A stretch of 64,000 nucleotides of DNA, from NCBI RefSeq assembly GCF_004379255.2, contig NC_056044.1, positions 5,310,001 to 5,374,000 on the forward strand, read 5' to 3'. Position numbers and translations under genes: made by a program. Of this stretch, positions 1 to 64,000 are shown piece by piece. The notes beneath the pieces were generated by a model. The model had not been told where the DNA came from. It ran no database searches and saw only the letters and a list, made by a program, of their open reading frames with translations. Origin of the DNA: Salvia splendens (lineage: Eukaryota; Streptophyta; Magnoliopsida; Lamiales; Lamiaceae). The first letter of the stretch is position 1. Each line of letters begins with the position of its first letter.

Positions 1-1776
1 TGGGCATTCACAAAACTAGTACCAAAAGTGATATTATAGTATCTTCTCTCATTTTCCTCACTCTTTATACTATTATTATTAATCAATATTAATATTATTA
101 TTTTGATGCTATAAATTAATAATTAATTTATTTTTAATATCATTGAAATATACATAATTATAATTATAGTTATAATTATTTATATTTTTAATAATATTAT
201 TGTTATAATACTATAAACTAATAATAATTAATAACTCATTACAGTATAATTATTTAAATTATGAATCATATAATAGTATATAATAATAATTATTATTATT
301 TTATATTAAATTAATAACTAATCAACCTAGTCTTAATAAAAATTTAAAACTGTGAATTGTATTCATAATGATATAAAGAGTTGAATATTTTTAGTTTGGT
401 GTTTCAACCCTAAAATAAGTATAAAATAATTTGATAAAAAAAATATTCAATTGATTTAGTTACTTTAAATAATTAATTTAATTAGGTGTTTTGTTCTTGA
501 TTTATATTATGAATGCAATTAGATGTACGTATAAAACACTAAAAAGAAAGAAGAAAAAGAAGAGAATAGAAAAAAGAAGAAACATAAACTAAGAAGGAAA
601 AATAAAGAAGAAAGGAGGATAAAATATTAAAAAGAAAGAAGAAAATGCAGAAAAAAGAAAGAAGAAGAAACTAAAGAAAAAATAAATAAATAAAAAAGGA
701 AGAAAAAAAAATCATATGTTTGGTATACTATTTAATTGAAATTTGTAAAAATATCTTCCGCACCAAAAAAAATCAACATTTATGTAGTTCAATATTTAAT
801 TAACATAAAATTTCCAATAGAAACAATGAAGATGTGCACTGCATGTAACCTTACTCCATACCACGTTATTGAAAAATGACTACTCAGACATGAAGCTAAG
901 TAAATGGGACTCTTTATGCAGCTTGGACACATTCTTTAATTACATAATTTGTCAAAAAATTGTTGGTTTGACATACCTTATTTGGTATCTCTATACTGGA
1001 GAATTTTTTCCTTCCTTCATTCCAAGTTATTGAAAAATGACATGAAGTAAATGGGACTCTTTATGCAGCTCCGACTTATTCTTTAAATAGTTCAATTTGT
1101 CAAAAGATTATTGGTTTGACATATCTGATTTGGTAATGTGTAGAATTTTTTCTCCATAAACTCAATAAATAAAAGACAAACCAGTTTAATTAACACATAA
1201 ATTATACTATCAATATCTTGGCAATATACCCATGTTATGTGGGCCATGGGCCATATGGTTCTAAGTTTATATTTTAAGTTTAATATAATTATATTTTCAG
1301 TTAAATCAGTCAGTTTATCAGTTAAAACCGATATACCGAGAGTCATCATCGCTGGCCGGCGTTGTCATCACGTTAAGGATGGGATATATAGTTTCCTCAC
1401 CGGAGTTTAATTTCTTCACTTATTCTTGCCTTCTCAATTCTCAGCTATTCATATTGGTATGAAAAAATATGGAAAAAGAAAATAAAGTTGTCTTTCGTCA
1501 ATTTGTTGCTTTGGAAAATGAATATTAAGAATGTTCATTTGCCTTTGATTGTTTGTAATAAATGTGAGAAACAACTGAAATGAGTATTCTATCCAACACT
1601 TAATAGTAATTATGATAATTTTCTTTTTACTAATATTTATTATTTAAACATAAGTTTGTTAGCGCATCCTGATAGTAAATAAGTAATACATAGAAAGCAT
1701 TATTGTATTCATAAAAGATGCATTATCATAGAAAACATTATTGTATGGGTAAAAGACATCAATGTATAGTTAGTAA
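1..1776. other. AT-rich intergenic region
   Basis: No supported gene is visible here. The stretch is strongly AT-rich and holds a purine-rich tract on the + strand at about 539-710. A direct duplication of roughly 115 bases lies at about 866-985 and 1024-1138; both copies include the string AAATGGGACTCTTTATGCAG. The part from about 1490 to 1760 resembles 4510-4720 further on. Confidence 0.6.
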
Positions 1777-2094
1777 GACCATCCACAACGCTGTCACTAA
1801 ACCGTCCCTTAAATTACTATTCGCGGACCCCACTGTACATTTTTACTACATCCCTTAATTAAGGGACGGAACCTGCAACCCTCCATCCCTTAAATTACTA
1901 TTCATTCAATTTCATTTTTTATTTTTATTTCCAACCAAATTCAATTAAAAACACACTTCATTAAAATAAAATAAAATTACAACATAAAATAAAAATACAA
2001 CTTAAAATTCAAAAAAATAAAAAAAGACATAATTAAAATCCTAAAAAAATAAAAATGACATAATTTAAAATACAATTTATAGAAAATAAAAAAA

Positions 2095-3210
2095 CTACTC
2101 CGCCAACGAATCATCCCCCGAAGGCGGTGGAGGTGCACTGAAGCCGTGAGGAGGCGGAATGTCAAGTTGTGCTGCCATAAACGTAATTCCGTTAAGTCAG
2201 GCTTCGTATTGGGCAGGCGTCATGCGGGAAATGTCCGCCATTGTGGCGGTCATGTACATGGCCATAAGGGAGTTGGGGGGTCCCCCCGAGCCCGCCTGGC
2301 TTGATTCAGCTCAGCCCCTCCTCCCTCTAGCCGCCTTCGCCGCATTTCTCCCTTGCGACCGACGGCGCCCACGGGAGGAACCCCCGGCATTGTCTGCCGG
2401 GGTCTCAACCTCTTGCGAGGCAAACTCTTGTGGACCGCTGCCCGAACCGTCCTCACCAGACGAGTATTGGCCACTTGCCGTGTGCTTCGTGCGCTTCGAG
2501 GTCGAGCCCGTACTGGACCGCACACAACCGACCCACCTTTCCTCGTCCTTGACGACCTCCCAAACATCGACATATTTGAATTGTTTGCCGGTGTCGTCGT
2601 AGTAGACCCGCAAAGACGACCTCAGAATGTCGGCTCCCGTGGCTCCGCTTTGGTAATGAGCCGCTTCATTCTTGTGGATGGCGCAGAATTGTTTGACCTC
2701 TCTGTCGACTCGGTCAAAGTAAGCGCGGAGCATCTTATATGTGCAGCGGCGGTGGTAGGACTCGGTGACCTTTTCCCAGAAGCACTTCCGGGGTTGTTGA
2801 TTCCCGATGATGGGATCGTACGATACGCTGATCCAGGCGTTGTACACCGCCAGCCTTTCTTTGGGGCCGTACGGATACCGGCCTAGATCCTCCTCCTCGT
2901 CCGCCTCCGCCCTGGAGCTTCCACCGCCTCGGCCTCCTCCCCCGCCTCGGCCTTCTTCCGGAGTGGGTTCAACGGAATAATCCTCCCGAATCTGGGATAA
3001 TCCCTGCGAATACCGCGGGGCGGAGGGACGGGTGTATGCATCCACGTCAAAATTGGGTGGTTGGTACCCCCGGCGTCGACGAACCCTGGGTGCCCGGCGT
3101 CGACGAACCGGAACCACCCAATGTGTTGTACATGCTCCCCCAGTCGCCGAACGCGTTGAGATCCCACCCGCCGGAGCCGCCACCGCCGGAGTTTCCGTCG
3201 CCGGACATTT
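2095..3210 (-). pseudogene. Harbinger ORF1-type (Myb/SANT-like, NAM-associated) protein, broken
   Basis: This is the partner protein of PIF/Harbinger transposons, often mis-annotated in plant genomes as 'glutathione S-transferase T3-like'. Its family role is to bind the element ends and bring the transposase to DNA in the nucleus. Reading starts at ATG 3210 with a Gly/Ser-rich N-terminus (MSGDGNSGGGG), then a SANT-like core with KERLAVYNAWISVSYDPIIG and the motif FWEKVTESY, then VDREVKQFCAIHKNEAA and a low-complexity basic tail. A frameshift near 3070 separates the N-terminus from the core. In-frame TGA codons follow RGRRG (near 2311) and PAQYEA, after which the frame runs on to the family-like end GDDSLAE and stop at 2095. 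The same architecture, also broken, occurs at 30132-31185. The gene is no longer intact. Confidence 0.75.
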
Positions 3211-3409
3211 TGTGATGAGATGTTAGATGAAAATTGGAGAGGAAATGAAGATGATTTGGGAAGAATTGATGTGTAGTTGTGTGTGAAATGATGATGAATT
3301 AGGAGTATTTATAGAGTAAAAAAATAATGGAAAACGGCTAGAAACGGTAATATTACCGTTTTTAATTTTTAAAATTTTTTTATTTAATTCGAATTAAAAA
3401 AAATGATTT

Positions 3410-3638
3410 ATTGCGTCAGCGTGATGATGCCCACTCGTGGGCCAGCGAGTGGGCGTCACGCATGGCGCCGGGCGCACCACGTCGCCTCGGCGCGTGGCGA
3501 GACGTTTCGCCACTCGTCACGCCGTGACGGAACGCGGAACAGGCTGGGGACGAGACGGGGCGCTGCAACGCGTCACGCCACCGTCCCGTCCCTCCGTGAC
3601 GGAATACGGGCAACCCGCGTGACGCGTTGCGGGTGGCC
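3410..3638. repeat. GC-rich subterminal region of the Harbinger element
   Basis: In an otherwise AT-rich window this stretch is strongly GC-rich and contains palindromes, including GCCCACTCG followed by CGAGTGGGC near 3428-3455. A very similar block, inverted, lies at 29716-29900 in the second element of the family, so it is a conserved subterminal region and not a gene. Small reading frames across it are by-products of the GC content. Confidence 0.6.
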
Positions 3639-3730
3639 TAAGTAGTAACTTCAAAAGAATAATAAAAAATGTTTAATATTATCTAAGTAGTAACTTCAAA
3701 AGAATAATAAAAAAATGTTTAATATTATCT
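3639..3730. repeat. 45-bp tandem duplication next to the Harbinger end
   Basis: Two copies of a roughly 45-base unit that begins TAAGTAGTAACTTCAAAAG lie directly outside the right end of the transposon. They differ mainly in one homopolymer length. The TAA target duplication is part of the first copy. Confidence 0.7.
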
Positions 3731-5100
3731 TATCTTTGAAACATTATTGTATGTGTACAAAAACATCAATGTATAGTTAGTAACTTTAAAATAATAAAAA
3801 TAATAATAATAAAATGTTTGATGATTACTTGTATCCGCCCCTAATCTGTACGGTTTTCCGATCATGTTCATCATTCGTCTAACTCTAAGATAACACATTT
3901 CTTAGTCGACACAAGATTGCATGTATCTGGTCAGGTTGGGTAGGGTAATACCAGCTATCTGTTTTTACACCCCCTTCAAATGAGTTCTGAGTTTTGGGTC
4001 ATTGCATTCAACTTATTTTTGACATTTCATAGATACCCGCTGGACATTTTTCTTTAACTTGTTTGGTTACTTGATAACTCATTTGACTAGTTATTCTAAC
4101 ATAATAAACTTCACTAAAATTGGCTTTTTAATAGATGAGTAATCCTCTTTTTATTCTATTGACATATGTAGTTCCTAGTTTTATTGGTTAATTTCATAAT
4201 AGTCGCTAAACTATGGGTTAATTTCATAAATAGTCGTTAAACTATGGTATTTGTATCAAATAGGTTACTAAACCTTAATATTTACTAAAATTTAATAAAA
4301 TCAAAGGTACTAAACTTTATTATTTTATGTCATTTGGCATTAAATTTTTGGATAATGTTACAAAGATGAAGGAAACTATGGATGAAGAAGATGATTTGAT
4401 ATGAATTAATGTAATACTTAGAGTTGCCGTCCTCTAGATTAATTGCTGAAATTGCACCGTCGTCATCACCGGCCAGAGTTTAATTTCAAACTTGTCTTTC
4501 CTGTGTTTGTGGGTTCGGAAAATGAATTTAAAAATCAGTAAAGTTCATTTGCCTTTGTTTGTTTGTAAAAATGTGGGAAATAAATGAAATGAATCTTTTA
4601 TATAATACTTAAAACTAATTGTGATAAGTTCCTTTTTTATGTATATATTAATTGATCTTAAGTTTCTTAGCATAATAACACACAGAAAGCAGTATATTAT
4701 GGATAAAAGATATGTGTAAGAAAACATTATCTAAAGAAAAAGATTATATATTGACTTTATTCTCTCAATTTGAATATCATCAAAACAACGACATTGTATG
4801 AAATAATCAAGAAAAATATGAAATTTTCTAATTTAATATTCTGATTTTAAATTTCATGGAATGGCCTTTAATTTTGGCTAAACTTCATGATTTAGTTGCT
4901 AGTAATTCATTATTTATACATAAGATTTTAACCATCTAAAGGATGCATTATCATAGAAAAACATAATTCTATTTGTAAGAAAACATTGTCATGACCATAC
5001 ATTAATCAGATATACGAAGAAAGTTTGACTTTAAATGATGGGATAATAAACTTAATCCTCTTGGTGAAGAGATAAGCAGTCAAAGAAAAAATTTACTCAC
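3731..5100. other. Intergenic region without a supported gene
   Basis: AT-rich spacer. Short direct repeats around 'AATAGTCGCTAAACTATGG' occur at about 4195-4250. The part at about 4510-4720 resembles 1490-1700, an old local duplication. No convincing coding region is seen. Confidence 0.5.
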
Positions 5101-5105
5101 ACTGA

Positions 5106-5120
5106 CTCCTATAAATACCC
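5106..5120 (+). promoter_or_regulatory. TATA box of the polygalacturonase pseudogene
   Basis: The string CTATAAATACC lies about 105 bases upstream of the ATG at 5220 and has the form of a plant TATA box. This suggests the downstream pseudogene descends from a full gene with its promoter and not from a retrocopy. Function today is unknown. Confidence 0.45.
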
Positions 5121-5219
5121 CAAACACAGTTCTACTAATCACAACTCTCCTAAGCCCATAATCTTATCATCTAAAAGAACAACTTTCAAAAAAAGAACAA
5201 AAAAAGGATCCATTTCGTG

Positions 5220-6758
5220 ATGAATACAAAAATGATATGGTCAATAATTTTAGTTTAGCAATTACTATTGAAGGTTAATTCGAGAGGGTGTTAGACATCA
5301 CAAAATACGGAGCACAGCCAGATGTAGACATCAGCGAGGTAACTAGTTAAGTAGAAATTCGCATACATGCATGATTCAAATGAGCATTTGTTGGAATAAG
5401 GAAATCAATTAATTGGAGAACAAGAAGGCAAGGGATGAAGTTATGGCAAGAATAAATAAGGAAAATAATTAAAGATTATTGAAAATCAAATACAAAGGAT
5501 ATTAGTATAATTAGAATATATTTTCCACGTATAGCTAGAATTAGAGCCTATAAAAGGTTGTGTAACCATTGAGATAATCAATTTAAGTCATTGACAATGT
5601 AGTCTTTGAAGTTCTCCCCGTCTTTTACTTTCTGCAATAGTCTTTTATTTTTCGCATTGTATTTTCTAACAGCATTATCCCTAAATAAATTATGAGCATG
5701 GAGGCATTGACGAAAGCATGGAAAGACGCAATAGAATCAACAACGGCAAGCCAGATCCTGATCCCAAAAGGGGATTGGATGTTGAGCCAAGCCTACATGC
5801 AGGGGCCGAACAATGCCCCGATCACCCTTGAGGCGGAAGGCAACCTTAAAGCCTACAAGGAAGTGGAAAAACTCTCCGTGAAGACTCGAGAATGGGTGAC
5901 CATCAACTACGTGAACTTCCTGACCTTCTCCGGCGGGGGACGTGCTCGACGGGCAGGGCCAGGAAGCCTGGTTATTGAATGACTGCTACAAAAACACATC
6001 CTGCCTGAAGCTCCCCATCAACCTGAGCTTGAACTTCATCAACAACTCTATCATCCATGACATCACCACAAAGGATAGCAAGAACTTCCACGTCAATTGC
6101 ATCTCCAGCAACAACGTTACTTTCTAGCACTTCACTGTCTCCGCCCCTGGTGGTAGTCCTAACACCGACGGTATCCACCCGAGGCAACCACATCAATGTC
6201 ATCGACTCCATCATCAAGACGGGAGACGACTGCATCTCCTTTGGGGACGAACTCAGCGACGTCCTCGTCAAGAACGTGCAATGTGGGCCCGGCCACGGCA
6301 TCAGCATCGGCAGTTTGGGGAGGAACGTGCAGGAGAAGGACATCAAAAGGATAACCGTGCAGGGGTGCACCCAGAATGGGGTCAGGATCAAGACATGGCC
6401 CTCAGCCCCGGCCACACTCACCATCTCCGACCTCCACTTCATCGACCTCACCATGGTCAATGCTGGAAACCCCATTGTGTTTGATCAGAAGTACTGCCCA
6501 AATCACCAATGTGACTTGAGTAAGCCCTCCCTCATCCAGATCAGCAACGTCGAGATCAGCAATGTCAGGGGCACTAGTTCCACCACCGACGTCCTCAGCT
6601 TCATCTGCAGTGAAGCCAAGCCCTGCGACGATATTAGGATAGGGCTCATTGATCTCATAATCAATGGAAAAACCGCCACAACTAAATGTGAAAACATTAA
6701 GCCCATCTTTTCCTCCACGCAGAGTCCCCGTCTGCGCTTAATAATCAAATCATATTAG
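5220..6758 (+). pseudogene. Exopolygalacturonase-like (GH28) pseudogene
   Basis: The ancestral product hydrolyses galacturonan in cell-wall pectin and belongs to the exopolygalacturonase group typical of pollen. Visible GH28 motifs are NTDG (near 6158), TGDDC (near 6220), GPGHGISIGSLG (near 6290) and VRIKTW (near 6385), together with the C-terminal Cys pairs of the family. Exon 1 (ATG 5220, remnant DITKYGAQPDVDISE, donor GTAACT at about 5338) and a later exon from about 5707 are recognisable. Lesions: a stop in the signal-peptide region, a frameshift near 5940, an in-frame TAG at 6125-6127, and a further frameshift near 6180. The first intron holds a solo LTR. All catalytic motifs survive, so inactivation may not be very old, but the gene cannot give the full protein. 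Confidence 0.85.
5389..5671. mobile_element. Solo LTR inside the polygalacturonase intron
   Basis: A 283-base sequence starts TGTTGGAATAAG and ends TATTTTCTAACA, so its ends are the LTR-type inverted pair TGTTGG/CTAACA. It is flanked by the five-base duplication GCATT at 5384-5388 and 5672-5676. A TATA-like CCTATAAAAGG lies inside near 5549. No internal retrotransposon sequence or second LTR is present, so this is best read as a solo LTR left by recombination (Copia-like by its ends). A small non-autonomous TRIM is a less likely alternative. Confidence 0.85.
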
Positions 6759-7389
6759 CTAGGGTTACTGGAATTTACATATTTGTTTACACCATTTTTG
6801 ATATGCATTTTCAGAGACGTAGCTTATTTTAATAAAGATTCCTTGCTCTACTATAGTATCATAAATTCATGTTTCACTTCCCCTGAATCCACCAAACAAG
6901 GTTAATAGACTATTTTGATTAGATAAACATTATCAATAATGATAAATTCACTGTACAATGGGATTTATGTTGAATTTACCAGTGAGGTGAGGACAGTAAG
7001 TGTATGATACTAATAATATTAAAATAATATTAGGGTTAGTGGAATTTACGTCTTAATTAATTGCATCTATTAACCTGCGGAAGCAAAAATTTAACAAAAT
7101 GTACCCTAAAATCAATCATTTTGGTTTCAAACACATAAGCATTTCTCAACTTCATTATAAATATATACTCCCTCCGTCCTGATAAATATGTAACATTGGG
7201 ATTTCGGCACGGGATTTTACTTAGTACTCTTTTTGTTTTACGAGTTAATGAAGAAAGAGTAAAGTAAAAGTAGAGATAGAGTAAATTTTTAATGTGGGAA
7301 TGATTGCAAAATTTTGAATACGCATTGTAAAAAGAAGGATGGAGTAGAAAGGCTCTGATGAAAGTGGAAGGCAAACATTCTGTAATGAT
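6759..7389. other. Spacer between polygalacturonase remnant and MULE
   Basis: No gene is supported here. It contains one Stowaway-like MITE (7168-7344), otherwise AT-rich sequence. Confidence 0.5.
7168..7344. mobile_element. Stowaway-like MITE
   Basis: A 177-base element begins CTCCCTCCGTCCTGATAAAT and ends with the inverse (AAGGATGGAG), flanked by TA on both sides (7166-7167 and 7345-7346). These ends and the TA duplication are typical of Tc1/mariner-derived Stowaway MITEs. Confidence 0.7.
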
Positions 7390-7532
7390 TCGCGCTCAGG
7401 TTGGCGTTTTACAGAGAGACGCCATCTCGGTTGGCGTGTTTAAGGAAAAACGCCAACGGAACTGGCGTTTTTATTCAGAAACATTTTTCACTTTTTCAAT
7501 TTTTCATTTTTCCATGGCCTGCAATACAATAG

Positions 7533-7670
7533 GTAACATATTGACTACTACATAAGTCCACAGACGTAACATATTGAATACTACATAAGTCCACACAGTA
7601 ATCAATACATAAGTCCACACGGTAATCAATACGAAAGTCCAAGTAGTAATCGATACATAAGTCTAAACAA
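7533..7670. repeat. Minisatellite at the 3' side of the MULE transposase
   Basis: A tandem array contains two copies of a unit with AACATATTGAATACTACAT, then about four copies of a 24-base unit CATAAGTCCACACAGTAATC plus AATA, with increasing divergence. It lies just past the transposase stop and may be part of the element's 3' region. Confidence 0.65.
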
Positions 7671-7823
7671 TCAAGAAGTCGGGCAGTTGCGCCTGTCGAG
7701 ACCAGGTTGACGGTATTGTTTACAACGTCGTCGAGCTCGTGGCTGGTCAGCTTCACAGACATCCATCTGATTAGGAATCCTAGTTGTACGGTACCGACCG
7801 CTACTTCGATGCATTAACTGAGT

Positions 7824-10259
7824 TCATGGACACTGCAAAGTCCATTCAGGCACGTCCCAATAATCTGGGTGTCTGAGTGGATTGAACACCCGAGAATATT
7901 GGTGTATCCAAACACTTGTGTGGCATACGGGATTAACAAGTGGCATCATGTTGTCGTTTCTAAACCGCGCAACTGCCACTGCATGTGAACACGAAAGTCT
8001 CCACATTTGCCACTTTAGACATTTGCAGTTCAACTCCAAGTACAACACCTTCCACTTGTTACCACCCTTTCCCCCAATTCGACGTCTTGTTCGAACCACA
8101 TAAATCCCTCGAATTGAGCTTGGTGCTCTCACATTATGTAATTGACCTTTTGCATCATTTTTGCACACCTTTTCATGCGCCCACGGGGTAAGTTGTGTCG
8201 CACACTGTCCTGATGCAATTGCTCGCTCATTAAACCATTCTATTGTCCTCCAAAATGTCATATCAATGCAAGCTTTGATTGGAAGTTCTCTTGCGCCTCT
8301 CAACACATTGTTGTAAGATTCCACTATATTAGTAGTCATCTCACCCCATCTCTCGTTTTTTTTATCGTACGCCAAATTCTATTTTTCTTTATCCACGATA
8401 TCAAGGTACTGCAAAGCCTCGTTGTTGACGTCTCGATGTTAACGACGTATTTTCTTAAACTTGCGCTTTTTGGTAGCAATACTCATTTTCCAAACCAATC
8501 TTTTAACCATGATACATTTGTGATTCTGCAGAACATTCTTTCTAACATGTACCGAGCAAAACCTGTGATGACCTTTAGATTCTTCTTTCCATATGGGAGA
8601 ATTCATTGCATCTATGATTCCCACGTGCCTATCAGATATTACACATATTTCATGCTTTGCTACATGAAGTCTAATGCGTTCCATAAACCAATTTCAACTT
8701 TCTTTGGTTTCCTCATCAACAATGGCATATGCAACAGGCAAACATTTCTTATTAGCATCAAATCCAACGGCAATAAGAATTTTACCTCGACATCGTCCAC
8801 GTAGATGAGTTCCATCAACGGTTAAAACTGGTTTGCATAGTTGAAAAGCCTCCACAGCTGGTCCAAAAGCCCAAAATACGTACTTTAATACCTTGTTCAT
8901 ACCGTGGCTTAATATGTCATCATGCAACCATTCGATAATTATACCAGGATTTTGTCTTTGCATTTCATTCAAATAAGCCGATAAAACTTTGAATGACCAC
9001 TCCCGTCCACCATATACAAGCTCAATAGCTGTCCTCCGAGCATACCATGTTTTCTGATAACTAATTTTCACATGAAATCTATTTTCAATATCCGCCAAAA
9101 TAGCATTTACCTTATAGGTAGGATCGTTTTCTATCTGATGTAGAACACTCAATGATATCATGGACGGCGAAAGATTAGCGTGCCCATTATAATTACAATC
9201 TCCCATACAAGTATGAGCAGTGCTAAACACTCTAATTTGCCAGTGTTCATCATGCTTTCTCAATGTTGCTCGACACTCCCACATACATTTCGGTAATGAC
9301 TTATCTTTCGGATTTCCTTGTGGCCACTTACAAACTGCATGCCATCTCTTTCCTTTACTTTCAGCAATTGTATATTGTCGGATCTTTTTCAAATGCCAAA
9401 AAGTCACAGTTGTCTTCAATTCCAACCTCGTTCGAAATTTAGTATGCAAACCGACATTGCTAGGATCTTTTTCACTCCAATAATGCACACTCGGATCAGC
9501 AGGCTCAAAGTTCTTTGGAGCAAAACTATCATACGTACCTGGTAAGGTGCGAAAATAGTTCATTCCTCATTGTGGGAACTGTGGAACTACTCTTCCTCCA
9601 ACTGTTCTTCCTCCAACTGCTGTTTCTCCAACTACTGTTTCTTCAGCTGTTGTTTCTCCAACTGGAATGGATGGTCTTGAATCAAAAAATTGTTCATCAT
9701 CAGATGGATCACCATCTGAGTCTGTACTAACACTGTTTACATCTTCAGAATCATATAGTGATTGTGGCTCAAGAAAGTCGGCTTTACCAGGACCTATAAT
9801 GTCATCAACCACATGACAATTGTCACTGTCCCCTAAACGCACGCCTCCAACATCAAAATCTTGTGTTGCAGCGAAACTTGGTTCTTGGGCTCTCGTAGAC
9901 GTACCAACATCATAACTTTTGACATGATGACTTATTTGTTGAGTAATTGCCGAATACTCAACAAATAATTCAATTTGACCTCCTGTAGTCATACTCTCAC
10001 TGAACATTAGTGGCATACAAACTTCTTCTAGTAGAGTACCTATAAACGTGACCTCGGATCCAACGCATATAGTACGTTTCCATATTATTTGAACTTTGTT
10101 TTTAAATATGCTTATCCCCATCCTTTCACTAATTGTTTCCACAAGCTTATCATAGGAAACACTTTCATCCAACATAATAAATCCTTTTGAAAAAGGAGGA
10201 TCATATGAAATAACTGCTTCGGGAATTATCTTTCCCCCCAATATAAATTGACACACCAC
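7824..10259 (-). pseudogene. MULE (MuDR-type) transposase with four nonsense codons
   Basis: The ancestral protein cuts and moves Mutator-like elements in the nucleus. One unbroken frame of 811 codons runs from ATG 10259 to TGA 7824-7826. The N-terminal part has an acidic linker, then a MuDR-type DNA-binding region around HAVCKWPQGN, the MULE catalytic core with VLTVDGTHLRG and VGFDANKKCLPVAYAIVDEE, and a C-terminal SWIM zinc finger (CKCLKWQMWRLSCSHAVAV). The frame is closed by stops at 9567-9569 (TGA), 8694-8696 (TGA, where Trp is expected after KES), 8439-8441 (TAA) and 8379-8381 (TAG), with no frameshift. All four could come from single C-to-T or G-to-A changes. The protein is inactive unless the stops are read through. 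Confidence 0.85.
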
Positions 10260-10727
10260 GGCATACTATCTGCAATAATGTAAAACACAAATAAATATGT
10301 ATTATTTTTACATTTATCATTATGTAGAGTAAGCCAAAATTGGTCAAAAATTAGATATTAATTACATCAAATATATACTATCATAACAATCCATCAAATA
10401 TTGATAAAAAATTAGATATACTAGAATATATAATATCATAACAATCTATCAAATATTTCTATTAATTACACTACAATATATATTATCATAAAAATACCTC
10501 AAATATTGGTCAAATTATGAATATACTAACCGATTAGGAAGACTAATGTTTGGAAGAATGAATCAAAATCGAAATCTTCACCCTCAAATCGCCGATTGTG
10601 TCGACCCGAGCAAGAGTTTCCTTAAGGTTTTTCACATTTGGGGAGAGTTTTCGCAATTGGGGAGGGAAAGTGATTAGGTTTCGCGTTTTTGGGAGAAATC
10701 TTGCTGATATCTGGTTCAACGCTAACA
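10260..10727. other. MULE 5' side, non-coding
   Basis: AT-rich sequence between the transposase start and the right subterminal repeat block; presumably leader and promoter of the MULE gene on the minus strand. Short repeats around CATCAAATAT and ATATATTATCATAA are seen; no separate gene is supported. Confidence 0.45.
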
Positions 10728-10980
10728 TGCCAACTTGGATGGCGTGTTTAACATAAAAACGCCAACGTTGAAGGCGTTTTTAACCAGAACACGCCCACGT
10801 GGATGGCGTTTTTAAACACGAAGAAAACGCCATCAACGTTGGCGTTTTTAAACCAAACACGCCAACCTAGTTGGCGAGTTGAAATAAGTACCGTATTTTT
10901 TTAAATTGACAAATTCTCTGTAAAACGCCATCACGGTTGACGTTTTCACTTAATAAAACGCCAGCTCGGTTGGCGTTTTT
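10728..10980. repeat. MULE subterminal palindromic repeat block
   Basis: At least eight copies of a motif of type ACGCCAAC and its complement GTTGGCGT, or close variants, are packed in about 250 bases, several as face-to-face pairs such as AACGCCAACGTTGAAGGCGT. The left block at 7390-7475 holds the same motif. Repeated subterminal motifs are known binding sites for transposases in several DNA transposon families; binding here is inferred. Confidence 0.7.
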
Positions 10981-11567
10981 CCCATATATGGAGCAATTAA
11001 CAAAGTGGGTACATTTTTGTCAATGTAGTGGTAGAGTGCCCCCAAACCCGATTTTCTCCTAGATTTATGTATTCATATATAACTGATCACTATATGAATT
11101 CTTGTATTCATATAATTTTGGTCCTAGATTTTTATTCTATGTTCTAAAATTCTTGTCTCTTGCTTTTGATTCTATGTTCTAAAATGTATGTCTTGTATTT
11201 TGGAGAAATTTTTGTGAGAGGGCATCGAAATTTGAGGGGATTAACATACTTGAATTTGATTGGTAATTTCTCTGCCAAACTGTGAATCATAGAATAGAAG
11301 AATGAATAAGAAATAAAATATCCATCTACGATTATGTGTCCCACTTTGACATTTGTATAGTTGAATGTTACATTGAATTGCATTAACATCTTAACTTCAT
11401 ATTATGACGATGTTGTTTAGTTAAATAAACAATCAATTTTACTCACTCAAAAGTCAAACCTATCAGACATCGGACACACAAAATTAATGTGTTTGTGTTA
11501 AGCCTTCTGGATTTGTGTAATTAGTTCAACTCAATAAAACATTAGGCCGACTCATTACTAATCGGGT

Positions 11568-11774
11568 CACCTGGCCGGGTGATTTTTTATTTGCAAAATT
11601 CCACCTGGCCGGGTCGTTCATTTGTGAAGAAGAGTTCCAGAGAGTTTCACCCGACCGGTTATTGTAGAGTGTAATAATTCCACACGGCTGGGTCATTAAA
11701 TTGTGAAGGAGAATTCCAGAGAGTTTCACCCGATCGGGTGATTTTAGAGTGTAATAATTACACCCGGCCGGGTC
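11568..11774. repeat. Array of CACCCGGCCGGGTG-type palindromes
   Basis: Six copies or variants of the 14-base palindrome CACCCGGCCGGGTG lie within about 210 bases. Part of the array is a 79-base tandem unit that includes CCAGAGAGTTTCACCC (starts 11622 and 11701). A TATA-like TATAAAA follows at 11794-11800. Confidence 0.7.
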
Positions 11775-11793
11775 CGCTGCGGCGAGCCTTGGG

Positions 11794-11800
11794 TATAAAA
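11794..11800 (+). promoter_or_regulatory. TATA-like box downstream of the palindrome array
   Basis: TATAAAA lies 20 bases past the last palindrome. It is followed by a pyrimidine-rich, leader-like stretch (about 11820-12045) that ends at a possible donor AAAG/GTATGG near 12046. This looks like an RNA polymerase II promoter and an untranslated first exon, probably of a retroelement, since Athila-like coding remnants follow downstream. Confidence 0.4.
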
Positions 11801-12279
11801 TCAGGTACCAGCTTCTCGCCCATTCTCACCCGGCGCCCGCCCGTTCTCTCCTTCTTCGAGTTTTAACACAAAACACACACAAATTCACATTAATCTCCCA
11901 CACCCACCACAATTTCACTCCACTCTTCCACCAATTTCACCGCATTGAAGAACTTTGTCCGATTAATTTGAGGAAATTTGGGGTTTTTCAACCTTGCTCA
12001 CAAAGGGAGGAAGAAACTAAATTTTTGTCACTCTAAGCACCAAAGGTATGGTCTTTCCTTTATATTCTTGAATTTTTTTGGGGGCTTTTGTCGAATGTTA
12101 AGTATGAGGATCATGTGGTATGCTATAAAGTTAGGGTTGGAAGTTTTGCATAAGTTTTGCTATAGTGGAGCTCGAAATTGATAGAAATTTTTGTGTCCAA
12201 ATTGTTGTGGCTTCCATGAGTAGAGTATGCTATGTGTGATTATGCTTTTAGTCTATGTGTGAATTTGGGTGATGGTTAT

Positions 12280-12560
12280 GTTGTTTTGGCATAGGGATTG
12301 AGTCTATTTCCCTCGTTGTGTGATGTGCCATAGGGATTGAGTCTATCTCCCTCGTTAGGGAGACTTATGTGGATAATGTGTTGAGTATGATGTGCAATGG
12401 GGGGTACACACTAGTAAGGATTGAGTCTGTCTCCTCGCCATTGTGTGTGATGAAGTTGATTGTAGGAATCGAACCTATCTTCCTAACTGCATTTGCTTTA
12501 CTTGCATGTTTATATGGTATGCATGAATTGAAACTTGTAGGGATTGAATCTATCTCCATA
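12280..12560. repeat. Dispersed GGGATTGAGTCTATCTCC repeats
   Basis: Five copies or variants of a short unit (GGGATTGAGTCTATCTCCCT) occur over about 270 bases, two of them in a nearly exact 50-base tandem around 12293-12360. No coding role is apparent. Confidence 0.6.
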
Positions 12561-12699
12561 TTGTAAGTTCTAAGTGCAATTGAGTTAACGAATGGCTTAT
12601 GCAAGTACTCGATGTTAGCTAAAGTTTGGGGGAGTTCGAGAGCTTTATTGATTAATATGTCGTGGAGAACGAATTTGTACTAATATTCCTCATTTTGGG

Positions 12700-13078
12700 T
12701 ACAAATTGACATGGCCCCACTCACTCTCAAAGCTCAAAGGTTGGTTTCACCCTACGGAAAGGGGAGTCAAAGAAGTGGGATGTCTTAGCCGCACTGGATA
12801 GCTTGCCTTCACGGTATCCCAACTGGGGCACACTCAATGGCCTCGGTATCAAGCAATCATGGGACCTCCTCGCTGAGTCAGGGCACCTCACATATCTTTT
12901 CACACAGAAGTTCGGGTCCTACAAGGCCCCTCACAGTAGAGTTCTTCATCACACTCCATGTGGAGACCTCAGGGAAGAAAATAGAGTTAATATCTTTCCG
13001 ACTCTTGAATGAAGAACACAACCTCACCGTTGCAGAGTTTCAATTATCTTTTCAAGTTGATGGGAGAAGGTGAAGAAG
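12700..13078 (+). pseudogene. Athila-like retrotransposon ORF1/gag remnant
   Basis: Two overlapping frames give pieces that resemble the ORF1/gag-like protein of Athila-type Gypsy elements: one with KQSWDLLAESGHLTYLFTQK, then, after a frameshift, PLTVEFFITLHVETSGKKIE and ISFRLLNEEHNLTVAEFQ. The order and spacing fit the family (LTLEF...ISFRL...LT..EF). No protease, reverse transcriptase or LTR pair could be linked to it. A decayed fragment; assignment rests on motif memory. Confidence 0.5.
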
Positions 13079-13084
13079 GATATA

Positions 13085-13880
13085 CGGATGACCCTGTACC
13101 TGCAGACTATGATCGAGACGATTTCTGGAAATAGAAAACAAAGGTCAGATGTTTGGAATCACTATAAAGTTGAATTGGAAGGTGATGGTTTAAAGATATG
13201 TCTGTGCGTGTTTTGTGTCCATTAATATTATCGAATTTCAAGTAAATCTGGAACTGAAAACATGCTACGTCATTTGGATAATTGTGCTACAGAGTAAATG
13301 AAGGATGTTTGTGAAATTCAGACAAAGAGTAAATATAAGTTTAATCCTGATCATTTTCTTGAGTTGCTATGTTCTGCTATAGTTGTTCATGATTTGCCAT
13401 TTTGATTCGTGGAGTACGTACGCATTGTAGCTTGTTTTGAATACCTCAAATGGGATATTAAGTTGGTTACTAGAGACGCCGTGGATGTCGATATCTTAAA
13501 AATGTAGAGTTTGGCTTCAGATTGTTGGGGTTCCATTACTACCGATGGTTATATTTCACTAATATGTCAATTCATTGATGAAGATTGGGTCTTACAGAAG
13601 TTGGTGTTGAGAATTATTGGTCAGATTTCTGTATGAGCTTGACTATCACGTAGTCTTTGATCCATACTACAAGCCTCACCTTGTGGACTTCTTTTAAAAA
13701 GCTATAAGACCCAAACTCTCGTTAGTTTTTGTTAGTGAAAGATTGTCCGTCTTGATTGAAGATTATTGCAAGTGTTACAATGACAAATTTGATCTTGATA
13801 GAAGTGGAAATTCTACTTTAAGTAGTTTAAATTGTGACTTCGCAAATGTAGATTCAATGGCAGTGGTGGAGGTAAGTTAC
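13085..13880 (+). pseudogene. hAT transposase remnant, N-terminal and central part
   Basis: The broken frame begins with a BED-finger-like block VWNHYKVELEGDGLK, then SSKSGTENMLRHLDNC, and continues with FNPDHFLELLCSAIVVHDLP, FEYLKWDIKL and SDCWGSITTDGY, the usual order of plant hAT (RICESLEEPER/Tam3-like) proteins. Several stops and frameshifts break it. Zinc-binding Cys and His positions are partly lost. The C-terminal dimerisation block appears on the far side of the Gypsy insertion at 23480-23590. Confidence 0.65.
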
Positions 13881-14061
13881 TAACTTCGTGTTATATTTTA
13901 TCGTCGATTTTATTTGTGTTTATTAATTCTTCATTTTTAGTTGCATCTTAACTGCCGGAGTTTAATTTATTAGATGTTGAGTGGATTGAGACAACAAAAA
14001 TCACAATTGGAGTTGGTATATGGAAGAAAAAAGATAGGATGTAAAATTCAATCTTGATATA

Positions 14062-14771
14062 TGATGGGGTACGAACTAAACAACTAAACCCTAATGGCGA
14101 GCCCAATAGCAGTGACGGCCCATTAGCCCAAAACCCAAGAAAGAGTATCAGTTCGGCACAACCAAAGAGTTCAGTTCGGTTCGGCACAACCAAAGAGTTC
14201 GGTCGCAGCCTACAGCTCGGTAAAAGCCAACCAATCAAGCTCTACTCTCAGATCGGCAAAAGAACCAATCAAGCTCTACTCTCAGATCGGCCAAAGCTGA
14301 TCGGCAAAGTTCAGCAGTTCGGTCTCAGTATTCGACCGAACAAGGAGATAGTGGACCCATGCAGGACCTCCACGACCTCCACTACACCCACGATCTATTT
14401 AGTGGTATGAAGCAGTTGTCAACCTGCAAGCCACGATCTTGGATAGTGGACCCATGCAGGACCTCCACGACCTCCACCACACCCACGATATATTTAGTGG
14501 TATGAAGCAGTTGTCAACCGGGAAGCCATGATCTTGGTTCACATGTATAAATAGAACTTAGATCAGATAGACAAGGGAGCTCTCTAGATATCGAATCTCA
14601 TATAGCAAGTCAGTGTTGTAAGCTGTAATCCAGATCAAGCAATACAAATTTGCCCTCCTTTCTTCCCGTGGACGTAGATTTACTTCAGTAAATCGAACCA
14701 CGTAACTTTCTGTGTCGTGATCTATATTTATTACCTGCATTTATTACCATCAAAAATTCGCCCAATCATCA
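14062..14771 (+). repeat. 5' LTR of the Gypsy element
   Basis: 710 bases, TGATGGGG...AATCATCA. It contains a tandem duplication of about 96 bases (starting GATAGTGGACCCATGCAGGA at 14348 and again at 14443) and a TATA-like TATAAATAG near 14545. Differences seen against the 3' LTR: TTAGCCCAAA against TTAGCTCAAA, and AAGCCATGAT against AAGCCACGAT. Confidence 0.95.
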
Positions 14772-14772
14772 C

Positions 14773-14790
14773 TGGCGCCGTCTGTGGGAA
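14773..14790 (+). promoter_or_regulatory. Primer-binding site
   Basis: TGGCGCCGTCTGTGGGA starts one base after the LTR. The first nine bases match the 3' end complement of plant tRNAs such as tRNA-Asp (TGGCGCCGT), the usual primer type for many Gypsy elements. The match past that is weaker, so the exact tRNA is open. Confidence 0.65.
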
Positions 14791-14845
14791 ACAGAGAACC
14801 AAATCTGTGATAAAAGCGAGTTTTTGATCCTCTTCCACCAAAAAA

Positions 14846-16153
14846 ATGCATACCAGATCACATAATACCCGTGCTTCCGTCCGTGATAACCATGAGGAAG
14901 CTAGTCCAGCCCGTAGGTCTGGAAAACAGCCTCGTGAGAAATCTGTCTCCAGTTCTCACGGTGAAGGAACAAGCCACTCCAGAAGTCGTCGCACCGAGTC
15001 TTCCCAGCAGCCCGATTTGAACGAGGCTGTCAAGTTGTTTTTGGCCGAGAAGCAGGATGAATTCTTAACATTCCTGCAAACAGGCCAAAAGCCGGAGACG
15101 AAAACGGCGGATTCTCCCTCTCCATCCAGACATGAAAGTCACTACCGCAGTAGTAGTGTCGCATCTCCCCGGAGAAAGAATCCTCACCACCGACATGTTT
15201 CTCTTCCTCCTCGTTACCGGAACCACAGGAGAACTCCATCTTCACCATACCGAAGAGATGTCGGGTTCGCCATGTATGGAGCGCTGAAGACTCCATTCTC
15301 GGATGATATCACCCGAACTCCGTTGCCGCAGAATTACCGAACTCCGTCAATGACTTATGACGGGTTTGTGGATCCTCATGATTTCTTGGGACGCTATCAG
15401 TATAATATGGCGAACCAAGGTCTCAATGAGGTTCACATGTGTAAGCTGTTTCCCGAGCTGCTCATCGGGAACGCAAGGAGGTGGTTTGATAGCCTCCCTC
15501 AAGGCAGCATTAGATCTTACAGAGATCTAATGGATGCTTTTCATAGGAGATTCTTCCAGAAAGCGGAAGCCCGAATCACTTCGGCTCAGCTGCTTTCTAT
15601 TCGTCAAGGTCGCGATGAAAAAATTAGCGACTTCATGACGAGGTTCCACAAGGAATGCCTACAAGTAGATGATCTCAATGATCTACTTGTCATTTCGGCA
15701 TTCCAAAATGGAATACTGCCAGGAGCTCTCTACAGGAAGCTCGTTGAATGCAGTCCGCAAACAGCTCAAGAGATGTGGGACATTGCGGACCAGTTTTCTC
15801 GTGCCGATGAGGCAGACCGTCGAAAACGGTCTTTAGACAGCTCATCTAGAGGAGACAAAAAGAAGCCCGATCATAGCGATCAGAGGCTTCCTCGCCGAAC
15901 TCCTTTTGAAAGAATTCAAAGGGCACCGGTACAAGGCAGATTGGGACCACGTCTCGATCTTGAGAAACCGCCCGCTCAGTTCGTACCATTGAACAAGTCG
16001 AGAGCGGAAATTTTCGAACTGCATTCCGATATGTTCGAAAAGCCAAAGCGGATGACGAAATCGGCCGCGCGCCGAAGTCAGGATAATTATTGCTCCTTCC
16101 ATCAAGACCACGGTCACGATACCGAGGAGTGCAGATTGCGCTTAAAAGGATGA
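14846..16153 (+). CDS. Gag polyprotein (Tat-type Gypsy), truncated at its 3' end
   Basis: Gag forms the particle that packages the element's RNA. The 435-residue frame starts MHTRSHNTRASVRDNHEE with a basic, Ser/Arg-rich N-terminus, then the retrotransposon gag domain with GYQYNMANQGLN-like sequence, ELLIGNARRWFDSLPQGSI, FHRRFFQKAEARITSAQLL and ISDFMTRFHKECLQV. It ends in a zinc-knuckle variant with the spacing C-X2-H-X4-H-X4-C (from CSFHQDHGHDTEEC). Just after this knuckle the frame stops, because sequence normally coding for the gag end, protease and RT N-terminus is gone and RT sequence in another frame follows at once. Gag itself looks usable. Confidence 0.85.
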   Translation: MHTRSHNTRASVRDNHEEASPARRSGKQPREKSVSSSHGEGTSHSRSRRTESSQQPDLNEAVKLFLAEKQDEFLTFLQTGQKPETKTADSPSPSRHESHYRSSSVASPRRKNPHHRHVSLPPRYRNHRRTPSSPYRRDVGFAMYGALKTPFSDDITRTPLPQNYRTPSMTYDGFVDPHDFLGRYQYNMANQGLNEVHMCKLFPELLIGNARRWFDSLPQGSIRSYRDLMDAFHRRFFQKAEARITSAQLLSIRQGRDEKISDFMTRFHKECLQVDDLNDLLVISAFQNGILPGALYRKLVECSPQTAQEMWDIADQFSRADEADRRKRSLDSSSRGDKKKPDHSDQRLPRRTPFERIQRAPVQGRLGPRLDLEKPPAQFVPLNKSRAEIFELHSDMFEKPKRMTKSAARRSQDNYCSFHQDHGHDTEECRLRLKG

Positions 16154-17943
16154 TTGACAAGCTATTTCGGCACCTAATCGGAAAAGAAGTTGAAGTGTAT
16201 GTTGACGACATAGTCGTTAAAAGCAGAAGCACTTCGGAGTACGAAGACAATCTCAAGTCCACTCTCGACGTGCTCCGAAAAGCCAACCTCAAACTCAATC
16301 CCCAAAAATGTACCTTTTTGGTAGATTCGGGAAAGTTTCTAGGTTGTTGGGTTTCAAAGGAAGGACTCGAGGCAAATCCGCTAAAAGTTCAAGTTGTTCA
16401 GAACATGGCAACGCTGAAGTCCATACATGATGTGCAAAGGCTAACTGGATGTCTAGCCGCACTGAATAGATTCCTTTCCCAAGCAGCCGAAAAGCAAATG
16501 CCGTTCTTCAATGTGTTGAAGAAGGCACCAAAGTTTGAGTGGGGAGTCGAGCAGAAAAAGGCTTTTGACGAGCTCAAAAGTTATTTAGCCGAGCTTCCTA
16601 TTCTCTCTGCTCCAACAGATGCCGAAGTGATATTCTTATACTTAGCGGCATTAGATCAAACCATTAGCGCGGTGCTTGTACGAGAAGAAGGCCTAAAGCA
16701 GCTTCCCATCTACTTTACAAGCCGAGCATTAAGAGGTCCAGAAACAAGGTATCAACCTCTGGAAAAAATTGCTCTGGCATTAGTAAATGCAGCAAGGAGA
16801 CTGCGGCCATATTTCTATGCTCACAAGGTATGCGTCTTAACCGATCTTCCACTTCGGCAAGTTTTGACTAAGCCTGAAGCATCAGGCAGAATTGCCAAGT
16901 GGGCCATAGAGCTGGGAGAACACTCAATAGAGTATCTACCTCGGAAAGCCATCAAGGGACAAGCCTTGGCAGATTTTCTTGCAGAGGCAAAGTTCGATCA
17001 AGCAATCCCTGTTATTGCCGAACAGAAAAATCCTGCCAAGGACGAACTAATACAGCCCCAGGAATCCGAAGTAGAACCGCCGGACTGCTGGAGTGGATTC
17101 GTAGATGGAGCTTCGAATAAGACGGGAAGTGGAGCTGGTATTCTACTTATCGCTCCCGACGGACACGAGGTAACTTATTCACTTCGGTTCTTATTCCCAA
17201 CTACTAATAACGAAGCCGAATACGAAGCCCTCCTTGCCGGACTTCAATTAGCGCAAAGTCTATTTGTCAAATCTCTCAAAATCCATTGTGATTCACAAGT
17301 CATAGTGAATCACATGCTGGGTACAAGTGAAGCCCGAGATGAGAGGATGAAAAAATACTTGGACAAAGCGCAAAGCATTAGCCGAAGTTTCTCTTATTTT
17401 CGGATAATCCGCATTCCCAGAGCGGAAAACAGCCGAGCAGATACTTTAAGTAAGTTGGCCTCATATCCGAGCTCAAAGGTGGAGGAATTACTACACCGAA
17501 GCATTGATGAAGCTGAGGTACATTCAGTAACCAGCTCGCCGAACTGGATGACGCCGATCTTACAGTATCTAGATCAAGGACAACTGCCCGAGGATAAGAG
17601 AGAAGCTCGGAAAATCACATGCCGAGCACTTCGGTATGAACTTCATGAAGGAGTCCTATACAGAAAGTCCTACCTTCAACCGTTATTGCGATGTGTAGGA
17701 CCAGAAGAGACGGACTACATCCTTAGAGAAGTTCATGAAGGATCTTGCGGTAGCCACATCGGAGCTAGAGCTTTAGCTAAAAAAGTTCTGAGATGGGGAT
17801 ATTATTGGCCAACTTTGGTACAAGAAGCAGTGCAGCTCGTCAAGACATGTACGAAGTGCCAAATCCATGCAAATATCCCAAGGATGCCGCAGACCGATCT
17901 ATGTGCTATGCAAAGCCCTGGCCTTTTATGCAATGGGGCATAG
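16144..17943 (+). pseudogene. Pol fragment: RT C-terminal part, RNase H, second RNase H, integrase zinc finger
   Basis: The frame enters reverse transcriptase at RMIDKLFRHLIGKEVEV and immediately reaches the catalytic YVDD box (VYVDDIVVKS), so fingers and most of the palm are missing. The RT-linked RNase H follows (to about 17000), then a second, archaeal-type RNase H with GFVDGASNKTGSGAG, NNEAEYEALLAGL and HCDSQ, a hallmark of the Tat lineage. Next is the HHCC finger of integrase (H..H about 17730-17760, CTKCQIH at 17850). The frame runs out at 17943 because of a one-base loss near 17915, in AGCCCTGG; the integrase core continues in another frame. Deletion and frameshift make this pol non-functional. 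Confidence 0.9.
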
Positions 17944-18776
17944 ACATAGTAGGACCACTACCACAAGCTCCTCGGCAAATGAAATTCCTTATCGTTGCCG
18001 TGGATTACTTCACGAAGTGGGTGGAGGCTGAACCATTAGCTACGATAACGAGCTCGAAGGCATTGGATTTTGTCTGGAAGAACATAGTTTGCCGATTTGG
18101 CATACCCCATATCCTCATTTCGGATAATGGGACTCAGTTCACCGACAAGACATTCAAGAATTGGTGCCAAGAGCTGAATATTCAACAGCGGTTCACTTCG
18201 GTCTCTCACCCACAAGCAAACGGACAAACGGAAGTAACAAACCGTATTCTGGTGAAAGGGTTAAAAGCTCGGTTAGAACAAGCCAAAGGACAATGGGTAG
18301 AAAATCTTCCTCAAGTCCTATGGTCTTACCGAACTACACCAAAAACCTCAAACGGTGAAACTCCGTACAGTCTGGTGTACGGCACTGAAGCCGTGATTCC
18401 GGTTGAGATCGGCATACCCAGTCCCCGAACTCTTAATTTCTCAGCAGAACTGAATGAGGACGGACTGAGAGCCGAACTAGATCTTGCCGAAGAAAGAAGA
18501 GAATTGGCCTGCATAAAAGCAGCCAAGTACAAGGAGCAAGTAGCCCGGTATTATAACCAAAGGGTGAAAAAGCTGCAATTTCAAGTGGGAGATCTCGTCT
18601 TGAGAAACAATGAAGTAAGCCGAGCAGAAAAGCTGGGCAAACTCGAACCCACATGGGAAGGTCCATATCGGGTGTCAGAAGTCCTCGGCAAAGGGTCTTA
18701 TAAATTGACTCACATGTCAGGAGAACAAGTACCCCGAACATGGCACATTTCCAACCTCAAGAAGTTCCATTTGTAA
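17908..18776 (+). pseudogene. Integrase catalytic core and C-terminus (Gypsy), frameshifted from pol
   Basis: Integrase inserts the cDNA into the genome. The core contains PFMQWGIDIVGPLPQ (first Asp), FLIVAVDYFTKWVEAEPL, ISDNGTQF (second Asp) and NGQTEVTNR (Glu), i.e. a complete D,D,E triad, then the GPY/F-like end EPTWEGPYRVSEV and TWHISNLKKFHL. It overlaps the upstream pol frame by about 36 bases and lies one base out of phase. The finger needed for activity is in the other frame, so a working integrase would need the frame to be shifted. Confidence 0.85.
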
Positions 18777-19094
18777 GAGACAGTCCGGTCAGTCAGTCTT
18801 GTGTCTAGTTCGGTCCTAGGGGTATGTGCTTTCTTTGTTTTTTACTTGTTTTTCATGCTTGTCGTTTTATAAAAGTTTAAAACCTTTTTCGTCTTTTTTA
18901 TTTGTCTTTATGTGCGTTGTCTCTCTATGTGCGTGTCGTCTCTTACAAATGTTACTGAGGTATCTTGTTCTTTAAAGGCTGATCCCCTTTTTAGAACATG
19001 TATTAAAGACAATTGTGAGTCCAAGCTTCTCAGGAAGATACAAGACTCCACAATTCAGCTTAAGAAACAAGCAGTTCGTCTGAAACGAACTGCA

Positions 19095-19400
19095 AAAAGG
19101 GAAAGTCCGATCCGAGCGATAAAACTCGCCAAATTAGGACAAAGGGAAAGTCCGATCCGAGCGATAAAACTCGCCAAATTAGGACAAAGGGAAAGTCCGA
19201 TCCGAGCGATAAAACTCGCCAAATTAGGACACAAACCAAGTCCGGTCAAAGAAGTTTACTTCATAAGACCAAAGACGAGTCCGGTCAAAGAAGTTTACTT
19301 CATAAGACCAAAGACGAGTCCGGTCAAAGAAGTTCACTTCATAAGACCAAAGACGAGTCCGGTCAAAGAAGTTTACTTCATAAGACCGAGGACGAGTACA
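19095..19400 (+). repeat. Two tandem arrays (45-bp x3 and 39-bp x4) in the Gypsy 3' region
   Basis: Three copies of a 45-base unit with AGTCCGATCCGAGCGATAAA are followed by four copies of a 39-base unit with GAGTCCGGTCAAAGAAGTTT. Both unit lengths are multiples of three. The + strand frame 18912-19424 stays open across them (RESPIRAIKLAKLGQ and TSPVKEVYFIRPK repeats), as does a minus-strand frame. Tandem repeats in the region between pol and 3' LTR are known from Tat elements. Whether the repeat peptide is made is unclear. Confidence 0.8.
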
Positions 19401-19540
19401 ATAAATGAAATAAAAAATCGCTGAACTGTAAGTACGCAGTGATAGAAGCGAAATGAAAAAAATTTTCATTTATTAAGTCTTGTTCGGCATACAACTCCGC
19501 TGCCCTACGAGAGGGCGTTACGCTATTACAAAGGACTATT

Positions 19541-20329
19541 CTACTGTCCACGGTTGCTAAAGTTGAGCCACCTATCCGAAAAATCCTCATGATGCTGAGT
19601 TCGGGCGTTCCGAGCAGTTGAAGAATAAGTAGGTGGACGAGCTGCTCTGATCGATCTACCGCCTCTTCCCTGAGCCCGGGAAGCTCTAGCACCTCGGCGG
19701 CGAAGAGTCTCTTCACGAAGCATTTGTTGATCTTGCTCACTCATAATCACAGCTCCTCTACGAACTTCAGTCCGTCCTTGTCTTGACGTTTCCGGTTGCT
19801 CCTGAGTCCGTTCTCGTCTTGATGTTTCCGGTTGCTCCTGAGTTCGTTGCTGATTTGGAGTAGGATTTTGAGCAAGTGGATCAGAGGTTTGAGCTGGAGT
19901 GTGAGCATCTGTTGGCGGGAAATGCCTAAGGAATCTCTCGATTGAAGGACGCCGGGAAAGAATGATGTCGTACCGAGAAGCCCAGCGCCGCAATGATTTC
20001 ACAACTTGTTGGCAAGCCGAGCTCTCCAGCGCATTGTTCCTCCGGAGTACATGAAGCTCCTCCCACAGTTCATCAACTTGATTCTGAACTTCAGATATGC
20101 TCATTCCCCCGCGTCCGCAGATGAAATCCTCATATGCAGTCCTCTCAGCGACGACAATATCCAGCTCGGCCTCCAGATCCTTCCTTATGGACTCTAAGTC
20201 CTTATTGTCGGACTCCAGCTCCACTGAACGAGCCAAGAGTTCGTCATACTTCATCTGGTCCTCTATGGCTTTTTTCTCAGCTTCGTTTAAAGCCGAAGAG
20301 TATAGCCGCTTCCAGTGAAGTACCTCCAA
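19541..20329 (-). CDS. Antisense coiled-coil ORF of the Gypsy 3' region
   Basis: A 262-residue frame on the minus strand begins MEVLHWKRLYSSALNEAEKK and continues as a heptad-rich coiled coil (KYDELLARSVELESDNKDLE region). A low-complexity Gln/Arg-rich middle contains two copies of RTQEQPETSR, and the end is basic (RRRGARASRAQGRGGRS). An acceptor-like TCTAAG sits just before GAGTTGGAG, so it may be a later exon of the antisense gene upstream (20561-22448) and not an independent gene. Function unknown; no catalytic motif is visible. Confidence 0.5.
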   Translation of the reverse strand: MEVLHWKRLYSSALNEAEKKAIEDQMKYDELLARSVELESDNKDLESIRKDLEAELDIVVAERTAYEDFICGRGGMSISEVQNQVDELWEELHVLRRNNALESSACQQVVKSLRRWASRYDIILSRRPSIERFLRHFPPTDAHTPAQTSDPLAQNPTPNQQRTQEQPETSRRERTQEQPETSRQGRTEVRRGAVIMSEQDQQMLREETLRRRGARASRAQGRGGRSIRAARPPTYSSTARNARTQHHEDFSDRWLNFSNRGQ

Positions 20330-20560
20330 CTCCTTAGAGTTAAAGAATACAAAACAGCTAGGTCAGTTCGGCATTTCAGCTTACCGAGCAGGCAGTAAAC
20401 CACAACAGGAGTAAAAGAGGTCAAGAAAAGCTATACGAAGACACGAGTGTAGAAAGAAAATTTTTTCATTCATAAGAAAAAAAATTTTTACACAAGGAGG
20501 GCTTCAAGGCCATTTTACAAGAAGGAAGAAAGAAACTAAACTAAGAGAAGGGAGACGAAA

Positions 20561-22448
20561 TCATACTCCGCCAGTTTCATCTCCGGCTCCCCTCCGGGTT
20601 TCAGCTTCTCCCTCCTTGTCCACCTCGGCTTCAGCCTCAGCCTCCCTACTCCCCCCAGCCTGCTCGGCGCCCCCATAGCCGATCTGCTGCACCTCCTGCT
20701 CGGCCTGCCCGTCGCCGGTCTGCCGATCCGGCTGCTCGGTCTCCTTGCCGGCCTCGTTTTCCTGCTCACCCTCTCCTTGGAAAATTGGAGCGGGTGAAAC
20801 AGGTCCCAAGGAGGCAAAGATGGCCTCCATGTTCTCGTCCCGGTCAGCTCGGCAATTACGGACTCGGTCAGCAGAAAGCAGGACCGAGGAAGACGCGAGC
20901 TCGTCAAGGAGCGGCAGACTCTGGAGACGAGCTGCAATTTCTCGGCCATACAGCGGCAGGACGACTTCGGGTCCCTGCTCAGCATTATCGGTCATCAGTT
21001 TCAGCAGATCACCGACAAAGGCCGAAAATTGATTGCTCAAAAAGAGTTTCTCCGCGAAAGCACGGAGAGCCTCCCCTTGGGCAACCACGGCAGCAGCCTC
21101 CCTCTGTTTCGACTGCTCTCTCTGGATAATGAGCTCGTTTTTTGCCCGCTGTGCCTCATCCTGAGCCGAGATCCTAGCAGCCCTTGCCTTCTCAAAGTCT
21201 GCCCTAGCCTGTTCGGCCTGGTGACGAGCAGCAGTCAACTTCCTCTGCATCTCAGCATAGTCGCTGGACGCTTTAGAGAGTTCAACTGCGACGAGCTTGC
21301 TGAGCATATCGTTCCTCTGAAAATGGAAAAAGGAAAAAGTCAACCGAGGGGCCACAAAAAATACAGAAAAAAAAGCAAGGCCAGAAAATCAAGAAGAGAA
21401 TTCACCTCGGCGAAGTCCGTGGGCCATAAAAAGGGCTCACAGATATGTTCCGAAGGAGGCGCCAAGACCACGTCTTTCTCTGGCGCTCTTGGGGGCTTCT
21501 GAAGCTTCGCCTTCCTATTTGCCGAAGTCGACTCCGGCTTCTTTGGATCCGAAGAGGTCTTTTGCCTCTTCGGATTCTTCTCGGCATCAGACGCCGAGCT
21601 GGTGGTATTCGGCCTCTCCGGTTCCTTAGATTCGGAGGATTTGCGACCGAGCTTGTTTAGCAAGTTCACTGCCAAAAAGCAAGAAAACAAGGTTAGTTTT
21701 CGTCGTCAAGGTAGTAATGCATAAAAAAGAAATCCTCACCCTCAGTCTCGTCGTCCGAAGACGAGGAGTCGAACACGAAGTCGCCCTTGACGAGCTCAGA
21801 CTCCAAGTACTGCGTCCTAATCATAGGAATCTTATTGAGCTCGCCCTCGAGCTCGTTCAACGGTTCTAACCGAGGATGAGGAATTACGGACTTCGGCCCT
21901 CTCCAGGGAAAGCCCGGAGCCGCTGTCCTATTGTAAAAAAAGAAGCGATTTTGCCATTTCGGCCATTTGGTTTTACAAAAGGCTCTAAAGGGCTGTAAAG
22001 GGATCAAGTAAAACCAAGATCCCTTCCTCTTAAACTGGAAGAAATTAAGGATTGCCCTCAGAGACAGATCCTTATCTAGCCTACGCAGTTCGGCAGCAAA
22101 GGCCGATAAGTGCCTCCAAGAATTCGGAGTCACCTGACCTAAAGGGAGTTGGAAAAAATCAAGAAGCTCTACAAAAGGTGGGGGAAGAGGGAAACGAAGC
22201 CCGCATTCTAAGCAGGCTTCGTAAACGGTGGCATAACCCTCCGGCGGCGAGTTAGCCCTATGATCGTCGTCGGGAATCACCACCTTCCCCCCGGGAAGAA
22301 GATATTTTCCGTGTAGGGATATCACAGTGTCCTTACTCAAGATGCTGTGAAAGTATTCTACGGTCTTCTCCCCGGACTCTTTCCGGCTAGAAGATCCCTT
22401 ACCCCCTTTCCTACCGCTACCTGACTCAGAAGAAGAAGAAGAAGACAT
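20561..22448 (-). CDS. Spliced antisense gene of the Gypsy element (putative gypsy-type transposon protein)
   Basis: Three minus-strand exons join in phase: 21740-22448, 21406-21668 and 20561-21316, with GT-AG introns of 71 and 89 bases (GTGAGG...GGCAG and GTGAAT...TTCAG). Total 1728 nt, 575 residues. The N-terminus is a Ser-rich leader, then a domain like the 'putative gypsy type transposon' family (PF04195) with CGLRFPLPPPFVELLDFFQL and LTPN-like PNSWRHLSAFAAELRRL. The middle is charged and Lys/Ser-rich (ASDAEKNPKRQKTSS, nuclear-signal-like); the C-terminal third is an Ala/Glu/Gln-rich coiled coil. Antisense genes of this kind are known in Tat elements; their role is not known. The open phase over both junctions argues for recent selection or a young insertion. 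Confidence 0.75.
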
Positions 22449-22750
22449 GATTCTTACTCTTTGAAAGTCTGAAGAAGTTCTGAAGAAATTCTTGAAGGAG
22501 CGGAAGGAAATTTTGCGCAAAAGAGAGAGAATGCAGAAGAAACAATAGCAAAAGTGTTCCAATGATGGAAAATGGTAATATTTATCAGATTCACAGAGGC
22601 ATTTCAAATCCGTAGCGCCGTTTCAAATCCCCCTTTTTCTGGATTCAACGGCCGGATTTGCTATCGCATTTAATGCAGACACGCGCATGGCACGTCCCCT
22701 GACGTCAGCCTCCCCCTTACACTCATCCAAAATGCCGAAGTGATTCACTT

Positions 22751-22769
22751 CGCTTTTCGGGGGGGGTAG
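22751..22769 (+). promoter_or_regulatory. Polypurine tract
   Basis: TTTTCGGGGGGGGTAG directly precedes the 3' LTR and is the expected position of the plus-strand primer for reverse transcription. Confidence 0.7.
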
Positions 22770-23479
22770 TGATGGGGTACGAACTAAACAACTAAACCCT
22801 AATGGCGAGCCCAATAGCAGTGACGGCCCATTAGCTCAAAACCCAAGAAAGAGTATCAGTTCGGCACAACCAAAGAGTTCAGTTCGGTTCGGCACAACCA
22901 AAGAGTTCGGTCGCAGCCTACAGCTCGGTAAAAGCCAACCAATCAAGCTCTACTCTCAGATCGGCAAAAGAACCAATCAAGCTCTACTCTCAGATCGGCC
23001 AAAGCTGATCGGCAAAGTTCAGCAGTTCGGTCTCAGTATTCGACCGAACAAGGAGATAGTGGACCCATGCAGGACCTCCACGACCTCCACTACACCCACG
23101 ATCTATTTAGTGGTATGAAGCAGTTGTCAACCTGCAAGCCACGATCTTGGATAGTGGACCCATGCAGGACCTCCACGACCTCCACCACACCCACGATATA
23201 TTTAGTGGTATGAAGCAGTTGTCAACCGGGAAGCCACGATCTTGGTTCACATGTATAAATAGAACTTAGATCAGATAGACAAGGGAGCTCTCTAGATATC
23301 GAATCTCATATAGCAAGTCAGTGTTGTAAGCTGTAATCCAGATCAAGCAATACAAATTTGCCCTCCTTTCTTCCCGTGGACGTAGATTTACTTCAGTAAA
23401 TCGAACCACGTAACTTTCTGTGTCGTGATCTATATTTATTACCTGCATTTATTACCATCAAAAATTCGCCCAATCATCA
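22770..23479 (+). repeat. 3' LTR of the Gypsy element
   Basis: 710 bases, same ends and same internal 96-base duplication as the 5' LTR. Two substitutions were found when the copies were compared by eye, about 0.3 percent divergence, which means a recent insertion. Confidence 0.95.
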
Positions 23480-23590
23480 ATATACTTACATATTAGGAAT
23501 GAAAGTGCCCACATTGCTTACATGGCTTGTGAAATTGTGAGCATTCCCGTTAATACAGTTGCTTCAAAAACGAAAGCCACTGGATAGCTG
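23480..23590 (+). pseudogene. hAT transposase remnant, C-terminal dimerisation block
   Basis: Directly after the Gypsy target duplication the + strand reads NESAHIAYMACEIVSIPVNT followed by VASK, like the hAT dimerisation signature (YP.LS.MA.DILSIP.TTVASESAFS). Sequence just left of the insertion (AATTCAATCTTGATATA) supplies the preceding part, so the Gypsy element landed inside this hAT relic. Too short and broken to be functional. Confidence 0.6.
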
Positions 23591-23765
23591 GCATTGGATG
23601 GACAAGTGTCGGAAAGACCACTCTTTCTATACAATTGGTCGAAAGGTGGCATTGGATGGACCAATGTCGGAAAGACCCGTCTTGCTATGCAACTAGTTGA
23701 AAGGAAGATTGAAGCACAAGAAATGGTTCGTTGTGTTGTATGGTGTATGGACATACAACGAAAGC
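23580..23765 (+). pseudogene. NB-ARC-like P-loop fragment, tandemly duplicated
   Basis: The + strand shows IAGIGWTSVGKTTLSIQLVE and, 58 bases later, a second diverged copy reading GIGWTNVGKTRLAMQLVERK. Both look like the kinase-1a (P-loop, GxGGxGKTTL) region of plant NLR disease-resistance proteins. The offset of 58 bases is not a multiple of three, so the copies are in different frames. No other NB-ARC motif (kinase-2, GLPL) is seen. Likely a captured or relic fragment; a chance resemblance cannot be excluded. Confidence 0.35.
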
Positions 23766-23769
23766 CTTA

Positions 23770-24756
23770 TTAAAGCATCATTGTATAAGATAGACCTTTC
23801 GTAATCGTACTCAATTGTCTTGATATGTACAATGTAGTAGAAATATTGGTTATCAGTGTCAGTCTTTTAGTAGTTAATTATTGTATGTTAGTGTTTTTAG
23901 GAGTTACTAAAATATACTAGCATATTAGTACTATATTTTTAAATGAGGTGTAAGTTCATTACTACACAAATGTTCCCATCAAAATATGTATTTTCCGGAG
24001 ACTTGGGATATACATGGATTACTTAAATTAAATTCAATGTAGTTGGTTTTTAAATTAAATGTTGAAAGAAATGTTTCCTATAATTGTTATTGTCAATGAA
24101 CATTCTTCTTTTCCGAGCAGAACTAGCAGCTATATACTCTCACCATGGCTAAAAGGTTTGTAGTAGCTTAATTTGCAATATCACATGTTACTTTATTGCT
24201 TCCTTGACTCGCGAATTTTATTTTATTATATTATTTTATGAACAAACTAAATCAACACATGCCATAACTAGATTTGTGTGAGACTCAAAATGTTACTACA
24301 CACAAATAGACTCTATGTATACTCTAACACTCCCTTCAATAGATAATAAAGTAGATAAGTGAACAGACTATATATAATGTACGAAAGAAAATAAAATAAG
24401 AGAAATTCAAAATGTAGATTTTTGATATGTAGAGAAATGATTCAAAATAATGTAGGACAATCCAAAATAGAATACGACTTAAGTAATGTAGGACGAAATA
24501 TATATGCTTAGCTGTCTATGTGGTTGGTGATTCGATTCATGAGTCTACTACCAACTAAATTGCAATTCATCGTTAACTAAGAAAAACAACTGTTTTTGTT
24601 CTTATTCATAATCAACAAGCACATAAATCATATCAACAAATTTATAGTGTTACATTTTTATTGCCTTCATCAACATAACACATAAAACATACAACTTGGA
24701 TTCTGTAAAATCATAAAGCTATGGCTACAAAATGTGGTTGTATATATACCATGCAG
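23770..24756. other. Intergenic, 3' of the ABC transporter
   Basis: AT-rich spacer that will include the 3' UTR of the minus-strand ABCG gene. No other gene is supported. Confidence 0.5.
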
Positions 24757-27700
24757 CTACTGTGGGAGGGGAGAATTAAGGCCTTCTTGGGAAGACAATG
24801 GAAGATTGTTCCTTTTAGAGGAACGAGATATTGTTCTGAGCAGCGTGGATGGTCGTTTCTTCAGACGGTATGCGATTCTCCTCGCATAGAGTGAATGCAG
24901 ATACGGCCCTGCTCTCTCTTTCAGCTTGAGAATCACAAAGAAGAGGAATCTGTAAACTACGATCAGAGCATACACTGCGCATAGATCCCACCACTTGGAA
25001 TGATCTAATGACAAACCGAACATCTTCGTCAAGACATATTCGCCGGTCAGTTTTGGATCACCAGGGAATAAAGGGTCGAACACGAGCCCCAGCATGTCGT
25101 TCTTGTATCCTCCCTGCAAAATAATAAGGTAGAGTCGAGATTGAAAATTCGATCACTAGTGAGTTGAACGAAGCTGATCACAAACAACCGCAGGGGTTTG
25201 CAGGTGTTTAGTCATTTACTATTTAGGATTGATAATAGCCATTTAAATCACGAATTTTGATCAATCATATAAAGATTGAAACAAAATGTTAAATTACGAA
25301 TTTTTTCGAGTATCTCATTTGTGTATAAAAAAGGTCTTTTGGTAAGAGTAAAACCGACGCCATTTCATAAAAATAAGTATTTTTCTATTTCTTTTTTTAA
25401 TGAAGCAACGTCTTTTTAAGCATCCCAAAAAATAACTTGAATTAATATATTTGATCAAAATTCGTGATTTAAATTATAATTGAGATCAATACTAAATACT
25501 CCCTCTGTCTTGCAAAGTTTGTCACATCCTTCAGAAGTACCTGCAATGACCATGCCCCGTATCCAATGAACGAGACAGGGTAGCGCCAAAAGGGCTTAGG
25601 GAGGTCGGGGAGTAGACGGAAAAAGCCGGCGGTCATCATCATAATACCCTACAAACAATTAAGTAATGATAAGGGAATAGCTGGATGAAAAGAGGCAGAC
25701 AATGAATTTTTTTTCACTTACAAGAACTCCGGCTCCAGCTATGATCCCCATCAAGAAGTTAGGGACTAGTGAAGCCACAATCATCATCACACTCTCTACC
25801 ATAGCAATGCATCCGAACAAATTCAGACAGAAGAAGGCGTAACGCGAAAATTCATACTGGTATTTCACCATAAAAAACGTTATGGTCCCGGTAATAGATG
25901 AGATTGCAACCAAAAACGGCAACGAAGAAAAGAAGTTTGACAATATGAACACGGCCACGCCATAGTAACCATTTAGCCTCTCGCGATAAAACACCTGTTT
26001 GTCAATACACGAACTTTCACTCAATACTAGTTTTACACATAGACTATGCACAATTTTGTGTACATACCTTCATTTCCTCAACAAAGGAAGGAAAACCTCC
26101 TATGGACATGAAAGTCATGTAACCGGTGACAAAGCCAGCACAAGCGCCCCGAGCTAGTATGGCTGTGTAGCTGGTGCCAACGTCGTAGAACAGAGTCCCA
26201 ACACATAAAGCAACAATGGTGTATATGACTATCCGAGACCAGTAATATCCGATGTCACGAGACATGTTCAAGAACGATCTCTTTGTCAACGTTGTTAGTT
26301 GCTTCGACCAGCTAGCTTGGCTTCCTTTTATTGCTTCAGTGTCCAGCCCTCGCTGAAATTCGCGAGCTAGTTTTGTGTCAAGGCCATGTTTCACTTATTA
26401 TTATAAGTATTGTTTATACTTATCTTCGTTTTTTACGACGAAAACTTACGACATGGGAGATTTCTTGCATCCTCAATCTTGCCATTTGTGCATACTCGGA
26501 GTGCTTATAGTTCTCAATGAGAGTTGCTCTTATATCTGCTGTCACCGTATTCAATAGAGGATCTGATTTACTGTCGGTTTCCTGTAAGAAAAGAGGCCTC
26601 AAACACTTGATATAGAAATTCAGTATTGATGTGTTCTGATACAGACTAAATAGGAGAACTCAGCCCAAAAGACTAGTCTGTTAGGAGAGAAAGCTCATTT
26701 AGTCTATATACCTCACACCAGTTAGTTCTCACAATCGATGTGAGAATTGAGTCTGTAACATGTTCTTACACGAAATATCTGTGAGCTAATCAGTGTCGTC
26801 GTGACAATGTCAAAGTCCGAGTTGATGCAGCGCAGGAAATGGTCGGATGGATTCCGCCTACTCGGACATGGAAATCCTGATTCTGCGAAAAACTGAAGAT
26901 CAAATGTAGAAAATTAGATCATAATGTATAAAAGGACTATTAAGTAGCAACGGAGATAAACACGGACGATACCTGTATCGCGGTCTTAGCTTCGCCAAAG
27001 TAAACCGTTTCCCCTCCAGAGAGGAGATAAAGATCATCAAAGAGGGCGAAAACTTCGCTGCTAGGCTGGTGGATGGAGGAGATAATAGTCCTTCCGTCCC
27101 GGGCAAGATTCTTGATGGACTGGATGACAAAGAAGGCGGCTGCGCTGTCAAGGCCACTGGTGGGCTCATCGAGAAACATGAGGCGAGGGCGTGTGAGGAT
27201 CTCGAGAGCAATGCTGACTCTCTTCTTTTCGCCACCACTTACGCCTCTCCTCTGCCAGGTTCCTATCTGGCGATCAGCGCAGTCTTGGAGGCCCATCTCC
27301 ATGATGGTCCCCTCCACGACTTCTCTGATCGCCTCCTTAGTCATGGAGCTCGGGAGCCTCAGATTGGCCGAGTAGCTTAGCGTCTCTCGCACTGTCAGAG
27401 TCCCCAACAACACATCCTCTTGTGTCACATAAGCCTGTTTTTATCCCATTAAAATCAGAGTTAGGGGTGAAAATATAGATTTTTGGGGTGCTCGAGCTCC
27501 CCCTATGCCGACATTGGGCCGTTCTTGAAGTACATACCACAACACCGTAGTCTAGCCTCTGCTTCTTCCCATTCAGACGAATACTTCCGGTCATGACAAT
27601 GTTTCTTGATAATCTACCTGTGTAAATGATATGCAAATCTCATTAAAATTAAACATATTTGGAAAATTCATTATAAATAAAAATCAACTAAATTCAAGAT

Positions 27701-28512
27701 CCTAATTTAAAACCACACCAAAGTTGAGAACATAAATTTAATTGAAATTATACATATAAAAAAGACTAGCCAACCACTTTTGAAGGCATTAATCGATTGA
27801 TTGACTCATTTTCATCCAGTAAGTTCATACAACTAAAATTCATCACTTTTTGATAAAAAGGTTTCTCTTTATTTCATTAAAGAAGTTCATCACGTTAATC
27901 ATCTTCCATCTTTTGTGTCAATTCTTTTCCTAGAGAAAAAATATTATGAACACAAGTATTTTTCATATTCAACAATTCTCTATCACATAATAATACTCAA
28001 GAGAATTTAAATTGAATTAATATCTCAATCATTATTTGATAAATCATCGTTTCTATTTGCTAAATAATCGTCGATCAAATAGGTAACATGTATCTTTTAT
28101 GCTGTGATCAAATGATGACTTAACGTAAGCAAAATATAAAAATTATAGTTGATGCATCATCATCATATCTAAAAGCATCATATAGTACTATAAATTACGA
28201 AAATTCAATCAATAATGACAATAAATACTAACAACTAATCCAATTCCAAATTCATAAAAAAAGAATTAGATGTTGACCTGCCAATGCATCAAGAAGGGTG
28301 GACTTGCCGGAGCCAGAAGGACCCATAATAGCCATGATCCGACCCGGCTCGGCATATCCGCTTAGCCCATGAAGCAACTTCCGGGTCGGACCCTGCCCGA
28401 AATTCGGCAGCACCACCGTCAGATCCTCCCAAACCAAGTATGCTTGCCCGTCATTCCGCGGCATCGCCGTCTCTATGTGGCCGCCGCCGCCGCCGTCTGC
28501 CTCTATTTCCAT
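24757..28512 (-). CDS. ABC transporter G family half-transporter (ABCG12/15-like), nine exons
   Basis: ABCG half-transporters pair up in the plasma membrane and export lipids; the ABCG12 (CER5)/ABCG15 clade is linked to cuticular wax or related surface lipids. Minus-strand exons: 28278-28512, 27538-27617, 26973-27434, 26770-26892, 26450-26581, 26068-26352, 25722-25994, 25541-25648, 24757-25113. All have GT-AG borders and compatible phases, giving 684 residues, the usual family length. Start [11 protein letters not shown]; Walker [10 protein letters not shown] in exon 1; signature [13 protein letters not shown], Walker [13 protein letters not shown] and H-loop SSIHQPS in exon 3; the membrane domain begins near [20 protein letters not shown] and includes [20 protein letters not shown]. 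The C-terminus is basic, ending NSPLPQ. No lesion seen. The exact paralogue is not certain. Confidence 0.92.
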
Positions 28513-29230
28513 TTGTTTGTATACTAAATAATTTAACGGAAAAACTAACCGCTTTTACCAATAAGGAATCTCAATTCTCAATGCATAGCATTTCTATCTT
28601 AGACAAAAATAAAACACACTCACAAGTGCACATATATATGCATGTGCTACTGCATATTAATGCGTCTTAAATGGCGGGGGTTTATAATATTAATTAATTA
28701 TTGTTTGCTATTATTGATTACTTCAACACTACAATTTAAGTTTCTAATTTTATTTTAAAATAACTATGATTAAACTATTGAAATTAATAGTGGTAAATAA
28801 TGAGCCCTAAAAATTATGGAACAAGTGATTGTAATTAAAATGTATAAAATCTAGGAAGCTATAAGATTGTTTTTGTGTGTAAACTTAGAAGGGAAAGGGG
28901 CAGGTGGAGAAATGAATGAATTGGGGACAATCCAAAGTAATTGGTTTGCAGTTGCATTCATGGTTATAGATTATAGTAATTGACATTCATGGTTACAATT
29001 GTCTAATTTAAATCCGTCACAGCTGCACCTGTTAACTAAAGTTATTGGGTGGGTGCCCACGACACGTGAGCTCTTAATTTGTTTGTTTTCTATTCAATAT
29101 AATTTAATATATTAAATTCGCGCTTAAATTCCAAATATGGTTAGTATGTTGGATAATTATTAATAATATAATAGTACATTATTTCATTATTAGGCCCCGA
29201 CAATCCAACTATCAAATTAATAATAACAAC

Positions 29231-29306
<76 letters not shown>

Positions 29307-29357
29307 TACCATTATTACTAACAACATCAATATAATAATAATAGTTAATAATAATGA

Positions 29358-29420
<63 letters not shown>

Positions 29421-29704
29421 TAAGTCTTAGTATTGATCACTATTGAAGGCATTTTCACTTTAGATCTCCCGTTGAGTATAAATTTCTGCAATAATTTAAG
29501 ACAATATTAAATTTTCAAATTAAATATTAACAGATTCAAAATAAAAAAAATTGCTTTGTTGGATATTGCAGAATATATTTTCCTAATCAAGCTCAAAATT
29601 ATGTGTGGATTTTTCATAACTATTCATATCGTCTCTTTTTACAAATTAAATATTAACTCATTTAACGTATAAGTCTGGTAATTGTTTCCAAAACTTTTAA
29701 CACG
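28513..29704. other. Upstream region of the ABC transporter gene
   Basis: Promoter side of the minus-strand ABCG gene. A G-box-like CACGTG occurs near 29062. The trinucleotide repeats are listed separately. No coding region is supported. Confidence 0.45.
29217..29418. repeat. Two long (TAA)n microsatellite tracts
   Basis: Two runs of AAT/TAA units, about 29231-29302 and 29357-29415, are separated by a short imperfect stretch. The Leu-only reading frame on the minus strand is a by-product. Confidence 0.9.
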
Positions 29705-29715
29705 TTCGAAACTTA

Positions 29716-31505
29716 GAGCACCCGCAACGCGTCGCGCGGGTGTCGTATCTCGTCCCTCCGAGACGAGACGGCAGCGAGACACGTTGCAACGTCCCGTCTC
29801 GTCCCGGACTCGCCGAGACGCCCGGCCCACCGAGACGGCTGGCGCGCGCTGGCGCTAGGCGTGACGCCCACTCGCCGGCCTGCGAGTGGGCTTCGTCACG
29901 CTAAAGCAATAAATCATTTTTTTTAAAATTCAAATTTAATAAAAAAAATTTTAAAAATTTAAACGGTAATGTTACCGTTTTCGACCGTTTATTTTTATTT
30001 TTTATTCTTTTTTTACTCTATACATATTCATATTTCATCCTCATTATACACACAAACACACATCTATTCTTCACAAATCATCTCCATTTCCTCTCCAATT
30101 TTCATCTAACCTCTCCAATTTTCATCTCAAAATGTTCGGCGACGGAAACTCTGGCGGCTCCGGCTTGTTTGACATCAACGCGTTTGGCGACTGGTGGGCA
30201 TGTACAATGTCTTGGGTGGTTCCGGTTCCAGTTCGTCGACACCGGCGGGGTACCAACCACCCCATTTTGATGTGGATACATACGCCTGTCCCTCCGCTCC
30301 GAGGTATTCGCAGGGATTATCTCAAATTAGGGAGGATTATCCGGATGAACCCAATCCAGAAGGAGGACGAGGCGGTGGAAGCTACAGGGCATTCGACGCC
30401 GTGGAGGAAGAGGAGGAGGCGGCTAGGAGGAGGAAGATGTAGTCCGTCATCCGTACAGTCGCAAGGATACGATGGCTCTGTACAAGGCCTGGATCAGCGT
30501 CTCGTACGATCCCATTGTCGGGAATCAACAATTCCCGAAAGTGGTCCCGCCACCGCACATTGAATATGCTCCGAAGTCATTTTGACCGAGTCGACAGAGA
30601 GGTCAAAAAATTTTGCGGCATCTGCAAGAATGAAGCGGCTCATTACCAAAGCGGAGCCACAGGAGCCGAAATTCTGAGATCGGCTTTGCGAGTCTATTTC
30701 GACGACAACGGCAAAGAATTCAAACATGTCGATGTTTGGGAGGCCATCAAAGACGTCGAAAGGTTGGCCGACGGTGTCCAGTCCAGCACGGCTCGACCTC
30801 GAAACGTACGAAGCACACGACGGGTGGCCAATACTCGTCTAGTGGGGGCGGTTCAGGCAGCGCCGCACAAGAGGTTGCCTCGCAGGAGGTTGAGAGCACG
30901 ACAGACTATGTCCGTGGGCGCCGTCAGCAGCAAGGGACCAAGGCGGTGAAGGCGGTTAGAGGGAGGAGGGGCCGAGACGAATCAAGCCAGGCGGGTTCCC
31001 AAGGGCCGCCCTCCTCCCTAATGTCCATGTACTTCACCACCACGATGGCGGACACTTCCTAGATGATGCTCGTCCAATATCAAGCCCATCATGTCAGCAT
31101 TGTGTATCTGGCGGGACAACTTGGTATTCCGCCTCCATTCGGTGCACCGCCACCGCCTTCGAGGGATGATTCGCCGGCGGAGTAGTTTTTATAATTTTTA
31201 TAAATTTATTTTTTAAATTATGTCTTTTTTATTTATTTTGCCACGAATTTAATTATGTATTTTTTTAGGATTTTAAGTTGTAATTTTATTTTATTTAATG
31301 AAGTGTGTTTTTATTAATTGAATTTGTTGGAAATAAAAAAAATGAAATTGAATGAATAGTTAAGGGATGAGACGGTTAAGAGATGGAGGGTTGCAGGTGA
31401 TGTCTCTTAGTTAAGAGATGGAGTGAAAAGTACAATGGAACTCATGAATAATTAACCGATGAGACGTTTAAGAGATGGATAAGAGACAGGATTGTGGATC
31501 GCCTC
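29716..31505 (+). mobile_element. Second PIF/Harbinger element with ORF1-like gene, opposite orientation
   Basis: The left end GAGCACCCGCAACGCGTC and the right end (inward GAGGCGATCCACAATCC) resemble the ends of the element at 1777-3638. The GC-rich block with GCCCACTCGCC and GCGAGTGGGC is shared too, but the element lies in the opposite orientation. The flanks are unusual: TTCGAAACTTA at 29705-29715 and its complement TAAGTTTCGAA at 31507-31517, so a clear direct TAA duplication cannot be assigned. The element carries one broken ORF1 gene and no transposase. Confidence 0.7.
30132..31185 (+). pseudogene. Harbinger ORF1-type protein, broken copy
   Basis: It starts MFGDGNSGGSGLFDINAFGD, close to the copy at 2095-3210 (MSGDGNSGGGG...LNAFGDWG), and continues in changing frames: PPHFDVDTYACPSAPRYSQG, YKAWISVSYDPIVGNQQF, then VDREVKKFCGICKNEAAHYQ and VDVWEAIKDVERLADGV, ending DDSPAE with a TAG at 31183-31185. 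At least three frameshifts break it. The SANT-like core, the VDREVK block and the basic tail are all recognisable. The TATA-like CTATACATA near 30017 may be its promoter. Confidence 0.75.
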
Positions 31506-31673
31506 ATAAGTTTCGAATTATATTTTCAGTTCCCATCCCATGTAATCATTATTACAGGAACTGTTACCGAGAAAATATAGTTTGTTGTTGAGACTTAATG
31601 ATGATTTAGACTTCAAATGGCCAGTGGCTGACTTGCTCAATGCAAGGCTATAACAAAGAAGTCGTCGTATATA

Positions 31674-31876
31674 CTCCCTCCATCCCAATAAATATGAAAC
31701 ATTTATTTTTCGACATGAGATTTTATGTAGTGTTATTTTGTGAGTTAATAAAGAGAGAGTAAAGTAAGAGAGAAGAAAAAGTAGAAAGAGTATTATTTCC
31801 ATTTATAAAAACGGGTCATTTTTAATGGGACAAACTAAAAAGGAAAATGTTTCATTTATAATAGGACAGATGGACT
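31674..31876. mobile_element. Stowaway-like MITE
   Basis: Begins CTCCCTCCATCCCAATAAAT after TA and ends near GGACAGATGGACTACTA, an imperfect inverse of the start. The right border is not exact. Confidence 0.5.
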
Positions 31877-32056
31877 ACTACATTTGATATTTATATAAAA
31901 TTAAAATGAAAATTATATGAGTACTTATACTCTCCCCGTCCCATAAAAATATAGACGCTTTCCTTTTCCGTCCGTCTCATAAAAATAGTCGATTTTCATT
32001 TATAGAAATTTCTCTCCAACTAATTTATTTACAACATATACTACTATAGCCTACTA

Positions 32057-32292
32057 CTCCCTTCGTCCCGCTTTAGCAGTCCCAGTCACTTTTGAGCCAT
32101 CGTTTTGTAAAAATGATACTAAATAGTTAAAGTGAAGAAATGGTAAAGTAAGAGAGATAATAATGTAGTTAAGACTCTTAACTACATTATTATCTCTCTT
32201 ACTTTACCATTTCTCCACTTTAACTATTTATTATCATTTTACAAGACGAGTGCTCAAAAGTGACTGGGACTGCTAAAACGGGACGAATGGAG
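32057..32292. mobile_element. Stowaway-type MITE forming an almost perfect hairpin
   Basis: Flanked by TA (32055-32056 and 32293-32294), the 236 bases read CTCCCTTCGTCCCGCTTTAG at the start and the near-exact inverse at the end. The two arms (about 117 bases each) pair almost throughout, with the centre at TTAAGACTCTTAA near 32174. Such folded MITEs can act as small-RNA sources; that is inference here. Confidence 0.85.
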
Positions 32293-32439
32293 TATTAAAC
32301 ATTAATAATAATGTGAGTCTTACTATCCACTAATACTCTTTTAACTATCCTGCTCATTATCTTTCTTAATTAATCAGTTATGCATTTGTTCAGGGGGCGT
32401 TATGGTGACACCAGCCTTAAAGTGATAACTTGACAACAA

Positions 32440-32670
32440 CGTACCATGCAATCTGCGATACATAGACAAGTAACTCGGCATACGGTTCTAAGCAATCTGT
32501 GATACGAAATCAGAGCATTGTGGTGACACCATAATTACAATGACCATCTAGACAAACAATCTACTATACATATGCAAACAATCTGTGATAAATAGACAAA
32601 TAATTCGGTATATGATTTCAAGCAATCTACTATACAAAATTAGAGATAATCAAGCAATCTCTGATGCATA
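32440..32670. repeat. Diverged direct repeats with the core GCAATCTGTGATAC
   Basis: Five to six variants of GCAATCTGTGATACATAGAC occur, partly as a larger unit of about 120 bases (starting near 32450 and 32575) that also includes a TCGGCATACGGTTC-like string. No coding role seen. Confidence 0.55.
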
Positions 32671-33830
32671 AACAAGTCTGCCACGTGGCAGACTAAGATT
32701 GAATCCGCTCCTAAATCTAAGGGTTCTCAATGGTGATAAGTTGTCATTTTAAATATAGTTGACATTTTAATACAACCCTATATAAATATTTTTAAAATTC
32801 GTACATAACTTTTCTTCTCCTCTGAAATATTTTTCTCTATCGGCTCTTGAGACTAGTGTCTTTGACACTCCAACTACTCCGAATTTTTGTATTCTTTTAC
32901 AGAAGGCAACTAAGTTTTTTACGATTAACTATATGTCTGGACTTCTCGTTTTTTTTTCATAAGGACAACACTGGGTTTTTTAATAAAATACTAGGGGGGC
33001 AATTTAATCAAATGAAACATATTATAACAAAATTACATAGGAGTATATATTTATGTATAAATGAAAAGTGAGGTGGGGCAATTGCCCTTGTGAATATATA
33101 CTAGATCCGTCATTGCATTAGTTCCAATTTTATCATAAATGTCCCTATTTTTATAAGATGGAGGGAGTATCCACTTTACAATCATATATTTCAAATTTAA
33201 CACAATAGACAAGCGGTGGAATATAAAAATCCATATACTCCGAAGTAGATTATTAGTTTTATGTGATTGGGCAAAATCTATAACATGTGCCAAATATCTA
33301 AATATTAATGAAATATTGACAAGTTAATACTACGTAGTGAAAAAGAATGCTTAACAACTCGAAATTGATTAGTTAAATGTCACAGCTCTGGCGACAGGTA
33401 TCTACAAATTAATGGCGCCTTCCACCAATAAATTAAAGCGTGTAATTATTATTAGCCGAAGACGTTAAAATATCTTCTAAATGATAGTGATTTGATATAT
33501 CATGGTTTCATAACAGCATCTCCAATAGCAATAGGTCAGCCATAGCTTAGCCACAAACTCCTCCTGACACATCATCAGTACTAAAAACTCCTCATGCCAC
33601 ATCATCAGGACAAGCAACTGGACATGCAATAGGTTAGCCATAGGCTAGCCACAATAAACAAAATTATAAAAAAAAATAATTAACACTCACACAAAATACG
33701 GAATTAAATTTACGACACAAATACGAGAAAATTCAATAATAATATTTAATTTAAAAAAAGTACATTAATTAAAAAAAATTACATAATTAATAAAAATGTA
33801 GATTAAAAAAAATTACATAATTAAAAAAAA

Positions 33831-35162
33831 CTAACGTCGTGCAGTCCTCCGCGCTCACAACTCTTCAATTAAATCCTTTTTGCGTCGAATATGAGCATCC
33901 ATTTGGCGCATGTCGGCATGTGCTTGGAGGTGGCCGGCTTCATCGTGAGGTACCCCGCTTCGTACGTTGGGGGCGGCCACGCCGTGGCTTGGACCGGCTT
34001 CATTATCGTCGTTGGCCCAACTAGTCAGTTGTACACCTTCATCTTCGACAATCATGTTGTGCATGATAATACAGGCGTACATTATATCAGCAATGCAGTC
34101 GACATGCCACAAACGCGTTGGACCCCTAATTGCTGCTCATCGAGACTGGAGCACACCAAATGCGCGTTCCACGTCCTTGCGCGCCGACTCCTGCCGTTCC
34201 GCAAAGTAGGCCATCCTCTCATCTGATGCGCATCTGATCGTCTTCACAAAGACGGGCCACCTAGGGTATATCCCATCCGCCAAGTAGTAGCCCATATCAT
34301 GTCGGTTGCCGTTGGCGACAAAATAGATGGCTGGACCGACGCCTTGGCACTGCTCGTTGAAAAGGGGCGACGAGTTGAGGACGTTGAGGTCGTTGTTCGA
34401 CCCGGCTACCCCAAAATACGCATGCCAAATCTACAGCCGGTAATCAGCTACTGCCTCGAGGATCGTCGTGGGATTCTTTCCCTTGTAGCCGGTCGTGTAG
34501 AACCCCTTCCAGGCAGCGGGACAGTTCTCCCACTCTCAATGCATACAATCTATGCTGCCTAACATACCCGAGAACCCATGCTTCTCCCCGTGCATCTACA
34601 TCATCTCCTGGCAGTCTTCGGGGGTAGGGCTTCGAAGGTACTGATCATGGAATATTTCAACCACGCCCTGACAGAAATACTTCATACATTCAAGGGCATT
34701 CGTCTCACCGATGTGGAGGTACTCGTCCCACATATCTGCCGCGCTTCCGTAGGCCAACTGCCTGATTGCCGCAGTGCACTTTTGAATAGGTGTGTGGCCG
34801 GGTCTGCCAGCCGTATCGTACCTGAAGCGGAAACACAGATATCGATGCTCCAAAGCGTCAACAATACGCATAAACAGGACCCTGCTCATCCTAAAACGCC
34901 GCCTGAAAAGGTTGGCGTTAAACCGCGACTCTTGTGCGAAGTAGTCTTCATATAGCCGCTGATGTGCAGCTACGTGATCTCGTTCAATCACTGCTCGGAG
35001 GTGGACAACGGGTCGAGGTCGAGGTACCGCCGGCTGCAAGGCCCTTTGTATCAGCCGGTTGATCTCACTGGACATATAGGCCTCCAACTCTTCGTTCATT
35101 TGCCGTTCGTACTCCTCAGCATCCCCACCACTGCCACCACTACTACCACTCGCGTTACTCAT
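33831..35162 (-). pseudogene. PIF/Harbinger (ALP1-like) DDE transposase with five nonsense codons
   Basis: The ancestral protein cuts and inserts PIF/Harbinger elements. One frame of 443 codons runs from ATG 35162 (MSNASGSSGGSGGDAEEYER) to TAG 33831-33833. The N-terminal helix-turn-helix part includes FRRRFRMSRVLFMRIVDALE. The catalytic core has SIDCMH (first Asp), GSNNDLNVL (second Asp) and KDVERAFGVLQSR (Glu), so the DDE triad is present. In-frame stops: TAG 34596-34598, TGA 34536-34538, TAG 34431-34433, TGA 34137-34139, TGA 33855-33857. At least three stand where the family has Trp, consistent with TGG-to-TGA/TAG changes. No frameshift is seen. A TATA box (TATATATAG, about 35251-35259) lies upstream. 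Confidence 0.88.
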
Positions 35163-35248
35163 TTCGCGTTGTTGATCTTGTACAGAAATTAAGATAGAGA
35201 GAAAACTCGTTAAAACAAGTTGTGCGAATGAAAATGACGTGCAAATCA

Positions 35249-35262
35249 CGTATATATAGTGT
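35249..35262 (-). promoter_or_regulatory. TATA box of the Harbinger transposase gene
   Basis: On the minus strand CACTATATATACGTG lies about 90 bases upstream of ATG 35162. The same string, in the same position relative to the ATG, occurs in the element at 45960-48009. Confidence 0.6.
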
Positions 35263-35488
35263 TTCGAAAATTAAATAAATAAATAAAAAATGGGTTGGCC
35301 GATCGCTCGCCGATCGGGAGCCTGCAATGGCGGCCAGCCGACCGGCGAGCGGATCGGCCAGCGCCCGAAAGTCGGCATGCGCTCGCCGATTTTCTCGCCG
35401 AATTGCCGCTCGCCGCCTGGTTCGGGGAGCGAACCGGCCAGCGCCTGGAATCGGCTAGCCGGTCCGCTCGCCGCCATTGTGGATGCTC

Positions 35489-36419
35489 TAACAAAGTGGA
35501 ATAGAGTTGTACTTGTATATTCGAATGTAAGTTTTAATGCGAGAGTGGTACTTTTACAAATTAAGTAATTGTTGGAGAAGAAGAATTTTCTTTTACAAAT
35601 CAAATAATTATTCATTTGTTGGAGAAGGAGAATTTTCTTTTAAGCATGGGCGGAGCTAGATGGATATGGAAGTCTTGTTCTAAGAAATCTCATTCCACAA
35701 CGAGTGAACTTCAAAATAAGACCCAACACCAAAGAAACTCTATAGATACTTAGCATGACTAGAATTGAGGACAATAGATGTGTATTTTGCAAAGAGCAAA
35801 CAGAAACCACCGAATATAGTATATTCTTTTGTTGCATGGATGTCCAATAGTCTATGGTATTATTGATGTGAGAAATGGAGCGTCTCCATTTGTCTTCCTA
35901 AAGATCCAAAAGACTTACTTTGTCAATTGGTTGGATAACCAGTTTATGAAGTTTGGTAAAAAAAAATTGTGAATCGATCTCCATGTTATTTGTGATCGCA
36001 TGGTCAGTCTAGAAGATTGAGGACAACTTTGCCAAAGCGACAACTTCTGAACTATTTTCTCTGTCCCAAATTAATTTAATTTAATTATATTCTATTTTGG
36101 GTTATCTCAAATTACTTTTTCTTTTATAATAGAAAAACAAAAGTGACTCCATTAAAAGGTTTGGAGGGAGTATGATTGATAATTAATTCCAAATTCATAT
36201 ACAGTGTATCTCTGGAATTGTTTTGTCATAAAAACGTGGCCCAAAGGAAACTTAAAGTTTGACTCAGGCCCATTAATATTTTGCTTATGGACTTATTTAT
36301 CTTCTGAGCCCAGGATGCACTTTATTTTCCTACATATTAGGATTATTAGTAGTACTAATTTTTTTTTGTTTATTAGAGTTTAATTGGAATTTAGAATCTG
36401 TAGGGTTTAACTGCATGCT
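35489..36419. other. Intergenic spacer
   Basis: No supported gene. A near-repeat of TTGGAGAAG(A/G)AGAATTTTCTTTTA occurs at 35571-35600 and 35619-35642. Confidence 0.5.
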
Positions 36420-36428
36420 TTGTTATTA

Positions 36429-37247
36429 GATGGAACATCTTTTTAGGTTCATAAACTTTGGCAAAGTATTATTTTAGGTCCGTGAACTTTGAAAATATCA
36501 TTTTAGGTCCGTCAACTACAAGTTAATATCATTTGGGGTATTTTGAACTTTGTCCGGACGAAAATACCCTTAAGGCCTTCAAAGGGTAATTTGGACAATT
36601 CTTTCGCCACTCATCTTGCGTCAAAAACCTAGAGTCCAACAATTTTTTTACTACTATTTGATTCAATTACCGTCCAAATTGAATTTAAATATAATTAAAA
36701 TTTGCCTTAAAAAATATGTGTTAATTTTTCAATTATTAGATGACCAATTATTTAGGAATAGTGAATTGGGACTTGATACTTTATTTTGTTTTTTCAATCT
36801 AAACTGCATTTTAAGAACTTACTATAGGTGATTTGTGAATTATATTTAGTTTATTTATTTTAGAATTAGATAGCTATATTAATTTGGATTGTTATTTGGA
36901 GTATTATTTATATGGATTTGGGAATTATATTTAGTTTATTTATTTTGGAATTAGATAGCTATATTAATTTGGATTGTCATTTGGAGTATTATTTATATGA
37001 ATTTCAGAATGGAGATCAATTACCATCCAAATTGAATTTAAATATAAAAATTTGCCGTCAAGATGAGTGGAGAAAGAATTGTCCAAGTTGCCATTTGAAG
37101 GCCTTAAGGAAATTTTCGTCTAAAAAAAGTTCAAAATACGTCAAATGATATTAACTTGTAGTTGATGGACCTAAAATGATATTTTCAAAGTTCACGGACC
37201 TAAAATGATACTTTAGCAAAGTTCGTTGACCTAAAAAGATGTTCCCC
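36429..37247. mobile_element. Long-TIR MULE-like foldback element
   Basis: Flanked by the nine-base duplication TTGTTATTA (36420-36428 and 37248-37256), the size typical of Mutator-like elements. The ends GATGGAACATCTTTTTAGG and, inverted, GGGGAACATCTTTTTAGG start long inverted arms of about 200 bases that include ACCTAAAATGATA strings. No transposase is present. The centre holds a tandem duplication of about 84 bases (36836-37005). Confidence 0.85.
36836..37005 (+). repeat. 84-bp tandem duplication inside the foldback element
   Basis: Two copies of a unit with GAATTATATTTAGTTTATTT and AGATAGCTATATTAATTTGG, nearly identical, in the loop of the foldback element. Confidence 0.75.
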
Positions 37248-37823
37248 TTGTTATTAATACACGAGTGACGAAAACCTTTCTTTCAAATTCAATTCCATAA
37301 AATTTCATTCCCAACACAATTTCAATTTTATGGTATCAAATGGGTTCTCCAAAAATATTGGCGTAAGAGATTCTGGTTATAAAGTAGCATAGGATTTCTA
37401 GAAAATTTCAAGAATCAAAGCTATAAATTTCTCTCAACGAATCTGTCTTCTGCGCAAGAGATTTTAAAGTCTTTGATTTTTAGTTTTCGCATTTGATTAG
37501 TTCTTCCATATAACCTTTTCCCAACTACATGTCAAGATTTAATTAAAACAGAAGTTCTAGCATAAACATAAGAGAACGTAACTTGAATTTCATGTGATAT
37601 TTTTGTCTTTAAAATATATAAATAAAATTTGTTATAAGGGCAAGTCGAAGCCAGCTCAAACGAATTTTAGTAAACAATAATCTTAGATTGAATTGTTCTT
37701 TATTTCATTCAAAAGGCATTTTATTGATCTTCTAAAGTATTATTACTGAATTTATTAAGGTTATTTTTATATCTATATCATAAACTAAAGTCAGGAATTT
37801 AACGTTGGGGCTCACGGTTAATA

Positions 37824-38073
37824 CTCCCTCCATCACACAATAGGAGTCACATTTGATATGAGCACGAGTTTTAGAAAATGTAAAAATAGTAGGTTGAAAA
37901 AGTTAGTGGAATATATAGCCTATTTTTTATATTGGTTTTATAATAAAATGTGAGTGAATTGAGTTAGTGGAATGTGAGACGTACTTACCATTTATAGTAA
38001 AAGTGAAATGTGACTCTTATTGTGGGACGAACTAAAATGACAAAATATGACTTCTATTATAGGACGGAGAGAG
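37824..38073. mobile_element. Stowaway-like MITE
   Basis: Starts CTCCCTCCATCACACAATAG, ends TAGGACGGAGAGAG, with TA on both sides (37822-37823 and 38074-38075). Internal sequence again shows inverted pairing (AATAGGAGTCACATTT against AAATGTGACTCTTATT). Confidence 0.7.
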
Positions 38074-38704
38074 TAATTATGCAAGATTTTAGAATACATA
38101 CAAGACTTCTATTAAGCTACTTTCGTTATCAATTATTTATTAAAATTCATATTGTCCGCTACCGACACGGTAATGTTCTATTGATGAGCTATACTGAATA
38201 TAAATACACCTGTATAATTGTTTATTACACCGTTCATAAAAAGTTTGAAATGGTGCATAAGTTTGACATGGTGCAGGAATAATTTATGTATGTTTTCAAT
38301 AATTTATGTATGTTTTCTTAATTTTTAATTGTGTGAATGCTAGACTTTTTCATCACATACTAATAAAATGTAGTTTAATTATCATGCGAGCCACTAAATA
38401 TCAACTTTCCCCACGATGTATTCAAATTTTGTGCTGTTTAAATGTCATTTTCAATTTGTTTTAACATCAAGATCATAACAATCAATCAGAGAATAATATG
38501 TCCATTGACATCAACAAAAACAATTTATGCATAGCTATTTTAATACTATTTCTAGCGTTGAATAAGATGAGGTATATTAGTTGTTTCTAATTGAATGACT
38601 AGTTCTTACCGGCAATCCATAGGCATCAACCAACTCTTAATAAAATAATTGCAATTTGATTGCAAAAAGTAGACTCATTCAATAAAATTGTAGCGAGGAA
38701 TGGC

Positions 38705-38712
38705 TATATAAT
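38705..38712 (+). promoter_or_regulatory. TATA box of extensin gene 1
   Basis: GGCTATATAATGC lies about 87 bases before the ATG at 38792. An upstream in-frame ATG at 38729 would lie only 17-20 bases past the TATA box, at or before the expected transcription start, so 38792 is the better start. Confidence 0.65.
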
Positions 38713-38791
38713 GCTATAGGTTGAACTAATGAAAATCAGAAAACAAAAAAGAAAGATCCAACTCCACAACTACAGTCTTTCATTAGCAACC

Positions 38792-40810
38792 ATGAAGAGC
38801 TTCATGGAACCCCGACTGTGGGTTCTGGTGGCTCTCGTCACCACCTTAGCTGCCACGGCAAATGCCGACTCCACGTGGAAACCCGACTTGCCACTGCCAC
38901 ATCTTCCGTATCTTTACAGCTCACCGCCGCCGCCACCATACAAATATGAGTCGCCACCACCTCCACCATACAAGTACGAGTCTCCACCACCTCCACCATA
39001 CAAGTACGAGTCTCCAACACCGCCACCATACAAATATGAATCTCCACCGCCACCACCTTATAAGTATGAATCACCTCCACCACCACCATACAAATATAAG
39101 TCACCACCACCTCCTCCCTATGTGTACAAGTCTCCTCCGCCACCGCCATACTTGTACGAATCCCCTCCACCACCTCCTTACAAGTATGAGTCTCCACCAC
39201 CACCACCATACAAGTACAAGTCACCTCCTCCACCGCCATACAAATATGAATCTCCACCCCCACCACCTTATAAGTATGAATCACCTCCACCACCACCCTA
39301 CAAATACAAATCTCCACCGCCGCCGCCTTACAACTATGAATCGCCTCCACCTCCGCCGTACAAATATGAGTCTCCACCACCACCACCCTACAAGTATAAG
39401 TCACCTCCACCACCACCATACAAATATGAATCTCCACCACCACCACCGTACAAGTATGAGTCACCACCTCCTCCTCCTTATGTGTACAAATCTCCTCCAC
39501 CACCGCCTTACAAGTATGAATCACCTCCGCCACCACCCTACAAATACAAGTCTCCACCACCACCTCCTTACAAGTACGAGTCACCTCCACCACCGCCATA
39601 CAAATACGAATCTCCACCACCACCACCACCTTACAAGTACGAGTCACCTCCACCCCCACCATACAAATATGAATCTCCACCACCACCTCCATATGTTTAC
39701 AAGTCTCCACCACCACCGGCCTACAAGTACGAGTCTCCTCCACCACCACCATACAAATACGAATCTCCACCACCACCTCCATATGTTTACAAGTCTCCAT
39801 CACCACCGCCCTACAAGTATGAATCGCCTCCACCACCACCCTACAAGTACGAGTCTCCACCACCACCACCCTACAAGTACGAGTCGCCTCCACCACCACC
39901 ATACAAATACGAATCTCCACCACCACCTCCATATGTTTACAAGTCTCCACCACCACCACCCTCCAAGTATGAATCACCTCCTCCTCCACCCTATAAGTAC
40001 AAGTCTCCACCACCACCACCATACAAGTACGAGTCTCCTCCACTACCACCATACAAATACGAATCTCCACCACCACCTCCATATGTTTACAAGTCTCCAC
40101 CACCACCCCCTTACAACTATGAATCACCTCCACCACCGCCATACAAATATGAGTCACCACCGCCTCCTCCTTATGTGTACATGTCTCCCCCACCACCACC
40201 TTACAAATATGAGTCACCACCGCCTCCTCCTTATGTGTACAAGTCTCCCCCACCACCGCCTTACAAATATGAATCACCGCCACCACCACCCTACAAATAC
40301 GAGTCACCACCACCACCACCGTACCTCTACAAGTCTCCACCACCACCACCTTACAAGTATGAGTCACCACCTCCTCCTCCTCCATATCTATACAAATCCC
40401 CACCACCACCGCCTTACAAATATGAATCACCGCCACCGCCACCCTACAAATACGAGTCACCACCACCACCACCGTACGTCTACAAGTCTCCACCACCACC
40501 ACCTTACAAGTATGAGTCACCACCTCCTCCTCCATATCTATACAAATCCCCACCACCACCGCCTTACAAATACGAATCACCTCCACCACCACCTTACAAG
40601 TATGAGTCACCTCCACCACCACCCTACAAATACAAGTCACCTCCACCTCCTCCTTATGTTTACAAATCTCCACCACCACCACCATACAGATATGAGTCTC
40701 CACCACCTCTTCCTTACAAATATAAATCTTCACCAACACCACCTCAGAAGGATGACTGTCCACCACCATCATACCAGTACAAATCTCCACCACCTCCACC
40801 AATATACTAA
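38792..40810 (+). CDS. Extensin-type hydroxyproline-rich cell-wall glycoprotein
   Basis: Extensins are secreted wall proteins; their Ser-Hyp runs are O-glycosylated and Tyr pairs crosslink them into a network. The 672-residue product starts MKSFMEPRLWVLVALVTTLA with a cleavable signal peptide ending about AANA/DS (residue 25). After a short DSTWKPDLPLPHLPYLYSS segment come about 60 units of the type SPPPPPYKYE, with variants YVYK, YLYK, YKYK. YxY is the known intramolecular isodityrosine motif. The run S-P5 differs from the classical S-P4. Glu and Lys are both frequent. The end is DDCPPPSYQYKSPPPPPIY. Because the 30-base unit is a multiple of three, long frames also open in other frames and on the other strand; they are by-products. 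Sister gene at 51188-53443. Confidence 0.92.
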   Translation: MKSFMEPRLWVLVALVTTLAATANADSTWKPDLPLPHLPYLYSSPPPPPYKYESPPPPPYKYESPPPPPYKYESPTPPPYKYESPPPPPYKYESPPPPPYKYKSPPPPPYVYKSPPPPPYLYESPPPPPYKYESPPPPPYKYKSPPPPPYKYESPPPPPYKYESPPPPPYKYKSPPPPPYNYESPPPPPYKYESPPPPPYKYKSPPPPPYKYESPPPPPYKYESPPPPPYVYKSPPPPPYKYESPPPPPYKYKSPPPPPYKYESPPPPPYKYESPPPPPPYKYESPPPPPYKYESPPPPPYVYKSPPPPAYKYESPPPPPYKYESPPPPPYVYKSPSPPPYKYESPPPPPYKYESPPPPPYKYESPPPPPYKYESPPPPPYVYKSPPPPPSKYESPPPPPYKYKSPPPPPYKYESPPLPPYKYESPPPPPYVYKSPPPPPYNYESPPPPPYKYESPPPPPYVYMSPPPPPYKYESPPPPPYVYKSPPPPPYKYESPPPPPYKYESPPPPPYLYKSPPPPPYKYESPPPPPPYLYKSPPPPPYKYESPPPPPYKYESPPPPPYVYKSPPPPPYKYESPPPPPYLYKSPPPPPYKYESPPPPPYKYESPPPPPYKYKSPPPPPYVYKSPPPPPYRYESPPPLPYKYKSSPTPPQKDDCPPPSYQYKSPPPPPIY

Positions 40811-41455
40811 TCACCCCACTCCCCATCTCCCCATCCATCATGATCCAGTTTGTTATTATATTCCTTCAGCTCCTTCAGATTATTTATTTACCAAAACCAC
40901 CATCATTATCACATTCAAACAAACCGTGATTCTCTTTCTGGTTGCTTCATTAATATTGCGTAAATAAAGGTTTCACTTCTCTTCTAGTATCCATAATGCT
41001 CAGCGTCCTATCAAGGAGTTGCGGACAAAAAAGAGTGGATGATCGATGCTTGCAATCTTTTTCTTTGATCGTAATTGTAACTTATGTTTGTTCATGTACT
41101 TTATATATTTAATGGATTTTTTTTATATCAACGTCTTCCTGAACATATTGGATTTTGACAAACTAAGACTCATGATCTACAAATCAATTAGTCGGATCCT
41201 TATTAAGGGTTTCCAAACTGATTTTATTTATAATTATCATTATACTCTAATCACATTTTTATCGCATATCTGGAAGAGCTTTTTTCAAGTAACAAGAGTC
41301 AAATTTGATTAAAGTAGTTTGTAACTAATCATTGACGACGTAATTCTGTAATTTTTCACCAACACATGATTGTTTTACATCTCTGTGAGGTGAACAAGTC
41401 TCCAAGTCTATCTCATCTATCATTGGTGGGCAGAGCTGTTTCTTTTTGTTTTGTT

Positions 41456-43499
41456 GATTTTCATGATTTTATTAATTTTGCTATAGTTACCTGAAATTAG
41501 TCTTGTGGATGTATGAGATGGTGCATAAAATCAGTTGAGATGAATTTCCAAAAGTCAACTACGAACTTATAAAACAATTTGTTGGAATCGTGTGTCCGGT
41601 CAAAGGTTTTTACCAAGAATAAATTTAACGAGACATTTAATTTTGTAAAATTAAATAATATAGCGTCGATCTATGTTCGGAGTAGATGACCGTGGTATAT
41701 TCCTTTTCTCAAATCCGATTCCCGGTGAGTGAGAAATAATGAATTAAAGTTTGGTAAAATTGCGAGCTAATTAAATGAGCTATGAAAGAAGTCATGTGAT
41801 TAAGTAAAAGAGTTAATTATCCCACATCAGAAATAATATAGCGTCGATTTTTTTATTGTAATATCGTTTCAGTATTCATTATGTATTCCTTCTTTTAGGT
41901 TGTATCCGGTTCATCTTTTGTAATTCATAAACCAACACAATTTAAAAGGATTAATCTTAATATCTACAAATTATGCAAAGAACAAAGATGATGCCCTTCC
42001 CTGGTTAATGCTTTTCAGTTTTGATTGAGAAATCTTACGTGTCACATTCTTTTTATAGAAAAATGAAAAAAAAAGTTAACAATGAATAAATTACGATTTA
42101 CGATATTTAGTGAATTTATTGATTTTATTTTGAAATTTGTCAATTTTATCTCAATCTTTAACAATACTTACACCCGTGCTATACACGGCGCATATTATTT
42201 ATATCAAATTATGAAATATTTTTTGAATATTAAACAATATCCTTATATGGGTCTAAAATTATAAATGTATTTAATAATAAACATTTACAATATTACTACA
42301 TTTGATCAAAATAGTTACTTTTATTAAAATAAAGTTATGATGTATAAAATTATGAATTTAGTATAATTTATGTTCAAAAATTGCGAAGAGTAGTTTTATT
42401 ATATAATGATAGTATTGATAAACGAGCATATTATATAGAACAAAAATATTATAGTAAGTTTATATATTATTTCTATGTACATATACATGTTGCAATGAAG
42501 ATTACCAGATTCAAATTCAATGTACATACATTTGACTCATATTAAGATTAGAATTTAGTTTATTTAAACAAATAACCTCATGCATGCATTCAACATTATA
42601 ATTAATATAGTTAATGCTTTCTAAAATGACATTCAGTTTCAATAAACGATAACGATCGCAATTTATACTTTCTATCCTAAACCCTTAGTATTGTCATTTT
42701 TTAAATTCACAAAAAGATGTTGATTTGTGTAGGGCTGGGGCAATTTAAAAAAATGAAACTACGTCATTAATATTCTAATTTCAAAATTTATGGACGGACC
42801 ACAATATGACCAAACTCCGTGATTGATATGACTATCATCCCAATAAATAATAGAATATAAAATATTTAAATAATTATCATTTTAAAATATATATTATTTA
42901 AAATTATACAATATTAAAATAAATATTAAAAAATAAAAGTACAGTATAATTAACATTACCTTTTCTTATGCATATACTTTTTCATCTTGCACGACACATT
43001 ATATTTTCTTTCAAAATGCGTAGAATATCAAATAATTATGCACAAAGAATGAAATAAAAAATAATTTATTGAAATTAACTCCATCTTGCACGACACATTA
43101 TGCACACTTCTCTCTTCCTCCTTCATCTTCCTCAACTCTCCTTCCTTAAGACCTTAACAAAGCTTTTGTAGAACATGAATAAACAAATATTACTTACTTC
43201 GTATACTTTGTTTGTCGTTGATATTTACATGTCACCCCGGTCGCAGTCAATTTCCTCTCCGGAACGTCGCAAAATAATATTTTTGGCTCCTTGCTCGTGT
43301 TTTCATCGTTGCCGAACAACAGAAAGAACCGGCTAAAGGAAAATGAGAAGATTACAGTAGATGAGAGAGATATCCATAGGAGAAGGATGAAAGTTTATTC
43401 AATGTAGTTTCTTTTTTTTCGTTGTCTCAACATTACATGAAAGGAAATACTTATAGGAAGATTTCAAGTGCTCCACTACTCCACTACTCTACTAAACCA
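41456..43499. other. AT-rich spacer between extensin 1 and the hAT element
   Basis: No supported gene. A 20-base string CCATCTTGCACGACACATTA is repeated (near 42983 and 43080). Confidence 0.5.
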
Positions 43500-43519
43500 A
43501 CTACATATAAGCATGCACA

Positions 43520-43925
43520 AACCGAATCGGCCCGGCGGTTCGGAACCGCCGGTTCATGAACCGGAACCGGAACCGGCGGCGGCGGTGATTCAAGCGGGCC
43601 GGTTCAGGTTCTGGAATATGATGAACCGTAACCGGCGGATCGCCGATTTGAACCGGCGGTTCAACGGTCCCAACGGGCAGATTCCGGCTAGAGCGTAGGG
43701 TTGCAGGCGAGGTGTGCAGAAAAACCGGCGGTTTCTGACGTAAACCGCCGGTTTCCGACGGCTCCGGTGCTTTTTCAGGTGGAAAAGCATAGGTGATAGT
43801 GTATAGGCCTGAAAACCGGTCAGAAACCATCGGTTTTCAGCCAGAAACTGCCGGTTTCCGTCAGGAAACCGTGGACTGAACCGCCGGTTTTGCTCTGAAC
43901 CGCCGGTTCAACCGGTAAACCGGCC
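43520..43925. repeat. hAT subterminal repeats (CCGGCGGTT)
   Basis: More than a dozen copies of AACCGGCGGTT-like strings and complements lie in about 400 bases, in both orientations. Clusters of short subterminal motifs bind transposase in hAT elements such as Ac (established for that family); binding here is inferred. Similar strings (CATGAACCGGAATCGG) occur near the right end at 49325-49355. Confidence 0.8.
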
Positions 43926-46291
43926 GAATTTGAAATTTGTATTATTTTTTTTATTTCTTCCAATTTTACTCCTATAAATACCCCACTTCCCCCATCATTT
44001 TTGCTCACCCCATTCTTGTGTTTACAAGGATTTCCTTCTCAATCTTCATTTCTCTGTTCTCTCCTCATTCTCTCTAATTGCTCAAGTTGTTTACTAGTTA
44101 CTACTTACTACTATATTTGTTATTGAGTTCGTAAACTTACCATTTATTCAATACTCCATATTCCATCCATACTATTTTCATTTATCACTATGTCTTCTTC
44201 TCGTGGTGGACCGGGACGTGGTGATCGGGGCAAAGGAATTGCCCAATATCAAAGTAGTCGTCCCTCAAAATCAGGGCGACCTAGTCGTCGAGAGTTATGG
44301 AAGAGGTTTCCCGAGTGGCCGCTGAACGCATGCAAGTAAGTTCTAAAAAATTATTTTTACAATTCATAATTTCATAATATTGAGTTTTTAAAATTTTTTT
44401 GTGTTCCTACTTATAACTTCAACTTATATAATATTTATAGATAGAAGAAGATCATAGGATGATCATGCTACTCGCTGAAATGCATCAAGGTAGGGGGAGG
44501 GGCGGTGGTAGTTCCCAACAACAAGATGACGAGTACGACGTGTTTATATCGTCGGACTCGGACAACAATGATGATAGATCTCATTCTCGTATTCCGTCTA
44601 GCACCGACGGAAATGAGGAGATGCCTCCTCCCCCTCCACCCACTAACACTACAAAAGCTTTGAAATCTGATATTTTTGTTAAACACTACAAGAAGGTCCC
44701 GGTGGTAATTTCAAGTCCTCATGATCCGCATTCTCAAGAAGAGAAATCGGCGTTTCATGCATATTGTAACTATTGTGATAAAGTCTACAAATTTGCGGGT
44801 GGTGGGGGATATGACACCCTCCGTCGTCATTTGGTGACAAAGCATCTGGTAGAATGTGGCACTACCTCTACCCAAACCCAACTAAACTTCCAACCCGGTT
44901 GCTCAGGTTCGTCAGGTACGCCTCTTTTTAAATATGTTAAAACTTTTTTGCTGACGTTATGACTAGATGGGCTGCAATGAAGCATTTTCCTTTTAATGTG
45001 TATGATGATAAAAAATTTGAGGTTACTATGCAAAGTGGTTTAAACGTAGCTATCAAAAGAGTAGGTCGAATGACCGTTCAACGATCTACCGTTAGACAAT
45101 GTTTAGTGAAAATGTTGAATTATCACGTTATTTACTTAACTTGGGCTTGGGCCACAAAGTGGACATTTGCTCAGATGTATGGACTGATTGTTTTAACCGG
45201 CATTCATACATGGGCATTACGGTTCACTTTTTGGACAATAGTTGGACTTTGAACAAGCGTTTAATTGGTTTTAGAGAATTTGAGACACCACACACTGCAC
45301 CCGAAATTGCTTCTTTAATTATTCAAGTTTTGAGTGAGTTTCAATTATGCAATAAGATATTTTCTGTTGGTTTTGATAATGCAACTGCGAACATTGCAAG
45401 TATTAGTGGTTTGATTGCGGCCTGTGCTCCGGTTATTGGAGGTAAGTATTTTCATCAAAGATGCATATGTCATATTTTAAATTTATGTGTACAAGATGCG
45501 CTTGAATTATGGCAAAAGCATGTTAGTCCTATCAGAACTGCAGTTAGATTAATCCATCAAAGCCAACTATTGGCAAAGTTTGGAAAAATATTGTCATCAA
45601 AAGAACGTAAGATATACGAATTTTACTAAGGATGTGTCTCATAGATGGAATTCGACATATGATTGTTTGAATTCTACTTTGACGCATAAAGATTCTTTAT
45701 GTGATTTTTTTAGAACCTATCCCGTTCATGATTTATATATTTCGCATAGTTGTTGGGAACATAGCGTGGCTTTATTTAAATTGTTCAAATATTTCAAAAA
45801 TGCAACTGTTGAATTATCGGGTGTTTATTATTGCACTACTGTTCGTGTTTTAGAGCATTGCATGTATATATCACTTGGTTTTAAAACTGCAATGAAAAAT
45901 GCTTACTTTTCACCTGAATTGATGTGTGTTTTATATTATATGATTGAGAAATGGCTTAAGAGTATCTCCAATAAGAATAGCCCAGTCATAGCTCAGCCAC
46001 AAACTCCTCCTATCACATCATCAGCTCTAAAACTCCTTCTGCCACATCACCAGGACAAGCAACTGGACAAACAATAGCTCAGTCATAGCCCAGCCACAAT
46101 AAACAAAATTATTAAAAATAAATAATTAACAATCACACAAAATACGAAATTAAATTTACGACACATATACGGAAAAATTCAATAATAATATTAAAATTTT
46201 AAAAAGTACATTAATTAAAAAAGTACAATAAAAAAATTACATTAATTTAAAAAAAACTCCTACTCCACGCACGAGCCCCCCCGCCTCCGCC

Positions 46292-47695
46292 TCACGCCTC
46301 GCCGTCGTCGCCATCGTCGTTGTCGTCGCCATCGTCGCCGCTATCCAGGACCCCCAAATCTGCATCTTCTGAGCCCGCGTCTGAGACCCCCACCTGTGCC
46401 GCGGCGGCAGTTAAATCGGCTCGCATACTCATGAGCAGTGCGTGAAAAAAACTCTTCTTCTCTGGGTCAGTGGCATTCTTCCAGTCAGATATGACCTTGT
46501 ACATCCGAGCCCGCGTTTGTTGACGCGCCAAGAAGACGAGGTCGGTTGTTGGGCTGCCAACAGTGGGGGATGGCGACTGGACCTCCTCGGACCTCTGGCG
46601 AGCCCGTTGCCCGCCTTTGACCAATCGGACGAGTGCAGCGAGTAAACGCGGGAGGGGACGGGGTCTCCTGAGCATCTTCGGGGAGGTCGTGGGAACCGCT
46701 GCTGCCGCCGGCGTAATCACTGATATAGTTCAGGCGCTGCTTCTTCGGCCAGCCAGCATCGACTCCTACCCGAAACTTCTCGGAGTCCATTAGCACCAGG
46801 TAGCAGTTCCAGTAGGTGAACTCCTTGTAAAGCCCGGGCACGGGAAACTCTTTCTCCGCCATCCTCCTGCAGTCCTTGTCAGTTTGGCCACTAGACTGCA
46901 ATCGGAGGGCGTTGGTGTACAAGCCCGAAAATCGGGAGACCCCTTGCCGGATTCGGTCCCATCCCTTCCGGCACTCCTCCCCGCTGCGTGGCCTCCCCTC
47001 CGGGAAAAAATGTCTTGTAGGCTGTTGCTATTTTAGCCCACAGGTTGACGATCCTCTGATAGTTCGAGGTGAGGGGATCATCGCAAACACTCACCCACGC
47101 CTTGGACAGCGCGACGTTCTCCGCGTCCGTCCACTTCCTCTGTGCCGGGCTGTCGTCATCAACCGGCTGCGACGACTAGCCGACCACCCTCTTGCCCTTC
47201 CTCTTTGGCGCGGCCCGACCCCGCCCCTACTCCCCCCGTTTGAACGGGGGTGTCCGCATCCCCGAGATCTATCCCCAACTCCTCTAAGGAGAAAGTATCA
47301 CACCCAGTGAACTGCGTCTCCGCTGGGGTCGATATGTGCGAAGAAGAAGTAGCAAAATCAAGACTGGGGCGATAGACGTTGTCCCCCCCCAGCGTCCCCT
47401 GCATCCCTGGGTACCCTGGCATCATCTGCATCCCGAGTGTCCACCCCGGCATTATCGGCATAGGGGGTTGCATCCCCGGTCCCCCCTGCCTGCCTGGAAC
47501 CGTCGGCCCGCCCTGCATCACCGGACCCCCCGGCATCCCCTACCATCCCGACATACCACCCCCGTATGCCACCCCGGGCATCATCTGCTTCCAAGTGTAG
47601 TAGTACCCTGGCATCGGACCCCATCCACCTCTCGCGGGTACCGTCGGAGTTTGAGACCCGCTCGTCACTGGAGTAGACTCGTTGTTGTGCTTCAT
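46292..47695 (-). pseudogene. Harbinger ORF1-type (Myb/SANT-like) protein, broken
   Basis: Reading from ATG 47695 (MKHNNESTPVTSGSQTPTVP) the N-terminal third is Gly/Met/Pro-rich (PMPIMPGWTLGMQMMPGYPG). The SANT/trihelix-like core reads KWTDAENVALSKAWVSVCDD and NYQRIVNLWAKIATAYKTFF, followed by LQSSGQTDKDCRRMAEKEFP and KEFTYWNCYLVLMDSEKFRV. The end is very acidic (SGDDGDDNDDGDDGEA). A stop after MSGW, a frameshift near 47200 and another near 46995 break it, as does one near 46660. The leader GTACAAGAGCAACAACGCGAA before the ATG is almost the same as that before the transposase ATG at 35162. Bound role: DNA-binding partner of a Harbinger transposase (family knowledge). Confidence 0.78.
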
Positions 47696-47781
47696 TTCGC
47701 GTTGTTGCTCTTGTACAGAAATTAAGATAGAGAGAGTACTCATTAAAACAAGTGGTGCAAATGAAAATGAAGTTCAAATCG

Positions 47782-47800
47782 CGTATATATAGTGTTTCAA
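47782..47800 (-). promoter_or_regulatory. TATA box of the Harbinger ORF1 gene
   Basis: CACTATATATACGCG on the minus strand lies about 90 bases before ATG 47695, at the same place as in the sister element at 35250. Confidence 0.6.
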
Positions 47801-49375
47801 AAATTAAATAAAAAAAATCATGCTCGCCGATCTGGAGCCTGCAATGGCGGCAGGAGATCGGCGAGCGCATCGCCGAGCGCTCGGGAATCAGCGTGCACTC
47901 GCCATTTTTCTCGTCGATTTGGAGCTCGCCGACTGCAATGGTTCGGGGAGCGGATCGGCGAGCGCCAAGAATCGGCTAGCCGGTGCGCTCGCCGCTATTG
48001 AAGATGCTCTAAGTATTTCAATGAGATTCCAATGGTGTTTTTGATTGCAAAGGTCTTGGATCCAAAATGGAAATTAGCCGGTACCTCCAAGATTTTAGAT
48101 TTTTATTATAACAATTTGAGTTCTATTAATCTTGGTCCACTTAAAGCATTGCAATCGGATACCAGTGACTAATTCGGAGTAGACCTCTCAGAAACATTTC
48201 AAATAAACCTCCCGAACCGGTCAATTATCCAACAAACCTTCGAGTTTAACTTGCGTGCTCTCTACACCGAATACGAAACCAAGTATAACAGTACCCACCA
48301 AGTCAGAAGACCTCCCCCTCCTCAACAACATAACTTTGGCTTCTCATTTCAAGTCGATTATGATGACCCCGACGTGCAATCCTAATTAGCCGACCTATAC
48401 AGCTACAACACCGGCGAAGGTCCTCAGATATGGTAAGTGAGTTAGATTTATATTTCGATTCACTCTTTTCTTTTGGTGATGAAGGTCCTACTCCTCTCGC
48501 CCAAATCGACGTCCTCGATTGGTGGGGAACACACGAGAAATATTTTCCCATACTTGCGTCAATGGCCAAGAAGATTTTTTTTGTTCTGGCTTCCACTGTC
48601 GCCGTCGAGTCCGCTTTTAGTGTTGGCTCGCGTGTGTTGGATGAATCAAGAAGTAAGCTCTCCGCGAAAAATATGGAAGCCATGATGTTACTTGATGATT
48701 GGGTCAAAGCTGACGTCAGAGAACAAGAAAATGATTGGGATGATCGTCAGGAGGGATCACAAGAAAAATTCACCGGGGATGAATCGTAGGCCAACCGTCA
48801 ACCGCCGGCCAAGCCAAATAGGTAAGTAAGGTAAGAGAACTATGTGGGCTTTGATTCCCTAATGCAAATGAGCATTGGGGATACGTAGGCAACTCAACTT
48901 AAATTTTAAATTTAAGTTGAGCTCAAGTCCTTTTTCTTTTATTTCTTTTTTTCCCATTTGTTTCTACTTTAAAAATATGCAAATACAATTAAATAATTGT
49001 ATATGTATATACTCTAGTCGATGAAATAGATTTCTCTATAAGGCTAAATCCGGGAAACTTTTGACAATTCTACTATAATTGTTGATTGTTAGACTAAACT
49101 CAACATTTAAAGTTGAATTGCTAAATGTGTCTTCAATTTAGTTATGTAGAAAGATCTTTCGCCGACTAAGAGTATATATACTTATAAAATTATTGTTCAG
49201 AACTTCTAAGTCTTTTTTGTAATTAGCTTCGTTGTTGACTAGTAGTCTCGTTGTATTTAAATTTTTGTTTAAGACTTCAAGACCTCAAAGTTTTTGTGAT
49301 TTGTAATTGTTGTAACTTGTAAGTTCATGAACCGGAATCGGCAGTTTCCGGCCCGTGTGCAGGCCTAACTACATA

Positions 49376-50720
49376 GCTGTTACATATAATTACTATAATT
49401 TATGACTTACGATTATGAAGTCTTTATCTCATTATAATATTTATAATGACAGTCTTGTAAATATCTTCAAAACTCCCATTTTATATATGTATATAATTAC
49501 TATAATTTATGACTTACGATTATAAAGTCTTTATTTCATTATAATATTTATAATGGCAGTCTTATAAATATCTCCAAAACTCTCCTTTTATATATGTATA
49601 GATAGATTAGTCAGTATATCCCAATCTATTAATTTATCATTTTAATTCTTATCTTTGTAATTTGTACCAGTTTTATCAATCAACTTTTAGATTATTATTT
49701 TTATAAAAATAAAAACTGCAGTGAAATACTCCCTCCGTTCGCGAATAGAAGTCTCGTTTTTCGTTTTAGTCCGTTCGTGAATAGGAGTTCTGGTTCATAT
49801 TTACCATAAATGGTAATAGGGTTACATCTTCCACTAACTCATTCAACTCACATTTCATTTTAAAATTAATATATACAAGTGAGACTCTTATTCCACTAAT
49901 TTTTTTCCGCTCATTTTTTTTAATATTTCTTAAATCCCGTGACGCCAAGAAATTGGACGCCTAATGATGGATGGAGGAAGTATATAATATAATCGTGCAC
50001 AATTTATTTTTCAGAGTAAAATAATGTCATCATCCAACACATCATATCGACATGATTTAATTAATTGATAAACTGATAGTGCAGTTTTGAAAATATTGGC
50101 CTAAAATTGATAATTTAAACAGGTCAATCATTGTTTATAAAAAATAAAACTAAAACAAAATATAAATAAGTATCATTATATACAACTTTTTCCAAGATAA
50201 AATATAAATCATCTTCCAACACATTATCTCGCAGCTTAAATGTTACAGTAAGATTTTGATTTTAAATTTTAAAAAAAAATTGTTATAAATTGATAATGTA
50301 AAAAGGTTGGATAGATTTGGTATAATTACTAAAACTAGAATAAAATTCACAAATTTTAAAAATAGATTAAAAAGAGATTCAATCGTATTAATCCCTTCAA
50401 TACTTTTTCATAAAAAAAAACTACTAATTGACAATTGCGACGTACATTCTTTTAATTTCCTACGTAATTTAATTAGTAAACTCCGCCATCATGTAATTCT
50501 AATTAATAATACTCCCCCCCCCCCTCCATCATTTAAACCCCATTACTCCCTGAGAGACTTTCGGCCTTAATCCACAAACCCGATCGAGCAGGATTAGTCG
50601 GATTCCGCCGAAGACGGGTTCAATACACCTGTGGTCAAACAAAAAAAAAACTATTTTAACTCGGTACAAGTTTTTAAAATTATTGACCGACCATAATATG
50701 ATCATTTAGCATCACTCTTT
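49376..50720. other. Spacer between hAT element and extensin 2
   Basis: AT-rich. A roughly 95-base direct repeat with TAATTACTATAATTTATGACTTACGATTAT occurs twice (about 49386-49470 and 49494-49580; only the first twenty bases of the unit are certain by eye). One Stowaway MITE at 49729-49980. No gene. Confidence 0.5.
49729..49980. mobile_element. Stowaway-like MITE
   Basis: Starts CTCCCTCCGTTCGCGAATAG and ends GATGGATGGAGGAAG, flanked by TA (49727-49728 and 49981-49982). Confidence 0.65.
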
Positions 50721-51101
50721 GTATAATTGTATGAATACTAGAATTTTTCATCACATACTAATAAAATGTAGTTTAGTTATCATGCAAGCCACTAAATATC
50801 AACTTCCCCACGATGTATACAAATTTTGTGCTCTGTTTAAATGTCATTTTCAATTTTGTTTTAATATCAAGATCATAACAATCAATCAGAGAATAAAATG
50901 TCCATTGACATCAACAAAAACAAATTATATATAGCTATTTGAAAACTATTTCTAGCGTTGAATGAGATGAGGTATATTAGTTGTTTTTTATTAAATGATT
51001 CTTACCGGCAATACCATAGACATCTACCAACATTTAATAAAATAATTTCAATTTGAAAGCAAATTGTAGACTCGTTCAATAAAATTGTAGAGAAGAATGG
51101 C

Positions 51102-51109
51102 TATATAAT
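51102..51109 (+). promoter_or_regulatory. TATA box of extensin gene 2
   Basis: GGCTATATAATGC lies about 86 bases before the ATG at 51188, as in gene 1. Confidence 0.65.
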
Positions 51110-51187
51110 GCTAAGGTTGAACTAATGAAAATCAGAAAACAAAAAAGAAAGATCCAACTCCATAACTGCAGTCTTTCATTAGCAACC

Positions 51188-53443
51188 ATGAAGAGCATCA
51201 TAGAACCCCAACTGTGGGTTCTGGTGGCTCTCGTCACCACCTTAGCTGCCACGGCAAATGCCGACTCCACGTGGAAACCCGACTTGCCACTGCCACATCT
51301 TCCGTATCTTTACAGCTCACCGCCGCCACCACCATACAAATATAAGTCGCCTCCACCACCGCCTTATAAATATGAGTCGCCACCACCTCCACCATACAAG
51401 TACGAGTCTCCACCACCGCCACCATACAAATATGAATCTCCACCGCCACCACCTTATAAGTATGAATCACCTCCACCACCACCATACAAATATAAGTCAC
51501 CACCACCTCCTCCCTATGTGTACAAGTCTCCTCCGCCACCGCCATACTTGTACGAATCCCCTCCACCACCTCCTTACAAGTATGAGTCTCCACCACCACC
51601 ACCATACAAGTACAAGTCACCTCCTCCACCGCCATACAAATATGAATCTCCACCCCCACCACCTTATAAGTATGAATCACCTCCACCATCACCCTACAAA
51701 TACAAATCACCACCACCGCCGCCTTACAAGTATGAATCGCCTCCACCTCCGCCGTACAAATATGAGTCTCCACCACCACCACCTTACAAGTATAAGTCAC
51801 CTCCACAACCACCACCGTACAAATATAAGTCACCACCTCCTCCTCCTTATGTGTACAAATCTCCTCCACCACCATCTTACAAGTATGAATCACCTCCGCC
51901 ACCACCCTACAAATACAAGTCTCCACCACCACCTCCTTACAAGTACGAGTCACCTCCACCACCACCATACAAATACGAATCTCCACCACCACCTCCATAT
52001 GTTTACAAGTCTCCACCACCACCGCCCTACAAGTATGAATCGCCTCCACCACCACCCTACAAGTACAAGTCCCCATCACCACCACCATACAAGTACGAGT
52101 CTCCACCACCACCACCATACAAGTATGAATCCCCACCTCCGTCTCAATATATTTACAAGTCTCCACCACCACCACCATACAAATACGAGTCGCCACCTCC
52201 ACCTCCATATGATTACAAGTCTCCTCCACCACCACCCTACAAGTATGAATTGCCTCCACCACCACCCTACAAGTATGAATCGCCTCCACCTCCACCCTAC
52301 AAGTACGAGTCTCCACCACCACCACCATACAAGTACGAGTCACCTCCACCACCACCATACAAATACGAATCTCCACCACCACCACCATATGTTTACAAGT
52401 CTCCACCACCACCGCCCTACAAATATGAATCGCCTCCACCTCCACCATACAAGTACGAATCTCCACCACCACCACCATACAAGTACGAGTCACCTCCACC
52501 ACCACCATACAAATACGAATCGCCACCACCACCTCCATATGTTTACAAGTCTCCACCACCACCACCACCTTACAAGTATGAGTCACCGCCACCTCCACCT
52601 TACGTATACAAGTCTCCACCACCACCTTACAAGTATGAGTCACCACCACCTCCCCCGTATCTATACAAATCTCCACCACCACCCCCTTACAAATATGAAT
52701 CGCCTCCACCTCCACCTTACCAATACGAGTCACCACCGCCTCCTCCTTATCTTTACAAGTCTCCTCCACCTCCACCCTACAAGTACGAGTCTCCACCACC
52801 ACCACCATACAAGTACGAGTTACCTTCACCACCACCATACAAATACGAATCGCCACCACCACCTCCATATGTTTACAGGTCTCCACCACCACCACCTTAC
52901 AAGTATGAGTCACCGCCACCTCCACCTTACGTATACAAGTCTCCACCACCACCTTACAAGTATGAGTCACCACCACCTCCCCCGTATCTATACAAATCTC
53001 CACCACCACCCCCTTACAAATATGAATCGCCTCCACCTCCACCTTACCAATACGAGTCACCACCGCCTCCTCCTTATCTTTACAAGTCTCCTCCACCACC
53101 ACCTTATAAGTATGAGTCACCTCCACCACCACCCTACAAATACGAATCACCACCACCTCCTTATGTTTACAAATCTCCACCACCACCACCGTACAAATAC
53201 GAATCACCTCCACCCCCACCATACAAATATGAGTCTCCACCACCTCCCCCTTACAAGTACGAATCTCCACCACCACCGCCATACAAGTATGAATCACCTC
53301 CACCACCACTCTACGTATACAAATCACCACCACCTCCTCCATATGTTTATAAATCCCCACCACCACCACCCTACCTTTACAAATCACCTCCACCCCCATC
53401 TTACCTTTACAAATCTCCACCACCTCCACCATACAAGTACTAA
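51188..53443 (+). CDS. Extensin-type hydroxyproline-rich cell-wall glycoprotein, second copy
   Basis: The 751-residue product starts MKSIIEPQLWVLVALVTTLA, the same signal peptide type as gene 1 with few changes, then DSTWKPDLPLPHLPYLYSS and about 70 units SPPPPPYKYE and variants (YVYK, YLYK, YQYE, YDYK, YIYK). It ends with a run of YLYK and YVYK units and ...SPPPPPYKY, lacking the DDCPPPSYQYK tail of gene 1. A block of about 330 bases is repeated inside it (about 52565-52895 and 52897-53225). A secreted, crosslinkable wall protein by family knowledge. The upstream ATG at 51125 is too close to the TATA box to be the start. Confidence 0.92.
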   Translation: MKSIIEPQLWVLVALVTTLAATANADSTWKPDLPLPHLPYLYSSPPPPPYKYKSPPPPPYKYESPPPPPYKYESPPPPPYKYESPPPPPYKYESPPPPPYKYKSPPPPPYVYKSPPPPPYLYESPPPPPYKYESPPPPPYKYKSPPPPPYKYESPPPPPYKYESPPPSPYKYKSPPPPPYKYESPPPPPYKYESPPPPPYKYKSPPQPPPYKYKSPPPPPYVYKSPPPPSYKYESPPPPPYKYKSPPPPPYKYESPPPPPYKYESPPPPPYVYKSPPPPPYKYESPPPPPYKYKSPSPPPYKYESPPPPPYKYESPPPSQYIYKSPPPPPYKYESPPPPPYDYKSPPPPPYKYELPPPPPYKYESPPPPPYKYESPPPPPYKYESPPPPPYKYESPPPPPYVYKSPPPPPYKYESPPPPPYKYESPPPPPYKYESPPPPPYKYESPPPPPYVYKSPPPPPPYKYESPPPPPYVYKSPPPPYKYESPPPPPYLYKSPPPPPYKYESPPPPPYQYESPPPPPYLYKSPPPPPYKYESPPPPPYKYELPSPPPYKYESPPPPPYVYRSPPPPPYKYESPPPPPYVYKSPPPPYKYESPPPPPYLYKSPPPPPYKYESPPPPPYQYESPPPPPYLYKSPPPPPYKYESPPPPPYKYESPPPPYVYKSPPPPPYKYESPPPPPYKYESPPPPPYKYESPPPPPYKYESPPPPLYVYKSPPPPPYVYKSPPPPPYLYKSPPPPSYLYKSPPPPPYKY

Positions 53444-54100
53444 TCACCCCACTCCCACCATACATTTCCCCATCTCCCCATCCACCATCATCCAATTTGT
53501 TATCATATCTCTTCATCTCCTTTATATTATTTATTTACTAAAACCACCATTTTTATTCCATTCCAACAAACCTTGTTCTTTTTTGAATGCTTCATCATTA
53601 ATATTGTTAAAGATAAAAGTCTCACCTCTCTTCTAGTATCCATAATGCTCAGCATCCTATCAAGGAGTTGCGGACAAAAAAGAGTCGGATGATTAATGCT
53701 TGCCAATCTTTCTCTTTGATTTTAATTGTAACTTATGTTTTTCATGTACTTCATATATTAATGGATTTTTTTATACCAACGTCTTCCCTCAACGTATTGG
53801 ATTTTGACAAACTAAGACTCATGATCTACAAACTAATTAGTCGGATCCTGATTAAGCGTTGCAAAATTATAATTATCATTATACACTAATCACGTTTTTA
53901 CCGCGTATATTCAAGAGCCTTTTCAAGTAACAAGAGTAAAAAGCCTTTTCAAGTAACAAGAGTAAAATTTGATGAAAATTGTTTGTTACTATCATTAGAA
54001 CGCGTGATTCTGTAAATTGTTTTACATCTTTGTGAGGTGAACAAGTCTCCAAGTCTATCTCTTCTATCATTGGTGGGCAGGAATCGGTTTCTTTTTGTTT

Positions 54101-54484
54101 TTTTCATTTACAAGGTTTTATACTCCCTATGTTCCCCAATAATTGTGCACTTCATTTCAAGCATAGGTTTTAAAAAAATGTCAAGTTTTATTTAGCAGAA
54201 CGATTGAGCAGACCTTCAGCAACAAGGCAAAAATGCAACTGTCCCGAGTAAGAAAACTACATGACTCAAACTCAGCTGTCCGAAATCAATCACCCAGCTG
54301 CACTGACAATTATGTCAGCCTACGTATGCAATGTTTACTACCATCCAGAGTTGAATTAAGCAACAGAGTTTGGGGAATAGACATACAACCCCCATAAACA
54401 AATTATTATTCAAAATTGAATCAAACCGGTTGTCTTCGAAGAAAACCCAAGCCCACGTCGTCGTCATTATCATCATGAGCATAC
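54101..54484. other. Spacer and 3' UTR of the ADP/ATP carrier
   Basis: No gene seen. It will contain the 3' UTR of the minus-strand carrier gene. Confidence 0.5.
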
Positions 54485-55849
54485 TTAAGCACCACCAGAA
54501 CCGTATTTCTTTCCGAGGACGAGTAACTGCAGCTTATCGTAGCCAGCAAGCACACCAGCACCGGCTATGGCCCTCAGAATGTTTGCTCCAGCTCCCTTGA
54601 ATAGAGATTTGGCACCCTCATTCTTCAAGATCTGAGAGAACGCATCCAATGAGCTTTTATATTTTACTGCTTCACCAGACGTCATCATCATACGTCTGCG
54701 AACGGTGTCAATTGGGTACGATGCAAGACCAGCACCGTTTGTGATCAGCCAACCCAGAGCAAAGCTAGCAAAGAAACTATCCTGAAACCAACAAATTATT
54801 TCAAAGACAGGTAGGGGTCAGTACAATCCAAAATATTCAAATGCAGATGAAGATTCATATATTTAGAGTTATAGATACCTGTAGTGTGCCAGTGAGAAGA
54901 ACTGGCTTCAATGAATCGTACATTCCAAAGTAGAGACCACGGTAAACAATGATTCCTACACATGATATGTTGAATCCGCGATACAGTCCAGCAATACCAT
55001 CGGATGCCAAAGTCTTCCTGTAGACATCAATCAAGCCGTTGAACTGCCTCTCTCCTCCCTTCTTTGCAGCCTTGGCATCATTAGCCAATCTAGTACGAGC
55101 ATAGTCCAGAGAGTAAACAAAGAGGAGAGAAGAAGCACCAGCTGCACCACCTGAAGCCAGGTTTCCAGCAAACCATTTCCAGTAACCATCCCTATCTTTC
55201 TTAAAGTTGAAAAGCCTCTTGAAGTAATCCTTGAATGCAAAATTCAAGGCCTGCAAACGATTCAAAAGATTTTATTTAGTATTACTATATACACTAGGGG
55301 GTAAAGGAAACATATTACCAGTGTCCAGAAAACAAAAATCATATAACTTGCCTGGGTTGGGAAGTAACGGATCACATTAGCAGTGTTTCCTCTCCACAGA
55401 GAACCAAATCCTTCTTCTTTAATTGTTCGCGAGAAACATTCACCGATGCCTCCGTATGGTTTAGATAATCTACCAGTCTTAAGCATTTCATCCTGGTTTT
55501 GTATCAGCAGTTTCACACGCTCAATAGGAGCTGCAGCTGTTTTGGACACCGCAGCAGAGACTCCACCCATGAGGAAATCAATGGCAAAGCCCGCAAATCC
55601 TTTCTCTGCAGGGGCTTGTGCAAAAACTGGGGAGGCGGTAGACTTGACCATAGAAAGGTCGCACGTCATTTGACATGGATATGTCAATGCAGTGTTGGTG
55701 TAGTTCCCATATTTGAACTGTGATTGATAGAGTGATGGTCGGGGCTGGCTTCCTTCAAATGCTCCAAAACGTTGAGTGGGGGTTGTTCTGTAGAGCTTCC
55801 CAGTCACCTTCTGAGCAATGGTGGGATAGTGTGGCTGATCCATAGTCAT
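54485..55849 (-). CDS. Mitochondrial ADP/ATP carrier (adenine nucleotide translocator)
   Basis: The carrier swaps matrix ATP for cytosolic ADP across the inner mitochondrial membrane. Minus-strand coding exons 55352-55849, 54879-55250 and 54485-54781 join to 388 residues, the plant family length. The plant-type N-terminal extension ([15 protein letters not shown]) is followed by three carrier repeats, each with a Px[DE]xx[RK] motif: [20 protein letters not shown] (variant) and [11 protein letters not shown]; the RRRMMM signature is specific to this family. It ends [10 protein letters not shown]. The first coding intron has a GC donor (CAG/GCAAGT) and AG acceptor; the second is GT-AG. A further intron of about 1050 bases lies in the 5' UTR. 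An ATG two codons downstream (55843) is a possible alternative start. Confidence 0.95.
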
Positions 55850-55855
55850 TTCTTT

Positions 55856-56905
55856 CTGTGAAAATAAAAAATCCAGCCATCAGACCAAAAAAGTAAATGG
55901 CTATGGAACAACCAGAATGAAAAGGAGAGCAACAGAGTAGTGCCTGCCAAATGTATGGAGATATTATTTGTTAAATAGTGAAAAAATAATACTGGAGACA
56001 CATCAGTGCATATAATATCACAGAAAGATAACAATACTATTAAAAACATACAGATAAATGATTGTGACAGCGGTTCCAGAACAGTACAATAATTCTTCAC
56101 TGCTTGCACACAAACACACACCCATAGATCAACTTCCACAAGGTCAATATTATGTTTACAAAAATGAGCTCAAAGATTATGCAGGAAAGAGTGCCATTTT
56201 CTTTATAATACCTTGTAACTATCCAAAAAGAAAAGATGGATTACAAAGATTTTCAAATTATGAATTGAAAATGCCAGAAAATGCAAATTCACGACAGATC
56301 AAATAAAATAAGTCTATATTCTGTTGTAAATGAGAATCATCCAATAAATGGAAATAGAAATCTCATAATGACTTCACTAATTAATCCTAATATCTCTGAA
56401 ACACAGTATGTACAAAATATCAGAAGAATCACAAGATAAAATGGCAAAAATAGAAATCCCTCATAATTGTGCAAGAAAGTGGCATTCCCATCCCATAAAA
56501 ACATAGCCAGTCAAACTCACATCCATTTGCGAGAATAATACAGTAACCATGATTTAGTTTTCACAGAAGTATATAACTGAAACTGAAACTAAAAATCGGA
56601 ATCATGATCGAATAAATTCAATCATGATAAGAAGTTCATGAAATCAGTTGAAGATACTGATTCATGAAAAAACAGCACGGTTTGCATTTACATCCATCAG
56701 ATCTACTATTTGAGTGAACAAATATACGAAATGAAAGCAACAATCAAGACAAATTACAAAAGGATTCTGCAAGCACACAATACAGTACACAAAGTTAAAG
56801 GAACAAGCAGATCGCTATATATTAAAGTGAAGTTCCGAAACCAATCCAGCTGCAGAATTTATTCCGATGAATTTAGAGAATCGAAGGATGTGAAAATTGT
56901 GGTAC
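55856..56905 (-). other. 5' UTR intron of the ADP/ATP carrier gene
   Basis: Donor GCGAAG/GTACCAC at 56905 and acceptor TTTTCACAG just before AAAGAAATG at 55855 define an intron of 1050 bases in the leader. The non-coding first exon continues upstream from 56906 (CTCTCTGTCTCTCATCGTC), with its start unknown. Leader introns often raise expression of such housekeeping genes; effect here is inferred. Confidence 0.7.
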
Positions 56906-56959
56906 CTTCGCGAAGACGATGAGAGACAGAGAGAACTCCGCCTTGACCTAACAATTTGT

Positions 56960-58062
56960 CACGCGAAGAAAAGGGGTGTGAGGTAAGTGCAATGTTAAAT
57001 AGTGGCTACTTTCCCCTTTCTTTTTCATTTTTCATTTTTCATTTTTCATTTTTCATTTTTGTTTTGGTAAAATAGTCCTGTAGTACTCCCTCCGTTTCAT
57101 AATATTGGAGACGTTTCTTTTCATCACGGGATTTAAAAAAAATTGTGTTGAATGAGTTAGATAAAGAAAGAATAAAGTGGAAAATTAAACAGGTGGATGG
57201 AGTAAGAGATAATAAAGTAAGAAAAGTAAAATAAGTGACAAGAAATGTATTGACTTTTAACTCTACTACTATGAAACGGAGAGAATAGTAATTAGTAGTA
57301 ATTAGTACTTGAATAATACTCCGTACGTTGAAATAAAATCATAATGAATCAAGAAAAAATATAACTTGATCGTTTTAATAGGTGTTTTTCATTCCTACCG
57401 ATATTTAGAATAGTACTCCTATTTTATATTTATGGATTTTTTTTTATTTTTATGAATAGGTAGTAACTTGACAAGTCACAACTTAATTTCTTTTAAATCA
57501 TACGTATATGAGTACACACATCGGATCTCCTCCACACTTGCACCCATCCAACACAAATTTAGGCTAATTCTAAAAAATAAATATAATGGTCCAAAAAAGT
57601 TTATAAAGATTTTTGAATTGATATATATCTAGCGGTGCATGTTGTGAATTTATATATTCTGATAAAGTGATTATATATAGACTCGTAACCAAGAAGTTTG
57701 TAGTCTTGTAGATGAAAAATCAACGATTGTATAGTTGTACAATATCACTTGTTATGAATTAGGAAATTTGTTCTTCGATTTACAAATATTCAACTAGGGG
57801 GAACTCTCTAGGCAACTTGCAAATTCAAAGCCAGCTAACAGAAAACCAACAATATGAAAAACCTTCTCTCATCAAATTATTTTGAATCAACATTTACAAA
57901 CACCTTCTCATCAAATGGAAATGGCTTGATACTAGATTGAAACAAAAAAAAACAAATACCTTCTCACATCAATTCACACCATAACTCTATTCTATTCAAA
58001 AGGGTACATTAAAAAAATCTCATCTACATACAGTTGATATCCTCCCACATTTTGGTGCAAAA
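56960..58062. other. Intergenic region upstream of the carrier
   Basis: Holds the likely promoter of the minus-strand carrier gene, a short (TTTTTCAT)n repeat at about 57018-57059, and a Stowaway-like MITE at 57086-57284. The end near 58062 is 3' UTR of the next gene. Confidence 0.5.
57086..57284. mobile_element. Stowaway-like MITE
   Basis: Starts CTCCCTCCGTTTCATAATAT and ends CTATGAAACGGAGAGA; the right end is not exact. Confidence 0.55.
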
Positions 58063-61000
58063 TTAAGCTATGATCTCATCTATCTTGCACTCCCTAAGTC
58101 CAACTTCCATTTTCCCACCATCCACTCGAACAATATCACAACATTCACATCTATCAATCTGCAACAAGAATCAAACAAACTAACATAAGATTACCATTTG
58201 AAACCACACACAAATTCAACTAAGAATCAATTTGATTTTTATACCTGGAGGCGTTTTTTCTTTGGTGAAATCACTTTAATCTTAGTAATACAATCAGCAG
58301 GGTGGTTGCCAGCGGAGGAACAAGGAGGCAAGCCCCGGGGGCGGGCGCGTTTATAGGTTGTCACAATGTGATGTGGTGAAGCGGTCTTGGAGACGGATTG
58401 AAGGAAGAAGAAATGAGGCTTTTCACAAGAGTCGTTGGACTGCGGGCGCGTGTTGAACGTGTAGAAAGGGTGTTCCTTGCCACTCGCCCACGGGGTGAAC
58501 GTTTCGATGGGCATTTGAAGATAGCTTCGTGGCATTATTCTCTCGTATATTTGTGCGGAGTAACCCCACGACACGGAGATAGACCAGTTGGTCTTCTTGT
58601 GGTAGCAGATGGTCTGCTGAAGTAGCCGGGACTGGTCAGCGTCGGCCGCCTTCATGAGGTGGCGTGAGGATTGCATGCGATCCATGGAAGGGAATATGGG
58701 ATCCATTGCGTCGAAGTGATGGAAGGTCATCACAGGAGCTTTGGGATGGGCTGATAGATAGCCTGAGAAGTCTCCATGTAAATCTACCTGCAAAATTTAA
58801 TCACTGTTACGCCCCTCTTGGTATGCTGGAACTGGAATGGAATGACATTCCTACCTCCATTCAATTCTTTTACTTGGTAAATATTTTTGTTAGGAATTAC
58901 CATTCCTGTTCGAATGGCCATTCCATTCCGCATGGGAATACTCATTCCATCCATTTAACTAACGAATGGCCATTCCATTTTCCTTTTTTCTTATTTAAAA
59001 TTTTAACAAAATTATATAAATATTATTTTATATTATATTTAAATTTAATATCATCACAATTTTATAATAAATTTAAAATTTTTTAATAATTGAAAATTCC
59101 ACACACACACTACACACTACACGCACTACACACACTACACACACTTCACACACTACACGCACTACACACACTACACACACTACACACATTTCACACACTA
59201 TTTGTAGTTATCAAACATAGGGTGTGAAGTGCGTGTAGTGTGTGAAGTGCGTGTAGTGTGTGAAATATGTGAAATGTGTGTAGTATGTGTAATGTGTGAA
59301 ATGTGTGTAGTGCTTTTTTTTTGATAGAATCAACATATTAATTATTCATATTTCATTCCATTCCATTTCTATATTAATTTATAGTTATCAAACATTGGAA
59401 TGGAATCAATCAAGGAATAACAATTCCTTTCCTTGTGCTTACCAAGCATAAGAATGGAATGGAATTGTCATTCCATTCACACCTTCATTCTATTCCATCT
59501 CCACTCCATTCCCTCCTCATTCTATTTCATCATACCAAGAAGCTCCTTACTGTATTATAATATATACATTCTTTATCAGTATATAATTGTACTTAAACTA
59601 CTTTAACAACCATGAAATAGTCATCAATTGATCATTTTAAAATTATTATTCTCTCATGTCCTAATAAATGTCACATATTTGATCCACGCAAGTTTTAAAA
59701 AATGGTTTTACTTTGTAAAAAATGAATAAAATTGTAGAATCTTATAATATCGTCGAAAAACTATATTATTCATATAATATTATCATATATATTGGATACT
59801 TCCTATGTCCCATATTAGGAGTCACTTTGACTTTTCAGTACTCGTTTTATAAAAATGATACTAATAAATAGTTAAAGTGATGAAATGGTAAAGTAAGAAA
59901 GAATAAAGTGGGGCGAAGGGAGTATTTTGTATAAATTATAATGCAAAACCCTTTGTATAAATTATAATACAAAAACCCTATCATCCGGAAAATTCTTATT
60001 TTAATATTTTGAATAATGAATTTACTCCCTCCATCCAATTTTATGAGTCCCGGTTTATCACTTTTGGATGTCTCATTTTAAATATTCCATAAATGGTAAT
60101 AGATATCACGTGGAACACTCACATTTTATTATAAACTATAGTACATGTTCACAATCAGATTTATTTGTTGCGGGATAACTGCAAACATATCTAAACTTCA
60201 TAAAATTTTCGAGTACGTATTGCCGAACAAACTAGAATCATATTTAACATGATGGGATCGTCCAAATGAGATTGTCCATTTCCATATTCAATTTGGTGAT
60301 TCCATTATAGTGTGTAGTAAATAAAAGTGATTAGTGATAGATCCAATCATCCAAATCATATTTGACATGATTGAATCGTCCAACATGAGATTGTCCTATT
60401 CCAAATTTGGTTGATCTCTTATCCATATATAATTCAAAACCGTTAAACAAAAACAAAACAAATCAAACTAACCTGGTGAATCCCTTTATGAGGAGTGAGG
60501 CTGACTCCAACATCAGCAATGCACGCCATACTAATCCAATCAGCAGACCAGCCACCGGCATACCTAATCAGGCACCTATCCATGTCCCTCACCAGCGCCG
60601 CCGCCAGCGGGTAGCTCATCACGATCCCGCCGCCGCCAAACGCCTGGTCGAACGAGTACCAGAAGTTGGATATCACGCTCTCCGAGTGCCACCCAAGATA
60701 ATAGTACTTATTATGATCATACTCCGCCAGCACATCCACCACGTTTTCCACGAACACCACCGTGTCGTCGTCCCCCATCACCACCCACCTCACCCCCTCC
60801 CGCTCCTCCCTCAGCAGCTCCACCAGCCCATGCACCATCCGCGGCATCAGCTCGAACCGCGGCTTCGTCTCCCGGAATAGCTCCGAGATATTGTCCACTA
60901 TTTTGTACGGAGGGGCCGTCTTGGGCCAAGGGAGGAGCTCTGGAGGCGGGGCCCGGTCCAGGATCACGTACCCGCGGGTCTTGTTGGGCCGCCACCACGC

Positions 61001-61243
61001 CTCCAGGTAGCCCCTCCGGTGGGGCCACGTTGGGACGGACCCCATCATGCCGAACGCTATGTGGCTAAGGTTGGTTCGATGGTGGTTTTCATCGGCCTGC
61101 GGGGGCGGTGGGACCCATCTGGTGGATAGGAGTTGGTGGGGTTTTTGGGTGGTGACCATCAAATTGAGGAATAGGCCTATGACTACGAGGGTTTTCCATA
61201 AGGTGCAGCTTGTTAAGAAATTTTTTAAATATGGAGAAGCCAT
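58063..61243 (-). CDS. DUF604 / fringe-related glycosyltransferase-like protein, three exons
   Basis: Members of this plant family (PF04646, related to GT31 fringe-type beta-1,3-glycosyltransferases) are Golgi type II membrane proteins with mostly unknown substrates. Exons 60473-61243, 58245-58787 and 58063-58158 (minus) are all in phase zero and give 469 residues. The N-terminus MASPYLKNFLTSC is followed by a membrane anchor LWKTLVVIGLFLNLMV. The catalytic region shows WVVMGDDDTVVF (DxD motif), YYLGWHSESV, FGGGGIVMSYPLA and DVGVSLTPHKGIHQ; the DUF604 part has APVMTFHHFDAMDPIFP and SVSWGYSAQIY. The last exon is Cys-rich (IDRCECCDIVRVDGG). Intron 1 (1685 bases) contains a Tourist-like MITE and a Stowaway-like one. 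No lesion seen. Confidence 0.93.
58810..59546. mobile_element. Tourist-like (PIF/Harbinger) MITE in intron 1 of the DUF604 gene
   Basis: Flanked by TTA at 58807-58809 and 59547-59549. The ends, left CGCCCCTCTTGGTATGCTGG and inward from right GGAGCTTCTTGGTATGATG, share CTCTTGGTATG-like TIRs. Inside are GGAATGG motifs and two opposing arrays: ACACACTACAC units (about 59098-59200) and GTGTGTAGTGTG units (about 59217-59315). Confidence 0.75.
59098..59315. repeat. Opposed ACACACTAC / GTAGTGTGT arrays
   Basis: The left array of CACTACACA units and the right array of the complement can fold on each other, giving a hairpin of about 90-100 bases per arm with a short loop in the middle of the MITE. 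Confidence 0.75.
59799..59922. mobile_element. Short Stowaway-like MITE
   Basis: Starts CTTCCTATGTCCCATATTAG after TA, ends GGGGCGAAGGGAG before TA. TIRs are imperfect; length 124 bases. Confidence 0.5.
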
Positions 61244-62430
61244 TATTTTGATTTGTGTTGGAGTTATTAGTTTTACGTTTATAAGAGTTAGTAGTGATTA
61301 TTTCATTTTGGAACGCATTGATTTGTCAACTCTATTGGGATTTCTTTTGATTAAGGCGTATATCACAATCACATGGCTCTGACCAATACTTTTCTGGCAA
61401 TGTTAATCCAGGAAAAAAAATTAAGTGCCCGCCATGGAAGAAAAAGTATAATAAGGAAACGTGTATTAGTTTATAATCGGTTTGGCAGAAATTGAGTCAA
61501 ATATTGTGCAACTTGAATATGGTAAATCGAACTATTTAATAGGGTCTTCTCTTTGGTTGTAAGTCTATAATTCAAAAAGAAGGGTGTCAATTTGGGAGTG
61601 ATTGAAAATGATTTCATGTACTATAATTTTGTCATAAAATACTAATTAATGGTCAATCAAATTAAATAACACCAAAACTCAAACTCAATTATTCATATCT
61701 TTATATGATCTTTCTAATTCTATTTCTTTTGATTCATTGTTAACCTTGGTCTTAAAATTACTAACCTTTCAAATTGTGCAAATTTCCCATGACAATTCTC
61801 TTTGTCCATGGTTTAAATCGACATGTCATTTTTAATCCGATGTATAGGCCAGTTGAATCTAGACGTGACCTAAAATGGACAAGTAATCGCATTGACTCTC
61901 TCAAACTTTCGAAGAAAGAAAAAGGAAGAGAAGAGGGTGCAAATACATATTCTCCTCTATTTTCCATCAAAGAGAATTCATCATTCCTGGACTCAATCTG
62001 CCAAATCTGTTGTAGTGTTATGTAGCTATGTGATCTACGCATTGATTAAAAATAAATAGGGAAGGAATAGAATAATTAAAAATGAATAAGAAGGAAAAGA
62101 TTCTTCATCTAAAATCTCTGTTTCATTAAAATACTACACAACTCACGACACCCCAATAATATTTGAGAAATATATGAATTATATTATAAATAGCAAATTA
62201 TATTAAAATATTTGTTTTGACCAGAAACACAGTTAAGAGAATATCAATCAATCGAATAAACACGTTGGAACATGGTTAACGTGGAATCATGTGTATATGC
62301 GTAATATACGGGTGTATGTATATATCCATGAAATTTTGTGTAATAAAAAATGGATCGAGTTATAGATAAACCTGTTTTTATGTTATATTTTGAGTCATCC
62401 ACGACACACCTCTCTTTTTTGGGTTGTCGA
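61244..62430. other. Upstream region of the DUF604 gene
   Basis: Contains its presumed promoter on the minus strand. No further gene is supported. Confidence 0.45.
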
Positions 62431-63070
62431 TCGGATGAAGTGGAGGAGCTCGAGGAACTGAAGCCCAATTTGGGGCAATCGATATTTCGTCCTCAATAAT
62501 TATGTTGTGCAATATAATACACGCATACATGATGTCTATATAAGCACTTTCTTGAACAAAAACACATTGAATCTTTGATGATTGTGAAATAGTTTGTTGA
62601 ATGTCAAATGCATATTCTACGTCTATACACGCAGCCTATACAGGCAGCCTGACTTCTATGCAAATAGAGCTATTTTGGGCTTGTTTAGGCAAAAAAAAAC
62701 GACTTCACGAATGTCGACCACCTTGGATAGGTGTCACTGATGAGATAGTACCTCATATTATAGCGAATGTGAATTGTATCAATAGAGCTCTAACGTTTAA
62801 AATGTCATTGGAGATGTTAGAGTAGTTGAGGACATTTATATCATTGTTGGATGGGTTCACCAAAAATGTATGCAAATCTAGAGCCAGTGCGTAGACTGCT
62901 TCTAGTACAATCATTGGATGAGAGCCTTTATGACCGGCATATGTCCTTTCTATGTTATTGGAAAATTTTTCCAATGACAAAGCATGCAATGATGCAATCA
63001 ATGTTGTCAAGCATGTCGGGGAAATTGTGGTGTGCTTCGTGAAGATGGTGCAGTTATTGCCAGTCATGGG
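62430..63070 (-). pseudogene. PIF/Harbinger transposase relic
   Basis: The minus strand shows, in broken order-preserving pieces, AGHKGSHPMIVLEAVYALAL, VNPSNNDINVLNYSN (second Asp region) and, further on, DIMYACIILHNIIIEDE, the C-terminal signature of ALP1-like transposases. Many stops and indels. No element ends were found. It is not close to the 33831-35162 copy. Confidence 0.6.
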
Positions 63071-64000
63071 TTGTGGGCGCCCTCATGTATTCATGTAATC
63101 TACACATATTGCATCGCAAATTCCCCTACAAAGATCATTTTATCATTCTCAAACAATAGCACAATATATGGTCTCGCAATGTGAAAGTACTGGTTGAACA
63201 TATCAAAATTTATGTTGGCCGGTTTGCCAATTCATTTTTTTTAATAACAAAATTTTGAGATATTCATATTTACGCCCAGTATATATGCATCAGTGCACCA
63301 CACATGTCACTGAATAACCGCGGGGGGGGGAGGGCACGTAGCGTGATGTCCGCCCCTCTTCGTTTGCTAAAGAGACACAGCGTGTTCTGCAATGGTCCCG
63401 TCCTAGGTTACGTGATCGCGCGAATGTTCTTGGAATTAGCATTAGCATTGTCTAAATATCAAGTAATGTTAAGTTAGGTCTCTTTGCATCGCCTCAATTA
63501 GATTCCTTCATTGCATTGGAATAATTTAGAATGTATATTGTGCTTAATTGTATGATAATGATTATTTCAGCCCAACATAAGGATAGCATGGGCTGGTTTT
63601 GTTAGTTAATACTAGAACCCTATTGTTGAACCCAACTAGCGAAATAAGAAAACGAAACCATTTGTTTAATTAGAAATTTAATTAACATTAGGTAATCACC
63701 AAATAAGGCAGCAATGGACATATTCATGACTCTAATGGTTGGTGCCTAAAGAAGTGGTGGTGGCTGTTTAATTAGAAATTTAGAATGTATATTTGCTTAA
63801 TCACTAACTAATTGTTCGGTGACCAAATCAAAAGGAAAATTTAATACTAGTACTAACAATTTAAGTTAGAAGCTCAATTAATTTCTTTTTCAAAATCCAG
63901 ATGCGTGCTTTTCGTTTCTAATTAAACAATGAATTCGTGATATTAAAATTTTGATAATAATATCATGTAACTTTCAAAAAAAGTTTTATTTTTTCCATGA
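63071..64000. other. Intergenic end of the window
   Basis: No gene or clear repeat seen, apart from a G10 homopolymer near 63323. Confidence 0.5.

Follow-up and report, generated by a model that had tools for sequence, protein, structure and literature searches.

The need for both of their proteins, a DDE transposase and a Myb/SANT-like ORF1 protein, is the usual reason given for the presence of two genes in one PIF/Harbinger element. For elements of zebrafish, both proteins have been reported as necessary for movement. In rice, the Ping, Pong, and mPing elements combine a transposase of the same Pfam family as the one described below with a Myb-like ORF1 protein and a TAA target-site duplication, and the available text of that work states that both proteins are needed, that they act in trans and may come from different elements, and that in yeast they function when placed on separate vectors and when taken from different elements (PMC2836001). 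Ping and Pong have two genes per element, whereas the Salvia elements reported here have one each. Among the 22 transposase elements of Medicago, orf1 accompanies only 11 according to the text, or 14 according to the table, of the part of the survey available to us (PMC2213677). One group in that survey, MtPH-E of Medicago truncatula, has a transposase and has orf1 in no member, but it comprises three elements, two of them with transposase, and the same part of the source reports no orf1 sister family on the same ends. Spy, a group of invertebrate single-ORF Harbinger-like elements, also has one gene per element; the lone ORF codes for a transposase that itself contains a helix-turn-helix, and the accessible portion of the source mentions no partner element (PMC9179366). 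Non-autonomous Harbinger elements and Tourist MITEs share common ends and are moved in trans, as far as the available rice text goes (PMC2836001), but they are gene-free, whereas each of the Salvia elements has a promoter followed by a long gene. A first-pass annotation had described known autonomous PIF/Harbingers as having the two genes together in one element; this holds for most, and MtPH-E and Spy, as presented in the parts of those sources available, are published exceptions on the transposase side. The literature searched contained no comparable split case.

The window, by which we mean the whole 64,000-nucleotide stretch of Salvia splendens DNA that was analyzed, contains two PIF/Harbinger elements, of which the first belongs to a transposase-only family (family T) and the second to an ORF1-only family (family O). 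Their features are as follows, with the strand given where one is assigned.

33511 to 33513: TAA target-site duplication on the left of element 1
33514 to 35488, minus strand: element 1, transposase-only PIF/Harbinger element (family T)
33514 to 33776: shared left end of element 1, terminal repeat and 3' untranslated part, 87% identical to 45960 to 46222
33831 to 35162, minus strand: broken Pong-type DDE transposase gene in a single frame, interrupted by five in-frame stops ahead of its final one; open relative at locus L019
35160 to 35488, minus strand: shared right end of element 1, with start codon, leader, TATA box (about 35251 to 35258), GC-rich subterminal repeats, and terminal repeat
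35489 to 35491: TAA target-site duplication on the right of element 1
45957 to 45959: TAA target-site duplication on the left of element 2, within a hAT transposase frame
45960 to 48009, minus strand: element 2, ORF1-only PIF/Harbinger element (family O)
45960 to 46222: shared left end of element 2, homologous to 33514 to 33776
46292 to 47695, minus strand: broken Myb/SANT-like ORF1 gene with frameshifts and stops, read in pieces; relatives at loci L041 and L054
47693 to 48009, minus strand: shared right end of element 2, with start codon, leader, TATA box (about 47784 to 47791), subterminal repeats, and terminal repeat
48010 to 48012: TAA target-site duplication on the right of element 2

The first-pass annotation had proposed that the two elements share both ends, including promoter, TATA box, and leader up to the ATG, and the alignments bear this out. 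The element boundaries given there are exact, each element lying directly between two copies of TAA. The left ends (33511 to 33776 versus 45957 to 46222) are 87.3% identical over 267 columns (E, 5e-91) and the right ends (35159 to 35491 versus 47692 to 48012) 81.4% identical over 338 columns (E, 1e-91). Within the right end, the first 120 bases or so, which hold the start codon, leader, and TATA box, are nearly identical, and the outer 200 or so are more diverged. Between the shared ends the two interiors match over at most 29 bases, and neither element has a comparable match in the rest of the window, where other matches reach at most 67 bases. The transposase and ORF1 start codons lie at the same position of the leader. 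Element 2 interrupts a hAT transposase reading frame, which remains open through the site after removal of the element together with one copy of TAA.

Reading of the genes agreed with the earlier assignment of transposase only to one element and Myb/SANT-like ORF1 only to the other, although both window copies are broken. The protein of the open relative of the element 1 gene, at L019, matched PF04827 (6.3e-86) and PF13359 (1.4e-10) in a Pfam search, and by its extent the PF04827 match covers the region of the three catalytic acidic residues. These are the sole convincing Pfam domains of the 443-amino-acid T protein, with no extra DNA-binding domain. Its homologues, among 120 matches listed, include plant proteins named ALP1-like or HARBI1 and an Oryza protein; those from other Salvia species (S. 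hispanica, S. miltiorrhiza, and S. divinorum) have identities of about 47 to 73%. For ORF1, a word search returned two homologous proteins only. Relatives with longer open frames gave matches to Myb_DNA-bind_4 (PF13837; 3e-4, L054) and to the NAM-associated domain (PF14303; 4e-4, L041), both scoring below the Pfam curated cut-offs, so the Myb/SANT-like character of ORF1 was found weakly by Pfam, and on O elements only.

Families T and O are each large, not lone copies. In the 806-Mb assembly of Salvia splendens, a transposase core word occurred 1341 times and an ORF1 core word 1727 times, with no occurrences of either reversed control, and the T start joined to the leader was present at 697 places genome-wide. 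With the T element as query, 35 of 40 scored matches covered at least 1,800 of its 1,975 bases; for the O element, 31 of 40 covered at least 1,800 of 2,050. Median divergence from the family's own majority sequence was 3.5% for T and 3.8% for O (n = 21 each), and the pairwise medians were 6.8% and 6.6%. In the T majority sequence the transposase frame remains open over 443 codons. Judged by longest frames, none of the loci read combined a full-length open gene with complete ends in one copy. Ratios of nonsynonymous to synonymous change against expectation were 0.68 for T and 0.94 for O (the latter over a 199-codon stretch), near neutral across copies, which gives no clear signal of recent selection for T or for O.

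The majority sequences of the two families are 91% and 87% identical at their ends and 93% identical over 122 bases of leader, and the 9-mer CGCTCGCCG occurs six times in the T ends and seven times in the O ends. O elements have terminal inverted repeats reading AGAGCATCTCCAATA at each end; those of T are imperfect (AGCATCTCCAATAG versus AGAGCATCCACAATGG). The 3-base TWA target-site duplication of Pong-type PIF/Harbinger elements was found in both families: a script counted identical flanking trinucleotides in 8 of 12 T copies and 13 of 17 O copies with both ends matched (TAA or TTA in 8 and 11), a count that omits copies without an end (9 of 21 T and 4 of 21 O) and in which, by eye, two T copies, L010 and probably L011, were misread. 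Trees of the ends split T from O with modest support (SH-aLRT of 90 for the left end and 94 for the right), with most inner branches unsupported; rows less than 75% filled were dropped, which kept 39 and 40 of 42 rows plus the two elements of L056, whose row in the right tree includes flanking DNA. We do not claim that T and young O right ends are closer kin than young and old O right ends, a relation that is root-dependent; two of the numbers behind that idea are faulty, since the L055 leader was miscut and the 62% for the outer end of L056 includes flanking DNA.

Taken with the literature on related elements, these observations make it likely that T and O form a split Pong-type PIF/Harbinger system, in which two single-gene families built on one chassis would be mobilized in trans. 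Joint mobilization would fit the similar ages and shared ends of the two families.

The main alternative, which we consider unlikely, is that T and O elements arose by deletion from an autonomous parent with two genes that had the same ends, moved them, and is now rare, unassembled, or lost. Transposase-only copies made by internal deletion are indeed usual, for example in Medicago, according to the available part of PMC2213677. Yet a two-gene copy or parent with the same ends was not found among 42 loci read, with a joined query, or by the positions of 39 listed O cores. All 21 T loci read as left end, transposase, and right end with no ORF1, and all 21 O loci as left end, ORF1, and right end with no transposase inside; these 42 loci were the best matches to the window's single-gene elements, a choice that is biased against two-gene copies. 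A joined ORF1-plus-transposase query matched both parts at none of 40 scored loci (of 5920 candidates), the spacing allowed between two matches of one locus not being given by the search program. The position test is free of the best-match bias and would allow two-gene copies to make up at most about 10 to 15% of O copies. Three of the 39 listed O cores had a listed T place within 12 kb, at 5.0, 8.0, and 11.2 kb, and for no core did a transposase prove to lie in the same element; the two wider pairs, left unread at 18.15 and 25.71 Mb of contig 1, are on opposite strands. The 5.0-kb pair (contig 1, 40.67 Mb), the closest listed and a candidate two-gene copy, proved to be two separate elements, both of them complete with a left end and a right end. 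Another candidate, a 4,075-base tandem unit at 22.21 to 22.24 Mb of contig 1, contained nothing but copies of the transposase and a portion of the right end.

At no sampled locus were both genes found in one autonomous element, and the dominance of intact two-gene copies that was to count against the first-pass annotation did not appear there; its test asked for many intact copies of both single-gene types, and among the copies sampled many of both types were near full length. Such abundance in both classes also speaks against simple deletion, as does the leader: both ATGs directly follow it at an identical position, which deletion from a parent with a single promoter would not produce for both genes; only a parent with two leader copies, one per gene, could. 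We infer that the coding part was exchanged on a common chassis.

It is less probable still that T is autonomous, alone or with an ORF1-like protein from the host or another family, and that O is a passenger moved by T. Transposase-only families exist elsewhere, such as MtPH-E without orf1 and Spy with one ORF, as described in the accessible parts of those sources. But by Pfam the T protein has no convincing domain besides PF04827 and PF13359 and no extra one for DNA binding, the rice relatives require both proteins (PMC2836001), and an element that was only carried along would not need to preserve, in so many near-full-length copies, a long ORF1 gene driven by that promoter. Least probable is that a more distant Pong-like family moved both and that the shared ends reflect common origin only: transposase stretches about 69 to 70% identical to T near L016, L026, and L035 indicate other Pong-like families in the genome, but T and O are alike in ends and ages and the T majority frame is open.

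In the split system that we favor, the chassis common to T and O comprises the terminal and subterminal repeats, the promoter and its TATA box, the leader as far as the ATG, and the 3' untranslated end. On it, family T has a gene for the DDE transposase only and family O one for the Myb/SANT-like ORF1 protein only; the two proteins would be produced from separate loci and meet in the cell. Presumably, recognition of the shared ends falls to the ORF1 protein and cleavage at TWA sites to the transposase, and together they would move T and O elements alike, in trans. Both proteins would then probably be needed for movement, and each would act on both families. By a modest margin over even chances, we further regard T and O as an obligate bipartite DNA transposon, two non-autonomous families, each the source of one of the two proteins required and hence able to spread only with the other, a counterpart of multipartite viruses. 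The pair would be kept together by ends and promoter staying alike between the families.

If this is true, the presence of the two genes on separate elements, each with more than 1,000 core-bearing places, would mean that their linkage is dispensable and that a DNA transposon can be bipartite. The two families would also offer a natural test of how mutually dependent families keep their ends and numbers matched.

The window contains two PIF/Harbinger elements separated by 10.5 kb, the second of which interrupts a hAT transposon.

33514-35488, gene on the minus strand: element 1, PIF/Harbinger, TAA on either side
45960-48009, gene on the minus strand: element 2, PIF/Harbinger, TAA on either side
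44459-48789: hAT transposon with a dimerisation domain (PF05699, 5.7e-20), interrupted by element 2

Element 1 belongs to a family carrying only the transposase (family T), and element 2 to one carrying only ORF1, a Myb/SANT-like protein (family O). When the flanks of element 2 are joined without the element and one TAA, the hAT transposase frame is open across the TAA site. At their left ends the two elements are 87.3% identical (267 columns); at the right ends the figure is 81.4% (338 columns), the latter match running from the start codon via the leader and TATA box up to the terminal repeat, whereas the interiors share only matches of at most 29 bases. The first-pass annotation had described sister elements with common ends and a common start-codon region, one gene each, and these comparisons confirm it. 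In the assembly searched (806 Mb, 1162 contigs), contig 443 holds twins of both elements, in the same order, with 99.6% and 96.9% identity and the same adjoining bases; it probably represents the other haplotype, or else a duplicate of the window region that was left unplaced. Elsewhere in the window, 38729-40810 holds a long extensin-like repeat protein frame (SPPPPPYKYESPPPPPYVYK) of 693 aa, and another PIF/Harbinger-like transposase remnant lies at about 61500-63100 on the minus strand; its core (62486-62536) is 78% identical to element 1 over 51 bases and has the same C-terminal motif, decayed.

T and O are families, not one-off remnants. Among the best 40 of 7415 candidates for element 1, 35 span at least 1,800 of its 1,975 bases, and the 40 are 87 to 94% identical to it, except the window copy and the near-identical contig 443 twin. 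For element 2, an unbroken match to 1,800 or more of the 2,050 bases was seen in 31 of the best 40 of 6289 candidates, at 81 to 90% identity, again except the window copy and its twin. Both full-length counts are lower bounds, because just the best 40 were scored. Genome-wide, a transposase-core 24-mer occurred 1341 times with up to two mismatches and an ORF1-core 24-mer 1727 times (reversed controls, 0 each); a degenerate ORF1 core with up to one mismatch gave 726 occurrences and another ORF1 core 789, while the junction of the T start with the leader occurred 697 times. These counts take in partial copies and differ by word, and therefore gauge family size, not exact copy number. Transposase stretches about 69 to 70% identical to T in the flanks of three loci (L016, L026, and L035) reveal further Pong-like families in the genome.

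The transposase of element 1 is readable in a single frame, with five in-frame stops ahead of the last one. In the T copy L019 the frame is open, and its 443-aa product matches PF04827 (6.3e-86) and PF13359 (1.4e-10); homologues numbered 4270 proteins at an E value of ≤1e-3 among 7965 scored candidates, with ALP1-like and HARBI1-like plant proteins present among the 120 matches listed. The ORF1 gene of element 2 is disrupted by frameshifts and stops, and two O relatives (L054 and L041) gave weak Myb/SANT-like and NAM-associated matches, the best at 3e-4 and 4e-4, under the Pfam curated cut-offs. Judged by longest frames, none of the copies read combined a full-length open gene with complete ends; L019 has the open gene, but its right end is cut. 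A codon test on copies was near neutral, giving 0.68 for T and, over 199 codons of O, 0.94, which, as expected, fits dead copies and is no proof of selection.

The first-pass annotation had suggested sorting copies by content, and no two-gene copy emerged from 42 loci, from a query joining ORF1 and transposase (best 40 of 5920 candidates), or from an ORF1-transposase pair at locus L056. The 42 loci were picked as good matches to the window elements, a selection biased toward single-gene copies; two of them (L002 and L030) are the twin copies of the window elements, and 13 further fetched loci were omitted as repeats of the 42 or of the window. All 21 T loci read left end-transposase-right end, without ORF1; the right end is cut in three and the left end in several, and one (L028) has an O-like left end. 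All 21 O loci read left end-ORF1-right end, some with cut ends, with no transposase inside; at L035 a transposase fragment of 70% identity lies beyond the element. With the joined query, where a two-gene locus would be expected to rank above others, both parts were matched in 0 of 40 loci, a figure that depends on spaced parts being ranked as one (at one locus, two transposase stretches within 1.3 kb gave two rows). A positional comparison, covering contig 1 and contig 2 up to 34.1 Mb, set 39 listed ORF1 cores against 105 listed transposase places, of which 100 were exact cores and 5 were start junctions. Three of the ORF1 cores lay within 12 kb of a listed transposase place (distances of 5.0, 8.0, and 11.2 kb), with about one such neighbour expected by chance on a rough reckoning from the density of listed transposase places. 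The 5.0-kb pair (L056), the one pair read, is made up of two distinct elements that each have a left and a right end of their own; the other two, judged by position alone, are on opposite strands. If 0 of 39 are two-gene, the two-gene share of ORF1 copies is at most about 10 to 15% at 95%, for an assumed detection of 74% or 50%. Separately, a tandem array on contig 1 (22214419-22238773) was considered as a two-gene candidate and rejected: its unit of about 4,075 bases holds just the transposase and part of the right end, both units at L057 carrying a T-family copy and a partial right end.

In both families the ATG stands at the same base after the same leader. A structural argument, short of a demonstration, is that both families are accounted for if coding parts were exchanged on a shared chassis of ends, promoter, TATA box, and leader. 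It is possible that a two-gene parent existed and is rare or lost, and possible also that the transposase is able to work alone. Internal deletion from a two-gene parent, to which PMC2213677 ascribes some orf1 losses in Medicago, is a poor account of T and O because of this common position of the ATG: in a one-promoter parent just one gene can occupy the leader position, and deletion could leave a single family with its gene there; to yield the two of them, the parent would have needed a leader copy per gene.

Measured by divergence, the two families are of similar age. The median divergence of copies from their family's majority sequence is 3.5% in T and 3.8% in O, with pairwise medians of 6.8% and 6.6% (21 copies each); the comparison is fair, not unbiased, because both sets were chosen in one way, by how well they matched a window copy. 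Between the T and O majority sequences, identity is 91% at the left end and 87% at the right, and it is 93% over the 122 bases of leader and promoter. One branch splits T from O in the end trees (SH-aLRT 90 left, 94 right); most inner branches are without support, and in the tree of right ends the row for L056 contains flanking DNA. Homogenisation of the ends between T and O was considered and is not claimed, two of the figures behind it being faulty. An older ORF1-only element, L055, matches the young O family at 92% within ORF1 and at 85% across the outer part of the right end; this greater divergence suggests that ORF1-only elements probably come from more than one burst. A diverged ORF1-only element at L056 (1278-3194) matches the right end over 242 of 335 bases at 86% and has the same leader (93%). 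The 9-mer CGCTCGCCG occurs 6 times in T ends and 7 times in O ends, counts that are not independent because the ends are related; across 200 mononucleotide shuffles of the T ends, the most frequent 9-mer reached 1.9 copies on average and 5 at most. A 7-base part of it is confined to right ends, and the repeats are candidate binding sites.

In the cited papers, both the transposase and the ORF1 protein are required in rice, and in yeast both work from separate vectors, from Ping or Pong or both, with localisation of Ping unchanged by co-expression (PMC2836001); for zebrafish, a subterminal 9-base motif is reported as the binding site of the Myb-like protein, which enters the nucleus with the transposase (PMC9710019, PMC9179366). 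The chemistry therefore does not need physical linkage of both genes. Those sources also give orf1 in 11 (text) or 14 (table) of 22 Medicago transposase elements, with all three MtPH-E elements lacking it (PMC2213677), and report no single-ORF Harbinger in fish and single-ORF Spy elements in invertebrates (PMC9179366). Among the titles and abstracts listed, with most subscription papers and Repbase outside coverage, none reported a Harbinger whose transposase and ORF1 sit in separate single-gene families that share their ends, and we provisionally regard the T/O split as new. The bipartite reading of T and O is the best supported. T would supply the transposase and O the ORF1 protein, with elements of both families serving as substrates; we infer the need for both proteins and their action on both families. 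By analogy with the known systems, the two families most likely each gave one protein and were both moved.
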